From IMG/VR virus record IMGVR_UViG_3300009506_000036, positions 1 to 57,745 of that record: a DNA stretch of 57,745 nucleotides, one strand, 5' to 3'. The stretch's first letter is position 1. Each line of letters opens with the position of its first letter. The notes beneath the pieces are model-generated. The model did no database searches. It was not told the origin of the DNA and saw only the letters and a list, made by a program, of their open reading frames with translations. A program made the position numbers and the translations under genes. Below are positions 1 to 57,745 of this stretch, one piece after another. Source of the DNA: a virus.

Positions 1-461
1 CGCGCCGCCGCCGCCCACGCCGCTTCCGCCGCCCGCGCCGCCGCCCGCGCCGCCGTACTAGACCGATCAGTTCCAGACAGCCATCCAACAGCCCAGTCTC
101 GCGTAGTCGAGTGCGGAGCTAACACGATTGCCCACGCGATTCGCTCCTCGATGGTGAGGACATGCAGCGGCACTTCCCCGAGCACTCGGCACGCACCGGT
201 GGTCCAGCGTTTCAATCCGTCAGTTTTCCATTCTCCGTCCGACTCGACACGCAGGCAGCGAGGGTCTTGGACGTTCGCGTGAATCGGATTCGCGAACGCT
301 GCAACCTCGGGCGAGATGTAGGCGTGCAGCACACCGGGGCCGCATGGATTCGCTCCCCTGCCCGTCGGTCTCACGGTAGATCCGATCGTCCAGAGCGTTT
401 CTCCGCTCTCTCCCCGGCGGCTGTAGCCGTCCTGATCCACCAACTTGTATGCGATGGTCAC
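1..461 (-). CDS. DUF7666-like phage protein with Ala/Arg/Trp-rich tail, cut by window edge
   Basis: An open frame starts at a GTG at 461 and runs off the left edge of the window, so the C-terminus is missing. The GTG overlaps the TGA of the upstream gene (GTGA) and is preceded by GGGGGAGGAG at proper spacing. The protein begins with residues TIAYKLVDQDGYSRRG, continues through a region with PGVLHAYISPEVAAFANP, and then enters a low-complexity tail of Ala with Arg, Glu and Trp. This order (short domain then alanine-rich repeats) resembles phage proteins of the DUF7666 type as I remember them; the family assignment is recall, not a search. Function unknown. The terminal 50 bp are GC-only repeats, which can also mark an assembly limit. 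Confidence 0.72.
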   Translation of the reverse strand, partial: MTIAYKLVDQDGYSRRGESGETLWTIGSTVRPTGRGANPCGPGVLHAYISPEVAAFANPIHANVQDPRCLRVESDGEWKTDGLKRWTTGACRVLGEVPLHVLTIEERIAWAIVLAPHSTTRDWAVGWLSGTDRSSTAARAAARAAEAAWAAAA

Positions 462-883
462 TGGGGCTCCTCCCCCTCGCGGGGCTCCAGGGCGGCTTGC
501 CCTTTCCCACGGCTCAGAACTTCCCTCCACCGCTCGATCTGTTCGGCGCAGACCAGGCGCGCCTTCCGAGAGAACATTGCGCAGGCTTCGGTAAGCGCGG
601 CCTCTAGATCGCAGACACGGCGATCCTTAGCATCCCGCTCCTCCCGCATCCGCTCGACTTCGGCCTCTGCGTTCTTGGCTCGATTTTCCTCGGCCATCAT
701 CGCGGCGGAATACTGGTCGCGCTCGGCCTCCAGCTCGGCGATGCGCTCTCCCTGCTCCTTGTACCCCGCCATCAGGATCAAGTCGGAGTCCCTTTCGTTC
801 GCCGGGATAGAAACGCGAAACCTGCGGGGCTCACCAGCAAGTTCATCCAAGTGCTTGAGAGCGGCGTCTAGTTTCTCGCCCAT
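458..883 (-). CDS. Coiled-coil hypothetical protein
   Basis: This 141-residue protein has a long charged helix (about residues 45-105, rich in E, R, A with repeating ERxxE patterns) that should form a coiled coil, and a Pro/Glu-rich end. I chose the ATG at 883 because AAGGAGGGG lies 7 bases upstream; a GTG three bases further up is the alternative. The start overlaps the stop of the preceding gene and the stop overlaps the GTG of the next gene, so three genes are translationally coupled. No family recognised. Phage early operons often carry such small coiled-coil proteins, but a role cannot be inferred here. Confidence 0.7.
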   Translation of the reverse strand: MGEKLDAALKHLDELAGEPRRFRVSIPANERDSDLILMAGYKEQGERIAELEAERDQYSAAMMAEENRAKNAEAEVERMREERDAKDRRVCDLEAALTEACAMFSRKARLVCAEQIERWREVLSRGKGQAALEPREGEEPQ

Positions 884-1866
884 CACTTCCCCTCCTTCGC
901 GGCCTCGACCGCCGCGTGGGCGGCCTTCCAGCGTTCTCCCATGTTCTCGAAGGCCGCAGTCCCCGGGGTAGCAGCCGCGTGCTCCTCCTCCAGCAGCTCG
1001 GCCAGCGTCTTCGGCTCCGGCGGGAGGAAGTACTCGGTGGCGTCTCCGAGAGCATCCATCACTTCCTGTTGCTCAGTCGTCACGTAATGCGCTCCCCGAA
1101 TAACGGGCAGCGCCACCGCCGCCGCCGCGATCAGGCTATTGATTTTCGCGGAATGCCGTTCTAGATGGCCGATCCGCGCGTCCCGCTCCGCGAGCTGTCC
1201 CTCCAGGTCACGCACGCGGTCATCTCGCTCGATGCCTCGGCACGCCGGGCACTCAGCGAACGTATTGCCGATGTGCGCACCACAGAACTGAGTCGCTGCG
1301 ACGCGGGACTTCTCTCGCTCCTCGCGCTCCTCGCACAGGGAAGCGATTAGGCGATCGACGTTGGCCTGGTACTGAGAAGAAACGGGAGAGGGTGACCCTA
1401 GGGCGCTCTCCGGTGTACGAAACTCACCGGGAGCGCCACCACCCTCTCCCTGTTCGTCCAGCGCGAAGCATGGCCCCGAAGGATCTACCTGGTCACTCCA
1501 ATGTCCACATCTTTCACATTGGGCCCCTTTCATTTCGGGCTGATATGGCCCCCATACGTGAGTCGTCGGCGCAGACTCGACTCGTCCCTCGTCCAGCGCG
1601 AGGAGGGCGTCTCGGGCGCGGAGAACTTCCACCAGATCAATTTCGTCACGGTAGTATTGTCTTTTGTACTCAGGGAAGAATATCCAGTTGTGTTCTTCCG
1701 CAAGGGCGTTGATCGCCTCCAGCAGCTCCCGCCCCAGCCGCAGCCGCTCCTGGACCTCCTGCCAGCCGAGATCGACGGGAGATCCACCGTCATATCCGCG
1801 CACGCCATACCGCTGTCGCTCGATCCAAGCCCGCAGCGCTTCTATGTTCTTGCTCTTGTTCATCAT
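883..1866 (-). CDS. Hypothetical protein with two cysteine clusters and a coiled coil
   Basis: A 327-residue protein starting with two consecutive ATG codons behind a purine-rich GAGGATGAG. It has an N-terminal helical part, a first cysteine cluster (CERCGHW then a later Cys, about residues 117-135), a second one (CGAH followed by CPACRG, about 195-210), and a helical, charged C-terminal third. The paired CxxC and CxxH motifs suggest zinc binding. It heads a three-gene coupled group running off the left edge. No family recognised; it may be a fusion of small early phage domains. The coding call rests on length, the start context and tight overlap with the next gene. Confidence 0.68.
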   Translation of the reverse strand: MMNKSKNIEALRAWIERQRYGVRGYDGGSPVDLGWQEVQERLRLGRELLEAINALAEEHNWIFFPEYKRQYYRDEIDLVEVLRARDALLALDEGRVESAPTTHVWGPYQPEMKGAQCERCGHWSDQVDPSGPCFALDEQGEGGGAPGEFRTPESALGSPSPVSSQYQANVDRLIASLCEEREEREKSRVAATQFCGAHIGNTFAECPACRGIERDDRVRDLEGQLAERDARIGHLERHSAKINSLIAAAAVALPVIRGAHYVTTEQQEVMDALGDATEYFLPPEPKTLAELLEEEHAAATPGTAAFENMGERWKAAHAAVEAAKEGK

Positions 1867-1877
1867 TTCTCATCCTC

Positions 1878-1906
1878 TCTGATCCTACGCCATGTATGAG
1901 TGTCAA
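1878..1906 (-). promoter_or_regulatory. Possible promoter, perfect -35 only
   Basis: The minus strand reads TTGACA (1901-1906), followed 17 bases later by a poor -10 (ATCAGA), just upstream of the 883-1866 gene. The 148-bp gap after the resolvase gene makes a promoter plausible here, but the -10 match is weak. Confidence 0.25.
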
Positions 1907-1970
1907 GGGCTCTGCCCCAGCACTTCCTGAAAATGCGAAACAGGTTGATGTAACCGTAAGGAACACGAAG

Positions 1971-1991
1971 CCAGAGTGCTCCGCACCCTGG
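1971..1991 (-). terminator. Hairpin after the resolvase gene
   Basis: CCAG-G-GTGC-GGA-GCAC-T-CTGG on the minus strand forms an 8-bp stem with one central mismatch, 24 bases past the resolvase stop. What follows is pyrimidine-rich but not a clean T run, so termination is likely but weak. Confidence 0.35.
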
Positions 1992-2014
1992 CCTATGGCA
2001 TTTGTGTATCAACA

Positions 2015-2587
2015 TCAGAACTTCACCAGTGTTTCTTTTTCAACACCCCACACAGCCAGGCCGATTGCATCGACCGCATGCTTCCAGTTCGACTTCCTGC
2101 CGACGTGAAGAGCAGGGGCCGACACGGGTACACAGTAGGGCTCCTTCCCGTTGGTGACCTCGAACGGGATGCCCATCTTCTTGAGAACGCGTGCCTGGTG
2201 GATGTGCTTCGGGACAGAACCCTTCCAGTCAGAAGGTGCCGGAAGATAAAGCTTGGTGGAAGGACTTCGTACACCACCATAGGCAGCGCCTAGGGCAACT
2301 CCTGCCACTTGGGCCAGGTGAATGATAGCTGTATGGTCGGCCTTGGTGTAGGAGTAGATCTTCTGTCCTTCGACGACGACTGCCGAGATGGTGATACTGT
2401 GTGTGATCTTCCAAAGCCACTGGGAGAGGTCGTTCACCAGTTGAATCGTTATTTCAGCGACGGCGCGTTCTCCCTTGTACTTCTTCTCGATGGAGAACAC
2501 CTTCACGTCGTAGACGCCGCTGGTGCCGACGATCGCGGCAGCAGTGTTGTGCAGGTCGGGATCAATGCCTAGAACGAAGCAGCTCAT
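2015..2587 (-). CDS. RuvC-like Holliday junction resolvase / RNase H-fold nuclease
   Basis: A 190-residue protein of the RuvC fold that would cut branched DNA during replication, recombination or before packaging. Signature segments are in order: VLGIDPDL at the N-terminus (first catalytic Asp), VVVEGQ in the middle (catalytic Glu) and HAVDAIGLAVWG near the C-terminus (last acidic residue in the HAxDAxGLA context). I place the start at the ATG at 2587, which puts GIDPDL about six residues in as is usual; a longer frame exists upstream but lies in the preceding gene. It overlaps that gene by 26 bp. The family is confident; whether it acts on Holliday junctions or on other junctions cannot be told. 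Confidence 0.88.
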   Translation of the reverse strand: MSCFVLGIDPDLHNTAAAIVGTSGVYDVKVFSIEKKYKGERAVAEITIQLVNDLSQWLWKITHSITISAVVVEGQKIYSYTKADHTAIIHLAQVAGVALGAAYGGVRSPSTKLYLPAPSDWKGSVPKHIHQARVLKKMGIPFEVTNGKEPYCVPVSAPALHVGRKSNWKHAVDAIGLAVWGVEKETLVKF

Positions 2588-2957
2588 GCGTGTGCTCCCA
2601 TTGAATGTTGAGAGTGTTGAACTCTTGGATCGTGACAAAGCCCTGCCAGATCTCCCATCTGCCGATATCCTTTACTACCAAGTACACGGCTTCGACATCA
2701 CAGGGAGGAAGGTCAGTAATACTGAGATCTTCGCAGTAGAAGGTGATCCTATCGTCTTGCGCATCCCATAGACCTTGCACATCGAACGCGAAGTTTACTA
2801 CTTCCACCCCATTGATCCTGGTAGTGACCTCCAGGTAAGTGTTAGGAAGCGTTGTGGCTTCCCACAAGCATGTTGTGTACTCCGCCTTGGTTTTGGGATG
2901 TACACAGTGTAAGACCGGCAGCACCGCCAATCCCTTCAAGAAGTCGCGTCGGTTCAT
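2562..2957 (-). CDS. Small exported protein with twin-arginine-type signal
   Basis: The 131-residue protein begins MNRRDFLKGLAVLPVLHC, a good match to the Tat signal pattern (S/T)RRxFLK followed by a short hydrophobic stretch. A Cys closes the stretch, but the residues before it (VLH) are a poor lipobox. The rest is a compact acidic domain with Trp/Tyr/Phe-rich strands and no family I know. The start at 2957 is set by GGGAGGTTGAG just upstream. Its stop overlaps the resolvase. A Tat-exported protein in a phage replication region is unusual; the alternative is a plain membrane-anchored protein. Confidence 0.66.
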   Translation of the reverse strand: MNRRDFLKGLAVLPVLHCVHPKTKAEYTTCLWEATTLPNTYLEVTTRINGVEVVNFAFDVQGLWDAQDDRITFYCEDLSITDLPPCDVEAVYLVVKDIGRWEIWQGFVTIQEFNTLNIQWEHTHELLRSRH

Positions 2958-2958
2958 C

Positions 2959-3174
2959 TCAACCTCCCATGCACTTGGTACCGCAGCACCTACAGCCAGT
3001 AGGAGCACCCCATCCGTCACAGAGAGGGCATTCACCACTGTGACTGTTATGGTAACCCATGCACATCTCTCCGAAGTCGTGCAATACTTTGCGCAGTTCG
3101 TTGATCTGCTCTGCAGTCAACTCAGTAGCGAAAGAGAGCTTGCCGATGAGTAGGATGTCTTGATGTTCGGGCAT
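2959..3174 (-). CDS. Small cysteine-rich protein
   Basis: 71 residues from the ATG at 3174, which overlaps the TAA of the upstream gene (TAATG). The N-terminal half is an amphipathic helix (TAEQINELRKVLHDFG); the C-terminal half carries CPLCDGWG followed by CRCCGTKC, a likely zinc site. The layout is similar to small zinc-ribbon proteins of phage early regions. No function recognised. Coding is supported by coupling on both sides. Confidence 0.66.
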   Translation of the reverse strand: MPEHQDILLIGKLSFATELTAEQINELRKVLHDFGEMCMGYHNSHSGECPLCDGWGAPTGCRCCGTKCMGG

Positions 3175-3692
3175 TACAATCTCCTGGGGTGAGGGGGCTC
3201 GTTGCAGGCAGGGCAACCATGAGCAGTGAGCAATCGTCCGCACAAGCAACGACTTCCTGTGTAGACTTCACGAGGCCTGGCCATGGTGTGCGTCATGGCA
3301 GTGCGCTCCTGTTGTTTTGACAGATATTCTTCCTCTTCCTCCTTCTCCAGCTTGATGAAGGCTTCGAGAATGCGGATGGCCAGCTTGCCGTCGTCGGTCA
3401 GCCAAACATAGTCGATCGAGACCCCATGCTCTGTCCACCCTCGGTCGTCGATCCAGTACTGGACGAGGTACTTGAGCCCTTCGTTGAGCCATTCGATCCC
3501 ATGATGATGGGTGGCTTCGATGTTACGTAGGACTTGAACCAGGAAGGTCGCTGCTGCCTCAGGATCTCCGCAGCCACAGAATCCAAGTACTTCTGAGTAG
3601 AAGCAGCTGGCATCGTAGCCTTCTCCGTTGATCTCATGGTAACGCGGTCCTCCTGCAGCGAGCCAGTGCTTGATATCCTTCTGGTTCTTCAT
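3174..3692 (-). CDS. Hypothetical protein with C-terminal zinc ribbon
   Basis: 172 residues. The first 110 form a helical domain containing GFCGCGDPEAAATF and a His-rich turn (ATHHHGIEW); an acidic linker (KLEKEEEEE) follows, and the C-terminus has RCLCGRLLTAHGCPACN, two CxC/CxxC knuckles fit for zinc. The ATG overlaps the stop of the upstream gene by four bases (3689-3692). I recall similar GCGxPE-containing proteins in other phages but no function. Confidence 0.7.
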   Translation of the reverse strand: MKNQKDIKHWLAAGGPRYHEINGEGYDASCFYSEVLGFCGCGDPEAAATFLVQVLRNIEATHHHGIEWLNEGLKYLVQYWIDDRGWTEHGVSIDYVWLTDDGKLAIRILEAFIKLEKEEEEEYLSKQQERTAMTHTMARPREVYTGSRCLCGRLLTAHGCPACNEPPHPRRL

Positions 3693-4009
3693 AATACGCC
3701 TCGCTCTGCTGCTTCGATCAGGCGCATGACATCGCCGAGCGTCTGTAGACGCTGGGTCTCCTTGGCCGGGTGAGTCACTTTGTCCTGGTCCTTGTAGATC
3801 TTGATGAAGGTCTTCAGCAAGCTGAAGTCAGCGCTCTTCTTGGAACTGTTCAACGCGATGAGCATCTCGATGTTGGTTACCAGGGCCTCGGCTCCCTTGC
3901 GAGTCAAGCACTGCACGGCATGGGTGATGCTACCGTGACTACCATGGTACTTCTTGAGAGGTCTAGTCACCTCCCTCACCCAGTCTGTTCCATTCGTTAG
4001 GCACTTCAT
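3689..4009 (-). CDS. Small hypothetical protein
   Basis: 106 residues, mostly helical and basic in the first half, with no recognised motif. The start at 4009 has AGGAG eight bases upstream. It overlaps the stop of the upstream zinc-binding gene by 47 bp and the start of the downstream gene by four. Function unknown. Confidence 0.62.
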   Translation of the reverse strand: MKCLTNGTDWVREVTRPLKKYHGSHGSITHAVQCLTRKGAEALVTNIEMLIALNSSKKSADFSLLKTFIKIYKDQDKVTHPAKETQRLQTLGDVMRLIEAAERGVL

Positions 4010-4217
4010 GCGACAATCTCCTGTTAGTGAAAGCTAGTCCAGTGCGAAGATCTGTAGAGAGTAGATCTAGTTCTGATACTCGCGTAGTTTCTGTGTCGCC
4101 ATGGCACTTGGCCACGAAAACAACTTCGCGCGCCTCTCTGTCGAAGTAACTTTCCATAGACTCCACTGGCCTGTTACACACAGAGCAAACAGGCCAGGGG
4201 AGTTCTCTCGTGTTCAT
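3963..4217 (-). CDS. Small zinc-binding protein
   Basis: 84 residues from the ATG at 4217 (ATGA overlap with the stop of the large secreted-protein gene). It contains CSVCNRPVE near the N-terminus and a later Cys-His (KCHGD), a CxxC...CH pattern seen in tiny phage proteins that bind zinc. The intervening strand YFDREAREVVFVAKCHG is typical of a treble-clef or ribbon fold. Function unknown. Confidence 0.62.
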   Translation of the reverse strand: MNTRELPWPVCSVCNRPVESMESYFDREAREVVFVAKCHGDTETTRVSELDLLSTDLRTGLAFTNRRLSHEVPNEWNRLGEGGD

Positions 4218-5812
4218 TTCTTCACCAGCGTGAAGAGGATGCGCGGCGGGACCATCGAGAGCGTCTGCTCGAACGGCGAGTACCACCGCTTGTTGGGGTC
4301 GAATGTCTCCAGGCCGTCACCACGGATCCAGTCGTACGGTTGGTAGTAGTTCGGCGGGGTGTGGTCACCTTCGTACCAGTGCCTGTGCGTCGGCTCGAAG
4401 GCAGCCGAGACACTGTCACCATCGTGAGGAGCCATGGTTTCCCTACACGCTTTCTCCAGTCCCTTCAGGCGCAGGTAGACGAGGTTCGGGTACATGAGGT
4501 CGACCTCACGCGCCCTGGCCGCAGGAGCCACCTTAGGATCGGAGGGCTCCTCCTTCCAGGACATGATGATGCCGTTGGGCCTGGCGACGTGCTTGATGAG
4601 CTGCACGATCACGTCGGTCCACAGGCCCCCGTCAGTGAGCTGCTCCGGGTGGTAGTCACGGTAAGTGCTTCCTCGCTTGCGTGCATTGAAGTAGGGCAGC
4701 GCATAGATCAACGACTTGACGGTGTGTGCGAAGCCTCGACCTCCAACTGACCATCCCTTGTGAGCTGGCCATTCACGAATCACCTGGCGTGCTGTCTGCA
4801 GCAGCTCGTTCGAGGACTCAGCACCATCAAGCCAGAGAGCACCATCTTGCCAGTACACCTCGACCAGGAGGATGCGTGCGAACACGTCCTTTGGCGCGAG
4901 CATGGCCGGTGCAGCGATCTCACGGTGCAAGTGGCTGTAGGCATGCGCTTCCCACTTCTCCAGCTCTGGTAGGTAGGGACAGGCCGGGTCTGGGTCGGGT
5001 GCATACCCGGGCAGCTCGACGTTGGCTCTGCCTGGCCAGTAGGGGACGTGAGGGTTCCAGGGATGGAGTGTCTTGCGGCTGTAAATCGCGAGAGGGCTCC
5101 GGTCAAGTGTGTCGAACATATCCACCTCGGCCCACCGGTAGCCGTCCCTGGAGCAGCGCTGCCAACCCTCGGGACCGAAGTGCCAGGGAGCCACCGACCA
5201 GCCTCCATGGGAGCCGTTGAGGCTGGAGGACCCTTTCACCCCTGGCGTGCCGATCCGGTAGATCCCGACCCTCTGGGCACCGGTCTTGTAGGGGTCGCCT
5301 TCCACGAAGCTGGCAGAGGCCTGCAGGAGCCCCTGAGAGCAGACCTCCGGAGCCCAGTCCGGATAGCCCTCGGTCGGCTTGACGTGCTCGTACGCAGCCA
5401 GGGAGGAGGCCCGTGGGCCCCCGTAGTGCCTCCGGGCCAGGATGCCCCGGACCTGGATGGCGTCGGGGCCCGGCGAAGAGTCCGGGAGAACAGCGTAGAT
5501 GGACTCCCGGCCATACCAGACCCCCAGCTCATTGAACAGGACCGCCCCGACTCCTGGGAAGCCGTTGATCAGGGCCCAGGTCACCCGGGTGGCCTCGATC
5601 CCCTCGAACTGCTCCAGGGTGACCAAGGCCAGGAGGTCGCCGAATGCCTGGCGACGGGCGCAGAACCTCCAGCCGTCCTCGTAGACCCACTCGGACTCGG
5701 AGGGGACCTCGAAAGCGACACTGTCGCGATCGAGCTTGATGGTGACACGCTCCTGCGCGGTCGCGATCGGCAGGAACAACAGCAGGGACAGCAGAGCAAG
5801 GAAATGCTTCAT
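4214..5812 (-). CDS. Large secreted protein of unknown function
   Basis: A 532-residue protein with a clear Sec signal peptide (Lys, then a Leu/Ala run LALLSLLLFLPIA, cut after TAQ). The mature part is rich in Trp, Tyr and Pro, with WxVAPWHFGP, a helical middle (LLVEVYWQDGALW, ARQVIREWPAHKG) and an aromatic C-terminus, as in extracellular enzymes or carbohydrate-binding proteins; no catalytic motif is obvious. It follows a strong terminator by only about 35 bp and I see no Shine-Dalgarno before the ATG, unlike its neighbours, so its expression is unclear. It could be an envelope-modifying moron gene or an export-dependent lysis aid; these are guesses. Confidence 0.75.
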   Translation of the reverse strand: MKHFLALLSLLLFLPIATAQERVTIKLDRDSVAFEVPSESEWVYEDGWRFCARRQAFGDLLALVTLEQFEGIEATRVTWALINGFPGVGAVLFNELGVWYGRESIYAVLPDSSPGPDAIQVRGILARRHYGGPRASSLAAYEHVKPTEGYPDWAPEVCSQGLLQASASFVEGDPYKTGAQRVGIYRIGTPGVKGSSSLNGSHGGWSVAPWHFGPEGWQRCSRDGYRWAEVDMFDTLDRSPLAIYSRKTLHPWNPHVPYWPGRANVELPGYAPDPDPACPYLPELEKWEAHAYSHLHREIAAPAMLAPKDVFARILLVEVYWQDGALWLDGAESSNELLQTARQVIREWPAHKGWSVGGRGFAHTVKSLIYALPYFNARKRGSTYRDYHPEQLTDGGLWTDVIVQLIKHVARPNGIIMSWKEEPSDPKVAPAARAREVDLMYPNLVYLRLKGLEKACRETMAPHDGDSVSAAFEPTHRHWYEGDHTPPNYYQPYDWIRGDGLETFDPNKRWYSPFEQTLSMVPPRILFTLVKK

Positions 5813-5844
5813 CGTTTGGCTATGGAAGGAGAGAAACGAAGGAA

Positions 5845-5868
5845 GCCCCCCGGCAGATGCCGGGGGGC
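5845..5868 (-). terminator. Strong intrinsic terminator
   Basis: A perfect 10-bp GC stem, GCCCCCCGGC / GCCGGGGGGC, with a 4-base loop is followed on the minus strand by TTCCTTCGTTTCT. It sits six bases after the stop of the lysine-rich gene. Confidence 0.8.
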
Positions 5869-5874
5869 GTGGGC

Positions 5875-6330
5875 TTACTTGCGGGAGATGATGACGACCC
5901 CTTTCTTGGGGTCGACCGAGGTGCCGTACTTCCCGTGTCCGAACTGACGACCCATGGACATCGAGAGAGCGTTGCGGAAGCTGGAGAGATCCCAGCCGTC
6001 GCCCCTGGGCGGCTTGACGTAGAACGTGTGACCCTTGGTCAGCTTCTCGGCCTTCTTCCAGACTTCCGCGTAGATCGGGACGCGACCTCTGCGCTTGCGC
6101 TGGGTGGCCTTCTTCTTGGTGGCCTTGGCCGTTCCCCTCTCGGGCTTGACCTTGGGTGCGCTGGCCGACTTGGAGGTCTTCTTCTTGGAGACCTTCTTCT
6201 TGGAGACCTTCTTCTTGGAGGTCTTCTTCTTGGAAGTCTTCTTCTTCTTGGTGGTTTTCTTGGTAGTCATGACAAATGGAGCAAGGTGTTGCTCAATGAG
6301 GGGTATGGTGATTGTGCTGTCGTTGTTCAC
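5875..6330 (-). CDS. Lysine-rich histone-H1-like DNA-binding protein
   Basis: The protein has a strongly basic N-terminal tail of repeated KTSKKK / KVSKKK units (about eight), a linker, and a folded C-terminal domain from about residue 80 (RVPIYAEVWKKAEKL ... KYGTSVDPKKGVVIISRK). Lys/Ser/Thr/Ala tails of this kind are known from bacterial H1-like and phage DNA-binding proteins, so binding of DNA is likely. Two starts are possible: the GTG at 6330, in GTGA overlap with the polymerase stop as elsewhere in this genome (151 aa), or the ATG at 6270 (131 aa, MTTKKTTKKK), which gives a cleaner protein but has no Shine-Dalgarno. The gene is followed at once by a strong terminator. Confidence 0.74.
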   Translation of the reverse strand: MNNDSTITIPLIEQHLAPFVMTTKKTTKKKKTSKKKTSKKKVSKKKVSKKKTSKSASAPKVKPERGTAKATKKKATQRKRRGRVPIYAEVWKKAEKLTKGHTFYVKPPRGDGWDLSSFRNALSMSMGRQFGHGKYGTSVDPKKGVVIISRK

Positions 6331-8654
6331 GACTCAGGAGTCCAGGGAATGAGGCGTCCATTCGCATCGAAGACAGGCTCAGCCTGTTTGTACCACCTGT
6401 GCATGAGCGCAGGCTCCGCGAGGACAGGGAGGTCAGTGACGACGGCTCTGAAGCCATCGACCATCAGACGAGCGATCTCGAAAGCCCGCTCGTGTGCGTA
6501 TTGATCATCGGGGATCTCGACGAGGTTCTCGTCGTGGATGAAGTTGACCGGGTGGCAGCCGAACAACATCGAGCGCTGTGCTGGATCGTAGCAAGCTCGG
6601 CGCACGTTCCAGACACCTAGTTTCGCTCCCTCTGCGGTTGGCGACTGTAGTGCCTTGCCGTTACAGCATGAGGTGTACGAGCAGTTTGCGCGGTACGCAC
6701 CGAACGTAGTCGTGTACGCGTATCGCTGCATCGGCTTCTCGCCCTCTTCGACAACCACGGGGGCTCCGAACTTGCAGGCGTTGGACACCCAGTCGAAATA
6801 GAGCTTGTATTCCGGGAAGGTGGACAGCCAGATCTCTCTGAGCTGGTGCGCCATCTCAATCGAAACAGCAACGTCATACGTTCCTGCTGCGTATTCCACA
6901 AACGTTGCAGGGCCAAGCCCACCTGGATAACCGAGTCCCGTAGGTTTCGCAAACTTGCGGAAGTGCTTGTAGAAGCTCCTGACTTCTTCTCGTTCATCTG
7001 TTTTGCAGCGGTAGAAGACCTTGTAGATATCGTCTTGATTGACGACTCCTTCTTGTTGGCAAGCCGTGCGGAAGCCCTCGTCTAGATGGTACGCCATCTG
7101 CGCACCCAGGTACTCGTGAGGGCCGATGCCTTGTTTGATGAGATCGCCCAACTGCGACTTGCCGAAGAGCGTGATCTGCGTCTGAGCAGCCGTCACCAGC
7201 TCAGCAGAGCTGTAGTCGACAGAGCACAGGAGATGACCTTCACGAGCCACGTAGCAGGGCCGGACCCTGGGATCGATGTTCTGCCCGTTGGCCGAAGGGT
7301 AGAGGTTGTCAGCGAAACTCGATGTACGCGTGGTGCGCACCAGGACGTTGAAGTTGAAGCGCACTACCCCACGCTTGGATTGCATGCGAGGCAATTCAGT
7401 AGTGAGGATCTTTCTGGTCTTCTGACGATCCAGGTACTGCCGGATGACCGGGCTCAAATGCTGGATGCTAAGGAGCACTGCTTCCTTGGCACTGACCTCT
7501 CCGGTCTTCGTCTCCTTCACAGGAAGTCCGGCCTTCTCCAGGAGAGACTTCACCAGCTCCTTCAAGGCCTTCTCGTTGACCGTGGGCTCTTTGCCCTTGG
7601 TCATCTTCTCCTCATCAGGAGCAGCCTCCTGGACCAGAGCAGCGAGTTTCTGGTAGTTCTCCGAGGGAAGGAGACCTCCATCGACCAGTGCCTTGGCTTC
7701 GAGAAAGATCTTGGTCGCTGCCTGGACCGACGACTGGAAGTTCCCACTGGCGGTCAGAGGCTCGCTGATCTTGTAGTCGGCGCAGAGCCCTTTCATGATG
7801 GGCCGACGCACTGGCGGCGGGTGTTTGGAGAAGTCCCATTGCAGCTTGCCGCTGTTGTTCTTGTAGGGACGAGGAGCCTCTCCAGGACGAAGGATACCGG
7901 CATCGACCAAGAGCTGGTGCTTCGCAGGGCTCTGCTCTTCGGCCATCCACTCTGCGACCTCCTGGATCTTCTCCGGATCGGTCATCATGCCCCAGCAGGT
8001 GTCATGACGGAGAGCGAAGTCAACGGCGGCCAGGAACTCCCTGGTGACCATGGATCCCGGGCCACTCTCTGTCGCCTTGTTCTCTTGTTGCTCAGCAATG
8101 CGAAGTGTGGAGAGCGCATCCTGGGATGCGTACTGATAGGCCTCGGGTGGATACTCGCTGGCTTTCTTGCCATCGAGCATGCTGAAGTTCAACCGCCAGG
8201 CATCGTCGTCTTTCTTCTCGTGAGTGCGGTCGATGCCCAAGTACTGTGTCTCAAGCTCTGCCAAGCTGTACCCTCGGTGCGTGAGCGATCCGTCCGGCAG
8301 CTCTCGCTTCTCCAGCTGACCGTGAGAGCCGAGGTCGAGGAGCTTCTCGTTGCACTGTGTGCAAGTGATGCGCTCTTCCCCGTAAGCCGCCCAGATCGCT
8401 TCGGTCAACTCTGGGTAGCTGTTGACGATGACGGTGGTGTCGTAAGCAGTGTCGTGTCCGACCAGGCGAAGACCAGGCGTGGTGAACATCCACTTGAGCA
8501 TCGGCAACAGCTCCTCGTCACCGTTGCCGTAGAGTCGGGTCTCGTATCCGCCTGGTGCATTGCCGTTGGAGAAAGAAACAGACAGACACACCAGCTTCGG
8601 CGCGACTGTCTCTTCCCCGATCAAGTACGTTTCAGTGTCGAAGGCTACAAGCAT
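6327..8654 (-). CDS. Family A DNA polymerase with 3'-5' exonuclease (Leu762-type)
   Basis: The phage replicative polymerase, 775 residues. The proofreading domain shows FDTET (residues 5-9), GHDTAYD (about 67) and YASQDALS (about 176), matching the DEDDy exonuclease motifs. The polymerase domain shows motif A SVDYSSAELV (about 480), motif B RKFAKPTGLGYPGG (about 568) and motif C FIHDENL (about 707). Aligning motif B with E. coli RRSAKAINFGLIYG places Leu at position 762, where E. coli has Phe and T7 has Tyr. Tyr766 is also replaced, within a GYPGG segment. No 5'-nuclease domain is present. The ATG at 8654 follows CTAGCCAC without a strong ribosome site. Confidence 0.96.
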   Translation of the reverse strand: MLVAFDTETYLIGEETVAPKLVCLSVSFSNGNAPGGYETRLYGNGDEELLPMLKWMFTTPGLRLVGHDTAYDTTVIVNSYPELTEAIWAAYGEERITCTQCNEKLLDLGSHGQLEKRELPDGSLTHRGYSLAELETQYLGIDRTHEKKDDDAWRLNFSMLDGKKASEYPPEAYQYASQDALSTLRIAEQQENKATESGPGSMVTREFLAAVDFALRHDTCWGMMTDPEKIQEVAEWMAEEQSPAKHQLLVDAGILRPGEAPRPYKNNSGKLQWDFSKHPPPVRRPIMKGLCADYKISEPLTASGNFQSSVQAATKIFLEAKALVDGGLLPSENYQKLAALVQEAAPDEEKMTKGKEPTVNEKALKELVKSLLEKAGLPVKETKTGEVSAKEAVLLSIQHLSPVIRQYLDRQKTRKILTTELPRMQSKRGVVRFNFNVLVRTTRTSSFADNLYPSANGQNIDPRVRPCYVAREGHLLCSVDYSSAELVTAAQTQITLFGKSQLGDLIKQGIGPHEYLGAQMAYHLDEGFRTACQQEGVVNQDDIYKVFYRCKTDEREEVRSFYKHFRKFAKPTGLGYPGGLGPATFVEYAAGTYDVAVSIEMAHQLREIWLSTFPEYKLYFDWVSNACKFGAPVVVEEGEKPMQRYAYTTTFGAYRANCSYTSCCNGKALQSPTAEGAKLGVWNVRRACYDPAQRSMLFGCHPVNFIHDENLVEIPDDQYAHERAFEIARLMVDGFRAVVTDLPVLAEPALMHRWYKQAEPVFDANGRLIPWTPES

Positions 8655-8752
8655 GTGGCTAGTGGGCTAGAGTTGTGAGGGGTGTGCAGGCATCTCACCC
8701 TGCAAGGGAAGTCAGGAGATCGGCAGGCTCCGTTAGCCGAAAGAGAGTGTCG

Positions 8753-9625
8753 CTACCTCGGAGGGAAACCTTGAGGCGCTCCGGGAGAGCTTGAGAACCC
8801 GGGCGCGGATCCAGGCAGCGACACGTTCGGAACGGGTTGCTGGTGCGGGGCCGGTTGTCCCTGCCCAGCAGCCGCGATGCGGTCTTCGTTGGCGATGATT
8901 CGAGACAGTGCGTCCCCAGGGAAGTGAATCGCCAGGACTTCGGGAGAGAGGATGTTGGGCAGCTCACGCGCGGGGACGACTCGCACCCAGTTGGCCCGGG
9001 TGAAGGGGGCTCCCGCACGGGTAGTGATCTGCGTGTAGTTCACTTCCACGAACATTCCGGCGTAGGGTTGTCCGGGACCGATGACGGCTTCGACGTGCTG
9101 GGCAAGCGACCGTCCCTCGGCTTGCAGAGCTTGCATGAGACCTTCGGGGGTCATGCCCTCCATGGCCGCGATGAAGCCCTTGATGTTGCCGAGGGTGGAC
9201 TGGTGCCGCATGTTGAAGGAGTAGCTGATCTCAGCACCGTCAGCGTGTCCGACCTTGCCGTGTTGATGGGCTTCGGCGACGGACAGGGCCCTGAGGACCG
9301 TTTGCTCGATGATGATGAGGATGTTGCGCGCTTGAGTGTCCTTGCGCTTGATGCAGTTGATACGGACGATGTAGCGCCCCGGGTCGGCCCAGACGGAAGA
9401 CTGGAAGGTCTGGGCATCGTCGATACCTGCGAAGAGCCCTTGTCCGGCACCCGGCTGAGGACCAGTCGGGTAGGGCTGTCCTGGGGGAGGATAGCCACCC
9501 GGCGCGGGGGCAGGGTAGCCTCCCGGAGGCGCAGGGGCGGGCCATCCGCCAGGGTAGGGCTGGGCAGGGTACTGTTGGCCCGGAGCGGGCTGGTTCGGTT
9601 GCGGTTGGTAAGGAGGGTAAGTCAT
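8753..9625 (-). CDS. Proline-rich protein, probable ssDNA-binding or replication accessory protein
   Basis: 290 residues. The first 65 are a disordered Pro/Gly/Gln/Tyr tail (PYPGG, GGYPPPG repeats); a compact domain follows (about 70-225) with SVWADPGRYIVRI, ILIIIEQTVL and AGMFVEVNYTQI strands; the last 45 residues are again Pro/Gln/Ser-rich. The beta-rich core between polymerase and helicase genes fits a phage OB-fold-like ssDNA-binding protein, although the disordered part of such proteins is usually at the C-terminus. Assignment is by context and shape only. The start is preceded by CTAGAACTAGACATG, the same string as at the helicase gene. Confidence 0.72.
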   Translation of the reverse strand: MTYPPYQPQPNQPAPGQQYPAQPYPGGWPAPAPPGGYPAPAPGGYPPPGQPYPTGPQPGAGQGLFAGIDDAQTFQSSVWADPGRYIVRINCIKRKDTQARNILIIIEQTVLRALSVAEAHQHGKVGHADGAEISYSFNMRHQSTLGNIKGFIAAMEGMTPEGLMQALQAEGRSLAQHVEAVIGPGQPYAGMFVEVNYTQITTRAGAPFTRANWVRVVPARELPNILSPEVLAIHFPGDALSRIIANEDRIAAAGQGQPAPHQQPVPNVSLPGSAPGFSSSPGAPQGFPPR

Positions 9626-9684
9626 GTCTAGTTCTAGGGGTCAAGGTTGGAAAATGGTGCGCGAGCACCGAGGTGGTATTGGAC

Positions 9685-9702
9685 CACCCCCAGGAGGGGG
9701 TG
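9685..9702. terminator. Hairpin between helicase and ssDNA-binding genes
   Basis: CACCCCC-AGGA-GGGGGTG forms a 7-bp GC stem in the 98-bp gap; a second small stem (GGTGC/GCACC, 9657-9670) lies beside it. No T run follows on the minus strand, so it may attenuate or protect mRNA rather than terminate. Confidence 0.4.
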
Positions 9703-9723
9703 ATCAACAGAAAACCGTGAAAA

Positions 9724-11907
9724 CTAGGAGAACTTCTCGTTGAGGAACTCCTGCTGTTCACGGGTGAGCTGATGGTTCTGGAACCCACGCTCCCGAAGCA
9801 CCTCTGAAGGGAAGATAATGGGCAGAGGATCGTACCCTGCGTACACCAGCTTCTGGCGGTTGCCGGTGGACTGGTGGATGTACAAGGCATCGTTCAGGCA
9901 GGCCGCGAAGTTGAGGGAGTCAAACTCCGTCGTGGTGTTGATCTGAGGCAACAGCTCGTCAGCCTCCTGGCCGTTCCTGTGGGTCCTTCCCAGCACCTGC
10001 TCAGCCACGATAGCTGGGCGAGGCCACTGCACGTAGTACGTGTGCTCGAAGTGCTGGAGGTTTTTGCCAGTGCCGTGGGCAGTGATCGAGGCAATGATCA
10101 AGCGATCAGCGTTGGCTGGATCGAGGATGCGCTTGGATCCTGCGGCACCGGCATGACAGTGAACGGGATCAAGTCCCATGGACTTGCCCATCTCGGTGAG
10201 CCAGTCGCCGATGCCATTGTTGTGATACCAGATGATCTTCCCACCGGATATCCCGGAAGCCCAGACGAGAGCGTTGCGCACCTTGTAGTCACAGAGACGC
10301 ACGACCCTGGACATGCGCTCAGGCATCCCTTCGACTTCCATCCCCTTGGCGGTAGCCCACAGATCGTACAGATCGATCGGCACGTTTGCGCTTCCGTATC
10401 TGGCCATGTTGCTCTCGACGCTCAGGGGAGTATCGAGACCTGGAACGGAGTTCTCTTGCAAGAACCTCCTGAGCATCCTGGCGAAAGCCTGACGCGCTTC
10501 GTGGTGAGCCTTGGCTGCTCTGATGAGGTCGGCTGCTTCGGACTCTCCAACGCCGACTCGTTTAGCGAAGGGCTCGACCTCTGGCCAGATCAGCTCGTTG
10601 TAGAACCCAGCGGTCAGCTCGAAGTTCCACTTGAAGGTATGGATAGCATGCTCGATCTCATCGCCGTTCGGTGTAATCCAGGCGTCGTTGACCTGGGCCA
10701 TGAGCTGCTCAACACGGTTCCACCCTTCGTACCCTTGGTAGTTCTCGATCGGTCGTGTCTGAATCGTGAGAGACGTTCCAATCTCGGTGTCCCCGGTGGC
10801 GGCGACTCCGGGGGCAGTCGCCAGTCGGAGCTTGAAGGCCTTCCTGAAACCTGCCTTGCTGAAGGGAATGTCCACGTCGTAGAACCAGTTGAGCGCCCAG
10901 TCAACAAGAGGCCGGATGGGACCAGTCGAGGCCTCGTCAGGCTCGAACTGCGAGTTGGCATCGATGACAGATGCCCACCCTTTGGCCAGCATCACTTGCT
11001 TCGGAAGTGGGCTGTTGCTACCCAAAGCCACACCGATCAGGTGGTGATAGTCCATGATCGACTTGGCAGTCACCGTACCACTCATGGCCACAAGCTCAGG
11101 CTCAGTGTCACGGTCGTGGATCCAGTTGAACAATCGCTTGGTTCTCGTGGTATCACGATTCTTCAACATGTGGGCTTCGTCCGCGATGATCAACTCGGGA
11201 TCGATCATGTTGAGCAGGCCAGGTTTCTCGATCTCCGTACCGTCCTTCATCTTCTCGGTCACCGTGATGGTGTCTTTCGTGGACAGCTGAGAGTAGGGCA
11301 TGATGTAACACCCTACCTTGCCACTGTTGGCGATCTGCTTACGTTGCAGCATCGTCTTTCCGTAGAGCGAGATGAACGGGACCGTGAGCAGGACTCGTCT
11401 GCGTGCCCACCCTATGTCTGTCTTGAGCAGTTGAGGGCACACGTTCGGCGGGATCAACATCAGGCTCTTCCTGATGCCCTTGCGAAAGGCGATCTCTGCG
11501 ACCATCAGAGCCACCATGGTCTTCCCCCAGCCCACGCCGATTGGACCGAACAGTCCACCGAAGCGCATGTAGTTGAGGATTGCCTCGGCCTGGATGTCGA
11601 AGAACCGCCATCCCTTCTCCCACTGGTCGGCATTGATGAACATCTTACCGAACGCTTCGGTCTCCTCAGGCGAGAGTCCATGGTCGATCGGGAGTTCACA
11701 GATGCGCTGAATTTCAGCGTACTCACCGAGTTTCTTCTTGGTGAGCGAAGCGACGGCAGTGCGTACCTGGATCTTGGTACCTAGCAAAGGGACAGCGTTT
11801 GGTCCCTGAGCAGGCTCAGGAACAGCTACCTGAGGGAGGGAGACAGGAGGGCCCGGTAGCGCCTCAGCAGCCTGCATCCTCGCGTTGAGTCGTTCTGAGA
11901 GTGTCAT
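9724..11907 (-). CDS. SNF2-like superfamily 2 DNA helicase
   Basis: A 727-residue ATPase. Motif I is GPIGVGWGKT (about 115-124), motif II LIIADEAHML (DEAH, about 240), motif III AMSGT, and the C-terminal lobe has SITAHGTGKNLQ (motif V) and QVLGRTHRNGQ (motif VI), the arrangement of phage SNF2/DEAD-like helicases. The substrate would be duplex or branched DNA during replication or recombination. The N-terminal 80 residues include a Pro-rich stretch. The ATG at 11907 lies in CTAGAACTAGACATG and the first 44 bp overlap the preceding small gene. Confidence 0.92.
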   Translation of the reverse strand: MTLSERLNARMQAAEALPGPPVSLPQVAVPEPAQGPNAVPLLGTKIQVRTAVASLTKKKLGEYAEIQRICELPIDHGLSPEETEAFGKMFINADQWEKGWRFFDIQAEAILNYMRFGGLFGPIGVGWGKTMVALMVAEIAFRKGIRKSLMLIPPNVCPQLLKTDIGWARRRVLLTVPFISLYGKTMLQRKQIANSGKVGCYIMPYSQLSTKDTITVTEKMKDGTEIEKPGLLNMIDPELIIADEAHMLKNRDTTRTKRLFNWIHDRDTEPELVAMSGTVTAKSIMDYHHLIGVALGSNSPLPKQVMLAKGWASVIDANSQFEPDEASTGPIRPLVDWALNWFYDVDIPFSKAGFRKAFKLRLATAPGVAATGDTEIGTSLTIQTRPIENYQGYEGWNRVEQLMAQVNDAWITPNGDEIEHAIHTFKWNFELTAGFYNELIWPEVEPFAKRVGVGESEAADLIRAAKAHHEARQAFARMLRRFLQENSVPGLDTPLSVESNMARYGSANVPIDLYDLWATAKGMEVEGMPERMSRVVRLCDYKVRNALVWASGISGGKIIWYHNNGIGDWLTEMGKSMGLDPVHCHAGAAGSKRILDPANADRLIIASITAHGTGKNLQHFEHTYYVQWPRPAIVAEQVLGRTHRNGQEADELLPQINTTTEFDSLNFAACLNDALYIHQSTGNRQKLVYAGYDPLPIIFPSEVLRERGFQNHQLTREQQEFLNEKFS

Positions 11908-12082
11908 GTCTAGTTCTAGTGGCTATCGTCATGGTCTTGCTACTGTTGAACGTCCGTAACCATTGCAACAAGGCAGCACGATCTCCTGCCGGGGTCTGGT
12001 GGTACATACGTTTCACGGAGCGAAAGGACATACCGGAATGAGACGCTGCTTCGCGCAGCTCACGGATCGTTGTCTTCTTCAT
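11864..12082 (-). CDS. Small HTH-like protein overlapping the helicase start
   Basis: 72 residues from the ATG at 12082: MKKTTIRELREAASHSG then SFRSVKRMYHQTPAGDRAALLQWL, a helical pattern reminiscent of a helix-turn-helix, and a basic tail. It fills the gap between the nuclease and helicase genes and overlaps the helicase by 44 bp. A hairpin ends 12 bases before its start and no Shine-Dalgarno is obvious, so expression is uncertain. It could be a small regulator. Confidence 0.5.
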   Translation of the reverse strand: MKKTTIRELREAASHSGMSFRSVKRMYHQTPAGDRAALLQWLRTFNSSKTMTIATRTRHDTLRTTQREDAGC

Positions 12083-12093
12083 CGGGGAAGATT

Positions 12094-12121
12094 GGGGGAC
12101 ACCCTTGCCAAGGTGTCCCCC
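12094..12121 (-). terminator. Hairpin after the Cas4-like nuclease gene
   Basis: GGGGGACACC on one side pairs perfectly with GGTGTCCCCC on the other around CTTGCCAA, with more pairing possible in the loop. It lies 13 bases past the nuclease stop; AATCTTCC follows on the minus strand. Partial termination or attenuation is likely. Confidence 0.55.
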
Positions 12122-12134
12122 TCCCACTACCACA

Positions 12135-14141
12135 TCAGACGACCTTGGCCTCGATGACCTCAGTGGCCAACGGGCGAAGCGCACTGATGAAGCTGGTGAC
12201 TTCGGGATCGGAAGCGACTCCGACGGCCAATGCATTGGCCGGGAACTCCTTGTCGATGATGTACCCGATCGACGCCGCCATCGCATCACGCCGCTCCCAG
12301 ACATCGAGCTTGTAGTAGCTCTCGGCCTTCCGTGCAGACACCAGCATCTCGGCATACTTACCGAACAGCTGGTTGAGGTCCACGACTTTCCGAGAAGTCG
12401 CAAACTTCGTAGAGGTGGTGTTGATGTACAACACGAAGGCTTTGGCTTTCCCGTTGTCGGGCGAGTCTTTCGCCTCGGGCTGCTCGACCGGAGCCGAGGT
12501 GTGGACGAAACCAGCGACCTGGGTGGTCCCGGTCGTCTGAGTCGGCTGGGGCTGCGCTATGGGTTGCTGAGGAGCCGGGGCGGGGAAGGTCGGGGCCGAA
12601 GTCGGGCCCGGCTGAGGCTGCGGCTGCATCGGCATGGGAAAGCCAGGGGCCGAAGTCGGCTGGGGCTGCTGCGCCACAGGAGCCGCTGTCGCGGCCTGGG
12701 GCTGCGCAGGAGCCTCCAGCGTTTGGACCGTGGCGTTGGGGGCCATCTTGTGGACGACGCCTGAGAGGGGCGCTCCGAGGCCCTGGATGGCTGCCTGGTA
12801 CTCGGGTCGGACCTGGTAGGTGATCCCACCCTGCCCATCCGGCAGTACCTGGTACATCCCGGAGGTGATCCCCCTGGCCTGGGCCTGGTTGCCGTCACAG
12901 ATGCGGCAGGGCTCGCCCTGGGTGTTGAGTCCGGGGTGGGGGCCGGTGCTGCAGGCCGTGCAGCCCGGGAAAGCCCACGGGGCCGCGTTGCCAGGAGGCA
13001 TCTGGGCGACCGCCGGGGGGTTGAGAGAAACGGGAGCCGCTGCAGCAGGCGGGATGCCCGGAGGAGCGGAAGGGGGAGTGGCGCCAGTGCCTTGCGAGAG
13101 AATTCCCATGGGGTTCCTTCTGAGAGTAGGGGTTGTGAGGGCTGGAGTAGTTTGTTGTAGCTGAGGAGCAGACCCTTGTCCAGCGTGCATCCGCAAAACA
13201 AGTTCCATCTGCTGCCTGTGATTTTCCAGGGTGGTGCAGCCATTGCAGACCGGCAGCATCGAGCAGCCTCCATAGGCCCCACAGGCTCCTTCGGAGGGCT
13301 CACCAGCGTGCTCGAAGCTGTTCCGGTTCAGCACCTGGATCATCCGCCTGGCGATCAGTTGTGCCCGCCGCCAGACGTTGTCGATGTGCTCTCTGAGCAT
13401 CGTTGCCTTCGTCTCGCGGATGACCTGCTGAGCAGGGTCCTTCGAGAAGACGGTGTGGTACACGTCGATGTGATCGGGGACAGCACCACCAGCCTTGACA
13501 GCATCGATGATTTTGACCCCGGAGTAGATGCCCATCTGCATGTTGTCCAGGAGCTGTTTGGCGCTCTTGGCGTACCGCATGTTCTTCGCTGTTTTCCAGT
13601 CCCTGACAGAGTCAGGCAGGTCGACATCGATCACACCGCAGACGTTGATCGTCCACCCGTTCTCCACGAGTAGTGTGACAGGAGGTTGCTCAGGGAAGCC
13701 GAAGCGACGTTCGACCTTGCGACCTGGCCACCTGGCAATCTTCCCTTCCTCAAAGGCCTTGTCGATCAAGATGCGGATGAGGTTCTGCTGCTCGTTAGTG
13801 AGCACCACAGTCCCTCCGTCTCGCTCCTTGACGATGTGCCAGTCTTCAGGGTAGAGGTTGACAGGGTCACCACACCGTTGTCCGATCAGCGCTCCTGACT
13901 CAATGATCCGGATCACTCCTGGCTCAGTGACCTTCACGATCTGTGAAGCACTGGTGAAGTCAGGAACACGACCCAGGTCGTCTGCTAGGAGGAACCGTTC
14001 GCACACCGCATGCAACGCGGTGCCGAAGGCAAGGAAGTCCTTGGGGGGCTCTGGGATCTTCAGAACCTTGTCCGCGAACCACTTCTTCGGGCAGAGATCG
14101 AAGGTCTCAAGACCCGATGGGCTTGTGAGGTGTAGCTGCAT
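12135..14141 (-). CDS. Cas4/RecB-type PD-(D/E)XK nuclease with extra C-terminal domain
   Basis: 668 residues from the ATG at 14141. Residues 1-305 are a RecB/Cas4-type exonuclease: SPSGLETFDLCPKKW with Cys16, FGTALHAVCERF (motif I region), GVIDVDLPDSVRDWKTAK (about 168-185, the D...DxK core) and QMGIYSGV (motif QxxxY). A Cys cluster CGAYGGC...CNGC (about 287-302) with Cys16 suits an iron-sulphur cluster as in Cas4 and AddB. Then come about 250 Pro/Gln/Ala-rich residues with an internal CTACSTG...CRICDG zinc-like motif and a folded end (KAFVLYINTTSTKF to VEAKVV). The nuclease probably works with the helicase in recombination. It overlaps the upstream gene by 35 bp. Confidence 0.86.
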   Translation of the reverse strand: MQLHLTSPSGLETFDLCPKKWFADKVLKIPEPPKDFLAFGTALHAVCERFLLADDLGRVPDFTSASQIVKVTEPGVIRIIESGALIGQRCGDPVNLYPEDWHIVKERDGGTVVLTNEQQNLIRILIDKAFEEGKIARWPGRKVERRFGFPEQPPVTLLVENGWTINVCGVIDVDLPDSVRDWKTAKNMRYAKSAKQLLDNMQMGIYSGVKIIDAVKAGGAVPDHIDVYHTVFSKDPAQQVIRETKATMLREHIDNVWRRAQLIARRMIQVLNRNSFEHAGEPSEGACGAYGGCSMLPVCNGCTTLENHRQQMELVLRMHAGQGSAPQLQQTTPALTTPTLRRNPMGILSQGTGATPPSAPPGIPPAAAAPVSLNPPAVAQMPPGNAAPWAFPGCTACSTGPHPGLNTQGEPCRICDGNQAQARGITSGMYQVLPDGQGGITYQVRPEYQAAIQGLGAPLSGVVHKMAPNATVQTLEAPAQPQAATAAPVAQQPQPTSAPGFPMPMQPQPQPGPTSAPTFPAPAPQQPIAQPQPTQTTGTTQVAGFVHTSAPVEQPEAKDSPDNGKAKAFVLYINTTSTKFATSRKVVDLNQLFGKYAEMLVSARKAESYYKLDVWERRDAMAASIGYIIDKEFPANALAVGVASDPEVTSFISALRPLATEVIEAKVV

Positions 14142-14391
14142 CGATGTGCTTCTTGATCTTATCCAACATGATCCCGGCAGGATCACCCTTGAAGTGTGCT
14201 ATTTCAGTGAGCGACATTCTCACCTTCAAGCACAAGATGTCACCTTCGTCAGCAGCTGACAGCATGTGATCTTCTTGACCTGCTTCGTACGCTTCTCTGA
14301 CCAACCTCTCTGCAGCAGCTACAGACAGGGTCTTGCTCATGTACTTGGAAGGATCCAAGTCAGCAAGGATCGCGAAAATAGTCCTGGTCAT
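14107..14391 (-). CDS. Small hypothetical protein
   Basis: 94 residues, mixed helical, acidic in the middle (HMLSAADEGDILCLKVRM) with a strand that follows, and a basic end. The ATG overlaps the stop of the upstream gene (ATGA, 14388-14391). It lies between primase-helicase and nuclease genes. No family recognised. Confidence 0.62.
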   Translation of the reverse strand: MTRTIFAILADLDPSKYMSKTLSVAAAERLVREAYEAGQEDHMLSAADEGDILCLKVRMSLTEIAHFKGDPAGIMLDKIKKHIDAATPHKPIGS

Positions 14392-14579
14392 GACTGAGGT
14401 CTCTTGCCGAGTTTGGTCAGCTGCAAGGAGGCCTTGCAGTACTCGACTATGTTGCGGAGCAGCTCCATGTACTGCTCATCGTCAAGTCCTTCAGCACCTT
14501 TCTTGAGCTGAGTGATGGTGTCGCGGAGCACGATGTCTTCGCGGGACATCGGCTCTCTGTACTTACGTCTGGTTGCCAC
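14388..14579 (-). CDS. Small helical hypothetical protein
   Basis: 63 residues, two predicted helices (REDIVLRDTITQLKKGAEG and DEQYMELLRNIVEYCKASLQL). It begins with GTG at 14579 inside the end of the primase-helicase gene (17-bp overlap) and is coupled to the next gene by ATGA. Function unknown; perhaps a replication accessory. Confidence 0.58.
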   Translation of the reverse strand: MATRRKYREPMSREDIVLRDTITQLKKGAEGLDDEQYMELLRNIVEYCKASLQLTKLGKRPQS

Positions 14580-17238
14580 TTGCCCACATCTCCTGTACTC
14601 TTTGTACGGTTGTTTCTGTTTGGGTCTCTAGTAACTCTTGCCTGCTGGCTAACGCTTCCAGTCTAGGGCAGCGGAAGCCGAATTCAACAGCCTCCAGATA
14701 GAGAGTCTTGGTATCGACTTCTCTCCACCTGGCTCGTTGTGTGCCCCCATCGGGGGTAGGCAACGATCTCACGTTGCCCACATAGGCATCGTCGTTCACT
14801 GCCTGGAGGCCTCTAAGCACCTTGGACACAATGACCACTGTAAGGTCACCCTTGCGAGTTGCGGTAGCTATGAAGTCCCGGAAGTATTCGACGATCCCCT
14901 GGGCAGTCACAAACACTCTTCCGTCGTAGATGGTGTACCCATACTTCTTCGGGTTGGTATCGATCATCTTGATCAAGCATTCTACGACCAGCGGTGCAGA
15001 TCCACCGCGAGTCACCATGGACATCACCAGGCGATCCTGGATGTTGCCCTCGACCAGGTATCGGTTACCGGCAGGCACCTGGCTCCTGGTCTCGTACAGG
15101 TACCGGAAGTGCTTGGCCAATTTGTACGACCCTGGCGTTCCATTGTCACTACGGATCCACCCCCGAGTGTAGTTGAGTCCACCCATAGAGCGTAGCCACG
15201 CTGCACAACCACGAGGCACCTCGATGTGTACGATGCGCTCTGCGATTGCCCTGCGGTCCTCCGGTGACAGGTCACGGTCTCCTACCAGCTCACCGACCAC
15301 GTCGGTGTTGTTGGCAGTGATTATGATTCGCACCGGGTTGGACACCATCAAGGGAGGTCGGTAGAGGGGCCTCACGCGTATCGGATCGCCGGACACCATC
15401 GAGCGGAACACGTCCGGCAGATCCTGCCCGGACTTGATCCTGTGGATGCCCTCGTTGACCACGATGAGTGGAGTCCGCAGTAGCATGTCACCGAACCCAC
15501 CGAACTCTGCCGAGGTCGCGTAGATTGGATACTGCAAGCTCTCGGCCAGTCCAATCGCCAGCATCTTCTTGCCACAGCCGGGTTCCCCCTTGATGGACAA
15601 TGCCGCGATCGGTCCCTCCTCGAATGCCTGTGCTTGGCCCAACCAATTGCAGAGGAGCTCTACGTTATCTCCTCCCAGATGATTCAGCCAAGATTCAACC
15701 TCTCTTGACCTCTCACTTATCAGGTTCTGTGACCTGAAGTTGATAGGCAAGATCAGTTCTTGCTGCATCTCATTTCCCAGGTGCTCGACGAACGCTTTCG
15801 GTCCTCTCATCATGCACGCTACACGAGGCACCTGAGTGGCGTAGAGGTTCACTACCTTGGACCAGTGCATGTACACCTGTTCGCCACGCTGGTTCATTTC
15901 CGTCACTGGGATCAGTCTGTCCATGCCCAGCTGTTTGATCTTGCTGATCAGGTTCGGGCCGGTGACATTGTCAGGTGTGTAGAACCCATCAGGCTGCATG
16001 ACATGGTACGTACCTCCCTGGACTCCGAGAATCATCTTGTTCTGGATCCACCAATACGCTGACGCATCCCCCTGCAACAGCTCTGGAGCCTTGCACCATG
16101 ATCGCATCCCTTGCAACAGGTTGCCCATCAAGCTGGTCTGCTCCTGTTGCACGTACGCTGTTCGCTTGGCGTCTTCTTCTTCCTCGTGTTTGACCTTGGC
16201 GTCTTCCTTGGCCCAGTAGCTCAGCACAGCTCTCCAGCCTGTCGCTGTGAAGTCTTCCGGGTCGGATGGGTCCTGGGCATTGAGCTGCTGCAGAGCAGTG
16301 TAGAAGAGCGCGTAGATCAGCTCAGGGGTCGTGCCTCTGATGCGACTGGAGTAGAGGACAGCAATGGCCTCACCTACCAGTCGCTGGATCTCACTGTTGC
16401 GAGAGCCCTTGTCAGCGATGGGGGCTTCCTTGAAGATCACCTCGTAGCACTGTCGTCCGGCCAGTGCCTTCTTCACAGCCTTGGCCCAGTAGGTGAGTAC
16501 TTCTCTCCCGTTGTCGGGGTTGATTTCGTGCAGCGCCTGCAGAGTCCACTGCGGCTCTGGCTGAGGAAGTGACAGTTGCTCGACGTTGGAGTACTTGTGA
16601 GTGACGGAGGTCTCGCATGGAGTGATCGAGTAGGGGTCCAGAGTCACCCCGGTCTGCACGAGCAGTTCATAGTAGTCCTCCGACCAGGTGGCTACCCCAT
16701 CTCGCATCACCTGGGGCATGCGGTACAGCCTGGTCCAGTCATGGACCGGGTCAGTGACGATGCCGTAGGCAGCGAAGTCCCTGGCGATTCCTCGCATGAT
16801 ACCTTCAGCCATCTCCACGGTGACGGGTTCAGAGAGCACGTATCCGAACCTCGCACCACCACGAGTGTAGTAGAAGAACGACCACTTCACCGTCAGGTCG
16901 AACTGGGCATCGGCAGCTTCCAGAAGAGATCGCTCGAAGGAGTCCTTGTCTTGCTTCGTCCAAGCACTGTGGCCAGGTCGGTCGTAATCCACCATGACGA
17001 CGGTGGTCTTCACGTCGTATCCGGCCTCACGTAGCCAGGAGAGAGCAGGCTTGGTCACACGCCTCGGAGGGATCTGTTCACCTCCGTAGTAGAGCTGGTA
17101 CGTGAAGCAGTGCGCGTCCGTAGCGAACTGAGTCGACAGAGCTTGCGTCACCTCCATGCAGATGTGAGGTGACGCAGTGAGATCCTTGTACTCCTTGACT
17201 CCGGGAACGAACTTGTCAGGAACGATTCCTAGGTGCAT
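14563..17238 (-). CDS. Bifunctional primase-helicase (AEP-like N-terminus, SF3/AAA+ C-terminus)
   Basis: 891 residues from the ATG at 17238; a TTG 57 bases upstream is the other option. The N-terminal part has TTVVMVDYDRPGHS (DxD, archaeo-eukaryotic primase motif I), a central RGGARFGYVL and TDPVHDWTRLYRMPQ, as in AEP primases. The C-terminal half has IKGEPGCGKKMLA (Walker A, about 560), LIVVNEG (Walker B) and RIIITANNTD (sensor), as in D5/P4-type superfamily 3 helicases. The Walker A ends GKK where GKS/T is usual. It would prime and unwind at the replication fork. The start overlaps a small membrane-protein gene by 23 bp. Confidence 0.85.
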   Translation of the reverse strand: MHLGIVPDKFVPGVKEYKDLTASPHICMEVTQALSTQFATDAHCFTYQLYYGGEQIPPRRVTKPALSWLREAGYDVKTTVVMVDYDRPGHSAWTKQDKDSFERSLLEAADAQFDLTVKWSFFYYTRGGARFGYVLSEPVTVEMAEGIMRGIARDFAAYGIVTDPVHDWTRLYRMPQVMRDGVATWSEDYYELLVQTGVTLDPYSITPCETSVTHKYSNVEQLSLPQPEPQWTLQALHEINPDNGREVLTYWAKAVKKALAGRQCYEVIFKEAPIADKGSRNSEIQRLVGEAIAVLYSSRIRGTTPELIYALFYTALQQLNAQDPSDPEDFTATGWRAVLSYWAKEDAKVKHEEEEDAKRTAYVQQEQTSLMGNLLQGMRSWCKAPELLQGDASAYWWIQNKMILGVQGGTYHVMQPDGFYTPDNVTGPNLISKIKQLGMDRLIPVTEMNQRGEQVYMHWSKVVNLYATQVPRVACMMRGPKAFVEHLGNEMQQELILPINFRSQNLISERSREVESWLNHLGGDNVELLCNWLGQAQAFEEGPIAALSIKGEPGCGKKMLAIGLAESLQYPIYATSAEFGGFGDMLLRTPLIVVNEGIHRIKSGQDLPDVFRSMVSGDPIRVRPLYRPPLMVSNPVRIIITANNTDVVGELVGDRDLSPEDRRAIAERIVHIEVPRGCAAWLRSMGGLNYTRGWIRSDNGTPGSYKLAKHFRYLYETRSQVPAGNRYLVEGNIQDRLVMSMVTRGGSAPLVVECLIKMIDTNPKKYGYTIYDGRVFVTAQGIVEYFRDFIATATRKGDLTVVIVSKVLRGLQAVNDDAYVGNVRSLPTPDGGTQRARWREVDTKTLYLEAVEFGFRCPRLEALASRQELLETQTETTVQRVQEMWASGNQT

Positions 17239-17341
17239 GGTCGAAGTCAGGGTGGTCAGGACAGTGAGCAGGGTTGTGCAGGGCTGCAATGACAAACAGG
17301 AAGAGCCCTAGCCCTATGAAAGAGCACGCGAGGATGATCAT
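17216..17341 (-). CDS. Small one-helix membrane protein
   Basis: A 41-residue frame starts at ATG 17341 with TAGGAG seven bases upstream; the TAG is the stop of the previous gene. The protein is MIILACSFIGLGLFLFVIAA followed by a polar tail with HNPAHCPDHPDFDHAPRNR, i.e. one transmembrane helix and a His/Asp/Cys-rich end that could bind metal. It ends 23 bp inside the primase-helicase gene, which suits coupled translation of that enzyme. Spacing, hydrophobic pattern and the otherwise empty gap support it. Confidence 0.6.
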   Translation of the reverse strand: MIILACSFIGLGLFLFVIAALHNPAHCPDHPDFDHAPRNRS

Positions 17342-17350
17342 CTGCTTCTC

Positions 17351-17560
17351 CTAGGTTGGGAATGTTGGTAGTGGCTTGCCATCGAGGAGCACCGTCCCCT
17401 TGATCACAGGGGGACGGTGCTCCTCGGGGTAGCGAAGGTCGGCGTACTCCTTGAAACTGACCTTAGCGAAGGCTGCTGCCCTCTTGATCGTGTCGGTGCA
17501 GTACTCACAGAATGGATATGCTTCCACCTTGCACCGACGACACCACTTCTTCTCAGTCAT
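17351..17560 (-). CDS. Small zinc-finger protein
   Basis: 69 residues with two CxxC knuckles near the start (WCRRCKVEAYPFCEYC), a short basic helix and a C-terminal strand region (IKGTVLLDGKPLP). A single zinc site is likely. It overlaps the previous gene by 8 bp and its stop TAG is part of the next ribosome site. Function unknown. Confidence 0.66.
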   Translation of the reverse strand: MTEKKWCRRCKVEAYPFCEYCTDTIKRAAAFAKVSFKEYADLRYPEEHRPPVIKGTVLLDGKPLPTFPT

Positions 17561-17765
17561 TGTCCGCCATCCTGAGAGTCACAGACGCCTCAGGGGCCAA
17601 CGTGGTGGAACTCTCACCGTGCTGCAGGATGACCTGTTCATCCCTGACAGCTACGATGTCGACGACTGTCCATCCTGTCTTCAGGTGGACCATGTCGCCA
17701 GGTCTGATGTCCTGTGCTGACAGCTGGTGCGCTGTCGTGTACGTCGTTCTGGTTCCAGGTTCCAT
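17553..17765 (-). CDS. Small beta-rich protein
   Basis: 70 residues with DIRPGDMVHLKTGWTVVDIVAV, a pattern like small SH3/KOW-type barrels that have a GDxV turn. First gene after a terminator-like double hairpin, and thus maybe the head of the primase operon. No strong Shine-Dalgarno before the ATG. Function unknown. Confidence 0.62.
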   Translation of the reverse strand: MEPGTRTTYTTAHQLSAQDIRPGDMVHLKTGWTVVDIVAVRDEQVILQHGESSTTLAPEASVTLRMADND

Positions 17766-17796
17766 GGCAAGGATGTGGTAGGGGTCTGATAGTGAA

Positions 17797-17855
17797 CAGG
17801 CGAGCGTATCCCTCGCCGGTAGAAAGCGCCAGGGGATTGTCTTGCTCCCTGGCGC
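17797..17855 (-). terminator. Terminator with a second hairpin behind it
   Basis: GCGCCAGGG (17826-17834) pairs perfectly with CCCTGGCGC (17847-17855) around a 12-base loop and is followed on the minus strand by TTTCTACC. A second stem, GGCGAG/CTCGCC (about 17799-17817), follows. They fill the 111-bp gap between two small genes and separate the primase operon from the upstream small-gene cluster. Confidence 0.6.
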
Positions 17856-17876
17856 AAGCTGCTGGTTTTCCTGGGG

Positions 17877-18068
17877 TTAGCGCCGCAAAAGGTGCCCGTG
17901 GGTCCCGTACTTGAGCTGCGCCCTGCGCATCCTAGAACGGATCCACTTCCAGAGAGAGGGCCGAACCTCCTGCCCCTCCCTCTCCGCGAGGTTGAGGAGA
18001 TCGAGCGCCTCCATCGGGCTGAGTTCCTTGCTCCGTACGCGTTGCTTCAGCTTGCTGATGCTGATCAT
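17877..18068 (-). CDS. Small basic hypothetical protein
   Basis: 63 residues from the ATG at 18068, which has a textbook AAGGAGG site. The sequence is helical with KQRVRSKELSPMEALDLLNLAE and a basic WKWIRSRMRRAQ stretch. It overlaps the end of the upstream gene by 137 bp in another frame. The overlap is unusual, but this reading has the better start and looks like a small phage protein. Confidence 0.66.
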   Translation of the reverse strand: MISISKLKQRVRSKELSPMEALDLLNLAEREGQEVRPSLWKWIRSRMRRAQLKYGTHGHLLRR

Positions 18069-18429
18069 CGGAATCCTCCTTGAAGAGGGTGTTGTTGAGG
18101 TGATCACGGCAGTATCTGGCCACTGCATCGGCCAGTCCTCGCTCGACGTACCACTGTTGCTGTATGGCATTCGACATCTCGACGATGCCGGGCCACTCAG
18201 TGCTTACGAACGAGATCGTGCCTTCTCGTCCTGACAGCTTGAGAGCCACTGTCACGACGTAGCGCATGCCACGACCAGCTGCTATGTGCTCATCGTGCCA
18301 TGCCTCCTGGAAGGCCCAGGGACCCTCCAGGCGAATGTCAGCGGAGGGAGGGAGGATGTCCCCCCAGACGCGTACCTCCCGCACCACGTCTCTCCTGCTG
18401 GGAGGTGCTGACCAGGTGTTGCGCTTCAC
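17932..18429 (-). CDS. Hypothetical protein with tail encoded out of frame over the next gene
   Basis: 165 residues from a GTG at 18429 in GTGA overlap with the upstream stop. The body (about residues 1-115) has VWGDILPPSADIRLEG, MRYVVTVALKLSGREG and VARYCRDHL and looks folded. The last 45 residues are low complexity (Gln, Glu, Gly, Pro, Arg) and are read over the well-initiated 17877-18068 gene in a different frame. Either the overlap is real or the stop was lost by mutation and the tail is a neutral extension. Function unknown. Confidence 0.6.
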   Translation of the reverse strand: MKRNTWSAPPSRRDVVREVRVWGDILPPSADIRLEGPWAFQEAWHDEHIAAGRGMRYVVTVALKLSGREGTISFVSTEWPGIVEMSNAIQQQWYVERGLADAVARYCRDHLNNTLFKEDSDDQHQQAEATRTEQGTQPDGGARSPQPRGEGGAGGSALSLEVDPF

Positions 18430-18974
18430 TGCTTCACTTCGGAGTCGATGGCGGCGTCTATCTGCTTGACGACGCGCTCCTCTTCGGCGTCCATGGCAGC
18501 GACTGAACAGCGCCATCCTCGCCGATTGATGTTGATCTGACACAGGTACCTGGTCTTGAGCGCCTCGTACTTGGCCCTCACCTCCTGGTACTCATGATGG
18601 GCAGCGAGCAAGTCCACCTGCTGGGCCGGGGTTACTGAGCCACGCCTGACGAACAGGATGGGGTTGAATTGCTTGTCGTTGCCTCTGGACTTGAAGCAGT
18701 GTCCTTTGGTTGTGCTTGACCCCATGAGGCCGAAGTAGGTGATCTCACTGAACTCCCCTCGACTGCCGTCGTAGATCACGAAGGTCTTTTTGACGGAAGA
18801 TCTGCGCTTGCGCATCTCATCCTGGGTGACCTTTTCATTGATGGCGAGCTTCGCCTCATTGAGAGTGTCCTCCTCGCGAGCCACTCGACATCCCGGGGGC
18901 TTGAAAGTGAACTTACCAGTGTCGGTGTCGAGGAAGATCTCGACTTCCTTGTACGTCGTGACGTGGTTGATCAT
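18426..18974 (-). CDS. Hypothetical protein with coiled-coil middle
   Basis: 182 residues. An N-terminal beta region (YKEVEIFLDTDTGKFTFKPPG) is followed by a helix, a strand region (TFVIYDGSRGEFSEITYFG) and a charged helical C-terminus (HEYQEVRAKYEALKTRY and AEEERVVKQIDAAID). The start ATG is preceded by GGAAACAACTAGCC. No family recognised. Confidence 0.66.
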   Translation of the reverse strand: MINHVTTYKEVEIFLDTDTGKFTFKPPGCRVAREEDTLNEAKLAINEKVTQDEMRKRRSSVKKTFVIYDGSRGEFSEITYFGLMGSSTTKGHCFKSRGNDKQFNPILFVRRGSVTPAQQVDLLAAHHEYQEVRAKYEALKTRYLCQININRRGWRCSVAAMDAEEERVVKQIDAAIDSEVKQ

Positions 18975-18976
18975 GG

Positions 18977-19378
18977 CTAGTTGTTTCCTGTGTGTGATTG
19001 GGTTTGTTGGTTGACTTGTGCTGTGATGATCTTCTTGATCGCTGAGGCCTCGGCCCCGAAGGTCGGGTTCTTGAACACCAGGCTGCCCTGGACCTGGGCC
19101 TCCAGGACGTTGAGCAGGAACTGCAACTGGCTCTTCGTGATGTGCAGCACGGCATCGGTAGGCTGTTCCAGTCGATGACAGATGTTCCAGCTGGACACCA
19201 GCCGATACCCCAGCATGTGAGCCTGCTCGAAATTGCCAGTAGCAAAGATCGCCCCGATGATGAGTACACCATCATCCTCAGAACGCTCAGCGATCCAACC
19301 AGCTATGCCTTGCTTGAGACTGTCCCCCTCCTGGCACTCATGGTACTCCAGTCTCAGTCCGTCGAGGGAATCTGACAT
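18977..19378 (-). CDS. Hypothetical protein
   Basis: 133 residues from the ATG at 19378 (GGAGGACTGGCGGG upstream). It has a DGVLIIGAIFATGNFEQAHMLG segment in which a strand runs into a helix, then a helix (HITKSQLQFLLNVLEAQ) and a Gln/Thr/Asn tail. It overlaps the upstream gene by 25 bp. Function unknown. Confidence 0.64.
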   Translation of the reverse strand: MSDSLDGLRLEYHECQEGDSLKQGIAGWIAERSEDDGVLIIGAIFATGNFEQAHMLGYRLVSSWNICHRLEQPTDAVLHITKSQLQFLLNVLEAQVQGSLVFKNPTFGAEASAIKKIITAQVNQQTQSHTGNN

Positions 19379-19560
19379 ACCCGCCAGTCCTCCATTGCCA
19401 ACCAGCGCAGGCACAGCTCGAATCCGTACTGCTTGGCCTTCTCTTCCGTGTCGAAGTAGAGTGAGTTGCGACTCCACTCGGTCTTTCCACAGGCCAGTAC
19501 TTCGACTACGTACTCACCATGGTGTTGCTCGTCGAGCGGGATTGACTTGGACGGCTCCAT
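19354..19560 (-). CDS. Small conserved-type phage protein
   Basis: 68 residues. The central part, EYVVEVLACGKTEWSRNS followed by LYFDTEEKAKQYGFELCLRW, resembles a small domain common in phages in which a W..N...F.T.EEA..Y...L..RW pattern recurs. The start is set by GGAGGACTAGACATG, where the TAG is the stop of the gene before. Role unknown. Confidence 0.68.
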   Translation of the reverse strand: MEPSKSIPLDEQHHGEYVVEVLACGKTEWSRNSLYFDTEEKAKQYGFELCLRWLAMEDWRVCQIPSTD

Positions 19561-19562
19561 GT

Positions 19563-19856
19563 CTAGTCCTCCTTTTTCACGTAAACGTGGAATACATATC
19601 CGGTAGGTGTGATCACTGTGTTGATGAACCTAAGTCCCCGCAGACAGACTGAGTCACCTGTTCTGAACACATAGACTGACACGGTGGTGTAGTAGTTATC
19701 TATGGGAGCTACTTCGGCCCACAGGACCACTTGACTACTATCGTCCGTGTCTTGAAGCCCGGCAGAGATAACTTTCGCTTTCCCTTTGATGTCGATCTTG
19801 TTCTCTTTCCCGTAGTAACCTTGTGCTGGTACTAAGTACCTGTAAATGAATCGCAT
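19563..19856 (-). CDS. Small beta-rich hypothetical protein
   Basis: 97 residues from the ATG at 19856 (AAGGAGGACTAGCAATG). Alternating hydrophobic strands (KAKVISAGL, QVVLWAEVAPI, TTVSVYVFR, GYVFHVYV) suggest a small beta barrel. It ends KKED because its last codons are part of the next ribosome site. Function unknown. Confidence 0.64.
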   Translation of the reverse strand: MRFIYRYLVPAQGYYGKENKIDIKGKAKVISAGLQDTDDSSQVVLWAEVAPIDNYYTTVSVYVFRTGDSVCLRGLRFINTVITPTGYVFHVYVKKED

Positions 19857-19858
19857 TG

Positions 19859-19915
19859 CTAGTCCTCCTTGATGATTCCGATCCGACAACGGTAAACGAA
19901 CACCATCGTAGTCAT
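19859..19915 (-). CDS. 18-residue mini-gene or leader peptide
   Basis: ATG at 19915 preceded by GAGGAG at 8 bases; it encodes MTTMVFVYRCRIGIIKED and stops at the TAG inside the ribosome site of the next gene. Its coupling matches that of real genes here. It could be a leader peptide or a chance frame. Confidence 0.35.
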   Translation of the reverse strand: MTTMVFVYRCRIGIIKED

Positions 19916-19932
19916 AGTCAGTTCTCCTCGGG

Positions 19933-20226
19933 CTAGATGCCCATCTTGGTTCGCTCGAATAGGTCTGCGATAGCTTTCACATTCGCAGCCAGTGGGTCCT
20001 GTCCTAGTTCTTCTATCACGTACTCCAGTTGCTCCCTAATGGCCCGTCGAAGACTCATCTCGGTCTTGAAGCGCTGGTACGTGTCCGGGTACAGTCGTTC
20101 GAGGATGTTGTCCTCGTCAACGATCCTGGTCTGCGATTCCTTCCCACCACAGGAAGGGCACCTGAAAGGCACGTCCGCTCCGTCGAGTGAGTAGTACTTG
20201 CAGCTATTGCAGGTCTGGATGATCAT
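19933..20226 (-). CDS. Zinc-ribbon hypothetical protein
   Basis: 97 residues: CNSCKYYSL ... FRCPSCGGKES gives two CxxC knuckles in the first 30 residues (zinc ribbon), followed by two helices (RLYPDTYQRFKTEMSLRRAI, EQLEYVIEELG). It overlaps the upstream gene by four bases (ATGA). Function unknown; perhaps a regulator. Confidence 0.7.
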   Translation of the reverse strand: MIIQTCNSCKYYSLDGADVPFRCPSCGGKESQTRIVDEDNILERLYPDTYQRFKTEMSLRRAIREQLEYVIEELGQDPLAANVKAIADLFERTKMGI

Positions 20227-20597
20227 GATCTCTTCTCCAAGCAGATGGTGCAGAGTACTTCACCAGATTCGGACACTCGAAGGTACGTATTGGCGGCACG
20301 TCCCCAGAAGCGGTCATTGCATACGTAGCAAGCTGACCACTGGTTCTCGGGAATCAGGTGATAGGGAGTCCACCCAGAGCGTCCACTACTGCGTCTCTGC
20401 TCTCGTGCCCCCTCAGCCGCAGGAGTGCGGTCCAGAGCATCGAAGCAGCCTGATTCACCTTCCTCGGCCTTGTGAATGAGGAAGGCACCGTGTTCGTCCT
20501 CGTGATCGATGGTGAGACCGTACTTTGTCTCCAGAGCGCGCACGTCCTGCAAGAAGAGGCGCACCAGATCAGTCTGATCAGGGTCGTAGATACTCAT
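20223..20597 (-). CDS. Hypothetical protein with C-terminal zinc knuckle
   Basis: 124 residues: an N-terminal helix (DQTDLVRLFLQDVRALETKYG), a variable middle, and a C-terminal ACYVCNDRFWG ... VLCTICLEK pair of CxxC motifs. ATGA overlaps on both ends show tight coupling with its neighbours. Function unknown. Confidence 0.66.
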   Translation of the reverse strand: MSIYDPDQTDLVRLFLQDVRALETKYGLTIDHEDEHGAFLIHKAEEGESGCFDALDRTPAAEGAREQRRSSGRSGWTPYHLIPENQWSACYVCNDRFWGRAANTYLRVSESGEVLCTICLEKRS

Positions 20598-20851
20598 TGA
20601 TCGATCTCCTCTTTGATCCTGCGCAGTGTCTCCACTGCCTCATTGCCTTCGTTCCCCAGGTTCAGGGTCAGGGACCCCAGTAGAGCGACAGCCAGTTTCA
20701 ACGTGTCTGCCGCAGTGTGTGGACGCAAGAGCATGGTACGTCCTGTGCTGTTGCTGTACAGCTGGAGGAGTCCATCGGATCGGTACGTGCCGGTCGCGTA
20801 GTGTGTACGCGGCTCTCTGGACAGCGACCAGCTGGTGACGATGAACTTCAT
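20594..20851 (-). CDS. Small hypothetical protein
   Basis: 85 residues from the ATG at 20851, two bases past the stop of the upstream gene (TGATATG). It has a beta N-terminus (MKFIVTSWSLS) and a helical C-terminus (ADTLKLAVALLGSLTLNLG). A longer frame upstream is a shadow of the next gene. Function unknown. Confidence 0.6.
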   Translation of the reverse strand: MKFIVTSWSLSREPRTHYATGTYRSDGLLQLYSNSTGRTMLLRPHTAADTLKLAVALLGSLTLNLGNEGNEAVETLRRIKEEIDQ

Positions 20852-20852
20852 A

Positions 20853-21272
20853 TCAGCATCCCGCCCGGCGCTCAGCCTCACACAGCCTCGCGTAGTCGAC
20901 CTCCTCGCGGCAGTCCTTGTAGTAGGCCTCGCGGAACAGCGGGGGGAGCTGTTCGGGATCGGCTTCGAGCACCTTGCCGGATCCCTTGCACTCAGGACAT
21001 GCGATGTCGAAGACGCCGCCCTTGTAGTCCTCCATGAAATCCGGATCTGGTCCCTCGCCGCAGGGGTTGTGAGGGTCGAGCCCGTGACCATCGATTGAGG
21101 GGTTGACGATGGTCCCGTCCCCGTCGCAGCGAGTACAGATCTCCCACTTCCCGGGCAGGCTGCACACGAAGTAGTCCTCATCGTCCGGATCAACCTCGAC
21201 ACCGGGCTCGTTCTCGATGGCGCGCTCGTCCTCATCGAATGAGCGGCAGACGCGAAAAGCGAATCGTTGCAT
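20853..21272 (-). CDS. DnaJ-type zinc-finger-like protein
   Basis: 139 residues from ATG 21272 (GAGGAGGACTAGAACC upstream). CTRCDGDGTIVNP and CPECKGSGKV are two CxxCxGxG repeats, as in the zinc centre of DnaJ-like proteins, but only two of the usual four are present. There is no J domain. Such mini proteins may bind zinc or act in protein folding or thiol chemistry; the role is not known. Confidence 0.68.
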   Translation of the reverse strand: MQRFAFRVCRSFDEDERAIENEPGVEVDPDDEDYFVCSLPGKWEICTRCDGDGTIVNPSIDGHGLDPHNPCGEGPDPDFMEDYKGGVFDIACPECKGSGKVLEADPEQLPPLFREAYYKDCREEVDYARLCEAERRAGC

Positions 21273-21276
21273 GGTT

Positions 21277-21675
21277 CTAGTCCTCCTCCTCGGTAGAACA
21301 TTGTTTGCAGGAATGCCACTCCCCGGGCACACAGCCAACCTTGTGTCTCACTGCACCACACTCGCAACTGTCGAAGTACCGCCCAGTGATGTGTACACTG
21401 TGAACGTGTCTTGTTTTGGCAGGTAGCGTATGGTGGTAGACGGCTACCTGCACCTTGATGGAGTTTGGGTACCTGCGCTGCGACAGCGAAGAGAAGTGGA
21501 AGCGCACACCGTCATCGAGTCGCGCCCAGTGGTTATCATCCCTGAGTCCATCTTTGCTGAGCCGAAGATAGGTGCCTTGCATCCTCCCTCTGATCACTTC
21601 TACCTGGGTACCAGGAAGCATGAGCCGGAGGGCCTTCCATTCCCTTAGTTGATGCTCGGTCGGGGGCTTGCTCAT
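21277..21675 (-). CDS. Hypothetical protein with Cys-rich end
   Basis: 132 residues. The N-terminal part has PGTQVEVIRGRMQGTYLRLS, a small barrel pattern; the C-terminus has FDSCECGAVRHKVGC and WHSCKQC, a likely zinc site. Its last residues STEEED are set by the next gene's ribosome site. The start follows GGAGGGCTAGAC. Function unknown. Confidence 0.65.
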   Translation of the reverse strand: MSKPPTEHQLREWKALRLMLPGTQVEVIRGRMQGTYLRLSKDGLRDDNHWARLDDGVRFHFSSLSQRRYPNSIKVQVAVYHHTLPAKTRHVHSVHITGRYFDSCECGAVRHKVGCVPGEWHSCKQCSTEEED

Positions 21676-21677
21676 GT

Positions 21678-22442
21678 CTAGCCCTCCGTGGTAGCAAGAG
21701 GCCGGTGGTCTTCACCGTGATCGATCGGGGTCAGCACGCGCGCTCCCTCGGCCTCCAGGGCAGGATCGATCGCACCCCAGGGCAGTCCCCACTTGCCCGC
21801 GCAGATCGGCCCGTAGCCGACGGAGCGCGACTCCTTCGTCGACAGCTCCTTCCCGCAGAAGGAGCACGTCCCCGTAGCCAGGCCGTGCTGGCTCGCGGCC
21901 TCGTCGAGGTGGTCTTGGGACCAGAGCAGCAGCTCGACCACGTCGTCGGTGCAGTCCTTCCCCCGCCGGAAGCCTCCGCCGTCCTGGGCGATGCGTCCGA
22001 AGTAGAGGGAGTCCCCGTAGGGTCCCCCGTCGGTCACCCGGAGATCGCCGGGGTACCGCGAGCGGTCCCCACAGACCTGGATCCGCACCGGGTCCCCGGC
22101 CTTGGTCAAGAGGCGCAGCTGAGGCAGCCTCTTCTGGGCCCCCTTGGCGCGATCGAAGAGCGGGAAGAGTCCCTGCAGGTTGATGGCCTCCTCGCCAGGA
22201 GCGTCCTCCTGGGACGTCTGTCGAGCCTCCTCGATCAGGACAATCGCCCAGTTGACTTGCACCTCGGAGAGGGCGTGTCGCGTCGACTGGTCAGCGAGGG
22301 AGCAGGCGAATCCGTTCTGCGCGAGCACGCCCGCGGGCTCAGTCCAGAGCTGGAGCGTCCGCAGGGCCTCCTCGTCCGTCATCTCGGTGACCACGCTCTT
22401 CGTGGTCCCGTTCCTCTTCTTCACCGTGATGGTCCGCTTCAT
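21678..22442 (-). CDS. DUF6011-like protein
   Basis: 254 residues. The C-terminal part carries CSFCGKELSTKESRSVGYGP then ICAGKWG, which matches the CxxC...S.G.GP.C pattern of DUF6011, a small zinc-binding domain of phage and actinobacterial proteins (recalled family). The N-terminal 150 residues (SEVQVNWAIVLIEEARQ; FDRAKGAQKRLPQLRLL) are followed by a beta region (RIQVCGDRSRYPGDLRVTD) that may contact nucleic acid. The N-terminal segment is basic (MKRTITVKKRNGTTK). Function unknown. Confidence 0.72.
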   Translation of the reverse strand: MKRTITVKKRNGTTKSVVTEMTDEEALRTLQLWTEPAGVLAQNGFACSLADQSTRHALSEVQVNWAIVLIEEARQTSQEDAPGEEAINLQGLFPLFDRAKGAQKRLPQLRLLTKAGDPVRIQVCGDRSRYPGDLRVTDGGPYGDSLYFGRIAQDGGGFRRGKDCTDDVVELLLWSQDHLDEAASQHGLATGTCSFCGKELSTKESRSVGYGPICAGKWGLPWGAIDPALEAEGARVLTPIDHGEDHRPLATTEG

Positions 22443-22720
22443 TGGTCGACCTCCTCTTCCTCCACAGCTTCGCGGATCAACAGCTCGCCCAGGTTCTTGA
22501 TGCCTTCGTCCAGCTTCTTACGGAACGCGAGAGCGTCCTGTAGTGCCTTCAATATCGCCATCCTCTTCTGCGGCTTGTGCCCGCTAAGGAGTCTGTGCAT
22601 GGACCACGTCCCCCCATTCTCACAGTGAGGGATCCACAGGCCATGCACGTCCACCTTCTCGTCGAGCCGCTCCTGGTCCATCAGGAAGTCCACGGCGGCC
22701 AGCATCGTCTTCTTCTTCAT
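22439..22720 (-). CDS. Small helical protein
   Basis: 93 residues, mostly helix, basic at the start (MKKKT) and acidic at the end (EAVEEEEVDQ). Coupled to the DUF6011-like gene by ATGA. No motif recognised. Confidence 0.58.
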   Translation of the reverse strand: MKKKTMLAAVDFLMDQERLDEKVDVHGLWIPHCENGGTWSMHRLLSGHKPQKRMAILKALQDALAFRKKLDEGIKNLGELLIREAVEEEEVDQ

Positions 22721-22732
22721 GTGAGTAGTCTC

Positions 22733-22957
22733 CTATCGTTTCGCAGGGTAGCGCTTCCGGATCGTCGCGGCGAGTCTACGCAGACTCCCGGTGTCGAGTG
22801 ATCCGTACCAGGCGAGCGCGTCCTTTCGGATCGCTCGCATCTTCTCGATCACGTAGTCCTCGCAGCAGGAATCGGGCGAGAGTCCGTACACTTCCATTAC
22901 CACGTCCCTGGGAGATGTGTTGTGGATGTACAGGGCGAATCCTTTCAGGCTGATCAC
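22733..22957 (-). CDS. Small hypothetical protein
   Basis: 74 residues from a GTG at 22957 in GTGA overlap with the upstream stop. It has a beta N-terminus (ISLKGFALYIHNTS) and a helical basic C-terminus (LRRLAATIRKRYPAKR). Function unknown. Confidence 0.58.
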   Translation of the reverse strand: MISLKGFALYIHNTSPRDVVMEVYGLSPDSCCEDYVIEKMRAIRKDALAWYGSLDTGSLRRLAATIRKRYPAKR

Positions 22958-23322
22958 TGGTCGTCCCCCTTCTCATCGTCGACGAGTCCCTGAATGATGT
23001 CGAGTTGACGCTGCAATTGCCCGACGAGCGCCTCGCGGTACTCTTCCACGGTTCCCTCGAAAGGGTAGTCCAGGAGCTGGCGGAACGCGTCCACGTCCAC
23101 GGTCAACTGCCGATCGGCCAGGAGGATGTCCTGTCTCAGCGGGTCCTCGGTGGACCAGTAGAGTCCCGACGCGTAACGCGTCGTCTGCGCGTACACCGAT
23201 TCCACAGGAATCAGCACGGCGCTATGGGTTGGATCGTTGTCCATGTAGTGATCAGTCCGGACGCAGTACGAATAATCGTACTCGACCGGGGCAGTTGTCC
23301 AGACGAGTCGGTAGCGTTTCAT
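22954..23322 (-). CDS. Hypothetical protein
   Basis: 122 residues from the ATG at 23322, with GGAGGACCGAG upstream; the start nearly touches the SprT-like gene's stop. The N-terminus is beta-rich (YRLVWTTAPVEYDYSYCVR) and the C-terminus helical (YREALVGQLQRQLDIIQGL). Function unknown. Confidence 0.6.
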   Translation of the reverse strand: MKRYRLVWTTAPVEYDYSYCVRTDHYMDNDPTHSAVLIPVESVYAQTTRYASGLYWSTEDPLRQDILLADRQLTVDVDAFRQLLDYPFEGTVEEYREALVGQLQRQLDIIQGLVDDEKGDDQ

Positions 23323-23323
23323 C

Positions 23324-23878
23324 TTACTCGGTCCTCCTGATGTACTGTGCCCGGCCAAGCAAACCAGGGCATCCCTTGTGTCGATAGATCGCTCCACGTT
23401 CCTGAATGTTTGCGTGTCGCTTGCCAGTAGCTTCAATCTCGAAGCCACAGATAGAACACTTGTACAGGTACCGTTTCATGGTCCTGCGTTTCACGAGCAA
23501 CCCCATCTCGGAGCAGTGAGTAGTCCGATTCCCGTCCGCTCCGAATTGCCTCGCGATAGCTCGCCAGTAGATGTTATGGCCAGCAGTCTTAGGTGCGGCA
23601 ATGTGGGCCAGCTCGTGACGGATTGTTTCTTCGCGCCTGTGGGCATTCTCGGGCGCGGCCAGAAGTCGCGAGAGCTTGACTCGTTTCAATCCCCAGTTAG
23701 CAGACCCGAGGGTTTGCGTCATCCGGGGACCAATCTCCATCCAAGTCCCTTGAAGTCGCTTCGCGTACTGTGGGAATCGTTCACACAGTTCCCTCCGGAT
23801 TGATAGGAAGAGGGGATGGAGAATCAAGTAGGCTTCATGTTTGTCCGGCAAGTTGCGTAGAGCGCGTTCCGGTACCAT
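23324..23878 (-). CDS. SprT-like zinc metalloprotease
   Basis: 184 residues from the ATG at 23878 (AAGGAGCCTGGAC). HELAHI (about residue 88) is the HExxH zinc-protease signature, followed by GHNIYWRAIARQFG, which gives the third zinc ligand context, and a C-terminal zinc ribbon YKCSICGFEIEATG ... HKGC. This is the SprT/Spartan-type layout seen in phages and bacteria. Spartan homologues cut proteins cross-linked to DNA; here the substrate is unknown. It heads the minus-strand small-gene cluster, after a possible terminator region. Confidence 0.86.
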   Translation of the reverse strand: MVPERALRNLPDKHEAYLILHPLFLSIRRELCERFPQYAKRLQGTWMEIGPRMTQTLGSANWGLKRVKLSRLLAAPENAHRREETIRHELAHIAAPKTAGHNIYWRAIARQFGADGNRTTHCSEMGLLVKRRTMKRYLYKCSICGFEIEATGKRHANIQERGAIYRHKGCPGLLGRAQYIRRTE

Positions 23879-24004
23879 GTCCAGGCTCCTTTTGTTTGCT
23901 AGGGTCAGTGAAATACAATCGGGCACTGTGCTCCGATTGTTTGTAGGGTGGGGAGCGGTTCGCACGCCGGGCCACTACTCCTGGCTGCGCTCCTGACCTC
24001 CCCC

Positions 24005-24051
24005 GGTCCCTTGTGCGGGGACCGTGTACGGGCGGGACCGGGGAGGGTCCC
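24005..24051 (-). terminator. Tandem GGTCCC/GGGACC hairpins
   Basis: Two 6-bp stems, GGTCCC-TTGTGCG-GGGACC and GGGACC-GGGGAG-GGTCCC, lie 14 bases past the stop of the 24065-24277 gene. The rest of the 186-bp gap up to the SprT-like gene shows no gene; it may hold a promoter near 23880-23940 but none is convincing. Confidence 0.45.
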
Positions 24052-24064
24052 GCAGTGCCCTGCT

Positions 24065-24277
24065 CTACGCGGGCTGGACGAGGCCTCTGGGGCAGGGCCC
24101 GTAGTCCTTTCGAGTCGCGCCGAGGGTATCGATCACGAGTCGATACCCGATTGCATGTCGGAAATTCAGAATTGCGAGTCGACGCGTCGGGGCCCAAACA
24201 ATCCAGCGGGCCCGTTCTTGCGTTTCGGGGTCCTCAGTGTGAACAATCCACGGGCGGACTTTCGGTATTCCGTTCAT
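24065..24277 (-). CDS. Small hypothetical protein
   Basis: 70 residues from the ATG at 24277 (ATGA overlap). It has the pattern RPWIVHTEDPETQERARWIV followed by a helix and GYRLVIDTLGATRKDYG. Last gene before a hairpin region. Function unknown. Confidence 0.6.
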   Translation of the reverse strand: MNGIPKVRPWIVHTEDPETQERARWIVWAPTRRLAILNFRHAIGYRLVIDTLGATRKDYGPCPRGLVQPA

Positions 24278-24480
24278 CTCACTCTCGCTTCCCAAAAGGG
24301 ATCAAACGCGCCGGGGATATCGATCCACAGGCTTCCGTCGATTGAGTCGCGGAAGTATTCCCAATGGTATCCACTGCGCGAGACGATGGTTTGTGACTCC
24401 GGAGTCGATCTAACGTACAAGTCCGATTCGTACGATTCGATCTGGCATCCGGCTTTCTTCAGGTCCTCGTATACAGTCAT
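24274..24480 (-). CDS. Small hypothetical protein
   Basis: 68 residues from the ATG at 24480 with GGAGGACGTCTGA upstream, starting one base past the preceding gene's stop. It has a helix (MTVYEDLKKAGC) and several strands (DLYVRST, QTIVSRSG, WIDIPG). Function unknown. Confidence 0.62.
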   Translation of the reverse strand: MTVYEDLKKAGCQIESYESDLYVRSTPESQTIVSRSGYHWEYFRDSIDGSLWIDIPGAFDPFWEARVR

Positions 24481-24481
24481 T

Positions 24482-25216
24482 TCAGACGTCCTCCGTCTTT
24501 TCAGTAGCGGAAGGAAGGTACTTTGCTCCCGAACCATGTCCGGGAATCGTGATCGATAGCGCACCGATTGAACATCCTCGACAGAGTAAACAGTCGGTAC
24601 ACTTGGTCCCTTTCGTTTCGGATGGACAAACGATACTGAACTCGTCGGGCTCGCCTGTCGCAAAGTAGCGCCACCCGGTAGCGCGCGCGTCGGAGCGGTC
24701 TTGATCGGTGTCACAGCTGGCCATAAAGAACTCACGGGCCCATGCGTACCGATCTTTGCGCCACTGGTGAGTGTATCCTGTCCACCCGGCAGATTGTTTA
24801 GCAATGCGCCGGACTACCATTTCAGGGATCAAGACTGGTTCCCCGTACGCTCCAAAGCGTACGCGTTTCCCCCGGAAGACGCTCCAATCTCCCCGGAGCG
24901 GAGGGTAGATTCCCCGGGCCAGTCCAAAGTAGACTCCCCGGGGGGCTTGTCCTACGTTGACATAGCAAGCCCTGTGACCGCCGTGGCCGTCTCCTCGCAA
25001 GGGACAATCCAGACAGACCACGGAATCGAGTCCGGTCCGGACCGCTTCCACGGGATCAATGTGGGGGACAATCCAGACCTGAATCATCGGGCCAGTCTTT
25101 TCGTTTCTACTGGCCTGCGTGAATCCGGTGGCCACCACGGTGAAATGCTTACCACGGTGGAGAATGAATCCATTGGCCAGTGCCTTGGATTGTTTGCGTC
25201 GCTGTGTGCGATTCAC
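24482..25216 (-). CDS. DUF7227-like phage/plasmid protein
   Basis: 244 residues. The core, KTGPMIQVWIVPHIDPVEAV then DSVVCLDCPLRG and ACYVNVGQAPRGVY, is the pattern of a widespread phage and plasmid protein that I recall as DUF7227; the CxxC and following Cys may bind zinc. The C-terminus adds a second Cys cluster (CTDCLLCRGC). The start at 25216 is in ATGA overlap with the next gene. Function unknown. Confidence 0.75.
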   Translation of the reverse strand: MNRTQRRKQSKALANGFILHRGKHFTVVATGFTQASRNEKTGPMIQVWIVPHIDPVEAVRTGLDSVVCLDCPLRGDGHGGHRACYVNVGQAPRGVYFGLARGIYPPLRGDWSVFRGKRVRFGAYGEPVLIPEMVVRRIAKQSAGWTGYTHQWRKDRYAWAREFFMASCDTDQDRSDARATGWRYFATGEPDEFSIVCPSETKGTKCTDCLLCRGCSIGALSITIPGHGSGAKYLPSATEKTEDV

Positions 25217-25851
25217 TGAATCGGTCCTCCTTGATTCACAAGGGCCAGGGCCAGGCGCTTCCGGGAATCACTTCGGCGCGCATACCAATACTTGCCACGT
25301 CGATGCCAGCGGAATCCAGCTGAGCGAAGCATCGAAAGGATTCGGGCCTCGGGGCGAGAAGCGAATGTGATCTCGATTCCGTCCTTTTCGATGTTCTCGC
25401 GATACGAGCACTGAGGGACCGCCGGACATTCCGTAGCCTTGTCCTGGAAGATTGCGTCCGGGGAGAGGAACTGTAGCGGGTCAACGTCGGAGCGCAGTGC
25501 CCTGGATTGGTTCCGCGAGACCTTGCCCTGTGAATCGATGCGTGATTGCCAGTTCGCGATTGCGTGCGCAGCCCCTGCAATCGCGAGTACGGCGTTAGAT
25601 CCAAGGGCGAGTATCCGTCCGTCGGCCTTGACCAATCCGATGGCGGGATCGGATTGCCCTGATTCGTGCTCTTGAATGATTCGGCGCGCGTCATCGGCGG
25701 ATTCCGCGTCGACGATTGCGACTGTCCCTTTTCCTTCTTCCGCCATACGCTGGAAGTCCCGAATCCGGATGGCCGAGCATTCCGCCGTGGCCGTGCCTTG
25801 TACCTTGTAAATGCGACACCGTTTCGGTTTCCACAGGATGAGCGTTTTCAT
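25213..25851 (-). CDS. Protein with C-terminal GFRW...WYA motif
   Basis: 212 residues from the ATG at 25851. The N-terminal part (LILWKPKRCRIYKVQG; AVAIVDAESADDARRIIQEH-like segment) and a helical middle lead to SMLRSAGFRWHRRGKYWYAR at the C-terminus. GFRWxxxxxxWYA motifs end several plasmid and phage proteins (often DNA-modifying or DUF3560-like), so a nucleic-acid link is possible. The leader CCACTACAC-AGGAAACAAAC is nearly identical to that of the next gene upstream, suggesting shared control. Confidence 0.68.
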   Translation of the reverse strand: MKTLILWKPKRCRIYKVQGTATAECSAIRIRDFQRMAEEGKGTVAIVDAESADDARRIIQEHESGQSDPAIGLVKADGRILALGSNAVLAIAGAAHAIANWQSRIDSQGKVSRNQSRALRSDVDPLQFLSPDAIFQDKATECPAVPQCSYRENIEKDGIEITFASRPEARILSMLRSAGFRWHRRGKYWYARRSDSRKRLALALVNQGGPIQ

Positions 25852-25894
25852 GTTTGTTTCCTTGTGTAGTGGATTGCAGTGAGTAGTGGAAAGC

Positions 25895-25921
25895 AAAGGG
25901 AACGCGTGGCGTCTTCCCTTT
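25895..25921. promoter_or_regulatory. 27-bp palindrome, copy A
   Basis: AAAGGGAACGCG on the left faces CGTCTTCCCTTT on the right, a near-perfect inverted repeat 44 bp upstream of the 25851 start. A second copy lies at 26292-26318 upstream of the 26234 start. It is a probable operator or RNA-processing hairpin. The rest of the 25852-26006 gap has no visible gene. Confidence 0.55.
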
Positions 25922-26006
25922 GTGTGCGGGGAGGGAAGGCAAGAGGAGAGCACGGGAGAGAGAGAACCCGCGCGCGTCACTCGATTGCCTTCCCTGTACT
26001 ACTGAA

Positions 26007-26234
26007 TCAGAACCATGTCCAGCTGGTCATGATTTCCTCGGCGAACGTGTCGGAGCAAGTGATCAAGGCCAACCGGACATTGTCCAGCGCCCGCACCTTT
26101 GACTGGACGGCTAGCCGTCTCATCCTTTCCCCCTCCGGGATCGATCGGATCTTCCGTTCACCTTGTTCGCGGATTCTGTCGAGAGCTTGAATCATCATCT
26201 CGACCCTGCCGTTTGTTTGACTTTGTAAGCACAT
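26007..26234 (-). CDS. Small helical protein, first minus-strand gene of the early block
   Basis: 75 residues, helical and basic in the middle (QALDRIREQGERKIRSIPEG; RMRRLAVQSKVRALD). The ATG is preceded by the leader CCACTACACTAGGAAACAAAC shared with the next gene. It is the first gene on the minus strand after the origin-like region. No family recognised; a regulator role is possible. Confidence 0.58.
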   Translation of the reverse strand: MCLQSQTNGRVEMMIQALDRIREQGERKIRSIPEGERMRRLAVQSKVRALDNVRLALITCSDTFAEEIMTSWTWF

Positions 26235-26253
26235 GTTTGTTTCCTAGTGTAGT

Positions 26254-26289
26254 GGAAAAGGAAAAGGAAAAGGAAAAGGAAAAGGAAAA
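26254..26289. repeat. Six GGAAAA hexamers in tandem
   Basis: A perfect 6 x 6-bp run, giving a purine-only strand, between the leader of the 26234 gene and palindrome copy B. Copy A lacks this insertion, so the run is probably a slippage expansion that changes spacing between operator and leader. Confidence 0.85.
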
Positions 26290-26291
26290 GC

Positions 26292-26318
26292 AAAGGGAAC
26301 GCATTGCGTCTTCCCTTT
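26292..26318. promoter_or_regulatory. 27-bp palindrome, copy B
   Basis: AAAGGGAACGCA faces GCGTCTTCCCTTT, the same inverted repeat as copy A at 25895-25921 with three differences in the centre. Flanking bases (AAGC before, GTG after) match too. Confidence 0.55.
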
Positions 26319-26889
26319 GTGAGCGGAGCGGTTCGATCGGTTTCCTATGAATCGAACCGCGCGCCGATTGTCTGTTGTTTTATCGATCCAATCGAACGGG
26401 ACAATCGAACGGTTTCGATTGAATCGGCTCGCCGTTTCTCCGTGATCCCTCGGGGCGGATTGAAACGGTATCTAGTTGAAAAGGAGTGTGGCGCGACTCA
26501 CTTCGGCAATCCCTTGCGCATCTCCAATGGCCCGCAATCGGCGGGAGAGAGCGCATGGCCCCTGGTGTGTCACCCCCCGCCGGATGCGCCCGGGCCCTTG
26601 GGCACCCCTTTTCAGAGTGTCCGGCCCGGGCCCCTACGGGGCACCAGGGCACGGGCCCCCACACTGTCACTGTGGGGTGCCTTGCCGTGCCTAGTTGCTC
26701 GTTCGGCGCGTGGCGCGCTCTACCCTGTGGGGTGAGGCCTCTCGACTTATCGGGGGATCGGCCGGGCCGTCCCTCAGCATCGGGCGGGGACGGGGACCGA
26801 TCGGTCGGGCGAGAATGGCGCGGGCGTTTCCGAACGGGCGAGATGTCACAGAACACCCTATAGACTACCCTTCTCCTATGCGTGAGCAA

Positions 26890-26937
26890 CAGTGCAAACG
26901 GTTCGGAATAGGGCATTCCTACTAACCGTTTGCACTG
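26890..26937. repeat. Perfect 14-bp inverted repeat with inner stem
   Basis: CAGTGCAAACGGTT (26890-26903) faces AACCGTTTGCACTG (26924-26937); the 20-bp spacer holds a second stem GGAAT/ATTCC. A related half-site CCGTTTACACTG occurs at 27119-27130. It could be a cruciform, an iteron pair or a regulator site. Confidence 0.75.
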
Positions 26938-27013
26938 TATAGACTTATGACCGCTTGTTTTTTCGGGATTGCCCTGGACGATCAAGGGGTGGGCCAGGGC
27001 TAGCGGGTCCCGT

Positions 27014-27204
27014 GCGCTCCTGTGGGGCCCTGTGGGCGCGCGGGCCCCTGGCCAGGGGTCACAGGGGCCCGGGCCCTGTGGCGCTCTCCTGGGGGGCCCT
27101 GTGGGGCCCGCGCGGGGACCGTTTACACTGTAAAACAGTGCGCACTATTACCGGGAATCGTGGTTTTCCCTTGACTGTCACGAGCGCTCCTGTGGGGCCT
27201 TGTG
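27014..27204. repeat. Three GCGCTCCTGTGGGGCC-type direct repeats
   Basis: Copies near 27014, 27081 and 27184 share GCGCTCCTGTGGGGCC with small changes and are followed by TTGTG or CTGTG. They lie in GC-rich DNA full of GGGGCCC palindromes. No function recognised. Confidence 0.55.
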
Positions 27205-27228
27205 AGAGCACGAGTGGTGTCCGGGTCA

Positions 27229-27880
27229 TATAACCCTCAGTGATTGTAAAAAGCTCGACAGGAGCGATTCTAGGATTTTACAATATATGCGACATCCTAT
27301 AATGGGCATTCTAGGGGCCGTGAAGGCCGATTCTGATAGGAAATTGCATATACAGTGGTCAGGAAAGCATACTCTAGCGGGTTATAGGGTATGAATCTTG
27401 TGGCTAACCCGGATCGGGGATCACAGGCGCACAGACCCCACAGGGGTGTGCCGTGCGTCCTAAGTCCTTTGCTGGCAAGGGGTTATGTCGACGTGACTCA
27501 GCCAGAGGACCAAACCTCTTATAAGGAAACGTAGGTGGTGTTATTGTGGTATACTACTTGCTACACTCATTTCACTCAGTTTAGGGGACACAATGTTGCC
27601 AAATGGGCTAAGTATAGTAATAACAAGGGGTTACGTCGACACAGGGTAGGTTTTGGGGGTGTGCCGATGTGCGGTTATACGAGGGGTTATATGAGCTAAG
27701 CCTAGTAATAACAATGGGTTAGGGCATATAACCCCCCTCTCTTTATACAAGGATATAGCATTTATAAGTAAGTGACCACTTACACTTATAACCCTTATAA
27801 GGGATATAGTAAGTGATCACTTACACTAGCCTCCGGCCCACTGTACCCGATTGAGGGTCTTATCCCTTGACAGGGTTATA
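27229..27880. repeat. GGGTTATA motif family
   Basis: At least eight copies of GGGTTAT(A), or close forms, occur in both orientations: forward at 27379, 27479, 27627 (GGGGTTACG), 27683 and 27873; reverse (TATAACCC) at 27229, 27727 and 27787. Two of the forward copies share GTCGAC after the motif, and two longer segments share CTAAG.-TAGTAATAACAA. Iteron-like or operator sites are likely. Confidence 0.62.
27768..27824. promoter_or_regulatory. Two 16-bp palindromes
   Basis: GTAAGTGATCACTTAC (27809-27824) is a perfect palindrome and GTAAGTGACCACTTAC (27768-27783) differs in one base; their centres are 41 bp apart, about four helical turns. This is the shape of paired operators for a dimeric repressor. 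Confidence 0.6.
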
Positions 27881-27884
27881 CAGG

Positions 27885-27976
27885 ATATCAGGATCTACAG
27901 ATCTGATATAAGCATGCCCCAGTGCTCTAGTGGGGAATAGGTCTATATCAGATATCAGGATCTAGAGATCTGATAT
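27885..27976. repeat. Duplicated hairpin ATATCAGGATCT...AGATCTGATAT
   Basis: Copies at 27885-27909 and 27952-27976 each form an 11-bp stem with one bulged G. The loop differs slightly. They are 67 bp apart and close the AT-rich part of the region. Confidence 0.6.
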
Positions 27977-28124
27977 AGCCCCTGGCCCCTGCCTTCGCGC
28001 ACTGGCCTGGGCCCGGGCCCCTGGCCCCTGGCCAGACCCCTGGCCCGCGCGGGCCCTGGGGGGCTGGACGGGGGGCCAGGGCCCGACCCCTGGCCCCTGG
28101 CCAGGGCCCTCAGCCGGCCCCCCC

Positions 28125-28223
28125 GTTTGTAGATACTATCCACATTGTGGATACTATCTACAAACGCACAGGGCCCTGCCCTTGTGGATAGTAGATACAA
28201 ACGTGACGGATAGTATCTGCAAA
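28125..28223. promoter_or_regulatory. DnaA-box-like repeats in a 41-bp inverted repeat plus two more copies
   Basis: GTTTGTAGATACTATCCACA (28125-28144) faces its inverted copy (28146-28165) around one base, with one C/C mismatch. A third copy lies at 28182-28202 (TTGTGGATAGTAGATACAAAC-type, 21 bp) and a partial fourth at 28207-28223. The inner parts TATCCACA / TGTGGATA match eight of nine bases of the DnaA box TTATCCACA. This is the strongest origin signal in the window. Confidence 0.6.
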
Positions 28224-28532
28224 GGCTACGTAGAGAATCGGGGTCCAGGTCCAATGACCCATGTCCTTTTGCACGGCCCAAAATTTGTGCGCTGTGAAAA
28301 ATTCGAGGCCCATATAAGGTGCCTCGAACAAGAAGTCTGTTTACAATTACCTTACAAGAAAAAGGCCTTCGCAGGCCCTCCCCGCCCCTCAGGCCGACCG
28401 ATTACTGTAAATGGTGCTTGCGCAGGGGGTTACGATCGGGTATGGACGACTGACTCCTTCGTGGAGATTCATGCGACATCTCCAAGTTCTCCAGCGGGTG
28501 GGTCAGCCAACAACTGGTCCACCCGCCTCCAC

Positions 28533-29672
28533 ATGACCGAAGCCCTCGATCGAGCCTACGACCGCTTCAGACAGGACGTGATCCTCGCGCACGAGCGCAA
28601 GGTCGCGCGATGTCAGCTGCCCATGCTGGTCTCCGAGATCCCTCCTCACCTGAGGCACAACGGGCAGAAGAGGGCCATTCACCAGCTGTCGCCCGAAATC
28701 AGCGACCGGCTGGGGGCCACACACCTCCTCCTGGCCCGGCCAGATGCCCCACCCGAGTCCCTGGAGCCCTACCTCTCCGCGGACAGGCTGTCCATGGAGG
28801 ACGCGAAGCCCTTCCGGGTGGCCATGGCCTGGCGCATCGTGCGCACCCTGGCGCGCCTGAAGGGCCTGGTGGCCGACGAGGAGCTGCTGGTCGAGGCGCT
28901 GCCCTTCGAGCCCTCGCCGTGGATCGAGGCACAGACAGGTTATGGAGCGCTCCCACCGGAGCAGAAGACCGTCGTCTTCCGCGAGATGAGGATCGAGCCC
29001 GCTGTCCGACAGATCTGCGCCATGGCGATCGAGCTGCCGCTCCTGCCGCCGCTACCGCCGAAGGAGACCCCGTTCGACATCGAGAGGTACACGACGGACA
29101 GCGACGAGAAGTTGCTCTCGTACGTGGACATGATAGCGCGCATGTGTGCTCACTACGGGTACAACAGCCACGTCGATGGAGTGTACGGGATGGCCGGGCT
29201 CCTGGAGCCTGACCTGATCCGCCTGGTGTTCCCCTCGCCGGGCGAGATCATGAGTTACGAGAACGTCCTGGCGCTGAAGATCGCCGACATGCTCGGGTAC
29301 CACCCGATGCGCGACATCAGGCGGTCACTCGCGGAGGTCTATCACCTGACGGAAGGGGAGATCAACGTAGCGCTGAAGATCGGCGTCGGGCAGCTCCACA
29401 AACAACACAGCCAAGACGTGGAAGACGCCAGGGCGATGATGATCGCCCGCACCGAGGACTTCATCTCGCGCTCGAAGGAGAGCCTCGACCTGACCAACGA
29501 AGCGAAGGGCCTGAAGATCCTCACCCTCGTGCAGGGCCTTGTGCGCACTGAACCGGAGGACGCGAACAAGGATTTCGAACAGATGGTTGACAAGGTGGCG
29601 GGTGAGCAGCCAACGATCAGCCGTCCAGAGATCACAGTGATCGATGTACCTAACCTATCACGGGAGAACTGA
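28533..29672 (+). CDS. First gene of packaging operon, possible small terminase subunit
   Basis: 379 residues from the ATG at 28533; no clear Shine-Dalgarno, and an in-frame GTG at 28461 is the alternative. The frame extends further upstream into the origin repeats but that part is not protein-like. The C-terminal half has ENVLALKIADMLGYHP, RRSLAEVYHLTEGEINVALKI (helix-turn-helix-like), and a helical tail. Its place as first gene of the operon that ends with TerL, with a DNA-binding-like segment, makes small terminase possible, though it is longer than usual. Low certainty on function, higher on coding. Confidence 0.72.
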   Translation: MTEALDRAYDRFRQDVILAHERKVARCQLPMLVSEIPPHLRHNGQKRAIHQLSPEISDRLGATHLLLARPDAPPESLEPYLSADRLSMEDAKPFRVAMAWRIVRTLARLKGLVADEELLVEALPFEPSPWIEAQTGYGALPPEQKTVVFREMRIEPAVRQICAMAIELPLLPPLPPKETPFDIERYTTDSDEKLLSYVDMIARMCAHYGYNSHVDGVYGMAGLLEPDLIRLVFPSPGEIMSYENVLALKIADMLGYHPMRDIRRSLAEVYHLTEGEINVALKIGVGQLHKQHSQDVEDARAMMIARTEDFISRSKESLDLTNEAKGLKILTLVQGLVRTEPEDANKDFEQMVDKVAGEQPTISRPEITVIDVPNLSREN

Positions 29673-29676
29673 ACCA

Positions 29677-29991
29677 ATGAGTAGTTTCCAAAACGCAGTA
29701 GAGTCCATGACGAACGAACTGACCTCGTTCCTCATGACCCAGGCAGGCCAGGTGGTGGGCAACGTCGCCGACCTCCAGGCCTTCGCGGCTGAACTGTCAG
29801 CCGACCTCATCGAGGCGGTGAGCCTCGATCGGCAAGATCTCGTCAAGGAGATTCGGTCGCAGATCGAAGTCCGCGCCGAGAAGCTCCGCATCGAAGGCAA
29901 CCGTCACTTCTGGAACACGCTCCAGGTGGCGATCGGCCTCACCATCCAGACCGCTTTCGGATTCGCCAAGGATCTGGAAGTCCCGGAGTGA
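29677..29991 (+). CDS. Small helical hypothetical protein
   Basis: 104 residues from the ATG at 29677 (GGGAG upstream, four bases after the previous stop). Nearly all helix, with amphipathic repeats and a hydrophobic C-terminal stretch (FWNTLQVAIGLTIQTAFGF) that could lie on or in the membrane. It directly precedes a membrane-protein gene, which hints at a membrane or lysis role. Confidence 0.66.
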   Translation: MSSFQNAVESMTNELTSFLMTQAGQVVGNVADLQAFAAELSADLIEAVSLDRQDLVKEIRSQIEVRAEKLRIEGNRHFWNTLQVAIGLTIQTAFGFAKDLEVPE

Positions 29992-30245
29992 CCATGGCCC
30001 CCTCACAGCCCGTCAACATGCCCCCGGGGATGCTACCGCCGAACCCTCAAGTTCGCAGCAAGCCGCCCTTCAGGGTCAGTAAGAAGCTGACGATCACGAT
30101 CGTGACCGCGCTCGTGCTCACAGCCAACAAGAAGTTCGACCTTGGTCTCGACAGCAACACCACGATGGAGATCGCGGCTGTGGTAGGGGCTTACCTGGTT
30201 GGACAAGGAGTCGCAGACATGCGGCAACGAGGACCATTCGGATGA
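29988..30245 (+). CDS. Small membrane protein, holin candidate
   Basis: 85 residues from a GTG at 29988 (GTGA overlap), or from the ATG at 29994. After a Pro-rich N-terminus come two hydrophobic segments, LTITIVTALVLTANK and TMEIAAVVGAYLVGQGVADM. The form KK-LTxTIVTALV...GLGLD...AYLVGQGxAD is known to me from phage membrane proteins often annotated as holin-like. Position next to other membrane and lipoprotein genes supports this. No endolysin was seen nearby. Confidence 0.7.
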   Translation: MTMAPSQPVNMPPGMLPPNPQVRSKPPFRVSKKLTITIVTALVLTANKKFDLGLDSNTTMEIAAVVGAYLVGQGVADMRQRGPFG

Positions 30246-30487
30246 AGAAGATCAAGTGCCGCGAGTGCTTGAGCATCTTGCGTCCGAGAGGATGGATCAA
30301 TCCCGACAACACTGTAGAGCCGGACATGAGAACGATCGAGTGCCCGGTCTGTGGCAACGAGTTCACTATACGGAGGGAAGGGTCTACTGTCATGCCCAAG
30401 TACTCTGGTCAGGACGTAGAACTTGTTTGGACCCTGTACCATCACATCACCGAAACCCAACGCGTGGAGATCCAGTCGCATGGCTGA
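30242..30487 (+). CDS. Zinc-ribbon protein
   Basis: 81 residues, MKKIKCRECLSILRP ... TIECPVCGNEFTIRRE: two CxxC knuckles about 30 residues apart form a zinc ribbon. ATGA overlap with the previous gene. Function unknown, similar small zinc proteins are common in phages. Confidence 0.68.
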   Translation: MKKIKCRECLSILRPRGWINPDNTVEPDMRTIECPVCGNEFTIRREGSTVMPKYSGQDVELVWTLYHHITETQRVEIQSHG

Positions 30488-30935
30488 ACAAACATTGAAA
30501 GTCCGTTTCACGGAGCAGACCAGGGACCTCATCGAAAAGTTCAAGGAACAACTACGTTCTCTGGACATGCTCATCGAAAAGGCCTCACGGCCCGAAGGGA
30601 TGTGCATCGAGGACTCGCCCGAATACGACAAAGCGGTCCAGGAGACCGTCGATATCGTCGTCCAGCAAGCAGAAGACATCAAAGACCTGCAAGATCGCGT
30701 CACCGCGCTTCTCAAGAGCAGGCGCGAATTCGCGCAGCACATCAGCAGCCTCCAGGACAAAGTCAAAGAGCTGGAGTCTCGTCCGACCGGTGGGGAGACC
30801 CATCTTCACTATCACTACCCAGCCACCAATCCGCCATTGCTTCCCTATGTGCTGTGGTGCGGTGATCCCACTCTTACGGGTGTTCCCGGTGGAACGACTA
30901 CCATTCACTTCGATACCAATACCAACAAGTCATGA
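30480..30935 (+). CDS. Coiled-coil protein
   Basis: 151 residues from the ATG at 30480, overlapping the zinc-ribbon gene by 8 bp. Residues 10-110 are a charged helix with heptad-like spacing (EQTRDLIEKFKEQLRSLDML; VTALLKSRREFAQHISSLQDK), followed by a Pro/Gly/Thr-rich tail with LHYHYPATNPP. Function unknown; the tail could be a virion anchor or a disordered linker. Confidence 0.64.
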   Translation: MAEQTLKVRFTEQTRDLIEKFKEQLRSLDMLIEKASRPEGMCIEDSPEYDKAVQETVDIVVQQAEDIKDLQDRVTALLKSRREFAQHISSLQDKVKELESRPTGGETHLHYHYPATNPPLLPYVLWCGDPTLTGVPGGTTTIHFDTNTNKS

Positions 30936-31267
30936 AGCACGCCCTCACAGTTGCTCTCCTGTTCCTCGCCTCGTGTGTGACCACGATCAAGACAGATGCG
31001 ATCTTGGACACCATACAAGCAGTGGTAATCCGTCACGACGCGTACGTCATGGCGGATGACCAGGACCCTGTGGCGCTCGCTCAGTCTGCGGAGCTGATGG
31101 ATCTCGTCCTCTCCTCGGAAGAGGTCGAGAAGCAGACCCTAGCCATGCCACTTCTGCCGGTCACAGCCAGGCACGACGTCTACGTGAACTCTGACGAGTC
31201 TCTCACGCCGCTGGAGAAGAGGGTCTACCTCCGCAGCTCCAGCGAGCTGAGACACTTGGTAGAGTAG
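30932..31267 (+). CDS. Lipoprotein, possible outer spanin
   Basis: 111 residues beginning MKHALTVALLFLASC: a basic start, short hydrophobic core and lipobox LASC, so the mature form would be lipid-anchored at Cys15. The rest is helical with acidic patches. The next gene encodes a one-helix membrane coiled-coil protein, so the two may be a two-component spanin, although in the usual Rz/Rz1 order the lipoprotein comes second. Confidence 0.66.
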   Translation: MKHALTVALLFLASCVTTIKTDAILDTIQAVVIRHDAYVMADDQDPVALAQSAELMDLVLSSEEVEKQTLAMPLLPVTARHDVYVNSDESLTPLEKRVYLRSSSELRHLVE

Positions 31268-31291
31268 TACTACAAACCCCACTGCCATTAG

Positions 31292-31714
31292 ATGACCTCC
31301 ACTCAACAACAGGGTGTCTTACCCAAACCAACGAATGGCAATGGGGGGACGATAAACGAGAAGACGAAACTGCCGCTCTCGTTTGTCATTCCACTTGTTG
31401 CCTTCGTTGTATCCGCAGCTCTTGCTTATGCAAGCCAGCTCAGAGAACTCGATAGCCTTCGCCGCGAACAGAGGCAGTGTAGAGTTGACCTCACGCGAGA
31501 CATCGACGGGGTTCGAACAGAGCTGGAGAAACATGACACGGAGGACCATTTTCGCGGAGCGGATGCTGATCGATGGCACGAACGCATCCAGTGGGCCTGG
31601 GAGTACTACGCAAGAAACACAGGCCTGAAGTGTTACCCGTTGGTCCCTCCCTGGCGGGAGGGCACGTCATATCACCCCAAACTGATCTACATCGAAGGAG
31701 AAAAGCCCAAGTGA
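31292..31714 (+). CDS. Inner-membrane coiled-coil protein, possible inner spanin
   Basis: 140 residues: a polar N-terminus, one transmembrane helix (LSFVIPLVAFVVSAALAYA, about 29-47) and a charged helix (LRELDSLRREQRQCRVDLTR) that would lie in the periplasm, then an aromatic C-terminal part. This N-in, one-helix-plus-coil form resembles Rz-type inner spanins. A lipoprotein gene lies just upstream and a 28-residue hydrophobic peptide just downstream. Confidence 0.62.
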   Translation: MTSTQQQGVLPKPTNGNGGTINEKTKLPLSFVIPLVAFVVSAALAYASQLRELDSLRREQRQCRVDLTRDIDGVRTELEKHDTEDHFRGADADRWHERIQWAWEYYARNTGLKCYPLVPPWREGTSYHPKLIYIEGEKPK

Positions 31715-31797
31715 CCGTACCCATCAAATACATATCGCGGTTGCTATGGATCGCTTCCATAGGGTTCGCAGCTGCCGCGTTGATCTCTTGCCTGTAG
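31711..31797 (+). CDS. 28-residue membrane peptide
   Basis: GTG at 31711 overlaps the TGA of the upstream gene (GTGA). It encodes a short basic start (TVPIKYISR) and a hydrophobic helix (LLWIASIGFAAAALISC). Such peptides occur in lysis cassettes. The frame ends in a TAG that is part of the next gene's ribosome site (TAGGAGGGC). Confidence 0.5.
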   Translation: MTVPIKYISRLLWIASIGFAAAALISCL

Positions 31798-31809
31798 GAG
31801 GGCAACAAC

Positions 31810-31977
31810 ATGCGTCGTCACGTACCCGTACCTCGTCCTACTGATCAACCGAAAGGTGACAAGCCACCTAAGATCAAGGAGAAGAAGCCGCTGCCTCCTG
31901 TGATGGCAGGTAGTGGTAGTTCGTTGCCCAGGGGAGGCCATACGGTCAAAACCAAGGGCATGAAGAAGCTCGGGTAG
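31810..31977 (+). CDS. Small basic protein
   Basis: 55 residues from the ATG at 31810 (GGAGGGCAACAAC upstream). Very basic and Pro-rich (MRRHVPVPRP; KPPKIKEKKPLPP; KTKGMKKLG) and probably disordered. It stops three bases before the TerL ATG. It may bind DNA or be a terminase accessory; this is context only. Confidence 0.6.
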   Translation: MRRHVPVPRPTDQPKGDKPPKIKEKKPLPPVMAGSGSSLPRGGHTVKTKGMKKLG

Positions 31978-31980
31978 CCA

Positions 31981-33477
31981 ATGGGGAAGTTTGCTCGACA
32001 GTTCGAACCTCTCTACAGGGAATGGAGATTCGACATCTTCAAGCTCTGTGAAGCCTTCCGATTCAACCCGTCGTGGCAACAGCGAGACTTCCTTCAGGCT
32101 ATCCAGGTAGCAACGCACGGGTTTCCTGCGCCATCGTGGCCGTACTTGTCAAAGCGAGCACCTACCGAGAATCTGGGGTGCCGGTTGATAGCGACCAAGT
32201 CAGGACAGGGACCTGGAAAGACAGCAGCATCGACCATCGGGGGCGCGTACCGGACGCTACAGCACAAGGATGCGCTCACGATGGTCACTGCTCCTACCAT
32301 GGATCAATGCCGAGAGGTGTGGCTGGCCGAGTTCCGCAGGCGAGCGGACCATGCCCACCCGGCGCTCCAGCGATTGATCCGACCTACGAAGAGTCGCATC
32401 ATCTTCGGTAACCGGCCAAACTGGGCTATCAAGTTCGTGACAGCTGTTCGTGAGCAGAATGCTCAGGGTCGCCACGAGGAACACATGACCTGGATCGCTG
32501 AGGAGGCCTCCGGGATCATCAGAGCGCTCATGGTACAGATCGAGGGAACGCTCTCCAACACGGATGGCATGTTCATCTGTGTTGGCAACCCGAACACCAG
32601 GGACTGCTACTTCTTCGATTGCTTCAACATCGACAGGCATCACTGGTGGTGTTACACGATGAACGCCGAGGAGTCACCTGAGCATATCGTGGCTCAGTCT
32701 CGCAACAGGCTGTTGGCCGAGAAGTACGGACATGACTCTGACATTTACAGGGTCAGAGTCCTCGGTGAGTTCCCGCACAACAGTCCCAATTGCGTGATCT
32801 CTTCTGAAGACCTGGAGGCTTGCACGCGCACTGATCCATCGTACTGCATGCGGTTCGGGCGACGAGAGCGAGGACAGCTAGTCATCCCTCAGCAGTTCGG
32901 AATCGACTTCGCCAGGTATGGAGGGGACGAGAACGTCGTCTACCAGCGATTCGGGAACTGCATCATCGGACAATGGATCGAAGGGCATACAGATCCGAAC
33001 AATGCGCTCGACAAAGCCTTCGAGATGCGCAAGACCTCCAACTGGAAGTTGGACAAGACCTGGTTCGTTCCAGACGCTGGAGGGATGGGTCAAGGCCTGA
33101 TGCGCAGGCTTGAGCAGTTGAACACGAACTTCATGGAGTTCCACAACGGTGGACATGCCGCAGATCCGGAGTTCGCGAACAAGATCACCGAGGCCTGGTT
33201 CAACTTCGGCAGGCTTGTGAGGGCACGCCAGGTGTACATTCCCAATGACCCTCGATTGATTCAACAGTTATCAACCAGGCAGTACGTGTACAAGGACTTC
33301 AAGGGTAAAGGAAAGATCTGCGTCGAGTCCAAGGAAGAGTACATCCTCAGGATGAAACGAGAGCTTGGAAGTACCTCTGAAGAAGCAGGTAAATCACCTG
33401 ACCGTGCCGATGCCATGGTAATGTGCTTCTACAACAACGTAGAGTCTGTCGGTAGGATTTCAACACGAGCGTCATGA
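31981..33477 (+). CDS. terL: Terminase large subunit (packaging ATPase-nuclease)
   Basis: 498 residues. The ATPase has KSGQGPGKT (Walker A, about 73-81) and MTWIAEEASG (Walker B with catalytic Glu, about 170), and a GNPN coupling-type motif (VGNPNT, about 200). The nuclease domain has GIDFARYGGDE (about 310, first metal-binding Asp), a VPDAGGMGQGL segment (about 361) and SPDRADAMVM near the C-terminus (last Asp). The full length and motif order are typical. It would cut and pump DNA into the prohead through the portal, whose gene lies 22 kb away on this strand. Confidence 0.95.
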   Translation: MGKFARQFEPLYREWRFDIFKLCEAFRFNPSWQQRDFLQAIQVATHGFPAPSWPYLSKRAPTENLGCRLIATKSGQGPGKTAASTIGGAYRTLQHKDALTMVTAPTMDQCREVWLAEFRRRADHAHPALQRLIRPTKSRIIFGNRPNWAIKFVTAVREQNAQGRHEEHMTWIAEEASGIIRALMVQIEGTLSNTDGMFICVGNPNTRDCYFFDCFNIDRHHWWCYTMNAEESPEHIVAQSRNRLLAEKYGHDSDIYRVRVLGEFPHNSPNCVISSEDLEACTRTDPSYCMRFGRRERGQLVIPQQFGIDFARYGGDENVVYQRFGNCIIGQWIEGHTDPNNALDKAFEMRKTSNWKLDKTWFVPDAGGMGQGLMRRLEQLNTNFMEFHNGGHAADPEFANKITEAWFNFGRLVRARQVYIPNDPRLIQQLSTRQYVYKDFKGKGKICVESKEEYILRMKRELGSTSEEAGKSPDRADAMVMCFYNNVESVGRISTRAS

Positions 33478-33734
33478 AGTGCCCGGTGTGCGACGAGAAG
33501 CTCAGGATTTCCCACACCATAGGCGCGGGAGAGAGGGGTCAGACCAGAGCGATGTTTTGTCCAAACTGTAGGCGTAAGTTCACGGAAGTCAGCATCATCC
33601 ACGAGAACAATGGTCTAGGAACTGGGGCCCGCGCCCTGGCAACTGCCATCCGGCAAGGAAAGGTCGATGTCGTCAAGCGAAGCGGTACGAGCCATTCACA
33701 GAGCCTGTTCCAGGGCTATCCGCCTACTGTGTAA
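33474..33734 (+). CDS. Zinc-ribbon protein after TerL
   Basis: 86 residues, MKCPVCDEKLRISHT ... MFCPNCRRKFTEV: two CxxC knuckles about 26 residues apart, as in NrdR/Ogr-like zinc ribbons. A Gly/Ala/Lys C-terminal part follows. ATGA overlap with terL; the next gene starts within its end (68 bp overlap). It may be a regulator, but no DNA-binding domain beyond the ribbon is visible. Confidence 0.68.
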   Translation: MKCPVCDEKLRISHTIGAGERGQTRAMFCPNCRRKFTEVSIIHENNGLGTGARALATAIRQGKVDVVKRSGTSHSQSLFQGYPPTV

Positions 33735-34623
33735 GGGGGAGGGGGATATTCCCGAGGTCGAGGCAATCATCGTCCTGATCCTCGGTCGCCTGGGACCTTT
33801 CTGGGAGGCTCAGGCGACCGGCGCGGTCGAGGAGATCCTCCGGAAACTCAGGAGGCTCCAGGACGCGCTCCCTACGGCCTCCGTGGACTTTGTCGCGGGG
33901 GCCGACGAGGACGACCCCGCTCGCGAGGTCTTCGTGGCGGCCCTCCTGGGGGCCCTGGAGCGCCGCCTAAGCGCTCCCCCGACGCCCTGGGCCCAGGAGG
34001 CGCTCCAGGGCCTCTCGGAGTCGCTCCTGGACGCCGGGGCGGGGAGCACAGGCCAGTGGATCGACTGGGCCCAGCCCTCTGCAGCGGGGCTCCCAGAGAG
34101 CGCTGAGGCCGACCTGCTGCTGCAGCTACGGGGACGCTACCTGACGCGCCGGGAGGCCGTCCGGGGGCACCTGGAGGCCTACCTGGCCCGGCCCGAGGTC
34201 CGGAGGGACTCGGAGGCCTGGGCAAGGCAGCTGGCCGACCTCCTGGGAGTGGACGTGACCGACTGGCTGCCGGTCACCGTGGATGCCTGGGCGTACCGCT
34301 GGTACAACATCGCGAGGGTGGTGTCCTATGCTCAGGCAGGCGTGAGGACCCTGGTGCTCTGGAATCCTCGGGACCAGAACACGACCCCGTTCTGCTGGTG
34401 GGCTCATGGGTATGAGGTACCTGTAGGGCTGGCTCTTGAGCACATCGACAGATACGAGCAAGCGGTTTCAACAGGGGACATGGACAAGGCCATGAAGATC
34501 TGGCCTCTGCAAGAACCTAGCAAGTTCAACAGGGCTACTTACTTGTCTCATCACCCATTGCCGCCGTTCCACTTTCGCTGCAGGACGGAGGTGCGACCGA
34601 AAGAAGGAGAGAGCGTGCGGTAG
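33667..34623 (+). CDS. Mu gpF-like minor head protein
   Basis: 318 residues from the ATG at 33667 (AAGGAAAGG upstream). The N-terminal two thirds are helical and Ala/Leu/Glu-rich; the C-terminus has NTTPFCWWAHGYEVP and LPPFHFRCRTEVRP, the C...H...PPxHxxCRC-type end of phage Mu F / SPP1 gp7-like minor head proteins, which act with the portal inside the prohead. The region 33740-34300 is far richer in G+C than its surroundings, with strong third-position bias. In most phages this gene follows the portal gene; here it follows terL. Confidence 0.8.
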   Translation: MSSSEAVRAIHRACSRAIRLLCKGEGDIPEVEAIIVLILGRLGPFWEAQATGAVEEILRKLRRLQDALPTASVDFVAGADEDDPAREVFVAALLGALERRLSAPPTPWAQEALQGLSESLLDAGAGSTGQWIDWAQPSAAGLPESAEADLLLQLRGRYLTRREAVRGHLEAYLARPEVRRDSEAWARQLADLLGVDVTDWLPVTVDAWAYRWYNIARVVSYAQAGVRTLVLWNPRDQNTTPFCWWAHGYEVPVGLALEHIDRYEQAVSTGDMDKAMKIWPLQEPSKFNRATYLSHHPLPPFHFRCRTEVRPKEGESVR

Positions 34624-34641
34624 AACCGACACGCCCTCTCC
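34606..34641. terminator. Hairpin between convergent operons
   Basis: GGAGAG-CGTG-CGG pairs with CCG-CACG-CTCTCC with small bulges, across the end of the gpF-like gene. The 46-bp gap to the convergent 34670 gene leaves no other room for a terminator. No T run follows, so function is uncertain. Confidence 0.4.
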
Positions 34642-34669
34642 AGGCAAGAGCCCCTCACAGAGCCCTGAT

Positions 34670-35062
34670 CTAGAGGTCGAGGCCTAGTCTGGCGATGACC
34701 GAGTTCAGCTTCGCCGCAAGAGTGGCCACGGCATCAGCAGCAGTAGCCACGCTGGATACAGCAGCGATGGTGTCACCACCGCTGGACCCGCCAGAGTTGT
34801 CTGTAAGAGAGTTCACGTCAGTGCCGTCAGAGGTCACCATGTGAACCCACGCACTGCCTGTGCTCATGTAGATCTCGTACGGTGCCGAGGAGCCGACAGC
34901 TGCGATGCAGCCATCGTAAGCGCCTGGGTTAGGAAGGGCTCCGGTGTTGGCGTAGAGCCCAGGAGCGAACGGAGTCGTACCGATCGCGTCCATGTTGTCG
35001 TTGATGTTGGAATCCCACCCTTGTTCATCGTGGGTGATTGCGGTCAGTGAGGGTCTGCTCAT
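34670..35062 (-). CDS. Small virion-type protein, head-fibre-like
   Basis: 130 residues. THDEQGWDSNINDNMDAIG, YANTGALPNPGAYDGCIAAV and YEIYMSTGSAWVHM follow the pattern of phage appendage proteins in which GW..NIN.N and GS.W motifs recur; a Ser/Gly linker and a C-terminal helix (AADAVATLAAKLNSVIARLG) end it. It is the last gene of the tail operon and probably an attached tip or fibre part. Its ATG overlaps the tip protein's stop. Confidence 0.66.
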   Translation of the reverse strand: MSRPSLTAITHDEQGWDSNINDNMDAIGTTPFAPGLYANTGALPNPGAYDGCIAAVGSSAPYEIYMSTGSAWVHMVTSDGTDVNSLTDNSGGSSGGDTIAAVSSVATAADAVATLAAKLNSVIARLGLDL

Positions 35063-37917
35063 GTCACTCGTTCGACTGTGATCACTACGGGATCGGACTT
35101 GTATCCACCGTTCACGTTGCGAAGGTGGACCTTGAAAGCGGAAGGATACGAGCTGCTGAAGTCGCTGTACAGGTTCGCGTCGGAGTAGGTCCAGTCAGCC
35201 CGAGACCTGGAGTAGACGTTCTTCACGTTGTCCGAGGTATCGGTCACGGTCAGCTCAAAGGAGCCGAAGATGTCGATGCTTCCCGTGGCCTGGCCTGCGT
35301 TGACTGTACCTCCACCGGTGTTTGGTAGGAGACCTGAAACGTAGGACCACACGAAAGCAATGGAGCTACCGCTGACGTAGTAGTTGTTGTTTCCAGACAC
35401 GCGTAAGGCCGAGGGTCGCTGAGGTTTCAGGCTGTTGCCATATAGGTTGACCTCGATCGCCGGGCAGGTTTCCAGAGCAGCGTACGCTGTGTCTGTCCTG
35501 GGCTGTACCTTGATCCACACGGTCCCATTCGGCATGAGGAAAGGACTAACCAGGTGCTGGAGCTGAGAGACATTGAACAGGAAACAGTAATCGCCTGCAG
35601 AGTGATCACTTCTGATGGTGTTGTACTTCGCCCGCAGTAGTCCCCTGAGCTGCCAGGTATCACCGGACACGTTCATGACGTTGCGGCAGAACATGATCTC
35701 GTCGTTGATCACGAGGAGTTGATCACCTCTGCGCCACTTGGCCGTATCGGAGGACAGGTTCGCTGCTCTTGCAACCAGGTCTACCCCAATCTCGGTGAAC
35801 GTAGGACCAAGTTCTGTGTACCAGGCATCGACAGCGTCCATGGCACTGGTGAGGATACCACCAGTGAATGTGTTGGATTCCTCACCAAGGTAGGTATACG
35901 AGGTGTTGTCGGGACTGATCCAGATCGCAGCACTAGCGATGTTGGTATGGGCTCGGATGCGGGGAATGACCAGGCTCTGAGGACCGTAAGGCAGGAGGTA
36001 CATGGGCACCTCGACAGCGGCGTCTGCGAGATCGGGCAGCGGAGGGGGAGGAGGTCCACCAGTGTTCCCACCACCAGGAGATCCGGCAGAAGCGTCAGTT
36101 TTCACAGCGTAGTAGTTGGATACGGCTGTGATGGTGACTGACTCATCAGGTTGCTTTACCTGGGTCTCCATGCAGAGCAATTGGTGGGGTACATCTTCTG
36201 CTGTGAACACCCTGCCTGGTGTGATCATTCTCGCTTCGCGGGAAGCCACGATGGTGAACTTGGCCCCTGAGCCGAGGTCTTCTTGACTTCTCCTGTTGGC
36301 AACTATCTTGGCAGTCTTGAAGTCGATGACAGAGGGAAGACCGACCTTTTTCGCCCTCGCGAGCTCCATATACTGCATGGCTCCGTTGTTGTCGTATCCT
36401 CCGATCGGCATGTCCTTGTACAAGTAGTTGCGATCGGCAAACACGTAGAGCACTCTCTCTGAGGCTTTCACTCTGTGAACAGACGTGATCTCAGGCCTTG
36501 GAGGAAGAATGTGGTCTGGGCCGAGGTGGGGAATGTAGGTAGAGGTAGAGGTCCTGATCGGAACGAACTTGTACTTGGCTGTGAATGGATCGAGCACGAT
36601 GAAGCACCCGATGTCGGTCATCAATTCGGCAAGGATCGAGTCTGCGGTTTCACCATCCCTGGCTTCGATGTTTCCTGCTAGTCTCTCGTTTGCACACAGA
36701 ACACCTAGATCTTCCAGGGAGTCCATGTCGAATAGAGATTGTTCCTGGTGCATACCGTGAGGGAAGTCAGCAAACAACACCTGGGCCATGATGTGAGCCA
36801 TGTTGTACCCATCATCGTTTCCTGGTTTGTAGATGTGAGCATAGGCATCGGAAGCGATGATAGAGCCAGTGAGGTCGACACCAGCAAGGTGGATGACCAG
36901 CCAGGTATGCCCGAACACGGCATCGCCTTCAACATACCAACCGACTCGATCCATCGTGTAGACAGTGTCCGGATTGAGTGTGCTCACACCAGAGATCCTG
37001 AACTTGTCTCCTGTGCGGGGGATCCAGGTAGCATCAGCAAACGGGTCCGTGCCGTTGTACTGCATCCAGGCGTTGGACTTGAAAGCATCCCAGAGCTTGA
37101 TCAACAACACGGGAGTACCGAAGTAACCGTTGTCACTGACCAGAATGGTGTATGCACCGTGAGTTTGGGTGGCCCTCTTGATGAACTCCGAGGTGCTGTA
37201 CGTTTGCTCGATGTAGGCAGGGGTAAGAGACAGAGGATCTCCTTGGACCTCAACCTCGGTCTCGTACTTGATCTCTGGCCACAGCGCCTCATGAGGTGCG
37301 TGAGGGTAGTAGATGTGACAAAAGTAGGGCCATCGGCTGGCAATCGTGGGTGGATCGATGGCACTAGGATCTCCTCCTAGTTCAATGGGCAAGGAGTTGG
37401 CAGCTCCATGCAGACCACCACCGGAACTGTCGTCAATCGGTTGATCTACCTCGCCCCAGAAGATGTACGCGTGACCTAGTTTGTTGATGTAGAAGCTCGA
37501 TCCGCTAGGATGCGTTTCAGGTGAGAGAGGGAAGATGTCGTAGGTCAGACCTCCAGAGCCTGGTGTACCAGGGTAATTCGGTGGTTGGAGATACTCCTCG
37601 TCGATGGTGATGTTGTGGATTGCTTTCGCAGGACCGACGCAGATGTGGTGCCAGCCAGCTTGTCTCTTCGACCAACCTGTGTCGTCTCCCCAGACGATAC
37701 CTAGTTTCCTGACGAAAGCGAACTGTGGAGCAACCAAACGACGACCAATCACCAGCGGAAGGAGCGATCCTCTCTTAGCCAGTGTTTGAGTGTACTCCAT
37801 GTCAGGCGTGCTAGCGCCTTTCATGGCGTTCTTGGACATGATGTAGCTGGCTACACCAAGTCCTACCGCAATCACCAGGAGGATGACTGAGACAGCTGCT
37901 TCTTGGTATTCAATCAC
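35059..37917 (-). CDS. Tail-tip / host-specificity protein (J-like)
   Basis: 952 residues from a GTG at 37917 (GTGA overlap with the peptidase gene). An N-terminal transmembrane segment (VSVILLVIAVGLGVASYIM) is followed by an assembly-type domain (LAKRGSLLPLVIGRRLVAPQ), a long beta-rich body with hub-like segments (ILAELMTDIGCFIVLDPFTA; about 440-460) and C-terminal fibronectin-like strands (PQRPSALRVSGNNNYYVSGS). The gene follows the NlpC/P60 peptidase, as J or ORFG15 does in lambda and gene transfer agents. It would form the hub and contact the host surface. Confidence 0.82.
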   Translation of the reverse strand: MIEYQEAAVSVILLVIAVGLGVASYIMSKNAMKGASTPDMEYTQTLAKRGSLLPLVIGRRLVAPQFAFVRKLGIVWGDDTGWSKRQAGWHHICVGPAKAIHNITIDEEYLQPPNYPGTPGSGGLTYDIFPLSPETHPSGSSFYINKLGHAYIFWGEVDQPIDDSSGGGLHGAANSLPIELGGDPSAIDPPTIASRWPYFCHIYYPHAPHEALWPEIKYETEVEVQGDPLSLTPAYIEQTYSTSEFIKRATQTHGAYTILVSDNGYFGTPVLLIKLWDAFKSNAWMQYNGTDPFADATWIPRTGDKFRISGVSTLNPDTVYTMDRVGWYVEGDAVFGHTWLVIHLAGVDLTGSIIASDAYAHIYKPGNDDGYNMAHIMAQVLFADFPHGMHQEQSLFDMDSLEDLGVLCANERLAGNIEARDGETADSILAELMTDIGCFIVLDPFTAKYKFVPIRTSTSTYIPHLGPDHILPPRPEITSVHRVKASERVLYVFADRNYLYKDMPIGGYDNNGAMQYMELARAKKVGLPSVIDFKTAKIVANRRSQEDLGSGAKFTIVASREARMITPGRVFTAEDVPHQLLCMETQVKQPDESVTITAVSNYYAVKTDASAGSPGGGNTGGPPPPPLPDLADAAVEVPMYLLPYGPQSLVIPRIRAHTNIASAAIWISPDNTSYTYLGEESNTFTGGILTSAMDAVDAWYTELGPTFTEIGVDLVARAANLSSDTAKWRRGDQLLVINDEIMFCRNVMNVSGDTWQLRGLLRAKYNTIRSDHSAGDYCFLFNVSQLQHLVSPFLMPNGTVWIKVQPRTDTAYAALETCPAIEVNLYGNSLKPQRPSALRVSGNNNYYVSGSSIAFVWSYVSGLLPNTGGGTVNAGQATGSIDIFGSFELTVTDTSDNVKNVYSRSRADWTYSDANLYSDFSSSYPSAFKVHLRNVNGGYKSDPVVITVERVT

Positions 37918-38477
37918 GGGATCGGCTCCGGTTCTACGATGTCGGGCTCATCCAGATCTTCAGGGGCAATGGGGTCACCAGGCTGCAGCCAGCGGTAAGA
38001 GGAGTTGAGCACTCTATAGGCCCTGTGTAGGATCATGCCATTCATCAAGGCTCCTGCATAGCTGGTTTTCTTCACACCAGGGCCGGTAGCATCCCACAGT
38101 TCGTTGTCATAGCAACCAACAATGTAAGCGTGACCAGGTCCGCCTTGTCTGGGTCCTACTACGAGTACGTCTCCGGGCTGGATGTTTCCATCAATCACCT
38201 TCTGGAAAGGAGCGTACAGTTTGATGATCTGACGCACGGCAGCGTGAGATCTGGCAGGGTTGTGAAGATAAGAGTCAGGAGGGAGGGTGGTGTAGTCGTG
38301 CGTCGTGTTCGACATCTCGTCCATGATCCCTGTGACGAAACGAACACAATCAACACCGATTCCTTTGGCTTGTTGACCAGGAGCGTACGGAGTGCCTTTC
38401 CAGCTGTTGATGACACCTTCTAGTTTCTGTCGAATGCTCTCAAGGCCATTCGACCATGTCCAGTAGGGGAAGCTCAT
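37914..38477 (-). CDS. NlpC/P60-type tail-tip peptidase
   Basis: 187 residues. WKGTPYAPGQQAKGIGVDCVRF holds the catalytic Cys in the usual G.DC.RF context and QGGPGHAYIVGC holds the His. It thus resembles lambda K-like and GTA ORFG14 peptidases, which cut peptidoglycan peptides during entry or help tip assembly. Coupled by ATGA/GTGA to the DUF2163-like and J-like genes, the same order as in gene transfer agents. Confidence 0.88.
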   Translation of the reverse strand: MSFPYWTWSNGLESIRQKLEGVINSWKGTPYAPGQQAKGIGVDCVRFVTGIMDEMSNTTHDYTTLPPDSYLHNPARSHAAVRQIIKLYAPFQKVIDGNIQPGDVLVVGPRQGGPGHAYIVGCYDNELWDATGPGVKKTSYAGALMNGMILHRAYRVLNSSYRWLQPGDPIAPEDLDEPDIVEPEPIP

Positions 38478-39349
38478 GTGTAGAGACCACTCCTCTGGTA
38501 GTTCGGGTTATAGGGAGGAATGCCTACTCCAGCTCCGCCGTGCTGGCTTTCCTTGTTGAATCGAGCGCGGCAGGTGGACAAGAGCTTGTCACACCCGGCA
38601 TACAGTGTGATGTAGCGATCGATCCATAGCTGTGATGGTTGACGAACGGTATGAAATATCAATGGGTCGTGTGACCGCCAGATTCTGATGTCGAGGATGC
38701 AACCTTCGTATTCTGCAAACCCACGAGAGAACCAGTTGTCTTCTTTGCCGGTGACACCTGCGTCGGTCTGTATTGTGAAAGACAGGTTGTCGATCGACAG
38801 TACCTTCACGTTCGATACTGCGTACAAGTTCTTGATAACGCTGCAAGGACCACTGTACAGAGGCCAGATGCAGTCTTGCTCTTCGAACAGGCCGAGGGGA
38901 ACATCCCAGGTGCTCTTCAACGGAGAGGCAACTATTTCGACGAGACCGGACTTGCCCTTGGGCGCTGTGGTACCTGTGAACACTGGTCCTGAGAAGACAC
39001 ACATCAGTTTGCTAGCTGCACTGCCTGATGTTGGTTTGTGCCACTCGAACACGAAGCAGTAAACGGGAGAGTGAGCACCTCCGTCAGCGAGGTAGGTTGT
39101 GAATGAATCAGCAGGGAGTGTGATCTTGATGTCCTTGGCCTTCAGGTCTCCTGTTAGTTTGGGAATGTCTAGCTCCAGTCCTTCGATGGTAGAGTACGTA
39201 CCGCCAGGACCGGGCTGGGCAGAAGGAGCGTCCGTGTACCTGGCCTCGGCGATGCCTAGAGGGAACTCTGCCGATTGCGTTCCATACAAGAAGCGCACCA
39301 GGTAGATGGTGTCTCTTGTTGACTGTGTGAGGGCTGAAGAAGGAGACAT
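38474..39349 (-). CDS. DUF2163-like tail-tip protein
   Basis: 291 residues. The C-terminal part has YAGCDKLLSTCRARFNKESQ and GGAGVGIPPYNPN, matching the C...C..RF.N...GG.P.IP..NP end typical of DUF2163 / phage BR0599 proteins. The beta-rich body has VEIVASPLKSTWDVPLG and QDCIWPLYSGPC. Position before the NlpC/P60 peptidase is as in gene transfer agents (ORFG13). It likely forms part of the tail tip. Confidence 0.86.
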   Translation of the reverse strand: MSPSSALTQSTRDTIYLVRFLYGTQSAEFPLGIAEARYTDAPSAQPGPGGTYSTIEGLELDIPKLTGDLKAKDIKITLPADSFTTYLADGGAHSPVYCFVFEWHKPTSGSAASKLMCVFSGPVFTGTTAPKGKSGLVEIVASPLKSTWDVPLGLFEEQDCIWPLYSGPCSVIKNLYAVSNVKVLSIDNLSFTIQTDAGVTGKEDNWFSRGFAEYEGCILDIRIWRSHDPLIFHTVRQPSQLWIDRYITLYAGCDKLLSTCRARFNKESQHGGAGVGIPPYNPNYQRSGLYT

Positions 39350-40918
39350 CTAGGCTGGAGTGGTGGTGGGTTGAGGAAGGGAGACCCTCATGTGCAGCAT
39401 AGGAGCATACACTGTGACACCCTCTTCTATGTAGTCGATGGAGACCTCCCTCTCGTTCAAGATCTCTGTGATCTCTACTCCGAAGGCCACGGCTTGATCA
39501 GTAGACCATTCATCCGAGTAGGAGTCAGAAGATTGCCGACACTCGATGCACCATCGCACGTTCACGATCTCTCCGTGAGCAGACAGTGTGTCGAGGAGAT
39601 CAATGGTCCAGACCCCTCCACCTGTGTCGATCACTTGAGAGACGCGAGCTATCTCAACAAAGCCGTACTGGTCGTAGACGGCAATGTACTTGAGGTAGTT
39701 GTGAGTGTGCTGCCACTTGCCAGAGGCTGAGACCTGTATCGAGGTAGAAGCAAGGCCCTCAAGATGCCAGATATCATGAGGCAACACAGCCCAGTACGGA
39801 ATGACTCGGCCTCTTCTGGAGTCGAAGAAGTTCAGCCATGTCCAGGCTTCCTCTTTGGAGTAGACCTGTCTCGCTGCTCTCAGAGTGATCTGTGGTGATG
39901 GTCCTTGAAGGAACGAATGCTCGGACTTTCCTACTGTTGCCTTGAAACCTGAACGAGCAAATCCAAGGTCGGGTTCGACGACCCAGTTGTAGTCTAGATC
40001 TACGACAGGCAGACCGTCATAGGTATCGAATGAACTGGGAGCTGTTTGAGCCGAGAAAGGCAATGCACTAGGACCTGGTATTTCATCAAACACCAGTGTC
40101 AGATCGCCGACCCTGTCTGTCCTCAGCTTCATCGAGTCACTGAGGTTAGGCCAACAATCACAGACTGGGACGATGATGTCACCAGCCGATGGAGCAACAT
40201 CAAGCTCGTCGGACGAGCTGAGGATCAACTGAGATGAAGAAGCAGATACGACTATCGTAGCCTGTTGCGTTCCATCAGCATAGTAAACGACCACCTTTCC
40301 GCCGTTGTGGAATCGTCTGTTGGAAAACGATCCAGTGAGCAGGAGTGTAGTGCAGCCACTGTTGGCATAGGTGTAGTCAGGGTACAGAGGAACCTCGACG
40401 TAGTGATCTCCTATGTACAGGAGCCTTCCCCAGAGCTTCTGGATGGTGGCTTGATCGAGGCCTGACCAGCGACACTTGATTGTCCTGTAGGGCTTGGAAG
40501 AGTGAGCAAGACGCGCTTCGGACAACGTCTCTTCACCAGCTGAGAGATCAGAAGGAGCATGGCACTCAATGCTCACTCTATCTACCCAGTTGTGAGGCAA
40601 GAAGTCCTGCAGCGGATCGACAGGGAACGCTGTGATACGAGGCCACGGAGGGGACATCACCTCGGCGCACAAGCGTGTGACACGGGCGAAGTGCCGAGGG
40701 CTGTTGGACATCACCTCGGCTCCCACGCGAGTGACACGAGCCCTGATCGGAGCAGGACACATGACTTCGGCGCAGAGCCTGGTCACACGAGCGTAGTGCC
40801 GCTGGTCGCCTGACATCACCTCGGCTCCCACGCGCGTGACACGAGCGTAGTGCCGCTGGTCGCCTGACATCACCTCGGCACAATACCGGGTGACCTTTGC
40901 GTCACCTCTAGCGCTCAT
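39350..40918 (-). CDS. Tail-tip protein with N-terminal 18-residue repeats
   Basis: 522 residues. The first 95 consist of five copies of about 18 residues with the core ARVTR(L/V)(C/G)AEVMS. The rest is beta-rich with WVDRVSIECHAPSDLS, YVEVPLYPDYT, YSKEEAWTWLNFFDSRRGRV followed by IPYWAVLP, a DUF2460-like or baseplate-type feature, and a Cys-Trp strand region. Its position between the LamG-like gene and the DUF2163-like gene matches a tail-tip component. The DNA under repeats two and three is nearly identical, so the array changed recently. Function of the repeats is unknown. Confidence 0.8.
   Translation of the reverse strand: MSARGDAKVTRYCAEVMSGDQRHYARVTRVGAEVMSGDQRHYARVTRLCAEVMCPAPIRARVTRVGAEVMSNSPRHFARVTRLCAEVMSPPWPRITAFPVDPLQDFLPHNWVDRVSIECHAPSDLSAGEETLSEARLAHSSKPYRTIKCRWSGLDQATIQKLWGRLLYIGDHYVEVPLYPDYTYANSGCTTLLLTGSFSNRRFHNGGKVVVYYADGTQQATIVVSASSSQLILSSSDELDVAPSAGDIIVPVCDCWPNLSDSMKLRTDRVGDLTLVFDEIPGPSALPFSAQTAPSSFDTYDGLPVVDLDYNWVVEPDLGFARSGFKATVGKSEHSFLQGPSPQITLRAARQVYSKEEAWTWLNFFDSRRGRVIPYWAVLPHDIWHLEGLASTSIQVSASGKWQHTHNYLKYIAVYDQYGFVEIARVSQVIDTGGGVWTIDLLDTLSAHGEIVNVRWCIECRQSSDSYSDEWSTDQAVAFGVEITEILNEREVSIDYIEEGVTVYAPMLHMRVSLPQPTTTPA
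40785..40879. repeat. Recent 54-bp tandem duplication
   Basis: Bases 40785-40825 are identical to 40839-40879 (41 of 41), a period of 54 bp or 18 codons, inside the repeat array of the 39350-40918 gene. Other copies in the array are more diverged. Confidence 0.85.
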
Positions 40919-42022
40919 CTAGCTGTACAGGTGGATGCCGATCTCCGCGTTGTTGATGTCGGAGGCTGTGTACGGGTTGCCAGGGTTGGATGGGTTCTCT
41001 TCGGAGAACAAGTTGAAGTGGGTGTAGACGGTGGTGCTTGAGTCGACAGTGAAACTGTCGATTGCAGCAGTACCATGCACAGAGTCCTTGAACTGCAATT
41101 CGACCACTCTGGAACCGTTGGACTCGATCCGTGCTCTGGCCATGTACCGCACTGCGGTGATGCCGGACGTGATCTGTTGAAGATCGCTGAAGTTGTAGAA
41201 GTCACGTTCTCCTGCAGTGCCAGAGCAGACGTACGCACCATCATCTCTAGAAGGGTTAGCACCGGACTGTTCCTCGTGAACGAGAGACCAGTGGTCTGCC
41301 GCTGACGGCTGTCCGTACTCCTCAGGAGACCACTGCGTCGTGGAGGTATCGGGGGTGACGGTTTCGATGCCCTCGATGATCTGCTCGCCGATGAAGTCGT
41401 TGTTGAGAGATCCGGCACCGTTCAGGACGTAGATATCGTCCATGGCCATGTGGTAGGTGCCGCCACCGTCCTGTAGACCGAAGACCACCTCGTTCACTAG
41501 AGCTGTGACACCATTCACGGTGTTTTGGTTGGTGAGGTTGATGATGGCAGTGCCATTGCGCCTGACCTCGATCGTACCGAGAGTGGAGTGGCAGTAGATC
41601 TTGATCTCGATGTAGTCCCAGCCGTTGCCGGTCTCGATCTGAGCGGACTCACCGAGTTGAGTGCCTCCGCTGGTTTCTCCATCGAACACCCTGAACGTGT
41701 AGTGGGTGTTATCCACGGCTTCGTGAATGCCGAGAGAGATGTGCCTGGTCCCATCGTAGTTGAAACCGGCGACATCACGATCGGTGGCGCTGACACTAGC
41801 ATACGGAACCTGGATACGGAATCCGATCACGTAGGTGGCATGGGAGTCCAGTGTAGGAGTAGTGAAATAGACACCTGGGGTGCCGTCACTCTCCATGGCC
41901 CACAGACTGTTCTGGCCTGGGATGAAACCAGGAGCGGTGTCTCCTACGTAGTCGGCGTACGTAGCGATGTGGTAGGCGTACGATCGTTCAAGCTCGAAGC
42001 CTTCGATCCATTGAATGGTCAT
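40919..42022 (-). CDS. LamG/concanavalin-like lectin-type tail protein
   Basis: 367 residues from the ATG at 42022 (ATGA overlap with the tape measure stop). The beta-sandwich pattern is clear: YHIATYADYVG, ATYVIGFRIQVP, HYTFRVFDG, GWDYIEIKIYCHSTLGTIEV and YHMAMDDIYVLNG, as in LamG/concanavalin-like domains; a second beta part follows (VRYMARARIESNGSRVVELQ). It lies directly after the tape measure, so it is a tail component that probably binds glycans of the host. Confidence 0.78.
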   Translation of the reverse strand: MTIQWIEGFELERSYAYHIATYADYVGDTAPGFIPGQNSLWAMESDGTPGVYFTTPTLDSHATYVIGFRIQVPYASVSATDRDVAGFNYDGTRHISLGIHEAVDNTHYTFRVFDGETSGGTQLGESAQIETGNGWDYIEIKIYCHSTLGTIEVRRNGTAIINLTNQNTVNGVTALVNEVVFGLQDGGGTYHMAMDDIYVLNGAGSLNNDFIGEQIIEGIETVTPDTSTTQWSPEEYGQPSAADHWSLVHEEQSGANPSRDDGAYVCSGTAGERDFYNFSDLQQITSGITAVRYMARARIESNGSRVVELQFKDSVHGTAAIDSFTVDSSTTVYTHFNLFSEENPSNPGNPYTASDINNAEIGIHLYS

Positions 42023-45000
42023 GAGATGAGTGTCCTGATCTCGTCCGAGTAGTTCTCGATCCACCGCAGCTGTGCGGACGAACCAGCTGCGAGAAGTCGT
42101 TCGAAAGTAGCTTCGTCTGCCACCAGCACGGCCCTGGTCACTTGCTCGTTTCCGTTGGCTCTGTTGGTGTCTCTGACGGCTCCACCAGTAGCGAAGCTGC
42201 GTTGACGGGGCTTGGAGACGTTGAAGGAGCGGCGAGCCCCGGAGATCCCTCTGGCGAGCATGGGATCGATCAGACCTCTGTTGAGCAGGTCCATGAAGGC
42301 GTTGCCGTACTTGGCCACTGCTTCAGGACTGATCACCCACTCACCCACACGCGCCCAGATGGGCTCGGTGTCACGAGGATCGATGCCTGCCGGACGGTCG
42401 TACTTGGGCGAGGAGCTGCTGCGAATACGGCCACCTCCTGCGAAGGACTGCGAGCCCTGGCGCATGTGGCTCTGGCTCGGGGAGTACCCTTGCCTGGTGA
42501 TAGCCCGACCTGTAGCACCGCCACCTACGCCTCCACTGGCGGCACCGATGGAGTTGGCAGCCAGGAGCAGTGCAGCAGCTGCGGAGAGCTTGGTGGCCGC
42601 GAGGCCGATCATGATGGAGACCACGTACCATGGTCCTGATGCTCCTGCCAGGCTGCCAGCTGCCGTGGTGAGAGTAGTACCTGCGCCGGATAGGGCAGCA
42701 GCGGCGAGCAACAGCTCTGGTCCAGGATCTTTCGGCCCTTCATCGATTAGTGATGCGAGCACAGCCCCGATCGCCTTGTTGACTAGGTACTCGATGATCA
42801 TGTTCGACAGCATCGCCAGGAACTGCTGAAAGCGTTCAGCGATGGTGGTGTCGGACGATGGATCGAAGGCATCTGCGATCGACGACGAGATGAAGTCGGC
42901 GAAGCCTTGAATGGCGGTCTTGCCCATCTCGACGAAACGCTCGAAGTCGTCGAGAGCAGCTTGTGAGAATTCAGCAGCTCCGGTTTCGAGTCCGAACGAG
43001 ATAGGTTCTTCTTTCCTGCGCCTGGCCTCTTCAGCGAAAGCTGCTTGACGCTTGAGTACTTCTTCCTGCAGTTCGAGTTCCTTGCGAATCTCGTTCTCTT
43101 GCAGTAGTTGGTCGCTACGTAGTTGATCTTGCTCTGCCAGAGGAAGGTGCAAAGCCTTGGCAGCAGCGAGGATCTTGGCGTTGCCTTCTATCTGGCTATT
43201 GAGGGTCTCTTTGATGACGTTGCGACGAGCAACGTCGACTAGGAGCTGTGCCCTAGCCTCTGCCAGTTCCTTGCCCTTGATGTCGATGGTAAGAGCACTG
43301 GAGTATTCATATAGACTGCGTTCTGCAGCAAGCTCAGCGCTCAGTACCCTGAGGTTTTGTTTGGCTTCGAATCTGCGCTCTGCACCGACAACACGGATCC
43401 TGTCAAGGGTGCGCTTGGCGATGATGTTCTCAAGCTCAGAACGTTGTGTGAGCAAGGACACAATGTCTTGTTCAACAGACTTCTCCAGGCCGAGGAGTTT
43501 GATTCGCTCCAGGATTAGTTTTGGGATATCAGCGCTGGTGTCAGAGAACTGCTTGAAGGTCTCGTTCACATACTCGACCTCGTCGCGCACCTTGGCATAG
43601 GCAGTGGAGAGCGTGCCAACCACTTTCTGTTGTGCGATCTCGTCCTCTTTCAACTGGGCCAGAGCTTCGGTGTGACCTTTGCGTTGCGCTTGGATGATGA
43701 GCGCTCGCGTGTTCTCAAGACGTTGTGTGGCTGCGTTCAAGCGGTCCTGGAGGGACAGCATGGCTATACCAGCGCTGAGCCCTTGCTCGGCCAGGGCACG
43801 ATCTCGCTTGTTGAGATCGGAGATATTCTTCTGCGCTCTCAATGCCTGTAGTTTGATGTCGAGCTTTTGTTTCTCGACTTCACCCAATCGAAGGTCGATC
43901 TTGCGTGCTTCCTCCTTGAGCTTGAACTCTTCCTCCGCGATGATCCTACGCTGTTCGAGAGTCGGGCCTTGGAGTCCGATACTGTCGAGGGAGCGCTGTA
44001 GCTCAGCGCTGGTCTGGCGCAGGCTAGCTTCAAGCCTCTGGATCTGCTCAGCCAAGCCTTGGATACCGCGAGTACCACTGCTGACGATTCCAGGTAGCTG
44101 GTTGAGAGCAGCAACCAGATCAAGTGCTTCTTCCTTGGACTCTTTCGTGGCCTCGCCGAAGCCAGACATGGAATCCTTCAGACCGGCAAGGAGAGTTCCG
44201 AGTGTTTCCTTGGCCTTGGCCTTGAGATCAGCCACCATCTCGTCGAATGTCCTGGCGTCGGTGTTCTCGGACATGGCCTTGCCCACCCCGACAGACACTT
44301 CCGTGGCCGCCTCGATCGCAGCTTCAGCAAGCTCTTTGTAGGCGTCTCTCAGCTCGATAGCGTCTTTCTTGGTCTCCTTGGTGTAATCGTCGGTGCGCTT
44401 CTTGAGAGCCTCAAGCCGCTTCTCGACCAGGTCACCTACATCCGCTCCGAAGATTTCGGCTATCTTGATAGCAGCAAGAGCGATGGCAGTGATGCCGTTC
44501 CTGAACAATAGGATGAGACCTTTGATCGCTGCCTTGGCAGGGACCATGCTCGTTAGGAAGGCCACCTTGAGTGTAGCAGCCGCGAGCTTGAAAGCTGCCA
44601 CGAGCGACACCTTGATGATCTTCACCCATGTCTCGAACTTGATCTCTACACCGGTCACGTCCTCCAGGATGTCGATGATCTCCTTGCCGATGAGGGCAGC
44701 CGCTACAACGACTCCCGCCATTGTGGCAATCAACCCGGCGGTGCCTACGCTCATCGTAGCGATAGCTCCAACCGCGGAAGACAACAATCCGAACACTGAA
44801 GTGATCACTGGGATCAGAGCAGTGAATAGACCTACTAGCTTGGTGACTGGAGTGAGGATGAAGAACACGATACCGAGGACACCACCGAGGGCGGCCTTCA
44901 TGGCAGTGATTACCACAAGGGCTTCGGTGAGGGTCCTCACGAAATCTTGAAGATCGATCTCTGGGAGAGCTTCGCTGAGCCCTTCAGCGATGGGCTCGAT

Positions 45001-46896
45001 CAGGTGGGCAACATCCTTGAACCCTGCGATGACCCCCTCGACCATTGCTCCCAGGATCTCAGCCGTGGTCCCTAGAGCCCTTCCAAGAGCATCTGCGGCT
45101 GCAGCCAGGTCGGTGACGTTGAGCACCTTGCGGAGACGTTGAGCCTCCGCGACGGCCCTGCGCATGCCGTCGAAGATCGCTGTGACGACTACCAGCGCTT
45201 TGGGGTTGATGGTGATTCCTGTATCCTCGATCTCGACCAGCGAGTTCAGGATATCGGAGAGCAGATCTTTCAACTCCATGAAGAAGTCGGAGCTGCCCTG
45301 CCGCAGCAACTCGTTGATCGCATCACCGAGGCGAGCAATGATCGCATTGTACAGCGAGAGCGCTTCTTTGCCTGCCTCGGTGAATGCTCTGAATCTGTCG
45401 TTCAAGAACTCGGCAAGGACTCCCATCTCCTTGGCGTTCTTGATGTCAGCGTTAGTGATCCCCAGAACAGCCGCGATGCGTGTGGTTCGTAGCTGGATGG
45501 TGCCTTGAAGGATCGAGCGGATCTCTTCGGCAAGTTGGTTTTGGGCTAGACCGATTGCAGCGGCTGCCTGGGAGATCTGGATAGTGAAGTTACGAATCTG
45601 GTCGACATCGAGACCGGCAGCGATCCCGGGCCCGAGGGCGATCTGATACGTATCAACCAACTGACGGAAGGTAGCGACAGTTGTGAGGGCGTCCTTTCTG
45701 AGGAGCGCGATCTGGCGGCGCGATTCCTTGATTGCCAAGGCCAGTTGATCTTGGGCATTGGCGGCACCACCGATGGCGGTTCTGACCTCGCCGGTAGCTG
45801 TGATCAGTGAAGCAATACCAAGGATGCTCTGCTCGATAGCAGCATTGTACTTGACAGCTCCAGCGATCAAGGCATTGAACGCCTGGATCACCTTCCTGAC
45901 AATCAGGAAGGCTGCGAAGATGCCGATGAGCCGTCTGAAGGTGAAGAAGACCCGGTTGGCTCCAGTACGTGCTCGGTGGAATACTTGAGTCAGTGTGGAC
46001 ATGCTGGAGCGCAGCGTGGCGGCATGCTGCGACATCTTGGCCATGTACTGACTGGACCTGTTCGTGCTCTGGTTGAACTTCTGGAAGAACGGATCTGCCG
46101 CCTTCATCTGGTCGACCATCTCTTTCACTTGAGCAGCGTGCTTGGCGGCAGCGAATCGTGTCGCTGCTTCCTGCTCTGTGGTCAACCCAGTCGGTCCTCT
46201 TCCTTGTTGTTGGAGTAACTGCTCCTTGGTCTGCTTCGCCTCGGCGGCAGCGATCTGTCGCTGCACGGCTAGTTGTGCAGTGAGTGTTTGTAGCTCTTTG
46301 TTGTTGAGAAGGGCCTGTTCTTTGGTCAGAGCGTTCTGAGCTTCTAGCACCTTCAGCTCAGCCAGCCGTTCAGGCTTGAGCCCGGTCTGTAAGTCTCTTC
46401 CCTGCGCTGATAACTTCTTCGCTACTGCGAGCTTCTGGTAGCCTGAGGAGATCTTCCTGACTACAGCAAGTTCTGTGACGAGGTTGCGAAGCTCCTTGTT
46501 CTGCAGACGAGCACGAGCTGCGGCCAGGCTCTTCTGTAGCTTGAGACGCTCTTGCTCTACGACGGTCAGCTCTTTGGTGACCTTCGCTTCCTGTTGTTTA
46601 CTAGCTACTGCCTTCTTGTGTTCCTTGTTCGCTTCTCTCTGTGCAGTCACGCTCTTGTTGAGCGCCTTGGTAGCTCTGACAGAGGCTTCAGCACCCTCCA
46701 CGGTGACTTTCGCCAGGTCGCGGAGGGTGTTCTTGAGTTGACGGGCTCCTGTACCTAGACGGCTGACATCCTCGCGGAAGGCCCTGAAGGATCTACGACT
46801 CTTGAGCAGGCCACGACGGAATTCATCGAGACCCTGAATCGCTTTCTCTGATTCAAGTTCGATTTTGTACCGTAGTGAACCCTGGTCAACAGCCAT
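42019..46896 (-). CDS. Tape measure protein
   Basis: 1625 residues, the longest gene, at the usual place after the assembly chaperones. The first 300 residues are coiled coil (repeats of AxKxLxKxxxA type). Then come hydrophobic stretches (LIGIFAAFLIVRKVIQAFNA, about 335; a long Ala/Val/Ile-rich stretch about 690-780), more coiled coil (about 950-1300), and a C-terminal hydrophobic and Gly/Ser part with SPSQSHMRQGSQSFAGGG. By the 0.15 nm-per-residue rule of thumb the tail would be about 240 nm; that figure is an estimate. Confidence 0.93.
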   Translation of the reverse strand: MAVDQGSLRYKIELESEKAIQGLDEFRRGLLKSRRSFRAFREDVSRLGTGARQLKNTLRDLAKVTVEGAEASVRATKALNKSVTAQREANKEHKKAVASKQQEAKVTKELTVVEQERLKLQKSLAAARARLQNKELRNLVTELAVVRKISSGYQKLAVAKKLSAQGRDLQTGLKPERLAELKVLEAQNALTKEQALLNNKELQTLTAQLAVQRQIAAAEAKQTKEQLLQQQGRGPTGLTTEQEAATRFAAAKHAAQVKEMVDQMKAADPFFQKFNQSTNRSSQYMAKMSQHAATLRSSMSTLTQVFHRARTGANRVFFTFRRLIGIFAAFLIVRKVIQAFNALIAGAVKYNAAIEQSILGIASLITATGEVRTAIGGAANAQDQLALAIKESRRQIALLRKDALTTVATFRQLVDTYQIALGPGIAAGLDVDQIRNFTIQISQAAAAIGLAQNQLAEEIRSILQGTIQLRTTRIAAVLGITNADIKNAKEMGVLAEFLNDRFRAFTEAGKEALSLYNAIIARLGDAINELLRQGSSDFFMELKDLLSDILNSLVEIEDTGITINPKALVVVTAIFDGMRRAVAEAQRLRKVLNVTDLAAAADALGRALGTTAEILGAMVEGVIAGFKDVAHLIEPIAEGLSEALPEIDLQDFVRTLTEALVVITAMKAALGGVLGIVFFILTPVTKLVGLFTALIPVITSVFGLLSSAVGAIATMSVGTAGLIATMAGVVVAAALIGKEIIDILEDVTGVEIKFETWVKIIKVSLVAAFKLAAATLKVAFLTSMVPAKAAIKGLILLFRNGITAIALAAIKIAEIFGADVGDLVEKRLEALKKRTDDYTKETKKDAIELRDAYKELAEAAIEAATEVSVGVGKAMSENTDARTFDEMVADLKAKAKETLGTLLAGLKDSMSGFGEATKESKEEALDLVAALNQLPGIVSSGTRGIQGLAEQIQRLEASLRQTSAELQRSLDSIGLQGPTLEQRRIIAEEEFKLKEEARKIDLRLGEVEKQKLDIKLQALRAQKNISDLNKRDRALAEQGLSAGIAMLSLQDRLNAATQRLENTRALIIQAQRKGHTEALAQLKEDEIAQQKVVGTLSTAYAKVRDEVEYVNETFKQFSDTSADIPKLILERIKLLGLEKSVEQDIVSLLTQRSELENIIAKRTLDRIRVVGAERRFEAKQNLRVLSAELAAERSLYEYSSALTIDIKGKELAEARAQLLVDVARRNVIKETLNSQIEGNAKILAAAKALHLPLAEQDQLRSDQLLQENEIRKELELQEEVLKRQAAFAEEARRRKEEPISFGLETGAAEFSQAALDDFERFVEMGKTAIQGFADFISSSIADAFDPSSDTTIAERFQQFLAMLSNMIIEYLVNKAIGAVLASLIDEGPKDPGPELLLAAAALSGAGTTLTTAAGSLAGASGPWYVVSIMIGLAATKLSAAAALLLAANSIGAASGGVGGGATGRAITRQGYSPSQSHMRQGSQSFAGGGRIRSSSSPKYDRPAGIDPRDTEPIWARVGEWVISPEAVAKYGNAFMDLLNRGLIDPMLARGISGARRSFNVSKPRQRSFATGGAVRDTNRANGNEQVTRAVLVADEATFERLLAAGSSAQLRWIENYSDEIRTLIS

Positions 46897-47153
46897 CAGA
46901 ATCCTCCACCGACTCTCTTGAGGAACTCGGCTTGATCATCGACGTGCTCGCCAGTGACAGGCGTCCATGCTTTGACCAGCTTTTTCATGGTCTTCTGCTC
47001 ACCCTGGGCCGCGATCATTGCTGTCCAGGCGTCTTCTGTCTTATCTCGGTACTTGAGTCGTAGCACGCTCTCTACAGCGGCGTTGAACCGGGCCATGTCC
47101 AGGTCAAGGACGAAGCCCAGCTCAAAGCCGCTAGAGAGGAGCAGTGTGGTCAT
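46896..47153 (-). CDS. Tail assembly chaperone-like protein, second frame
   Basis: 85 residues: a hydrophobic start (TLLLSSGFELGFVLDLDMAR) and a helical body with EDAWTAMIAAQGEQKTMKK. It lies between the first chaperone-like gene and the tape measure, whose ATG overlaps its TGA. In lambda-type phages the second chaperone is a frameshift product; here it has its own ATG with a weak ribosome site, 11 bases after the first gene's stop. Confidence 0.66.
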   Translation of the reverse strand: MTTLLLSSGFELGFVLDLDMARFNAAVESVLRLKYRDKTEDAWTAMIAAQGEQKTMKKLVKAWTPVTGEHVDDQAEFLKRVGGGF

Positions 47154-47164
47154 GTCCTGGAGAT

Positions 47165-47821
47165 CTAGCCAGGGGTCTGAAACGGGTTGGGAGGCCCGCT
47201 CTCGGGACTTTCGGTGGGTAACTCGGTCTGGGTCTGGTCCTCGTCTTGCTGGTTTCTCGGGGCCTCCAGAGCTTCCTCCAGCTTCGCTGAGAAAGTCTCC
47301 GAGACCCGATCTGCCAAAGGGCCCAGTGTCTTGAGGTTGGCCTTGGCCACACCAACGAGGAACTGTGAGAGGGTACCTGTATCGACACCCTTGGAATCGA
47401 TGAACTCGTTGATGTCCCTCTCGGTTGGATTACGGGGGAAGAGATCCCTGCAGGCATCGAAGATGATCTTGATCACCAGGTGCAGGTTGGCCTCCTGTGA
47501 CATCGAATCGATCAGGAGATCGATGGCGCGTTCCTTCTTGTTGAGAAGGGCTTCCATCGTGTCCAGGGGCACAGCACGTTGGATGGTCTCTGTACCTGCT
47601 TCTCCGGTCTTCGGATCGCTGAAGTCTCTGTAGATGGATTCGGAGTCGCTCTTCTTGCTCCTGAGCAGGATGGATAGCGCTTGGGACAGCGGTCTGCTGA
47701 TGCTTCGAAGCTGTAGGATCATGCGCGGCGACATCTGGTAGAACATGATGTTCTGTCCACGCACTTGGTGTTCGACACCTGAAGGAGCATCGAGGAAGGT
47801 GATTTTGTCTTGCCAGGTCAT
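47165..47821 (-). CDS. Tail assembly chaperone-like protein
   Basis: 218 residues: N-terminal beta segment (TFLDAPSGVEHQVRGQNIMF), helical core (MILQLRSISRPLSQALSILL; ALLNKKERAIDLLIDSMS) and a disordered C-terminus (NQQDEDQTQTELPTESPESG). The position after the tail tube gene and before the tape measure matches the G-type chaperone that coats the tape measure. The frame of the next gene is open through the end of this one, so a -1 frameshift could join them. Confidence 0.72.
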   Translation of the reverse strand: MTWQDKITFLDAPSGVEHQVRGQNIMFYQMSPRMILQLRSISRPLSQALSILLRSKKSDSESIYRDFSDPKTGEAGTETIQRAVPLDTMEALLNKKERAIDLLIDSMSQEANLHLVIKIIFDACRDLFPRNPTERDINEFIDSKGVDTGTLSQFLVGVAKANLKTLGPLADRVSETFSAKLEEALEAPRNQQDEDQTQTELPTESPESGPPNPFQTPG

Positions 47822-47845
47822 GTGTGAGGTTTGCCTTGTGAAAGA

Positions 47846-47878
47846 GGGCCCCCCGCCTCGTGAAGGGACGAGGGGCCC
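47846..47878 (-). terminator. Terminator after the tail tube gene
   Basis: GGGCCCC-TCGT pairs with ACGA-GG-GGGGCCC around CCCTTC, with a small bulge, and TCTTTC follows on the minus strand. It lies 17 bases past the tail-tube stop and would separate a highly expressed tube transcript from the chaperone and tape measure genes. Confidence 0.7.
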
Positions 47879-47895
47879 AACGTAGAGCCCGAGAA

Positions 47896-48738
47896 TCAGG
47901 CGTGGCTGTGGGTACGGATGGTGACCGTGGGAGAGTTGGTGTCGATGGTGGTGTTCCGCTCGGCAACCCCGGTCATGCTCATCTGGGTGTACTCGTCGGA
48001 GATGAGTCCGAAATCGCCCTCGGCCTTGAGGGAGACCTGGTGGAACTCGTACTCCGTCTGGTGATCGGAGTCGGCGGGGTTCTCGGAAATGAACTTCAGA
48101 GCCCCGGACACCGTGGTGGAAGTGAGGCCTCGCATCTCGTCGGGAGTCGTGTCGGCACCGGCGTTGGCTGCGATGTCCACGTCGATGGTACCTGGAGTGT
48201 CCAGGTTGCCACCAGCGATGATGAAGATCCTGCCCATCACCTGGTCGGCGATGAAGTCAGTACCGGCGACCGACCCGGAGACCGAGATGGTACCGCAGTC
48301 GTAGATACGGTTGGCCGACGCGTTCGATGCAGGAGCACCACCAGCGTTTTGGTACAGGTCGTACCAGCGACCTCCATCGGTCACTGTCACGTTACTGGAT
48401 CCTGTGATGCCAGCCGTCGCAGCGGTGTTGGCGTGCGCCGCCGTTTCGCCCGAGAAGAACAGGGCCATGTTGTCGAAGTTGATCTCGTCGAGAGTCAGCG
48501 ACAACGTGGCCTTCTGCGAGATGGTGACTTCCTTGTCGGTGACCTTCAGCCCCGTCTGGGAACTCTGGTGCTCCAGGGTTTCGGACTCCATGGAGACTGA
48601 GAACTCCGGCGCGTTGCCCAGGAAGCGAAAGGCACCAGGGACACCGGTAGTGCTGTCGATGGTTGCGAAGTAGACCTTGCCCCGCCCGATGTTGTAGTCG
48701 AGCGTGTTGGCTTGTCCGGTGAGGTTGATTCCAGCCAT
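47896..48738 (-). CDS. Major tail tube protein
   Basis: 280 residues. It has NIGRGKVYFATIDSTTGVPG and FRFLGNAPEFSVSMESETLE at the N-terminus, KATLSLTLDEINFDNMALFF in the middle, and beta strands throughout; this is the pattern of a family of siphophage major tail proteins. The position after the tail-terminator-type gene, directly before the chaperones, fits, as does the strong terminator that follows. It forms the tail tube as hexamer rings. Confidence 0.86.
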   Translation of the reverse strand: MAGINLTGQANTLDYNIGRGKVYFATIDSTTGVPGAFRFLGNAPEFSVSMESETLEHQSSQTGLKVTDKEVTISQKATLSLTLDEINFDNMALFFSGETAAHANTAATAGITGSSNVTVTDGGRWYDLYQNAGGAPASNASANRIYDCGTISVSGSVAGTDFIADQVMGRIFIIAGGNLDTPGTIDVDIAANAGADTTPDEMRGLTSTTVSGALKFISENPADSDHQTEYEFHQVSLKAEGDFGLISDEYTQMSMTGVAERNTTIDTNSPTVTIRTHSHA

Positions 48739-48768
48739 TGGATGTTACTCCAGTTAGTGAGAAAGGGT

Positions 48769-49893
48769 TCAGACCGGACTCAGGTCTGCCTCGAATGTCA
48801 TTGTCACCCGAGATCCGGAAGACGAGTTCTGTTGAGGAGGATGCTCATATCGCACGTCGCGGAACCGTAGACGAACAGAACCGAGATCGTTGTCGACATC
48901 AGCGGCGAGGTTGATGGGGCTCTCCAAGATGTCGCACTCGAAGGGCTCCACGGTAACTGTCTCCGAGAATTGCAAGAGCACCTCCCAGGTCCAGTTGTGC
49001 TTTTCGTCCCTGTCGAACTGACGGTTGCGACGAGGAAGACCCATCAGGGCAGTGGTCTCGGTGATCAGAATGACCGTAGGGCGTACGGCTTGATCATCGG
49101 AAGCAGCGATCAGTTGCCCTGTGTTTGAGTCAACTCGCGCAGGCAGGAACAAGCCTACGTCAACACGCTCACGAAGAGCATCGTTGACGCGCTTCTTCTG
49201 AGTTCTGATGACTTGACCGGCGACCACGAGAACAGGGGGTAGATGGATGTAGTAGTGAAGGACGAAGGGGATGACGATTTCGATCGATCCCACTCCGACT
49301 TGAGGTTCGTAGAGAGCAAGGCCATACTGCAGCAGTGGGGCATCAACGTCTACAGGGACGACCGCTGTAATGTCGGGAGTTTTGAGGTTCAGCACCTCGT
49401 GTAGCATGGCCGGTGCTACATCTATCACAACCCCCACTGTCGGATCGTAGAGCATGACCTCGACGCTGATCACGCGAGCGGTGAGGTTTATCGCTACACC
49501 GACCTCGGCGTCGTAGAGAACAAGCTCTGTGTGGAGCGTTGTTGGTTGCTCGTTGACGGAGCTTCCAACGATCACATCGTACAGTGTTGCTACCTGGTGG
49601 AAGAGCGGGGCATCCAGGTTGACAGCTGCTGTGACAACTGGAGCAAACAGCTCCATTCTGATCGGTAGGGTGTTGGGGAACAGCTCAATCCCAACACCCA
49701 CCTGGGGTACCAACAGCGAGACAGTTACACTGAGCAGCCCAGGTGTCTCATCGATCCCGACACCAACCTGAGGAGCATGCAGCGTGAGGGTTACACTGAG
49801 TAGCTCGGGTGTTACCTCAACAGGAACGCCAGACTGGGAAGCTCCGATGTCCCAGCCATTGGTTTGTGCTGCTCCGATGCTCCATGCCATCAC
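48769..49893 (-). CDS. Virion protein with eight 22-residue repeats and a tail-terminator-like domain
   Basis: 374 residues from a GTG at 49893 (GTGA overlap) or the ATG three bases later. Residues about 30-210 consist of eight repeats of 22 residues with consensus LL-x-V-x-L-x-LY-x-P-x-VGV-x-I, each ending in a short loop with Pro. The C-terminal domain (about 235-374) has RERVDVGLFLPAR, HNWTWEVLLQFSETV and RVTMTFEADLSPV, an alpha/beta shape like tail-completion or tail-terminator proteins, and it stands just before the tail tube gene. Repeats may form an extended beta structure on the neck or tail. Confidence 0.76.
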   Translation of the reverse strand: MMAWSIGAAQTNGWDIGASQSGVPVEVTPELLSVTLTLHAPQVGVGIDETPGLLSVTVSLLVPQVGVGIELFPNTLPIRMELFAPVVTAAVNLDAPLFHQVATLYDVIVGSSVNEQPTTLHTELVLYDAEVGVAINLTARVISVEVMLYDPTVGVVIDVAPAMLHEVLNLKTPDITAVVPVDVDAPLLQYGLALYEPQVGVGSIEIVIPFVLHYYIHLPPVLVVAGQVIRTQKKRVNDALRERVDVGLFLPARVDSNTGQLIAASDDQAVRPTVILITETTALMGLPRRNRQFDRDEKHNWTWEVLLQFSETVTVEPFECDILESPINLAADVDNDLGSVRLRFRDVRYEHPPQQNSSSGSRVTMTFEADLSPV

Positions 49894-51239
49894 GCACCAT
49901 ACCCGAATCCAGCCTTGAAGCAGGCTGCACCACCACCGGCGGTGTTGTTCAGCCTGTAGTCGTGATTAGTGGAGTCAACGTAAGGATCAACACTGGAGCC
50001 AAGCGTTACAGAGTGCGGGCCGACCGTGATGTTCTGTGTTTGACCAGAGGTATTGGCGAAAGATCCTGCTCCATACGCGTTGTAGTCGTTCCAGAGAGCC
50101 AGGTCAGCTCCACTGGAGGACGACATCGACATGCCGTAGCCTCCGTTCCTGGTGAAGATGTTGTTGAAGCACTGGCATCTCCAGGAATCAGCCAAGGTGC
50201 CGATGAAGTAGACACCGTGGCTACCGTTGTTGTCCAGTACGTTGTTCTGAATGACTACGTTGTGGCTGATGTACTGATCAACGACTTCGATACCGGTAGC
50301 GTAGCAACCCCACACCCTGTTGCTGACGATGGTGAGGCCACACAAACCGTTGGAGTTCTGAATGTAGATGCCCTTACCATTAGAGGACGATCCTGCAACC
50401 CCACACTCGTGGATGTTGCAATCAGCGATCAGAACAGAAGAACGTGCTCTGAGCCATAGCCCTTGGTTGTACGTGGATTTGATGTCGCAACTGATGATCT
50501 TGCCATAGACAGAGGCAGCTCCAGTTACGAATCTTCCAGACGCTACGAAAGAACAGTTGTCGATATCTACGTACGACGAGCCTGCAGCTGCGACTACTGC
50601 CGAGGCTGAGTTTGATACACTGGTAGTGTTTTCGAAGGCGATGCCACTGATCTTGAGCATCGAACCTGTCGGCAGGTTGATAGCCTCGACATCACCAGTC
50701 CAGGTGATCTTCGGGGTAGCCCCGGCAGCTGCTATCAACTCTTGAGGACCGTTGGTCAAGAACCCACCAACAGCGTGTGTGGATGTGAGCGTGTTCGTAC
50801 CAGTGAGAGTGTACGTGCTTCCAGTCCCTTCTAGCTCGAATCTCCAGCCTTCTGATTGGTCTTGCAGATCTTGGTTGGAGCTGTCTGCTGAAAGCGTCTG
50901 GCGCTTGCCCCCGATCCCCCATGCTGAAGCGCTGAGACCTGAAGCACCGATAGCGTCGGCTAGTGATAGACCAGTGCAGGTAGACACACCTCCTGTGAAC
51001 GAGGTGATCCTGAATAGGTGACGCTCACCTGATGTGCCGGCGACGTAGATGATGTCACTTCCATCATTGGCGACACCAGTCAGGTCGATGGTGCTGCTGA
51101 AGGTCATCGTTCCTGTACCACTCGTGCCACTCACAGTCGCTCCCGTAGAGGAGTTCGTGTGGGCTGTGGTGGGTGCATTGGACCCAGAGTTTGAGTCCGA
51201 TCCACCACTGGCGTCGTAGTACAGGGTGGTGAGCACCAT
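49890..51239 (-). CDS. Parallel beta-helix (pectate-lyase-like) virion protein
   Basis: 449 residues. From about residue 200, short strands repeat with Asn/Ser turns: SYVDIDNCSFVASGR, GKIISCDIKSTYNQG, VLIADCNIHECGVAGS, LTIVSNRVWGCYATGIEV, VVIQNNVLDNNGSHGVYFIG. This is the right-handed parallel beta-helix pattern of phage glycan-binding or -degrading spikes. The start LYYDASGGSDSNSGS is also typical of these proteins. It lies between head-tail genes and tail tube gene rather than at the tail tip, so it may decorate the neck. No clear catalytic triad visible. Confidence 0.8.
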   Translation of the reverse strand: MVLTTLYYDASGGSDSNSGSNAPTTAHTNSSTGATVSGTSGTGTMTFSSTIDLTGVANDGSDIIYVAGTSGERHLFRITSFTGGVSTCTGLSLADAIGASGLSASAWGIGGKRQTLSADSSNQDLQDQSEGWRFELEGTGSTYTLTGTNTLTSTHAVGGFLTNGPQELIAAAGATPKITWTGDVEAINLPTGSMLKISGIAFENTTSVSNSASAVVAAAGSSYVDIDNCSFVASGRFVTGAASVYGKIISCDIKSTYNQGLWLRARSSVLIADCNIHECGVAGSSSNGKGIYIQNSNGLCGLTIVSNRVWGCYATGIEVVDQYISHNVVIQNNVLDNNGSHGVYFIGTLADSWRCQCFNNIFTRNGGYGMSMSSSSGADLALWNDYNAYGAGSFANTSGQTQNITVGPHSVTLGSSVDPYVDSTNHDYRLNNTAGGGAACFKAGFGYGA

Positions 51240-51242
51240 GGC

Positions 51243-51569
51243 TCAGGAGATGCTCAGCGGGTTCCTGGTCCTGGACAGTGCTCTAGTAACAGCAGTCAGC
51301 GTGCTGCCAGAGGTAGCGCTGTTGATCGTCACTAGGAGAGCGATGATGAGCTTCAGCTCGGCCTGGGTGAGAGTCATGCGACCATCACTCTCGGAGCCGT
51401 CCATGATCCTGTCGTCAGGATCCCAGGAGTTCACCACTGTCTGGAACTCTGCCACATACTGAGGAGACGCGATGAGGATGGCCTGCAGCAGACCACCGAT
51501 GACCTCGCAGAGAGGGCGAATAGTGCTGTTCACGAACTCCGCGAGGTTTTCGTTGGTACGGTCAACCAT
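51243..51569 (-). CDS. Small hypothetical virion-region protein
   Basis: 108 residues, helical. NENLAEFVNSTIRPLCEVIG followed by a hydrophobic stretch, an acidic middle (WDPDDRIMDGSESDGR) and a helix with LKLIIALLVTINSA. It may be an adaptor or small structural protein. The start lies two bases after the previous stop. No family recognised. Confidence 0.6.
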   Translation of the reverse strand: MVDRTNENLAEFVNSTIRPLCEVIGGLLQAILIASPQYVAEFQTVVNSWDPDDRIMDGSESDGRMTLTQAELKLIIALLVTINSATSGSTLTAVTRALSRTRNPLSIS

Positions 51570-51571
51570 GA

Positions 51572-52000
51572 TCAGGCCTCAGCTTTGTCCAGGATCCCGT
51601 TGGAGTTCCAGGTGATCTTGAACTCGGTGTTGTTGGTGGACTTGTCGGCAGCGAAGTCGATGAAGGCGATCAACGGAGAGGTCCCCGGCGTACCCGTGTC
51701 CTTGTAGATGACGGCACCTCGGGCAGTAATGGTGGAAGCAGCCCACGCCACATCGTTGGCGTCGAGGACGGACTTGTCGTTGGCATCGTCCTTCGTCCAT
51801 GTCACTGAGGTCAGAGCCTGACCGCCTGCCGTGTAGCCAGTTCCAACTACCTCGTTCGTGATGTCATCGAAGTAGTCGTGCAGGTCACGATCGTAAGTGT
51901 ACGAGGAGGTAACGAGAGCAACCTTGATCGTGTCCGCAGAGAAATCGAAGTCGCCTTCCCCTTCGTAGTGGAAGAAGCTGTTGTAGAAACCGGAAGCCAT
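51572..52000 (-). CDS. Conserved-type phage structural protein
   Basis: 142 residues. KVALVTSSYTYDRDLHDYFD and VVGTGYTAGGQALTSVTW, then ITARGAVIYKDTGTPGTSPL and IAFIDFAADKSTNN, form a pattern I recall from a frequent phage virion protein of unknown function (a jelly-roll-like beta protein). Its place between capsid and tail tube genes suggests a head-neck or decorating protein. Confidence 0.76.
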   Translation of the reverse strand: MASGFYNSFFHYEGEGDFDFSADTIKVALVTSSYTYDRDLHDYFDDITNEVVGTGYTAGGQALTSVTWTKDDANDKSVLDANDVAWAASTITARGAVIYKDTGTPGTSPLIAFIDFAADKSTNNTEFKITWNSNGILDKAEA

Positions 52001-52004
52001 GAGA

Positions 52005-52610
52005 TTACCTCAGTGAGGGCCAGACAGTAGCCCCGATGTTGGGTGGTGCGGTGGAGGGTTCGAAGGTGGTTACTTGGATGCTGGTTTCACTTCCGATTTC
52101 TTCGGACCCAGCAAGAAGCTCAAGGTTGTTCGTGATCTCGTTTTGGATCCTGGTGATCTCCGCGTCGAGGAATGTATCCGGGGTCTCGGTGATACCGGCC
52201 TCGTCGTTTAGGATCTGTTGGACTCCGTTACCGTCGATGAAAGCAGAACGCATGCGGCGCATTAGCAGCATCTTCGTCCACAGTATCTCTGTGCTTGCTG
52301 CGAGCGCTCTGAGCACGCCGTCGTCATTGACCGGCTCGGCGTTGTACTCTATTGCCAGGAGGTAGTTGATGCGACGGACCTGAAGGCTGCGATAGAAGCC
52401 CAGACGAACGTCCAGCATGGCACGCCTGATGATCGCCTGGGCGTCGGAAGCAGAGGGGACTCCAGACAGCCTCAACTCCTCCAGCATGGTGTCCCAGGGC
52501 GTGTCTGTGCCCACGCCGACCACGAAGAGAGGGTTGGGTACCTCCAGCACCACCACAGGCGTGTAGAGCCTGACAGAGACGCTGAGTAGAGAGGCGCTGA
52601 AGTCGACCAT
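52005..52610 (-). CDS. Head-tail adaptor candidate with one 22-residue repeat
   Basis: 201 residues. Residues 8-29 (SLLSVSVRLYTPVVVLEV...) match the 22-residue repeat of the 48769-49893 gene. The rest is mostly helical (TMLEELRLSGVPSASDAQAI; LQVRRINYLLAIEYNAE; EILWTKMLLMRRMRSAF) in the way of connector-type proteins, and the position two genes after the capsid gene is where adaptors lie. Function inferred from order only. Confidence 0.66.
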   Translation of the reverse strand: MVDFSASLLSVSVRLYTPVVVLEVPNPLFVVGVGTDTPWDTMLEELRLSGVPSASDAQAIIRRAMLDVRLGFYRSLQVRRINYLLAIEYNAEPVNDDGVLRALAASTEILWTKMLLMRRMRSAFIDGNGVQQILNDEAGITETPDTFLDAEITRIQNEITNNLELLAGSEEIGSETSIQVTTFEPSTAPPNIGATVWPSLR

Positions 52611-52613
52611 CGA

Positions 52614-53090
52614 TCACTCCATCGGCTTGAAGTCTGCGGAGAGCTGAGCCCTGGCCTCCTCAGCGGTGGTGAACGGAGCGACCGAGGGATCGATCGCCAA
52701 GACCATGGCGTTCAGTTCGACTAAGCTGAGACTGGCCAGGCTGGAAAGTTCGTAGGGCCACTTCCCGTAAGACTGGCCGTCCGGGATCGGTGGGAGAGGC
52801 ACCCTGTTGGGCTGCTGCGGCTCCAGGGGAACGATCTCGGTAGGTGGGATGATCCCGGCCTCGGGTGGAATCACGTCGACCGGCGGCTTGGCCGGAGGCT
52901 GGATTTCGTTGATCCGCAAGGAGCGATCGATTACAGCGTCTTCGATGCAACCAGCGATCAGCCACTCCTTGATGTGATCTTCGGTGATGCTGTTGACACC
53001 AACACGGATGATGGTACCAGCCAGAAGATGCTTGCCAGCTACCACGATCGAGCGACCGTGGCAGATGACGTAGGACTTGGATTCGGTCAT
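52614..53090 (-). CDS. Hypothetical protein with Pro-rich linker, head-region
   Basis: 158 residues: a small N-terminal domain (KSYVICHGRSIVVAGKHLLA; ITEDHIKEWLIAGCIEDAV), a long Pro-rich linker (PPAKPPVDVIPPEAGIIPP) and a C-terminal helical part (LSSLASLSLVELNAMVLAID). This design of two small domains on a linker is common in phage accessory head proteins. It is the first gene after the capsid terminator. Confidence 0.62.
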   Translation of the reverse strand: MTESKSYVICHGRSIVVAGKHLLAGTIIRVGVNSITEDHIKEWLIAGCIEDAVIDRSLRINEIQPPAKPPVDVIPPEAGIIPPTEIVPLEPQQPNRVPLPPIPDGQSYGKWPYELSSLASLSLVELNAMVLAIDPSVAPFTTAEEARAQLSADFKPME

Positions 53091-53117
53091 GGGTTCTGTT
53101 TGTGAGGGGTTGAAGGA

Positions 53118-53149
53118 GGGGAGGGCCCATCCCGATACGGGCCCTCCCC
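53118..53149 (-). terminator. Terminator after the capsid gene
   Basis: A perfect 11-bp stem, GGGGAGGGCCC / GGGCCCTCCCC, with a 10-base loop lies 21 bases past the capsid stop; TTCAACCCC follows on the minus strand. It would limit read-through from capsid into the neck genes. Confidence 0.78.
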
Positions 53150-53169
53150 GTGGCGAAGCAGGGGATGGA

Positions 53170-54246
53170 TCAGCCGGACACGACCTTCATCGAGACCTTG
53201 CTGTTGGGCTTGCGGCACCAGGGCAGCGGACGGCTCTGGGCCAGCAGCATGCGGATGCTCGGGTCCTTCTCGACCCAGGACTTGGAGAACAGCTCGCCGA
53301 CGTACTCGTTGGCTTCGAGCGCATCCATGTCCGGGATCACACCGTAGTACATCACGTCCTCGGCCTCGGGGACAGCGGAGATGAACTCACAGTACTTGGC
53401 GCGGGTCAATGGGGTGGAGACACCGTTGACGCTGATGGCCCTGGCGTATTGCCAGCACTCGACTCCGAAGAGGTTGCCGAGGTAGATGGCACCACCTCCG
53501 TTGGCTGTCGTGTACTGCTGGTCCAGGCGCAAGACACCGGCTTCGACGTTGTTCTTGTTGAGCTTGTCTTGTACGTCGGCGTTGCGCTTGAACCACATGG
53601 CCGCCTCGGAGCCCATGATCGCGTGCGTCACGGGGAGTCCGAGAGCCTCGGAGATCACATCCTTCGCGGTGTCGAAGTTCTCGTCGATGTGGACGAGGGT
53701 GACGTCCGTGGTGTAGTCCCAGAACTCGGTGGCTCCGAGAGTGATGTCGTTGGCCGCCGCGCGAGGAAGCGTGATCTGGAAGTGCGCTTCGTCGGCGACG
53801 GAGTAGGAGATCTGTCCCTGCACGATCTGGGAGCAGAGCAGCTCGGTGGCGTTGGTGATGCGAGCCAGCAGTCTGGACTGGCGGCGCGCCACGTAGCGCT
53901 CCATCGAACTGAGGTGCTCCTGCCGCGAGGAGACGAAGATCCGGTCACCTGGGTGCCGGGTCTCGATGAGCTTGGCGGCCTCCAGCTCCATCTTCAAGCG
54001 GATGTTCGGGGCCTGGACGGTCGCGAAGGTCTCGTTCTCACCAGGGATCATCAGCGCTGCGCCGTTCTTGCGAACGAAGGGCGCGGCTTCCCGCTCTCCT
54101 TCGTAGTACGACAGCTCGATGGTCTCCGTCTCCACGGGCTCGTGGTTCCCGAAGAGGAGGTTGGACCAAACCGCCTGGGGCGGTTTCATGAGGTTGATGG
54201 CCGAAGTCAGTGAAGCCCGACCGAAGATGTCGTCAGTGCGAACCAT
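53170..54246 (-). CDS. Major capsid protein (lambda gpE-like)
   Basis: 358 residues. The N-terminal part FGRASLTSAINLMKPPQAVW, the middle TIELSYYEGEREAAPFVRKN, and the end DVMYYGVIPDMDAL ... WVEKDPSIRMLLAQSRPLP match phage major capsid protein E-type proteins (HK97 fold). Length is usual (about 340). It follows a decoration-protein gene and is followed by a strong terminator. It forms the icosahedral shell. Confidence 0.92.
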   Translation of the reverse strand: MVRTDDIFGRASLTSAINLMKPPQAVWSNLLFGNHEPVETETIELSYYEGEREAAPFVRKNGAALMIPGENETFATVQAPNIRLKMELEAAKLIETRHPGDRIFVSSRQEHLSSMERYVARRQSRLLARITNATELLCSQIVQGQISYSVADEAHFQITLPRAAANDITLGATEFWDYTTDVTLVHIDENFDTAKDVISEALGLPVTHAIMGSEAAMWFKRNADVQDKLNKNNVEAGVLRLDQQYTTANGGGAIYLGNLFGVECWQYARAISVNGVSTPLTRAKYCEFISAVPEAEDVMYYGVIPDMDALEANEYVGELFSKSWVEKDPSIRMLLAQSRPLPWCRKPNSKVSMKVVSG

Positions 54247-54291
54247 TGTTTCAATCCTTGATGTATGGGTAGAGGAAGAGTCCGGTCAGGA

Positions 54292-54726
54292 TCAGCCGAC
54301 GAGGGCCAGACCTTGGACGATGAGCCCGAACTGACGGAGGGTGGTGGCCTTGAGAGCCGTATCCAGCTCGCCCTCGGTGGGCGTGTTGGGGAGAAGCGCT
54401 CGCATGGTGGCGGTGTTCACGTCGTCGCGGTGGATGACACCGGCCTTCATCATGTTGCACTGGACCTCGTTGGTCGCGTGGGTGGCGACACCATCGTGGT
54501 CCCAGATGAAACCGGCGATGATCTGGGAGCCGTCAACAGCGTCCACGTCCCACGGGACCCACAGGCCGGTAGCCGTGATCTGTCCCATGGGAAGGCCTTG
54601 GAGGAGCGTGGGAGCCCCGGAGATGCCGTCGACCGTGCAGACCGCCACGCCATCGGCATGGGGCTGAATGCGGATGCGATCGGTGTTGGTGTTGTCGGAG
54701 TAGAGTTCGTTCGTGTTGAGAGCCAT
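54292..54726 (-). CDS. Head decoration protein (lambda gpD-like)
   Basis: 144 residues, slightly longer than lambda D (110). A Pro/Gly-rich start leads to GAPTLLQGLPMGQITATGLW, DGSQIIAGFIWDHDGVATHA and a C-terminal LRQFGLIVQGLALVG; the beta-rich shape and place between prohead protease and capsid gene are those of gpD. It would bind threefold sites of the capsid. Confidence 0.84.
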   Translation of the reverse strand: MALNTNELYSDNTNTDRIRIQPHADGVAVCTVDGISGAPTLLQGLPMGQITATGLWVPWDVDAVDGSQIIAGFIWDHDGVATHATNEVQCNMMKAGVIHRDDVNTATMRALLPNTPTEGELDTALKATTLRQFGLIVQGLALVG

Positions 54727-54772
54727 AATTCGCTCCTAGAACAGAAGAGTGAGAGGGTTGGTAGGAGCTGGA

Positions 54773-55885
54773 TCAGCTCTTCTTGGTGGGATCGGTTCCG
54801 TTGATGTAGGCGGCCATGCGCTGCGCGCGTGTGAAGTCCTCCTTCGAGATGCCGGTGACGTTGCCTACTTGCTCGTCGGACTTCTTGACGTTCTTCTTCT
54901 TCTTGTCGTCGTCATCGTCCCCGGTGCCCTGGGTGGAGGCCTTGATGGCCTTCTCCAGCTGCTTGCGCAGCGACTTGACTTCCTCGGACTCCTCCTTGTC
55001 GTCTTCCTTCTTGTCGTCGTCGGACTTGCCGAAGGTGGCGAGGTAGTTCTCCAGGGCCTTCGGGTCGGTGAAGTCGACGGACTTGGCGAGGCGCCACGCC
55101 TTGACGACCTTGAGGTGAGCTGCGACATCCTCCTTCTTGAGCGGATCTCCGGTGAACTTGGGTTCGTCGTCGTCGGACTTCTTGTCGTCGGACTTCTTGT
55201 CGTCGGACTTCTTGAGGAGGGGAGTCAGCGCTTCGACCAGGCTTTTGGAGAGCGCTTCGTTGCCAGCGGTGATGGCCGCTTGAATGTCCTTGAGTTCCAT
55301 ATCGGTTGTTTGGGTTTGGCCCGTGAGGCGCTCTGCCAGGGCGTCGAGAATGGAGTCCACGTTGGGCTCGCCTTTGTTGACAAGCTCAACCTGTGCGTTG
55401 CCATACATGCTGACACCGTTCCACTTACCGGCTCGGTAGTCTGCCTTCAGCTCTTCCTTGTCCAGCTTGATCACCACAGCCCATCCACCGGTAACATCCA
55501 CCGGCTTGCCGTCGCGGTCTTTCTGGTTGGCGAAGTCTGGATCGTTCTTCTTGATGATGAACGACTCGGCCACGAAGGCATCTTCCTTGGCGACAGGCTT
55601 CAAGTTGTGCCTGATGTCCAGGGCGTGCCCATTGCGAGCGAAGGAGTAAGCCATCTCCTTGATGGCCTGAGAGGAAGCGAAGTCACCCTCGGTGTCCACG
55701 ACCTCGGGGGCCCAGACAACTGCGGTGATCACGCCCTCCTCTTCGAGACGATCGTCCTTCACCAGGGTGTCCAGCTCGAAGGCCCCATCGTCCTTGAAGA
55801 GGACTGGGAGGCGGTTTTTGCCCTTCGGACACAGGGAAATGAAGGTGATGTCGGCTTGTTTGATCCGGCGTTTTCGTGTAGGCAT
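54773..55885 (-). CDS. XkdF-like prohead protease/scaffold
   Basis: 370 residues. The N-terminal half has GVITAVVWAPEVVDTEGDFA, MAYSFARNGHALDIRHN and TGGWAVVIKLDKEELK, the pattern of the PBSX XkdF domain (putative serine protease of the prohead). The C-terminal half is an acidic-basic disordered coiled coil (repeats KKSDD/DDKK, residues 225-345), suitable as internal scaffold. The start at 55885 has GCAGGAG upstream. Matches the PBSX-type portal gene that diverges from it. Confidence 0.88.
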   Translation of the reverse strand: MPTRKRRIKQADITFISLCPKGKNRLPVLFKDDGAFELDTLVKDDRLEEEGVITAVVWAPEVVDTEGDFASSQAIKEMAYSFARNGHALDIRHNLKPVAKEDAFVAESFIIKKNDPDFANQKDRDGKPVDVTGGWAVVIKLDKEELKADYRAGKWNGVSMYGNAQVELVNKGEPNVDSILDALAERLTGQTQTTDMELKDIQAAITAGNEALSKSLVEALTPLLKKSDDKKSDDKKSDDDEPKFTGDPLKKEDVAAHLKVVKAWRLAKSVDFTDPKALENYLATFGKSDDDKKEDDKEESEEVKSLRKQLEKAIKASTQGTGDDDDDKKKKNVKKSDEQVGNVTGISKEDFTRAQRMAAYINGTDPTKKS

Positions 55886-55999
55886 GAGATGGCTCCTGCA
55901 GTAGGATCAGCTCATAGAAAGCGACGAATCAGTTCCCTGGTCCAGTGTTTTTGACCAGAATCACGAGACCTGTGATACACCTAGCACAAAGTACTTACC
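55886..55999. promoter_or_regulatory. Divergent promoter region with a plus-strand promoter candidate
   Basis: A 114-bp gap between divergent prohead and portal genes. On the plus strand TTGACC (55951-55956), 17 bases, then GATACA (55974-55979) gives a moderate -35 and a weak -10, about 20 bases before the portal ATG. A minus-strand promoter for the prohead operon should lie here too but I cannot place it. Confidence 0.4.
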
Positions 56000-57463
56000 A
56001 TGAGCACCGAAAACCTTGCCGACGTTGACCTCCATGACGATGGGGCACGGGTCATTACGGTGAGTCGCCCTCACCGAAGCATCCTCCGCAAGTACGGAGA
56101 GTTGGACGATGTTCCGCTCATCGACGTGCTACTAGCGAAGGCCGTAGGAGATGAGGGTGACCGTTCCAAACAATCAGTGCGCAAGGGTCGGAAGGAGCAT
56201 CCTTTCGACATGCAAGCCGTTACTGAGTTCCAGACAGCGAACGTACACCACAGCGCTTGCCTGCTCTCGAAAGCCCAGGCCACGGTCGGCCTGGGCTTCG
56301 TGTCTGAAGAGAGCAAGGCGCAAGAGGACGACCAGGTGCCTCGCAACAAAAAGAAGAAACGCAGCAAGGCATCGAAGACCTTGGACAAGCTCTGCCAGGT
56401 CTCCTTCCAGGATGTGTTGAACGATGTTGCTGAGGACTACTGGCAGATCGGCAACGGATACATCGAGGTGGTCCGCGATGAGCAGGGAAACATCGTCGGC
56501 CTGTACCACATACCCGGTTACCAGGTGTACGTCTATGTCGAGGACAGCCTGCACAACTATCACTACAAGATCGAGGGTGAAGAAGCCGAGAGGAAGTTCG
56601 CGGTGTTCGGTGACCTCGATGACTTCAAGAAGCGTCAGCAAGTCGCTGACGATACCAAAGTCGCAGAGATCATTCACTTCCGGCGCAGCTCTTCACTATC
56701 GAAGTGGTATGGCTTCCCCGACTGGTTGGCAGCCGTCACATCGATCGAGCTGATGCGAGCCTTGCATCAGTTCACCTTTGACTTCTTCCTGAACCGAGGT
56801 GTCCCGGAGATCATGTTGTTCCTGCTGGGACGGAAGATCAACGAAGACGACTGGGCCAAGATCGACACTGCGATGAAGGCCAACATCGGTCTGAAGAATT
56901 CGCACAAGTCGATGGCTGTGAACCTCACCGACCCAGATATGACCGTACAGCTGGAGAAGCTCGCGCTCGACGGCAAGACCGATGCCAAGTCTTACGCTGA
57001 GCAGGCTGACTCGCTCGCACTGGAGATCGTGTCCGGGCACCGAGTCCCTCCACTACTTGCGGGCATCCAGATCCCTGGCAAGCTGGGAGCCACCAACGAA
57101 CTGCCCAATGCTCTCATGGCGTTCCAGTTGCTGGTCATCGGCCCAGCGCAGAGCAACTGGACCACCATCCTCGACGCGACTCTCGGCGACCCTGAGCTGA
57201 ATGGAGGCCTTGGGATGTCGGAGGGTGACTTCATCTTCAACGCCATTACTGACGAGATCGACATGGGCACCATGGACACCACGTCGCGTATGCGGGAAAC
57301 AGTGCCTGAGGCGAAGGCCAAGGGGCGTGACGTTTCCCAGGGCCTGAAGAAGATGGAGGAGGAGCTGCAGAAGATGGACAAGGAAGAGCTGGCAGAGCTG
57401 TTCGCCAACGCTTGGTCCATGGCTACCGACCGAGTGATGAGTCGCCTCTTCGATGCTGCCTAA
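56000..57463 (+). CDS. Portal protein (PBSX family)
   Basis: 487 residues. Core features are YWQIGNGYIEVVRDEQGNIV (with GLYHIPGYQVYV), EIIHFRRSSSLSKWYGFPDW, and FTFDFFLNRGVPEIMLFLLG followed by a long helix; also VSGHRVPPLLAGIQIPG. These match phage portal proteins of the PBSX type. The C-terminus is a charged helix. The start has no strong Shine-Dalgarno. It forms the dodecamer at the packaging vertex and binds TerL. Confidence 0.92.
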   Translation: MSTENLADVDLHDDGARVITVSRPHRSILRKYGELDDVPLIDVLLAKAVGDEGDRSKQSVRKGRKEHPFDMQAVTEFQTANVHHSACLLSKAQATVGLGFVSEESKAQEDDQVPRNKKKKRSKASKTLDKLCQVSFQDVLNDVAEDYWQIGNGYIEVVRDEQGNIVGLYHIPGYQVYVYVEDSLHNYHYKIEGEEAERKFAVFGDLDDFKKRQQVADDTKVAEIIHFRRSSSLSKWYGFPDWLAAVTSIELMRALHQFTFDFFLNRGVPEIMLFLLGRKINEDDWAKIDTAMKANIGLKNSHKSMAVNLTDPDMTVQLEKLALDGKTDAKSYAEQADSLALEIVSGHRVPPLLAGIQIPGKLGATNELPNALMAFQLLVIGPAQSNWTTILDATLGDPELNGGLGMSEGDFIFNAITDEIDMGTMDTTSRMRETVPEAKAKGRDVSQGLKKMEEELQKMDKEELAELFANAWSMATDRVMSRLFDAA

Positions 57464-57745
57464 GGGGACACAGGAGGTCTTCCAACGTAAGGCCCTGCTC
57501 AGAGTCGCGACGAAGGCGTTGCGGATGACTCGACCGTTCATGCCTTCTCGCGCTCTGCGCAGAGACTCCTTCGTCGCTATCGATCGCAATGAGGCGGCGT
57601 ACATCATCGTCCCTTACTATTGGGCGCTCTACGTCCACGAGGGTCGGGGGCCTCTACGCCCCGGTAAGCCACCGCGCTACCTGGTATGGTTTGCCAGCAA
57701 GAAGGACGACCCTCGCACGCGTGGGGGCAAGCGCTACCCTCGGCG
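57453..57745 (+). CDS. Neck/virion-type protein, cut by window edge
   Basis: 97 residues are visible from the ATG at 57453, which overlaps the portal stop by 11 bp; the gene runs off the window. The sequence has AAYIIVPYYWALYVHEGRGPL, PPRYLVWFASKKDDPRT and GGKRYP, the YWAxYVHxGRG...LVWF...DPR pattern that I recall from conserved phage proteins near portal genes (HK97 gp10-like or neck-type). Role inferred from position. Confidence 0.7.
   Translation, partial: MLPKGTQEVFQRKALLRVATKALRMTRPFMPSRALRRDSFVAIDRNEAAYIIVPYYWALYVHEGRGPLRPGKPPRYLVWFASKKDDPRTRGGKRYPR

Follow-up and report, generated by a model that had tools for sequence, protein, structure and literature searches.

The ORF904 protein of pRN1 and the NrS-1 polymerase start the replication of their own elements (PMC4234260, PMC8718748), ORF904 and the P4 alpha protein are known to have a winged-helix C-terminus (PMC4234260, PMC8718748), and the D5/NrS-1 group has DUF5906 as its AAA+ helicase domain (PMC9611036). 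The virus record analysed here (57,745 bp; the window, meaning the whole stretch of DNA under analysis) encodes a PrimPol-DUF5906 protein, together with a family A polymerase, a DEAD-type helicase, a PD-(D/E)XK nuclease, a terminase, a portal and tail genes. The main replication genes, together with the first gene of the rightward operon, are:

6327 to 8654, minus strand: family A DNA polymerase with a 3'-5' exonuclease domain
9724 to 11907, minus strand: DEAD/DEAH-type helicase
14563 to 17295, minus strand: PrimPol-DUF5906 replication protein, 910 aa, candidate initiator
28533 to 29672, plus strand: first rightward gene, hallmark of the family, possible small terminase subunit

The original prediction had placed a probable origin, used by host DnaA, at a repeat cluster near 28.1 kb, and had seen no obvious initiator among the phage genes. 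This last statement could not be maintained, as the 910-aa primase-helicase is a PrimPol-DUF5906 protein and this class has members that initiate replication (PMC4234260, PMC8718748). DUF5906 was found in all six family members tested for this protein, and its predicted N-terminal part gave fold matches to RepB' (E = 4.3e-4) and to the S-2L PrimPol (E = 1e-3), in a model of low confidence in the helicase part. The combination of PrimPol and SF3-like helicase in one protein, as in PrimPol-SF3 replicons, is present in this phage. By analogy with those replicons the protein could initiate by itself, and a dimeric accessory protein is equally possible as the binder of the palindromes described below. 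A 20-bp inverted repeat with a 4-nt loop (17383-17426, 95% complementary) was also observed about 90 bp before the PrimPol gene. Elsewhere in the window, a SprT-like protein (23324-23965) and an XkdF-like prohead protease (54773-55885) were noted.

The operons on either side of the predicted locus diverge, as had been claimed, across a region of about 2.2 kb whose small ORFs (within 26,335-28,530) score as non-coding by hexamer usage. The predicted gene-free region of 2.3 kb was thus recovered, but the repeats do not end it: the most likely start of the first rightward gene is ATG 28533, a position taken from the alignment of family members, about 310 bp to the right of the repeat array. The features of this region are:

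26335 to 28530, no strand: gene-free, repeat-rich region from the leftward replication operon to the rightward operon, with non-coding ORFs, dyads and repeated 11-mers
26889 to 27147, no strand: fourth family, an inverted repeat ACAGTGCAAACGGTT / AACCGTTTGCACTGT at 26889-26938 and a related CCGTTTACACTGT..ACAGTG at about 27119-27142
26984 to 27121, no strand: G+C-rich block, left arm of the imperfect inverted repeats on either side of the A+T-rich zone
27477 to 27976, no strand: least stable 500 bp of the window by helical stability, candidate DNA-unwinding zone
27603 to 27721, no strand: fifth family, CTAAGYMTAGTAATAACAAKGGGTTA, two copies 88 bp apart
27767 to 27827, no strand: second dyad family, AGTAAGTGAYCACTTACACT, two copies (27767 and 27808) 41 bp apart
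27884 to 27981, no strand: third family, ATATCAGGATCTASAGATCTGATATA, two copies 67 bp apart
27980 to 28121, no strand: G+C-rich block, right arm, stopping 3 bp short of the dyad array
28127 to 28145, no strand: site 1 of the 19-bp dyad, TTGTAGATACTATCCACAt
28145 to 28163, no strand: site 2, TTGTGGATACTATCTACAA, exact to the consensus
28182 to 28200, no strand: site 3, TTGTGGATAGTAGATACAA
28205 to 28223, no strand: site 4, diverged, right half retained, GACGGATAGTATCTGCAAA

Short dyads are in large excess in this region (10 vs 1.2 expected), and 25% of its bases lie in repeated 11-mers compared with 1.4% in shuffles. Besides the 19-bp dyad, at least four other repeat families are present as pairs. 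Whether stability is taken over 60, 100, 200 or 500 bp, the lowest value in the whole window falls in the A+T-rich DNA that had been reported beside the repeats, with the minimum at 27753-27812. The two G+C-rich blocks that frame this DNA (26984-27121 and 27980-28121) are imperfect inverted repeats of one another. The Rfam scan gave no match and no tRNA was found. To the right of the array, two minus-strand hairpins with trailing T-runs (28296-28328 and 28359-28377) were seen by eye and not flagged by program; they may be leftward terminators, which would halt a leftward transcript begun inside the rightward operon. On the other side, two leftward genes that are neighbours have in common a near-identical 5' leader (25849-25934 and 26232-26331) with a ribosome-binding site, CACTACAC and the hairpin AAAGGGAA..TTCCCTTT, probably a repeated promoter/leader cassette.

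The array itself consists of four copies, starting at 28127, 28145, 28182 and 28205, of the 19-bp imperfect palindrome TTGTRGATASTATCYACAA. With up to three mismatches allowed, this sequence has three matches in the window, none of them off the array (the fourth copy is more diverged), and 100 dinucleotide-preserving shuffles gave a mean of 0.00. Sites 1 and 2 together form a 21-bp inverted repeat (28124-28166), whose arms CGTTTGTAGATACTATCCACA (28124-28144) and TGTGGATACTATCTACAAACG (28146-28166) are complementary at 20 of 21 positions around a 1-nt spacer, so the 41-bp inverted repeat with one mismatched pair described in the original prediction is real. The further copies that it placed at 28182 and, in part, at about 28207 are also present: the third (28182-28203) is complementary to the first at 19 of 21 positions, and the diverged fourth (28204-28225) agrees at 15 of 16 over 28208-28223. 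A nucleotide search of phage records gave no match. The exact 19-mer was found twice in viral contigs and seven times in GTDB genomes; all these matches were dismissed, as they lie within ORFs of unrelated, mostly A+T-rich DNA and are near the chance number, estimated by hand from the collection size. The repeats look like paired binding sites of a dimeric protein.

To compare the locus with relatives, alignment-based searches were needed, as single-protein searches of viral contigs failed. The first find was one full-length syntenic relative (G001), and a search with the terminase gave about 75 related uncultivated phage records. In the phage collection, tblastn with two marker proteins gave matches only below 60% identity, and no terminase relative that could lead through a prophage to the host was found in GTDB genomes. 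Gene order is conserved around the circle among the relatives, two of which have identical 127-bp ends, consistent with circular assemblies, and comparison with G001 suggests that the window is without only a short piece of the circle.

In these relatives, at 30-50% protein identity, a gap is found at the same divergence point and before the same gene family, separating leftward replication genes from a rightward block with the large terminase. The hallmark gene was found in 41 of 79 loci; in most of the rest, the sequence breaks off at this point. Repeats are enriched in each of the 11 gaps examined, where repeated 11-mers cover 9-55% of the bases (0.7-2.2% in shuffles), and the repeat sequences are private to each phage. 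When a fixed upstream zone was used instead of hand-set gaps, 9 of 33 regions were the most repeat-rich stretch of their own locus, a low number partly because in some relatives (such as G023) additional genes separate the gap from the hallmark gene. Furthermore, 14 of 29 loci have their least stable 100 bp within the upstream zone of 2.2 kb (3.4 expected, p = 1.5e-6), and the genome-wide stability minimum lies there in four of six near-complete genomes. The comparison with related phages proposed in the original prediction therefore had a mixed outcome: position, repeat richness and instability are kept, but the repeat sequences are not, although the neighbouring genes are; no close relative was found, so this applies to phages at 30-50% identity.

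Several details were specific to some of these gaps. In two relatives whose gap DNA is about 70% identical, the dyad pair CGCCCCCA..TGGGGGCG keeps a spacing of roughly 253 bp. L141 (2830-3140) and L184 (3040-3350) each carry a near-symmetric block of roughly 250 bp with conserved spacing, a GC dyad and an ATCGGCC hairpin at each end and a GT-rich middle. Iterated units of a C-run followed by a T-run (e.g. CGACCCCCTAATTTTTTCC) were observed in several distant relatives, immediately ahead of the first rightward gene (L101 400-480, L102 5600-5770, L109 1320-1480, L111 330-540 and L105 1040-1180) and are not clearly present in the window; as a sequence motif common to the gaps, such a C-rich/T-rich unit is suggestive only. 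A long stem was found in the gaps of the window, G023 and L102 only, and a long stem-loop was rejected as a family feature, since 8 of 11 gaps are at or near the shuffle level.

Cumulative GC skew had been proposed as a check, with a minimum expected at the repeats. In the window the detrended minimum is at 31,899, 3.7 kb off the array, and not at 28.1 kb. Of five near-complete relatives, two have their minimum no more than about 0.5 kb from the gap, G001 (15,589; gap 16,050-17,700) and G025 (753; gap 1-632), and three have it off the gap (G019, G023 and G027). An AT-skew minimum at the gap was set aside and is not counted as evidence because AT skew follows gene direction. At four-fold sites, the plus strand of leftward genes carries more G to the right of the gap than to its left in four of five genomes (p = 0.055, 0.0003, 0.04 and 0.04), which is the expected direction, the fifth showing the opposite, and this difference could also be explained by expression-linked codon use. 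Taken together, skew is compatible with an origin at this place but not decisive.

The locus has the anatomy of an origin: a cluster of repeats adjoins the least stable DNA of the genome where transcription diverges. The best reading is that the 26.3-28.5 kb region is a replication origin combined with the control region of the two divergent operons, and we consider the chances of this evenly balanced. In the order of events that we infer, the A+T-rich block (27.2-27.98 kb), framed by its G+C-rich inverted repeats, would be the site of duplex opening, and the four palindromes (28127-28223) would be the site cluster for a dimeric (or multimeric), probably phage-encoded protein, which would mark the origin and might regulate transcription as well. 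Once the duplex is open, the PrimPol-DUF5906 protein would load, unwind and prime, and the family A polymerase would then extend, so that DNA synthesis would start here. The prediction of a probable origin thus gains from anatomy, position and an instability that recurs in relatives, and loses from repeats that are private to each phage and from its DnaA part. It is also opposed by the skew minimum of the window at 31.9 kb and the three relatives with minima off the gap, by the long stem, which would be expected from the pRN1 model and is not a family feature, and by the fact that a large regulatory region with divergent promoters would likewise be A+T-rich and filled with dyads. Nor was any initiator matched to the repeats, and the Pfam scan recognised neither a helix-turn-helix regulator nor an initiator among the proteins it covered.

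DnaA binds an asymmetric 9-mer, and the array could be read as a set of variant DnaA boxes at which host DnaA starts replication. In this regard, the inner repeat NTATCCACA occurs three times in 56 bp and matches eight of the nine bases of the box, as originally stated; the missing base is the first T, which is replaced in all three copies (by C, G and C). The conserved unit is nevertheless the 19-bp palindrome, of which TATCCACA, with G at the variable base, is one half and TTGTAGATA, unlike a DnaA box, the other. The exact box TTATCCACA does not occur in the window, boxes with one mismatch are at the shuffle expectation (6 vs 6.4), and the strict TTWTNCACA is present once, at 28293-28301 (1.1 expected), with no cluster of such consensus boxes in the window. 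Across 29 upstream regions of relatives, strict boxes are in excess (12 vs 2.1 for permuted motifs, a number reached by 0 of 400 of them), but 23 of these regions have none and L103 supplies seven of the 12, the excess being marginal when it is left out (5 vs 2.0, p about 0.07). These seven lie in 1.06 kb of L103 (1-1059; 0.12 expected), in repeats such as GTGTGCATAATGTGTGCATAAC; L103 may use DnaA, and is the relative best suited to testing host DnaA use. For the window, DnaA is possible on this evidence, although weakly supported and not favoured, and that its array consists of DnaA boxes from which host DnaA starts replication appears very unlikely.

Two further readings assign the repeats no part in starting replication or a part in packaging. 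The palindromes may be bound by a phage repressor or activator of the divergent operons and play no part in initiating replication, which we consider somewhat unlikely. Two-fold symmetric 19-bp sites, closely spaced in tandem where operons diverge, are a typical form of operator, and several dyad families in one region would fit several regulators. However, promoter-like sites are at chance (2 vs 1.5 expected) and absent at the array, as judged with a sigma-70 consensus that may not be that of the host; no repressor or integrase was recognised among the Pfam-scanned proteins, most of which match no family; and 2.2 kb is long for operators alone. A packaging site stays a rival because the conserved first rightward gene immediately precedes the large terminase gene in L105 and its product has very weak small-terminase matches (PHROG E = 0.078, one member; BFVD E 0.4-3), which suggest that it could be a small terminase subunit, with the repeats as the pac site that it binds. 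The C-rich/T-rich units iterated before this gene in several relatives would also fit. Against this, the product has no significant sequence or structure match, the array lies about 310 bp before the gene, and packaging leaves the stability minimum and several other dyad families unexplained. We consider a pac site highly improbable.

Extending the origin reading to the whole family, the origin would keep both its divergence point and its architecture (an A+T-rich opening zone plus several paired dyad families) and every repeat would be replaced in each phage, a generalization that we put forward as unlikely. If it were true, a fixed place with replaced repeats would imply rapid co-evolution of initiator or regulator specificity, which could, for example, avoid cross-talk between co-infecting relatives. 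The locus is a probable origin for a diverse uncultivated phage family without a near relative in the searched phage collection, and its fixed place and changing repeats offer a comparative handle for origins where skew and DnaA boxes fail. In addition, the DnaA reading is corrected, as a 19-bp palindrome is the repeated unit and phage proteins are the first candidates to bind it.

Lastly, the locus has likenesses to several known systems. As in bacterial oriC and DnaA-dependent plasmid origins, a cluster of short repeats lies beside an unstable A+T-rich zone and eight of nine box bases are matched, whereas here the repeats contain no consensus box, the unit is a 19-bp palindrome and most relatives have no boxes. 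Lambda-type operator arrays also have several tandem palindromic sites between divergent operons, but no repressor gene was recognised among the scanned proteins here and the region is several times longer. Phage P4 likewise combines origin repeats (ori/crr) with an element-encoded multifunctional helicase-primase, the alpha protein (PMC4234260); alpha has a Toprim-type primase and binds ori/crr, whereas the protein here is a PrimPol for which repeat binding is a candidate function by analogy. pRN1 has one stem-loop of about 100 bp just 3' of its replication gene (PMC4234260), whereas the candidate here consists of dyad arrays about 9 kb upstream of the start of the replication gene, with no long stem conserved across the family. 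The closest likeness in gene content is to pRN1 ORF904 and its phage relatives (PMC4234260) and to the NrS-1 PrimPol (PMC8718748), which, like this phage, have a self-encoded PrimPol with an SF3/DUF5906 helicase domain, and as in PrimPol-SF3 origins the candidate origin described here combines low sequence conservation with a conserved position.
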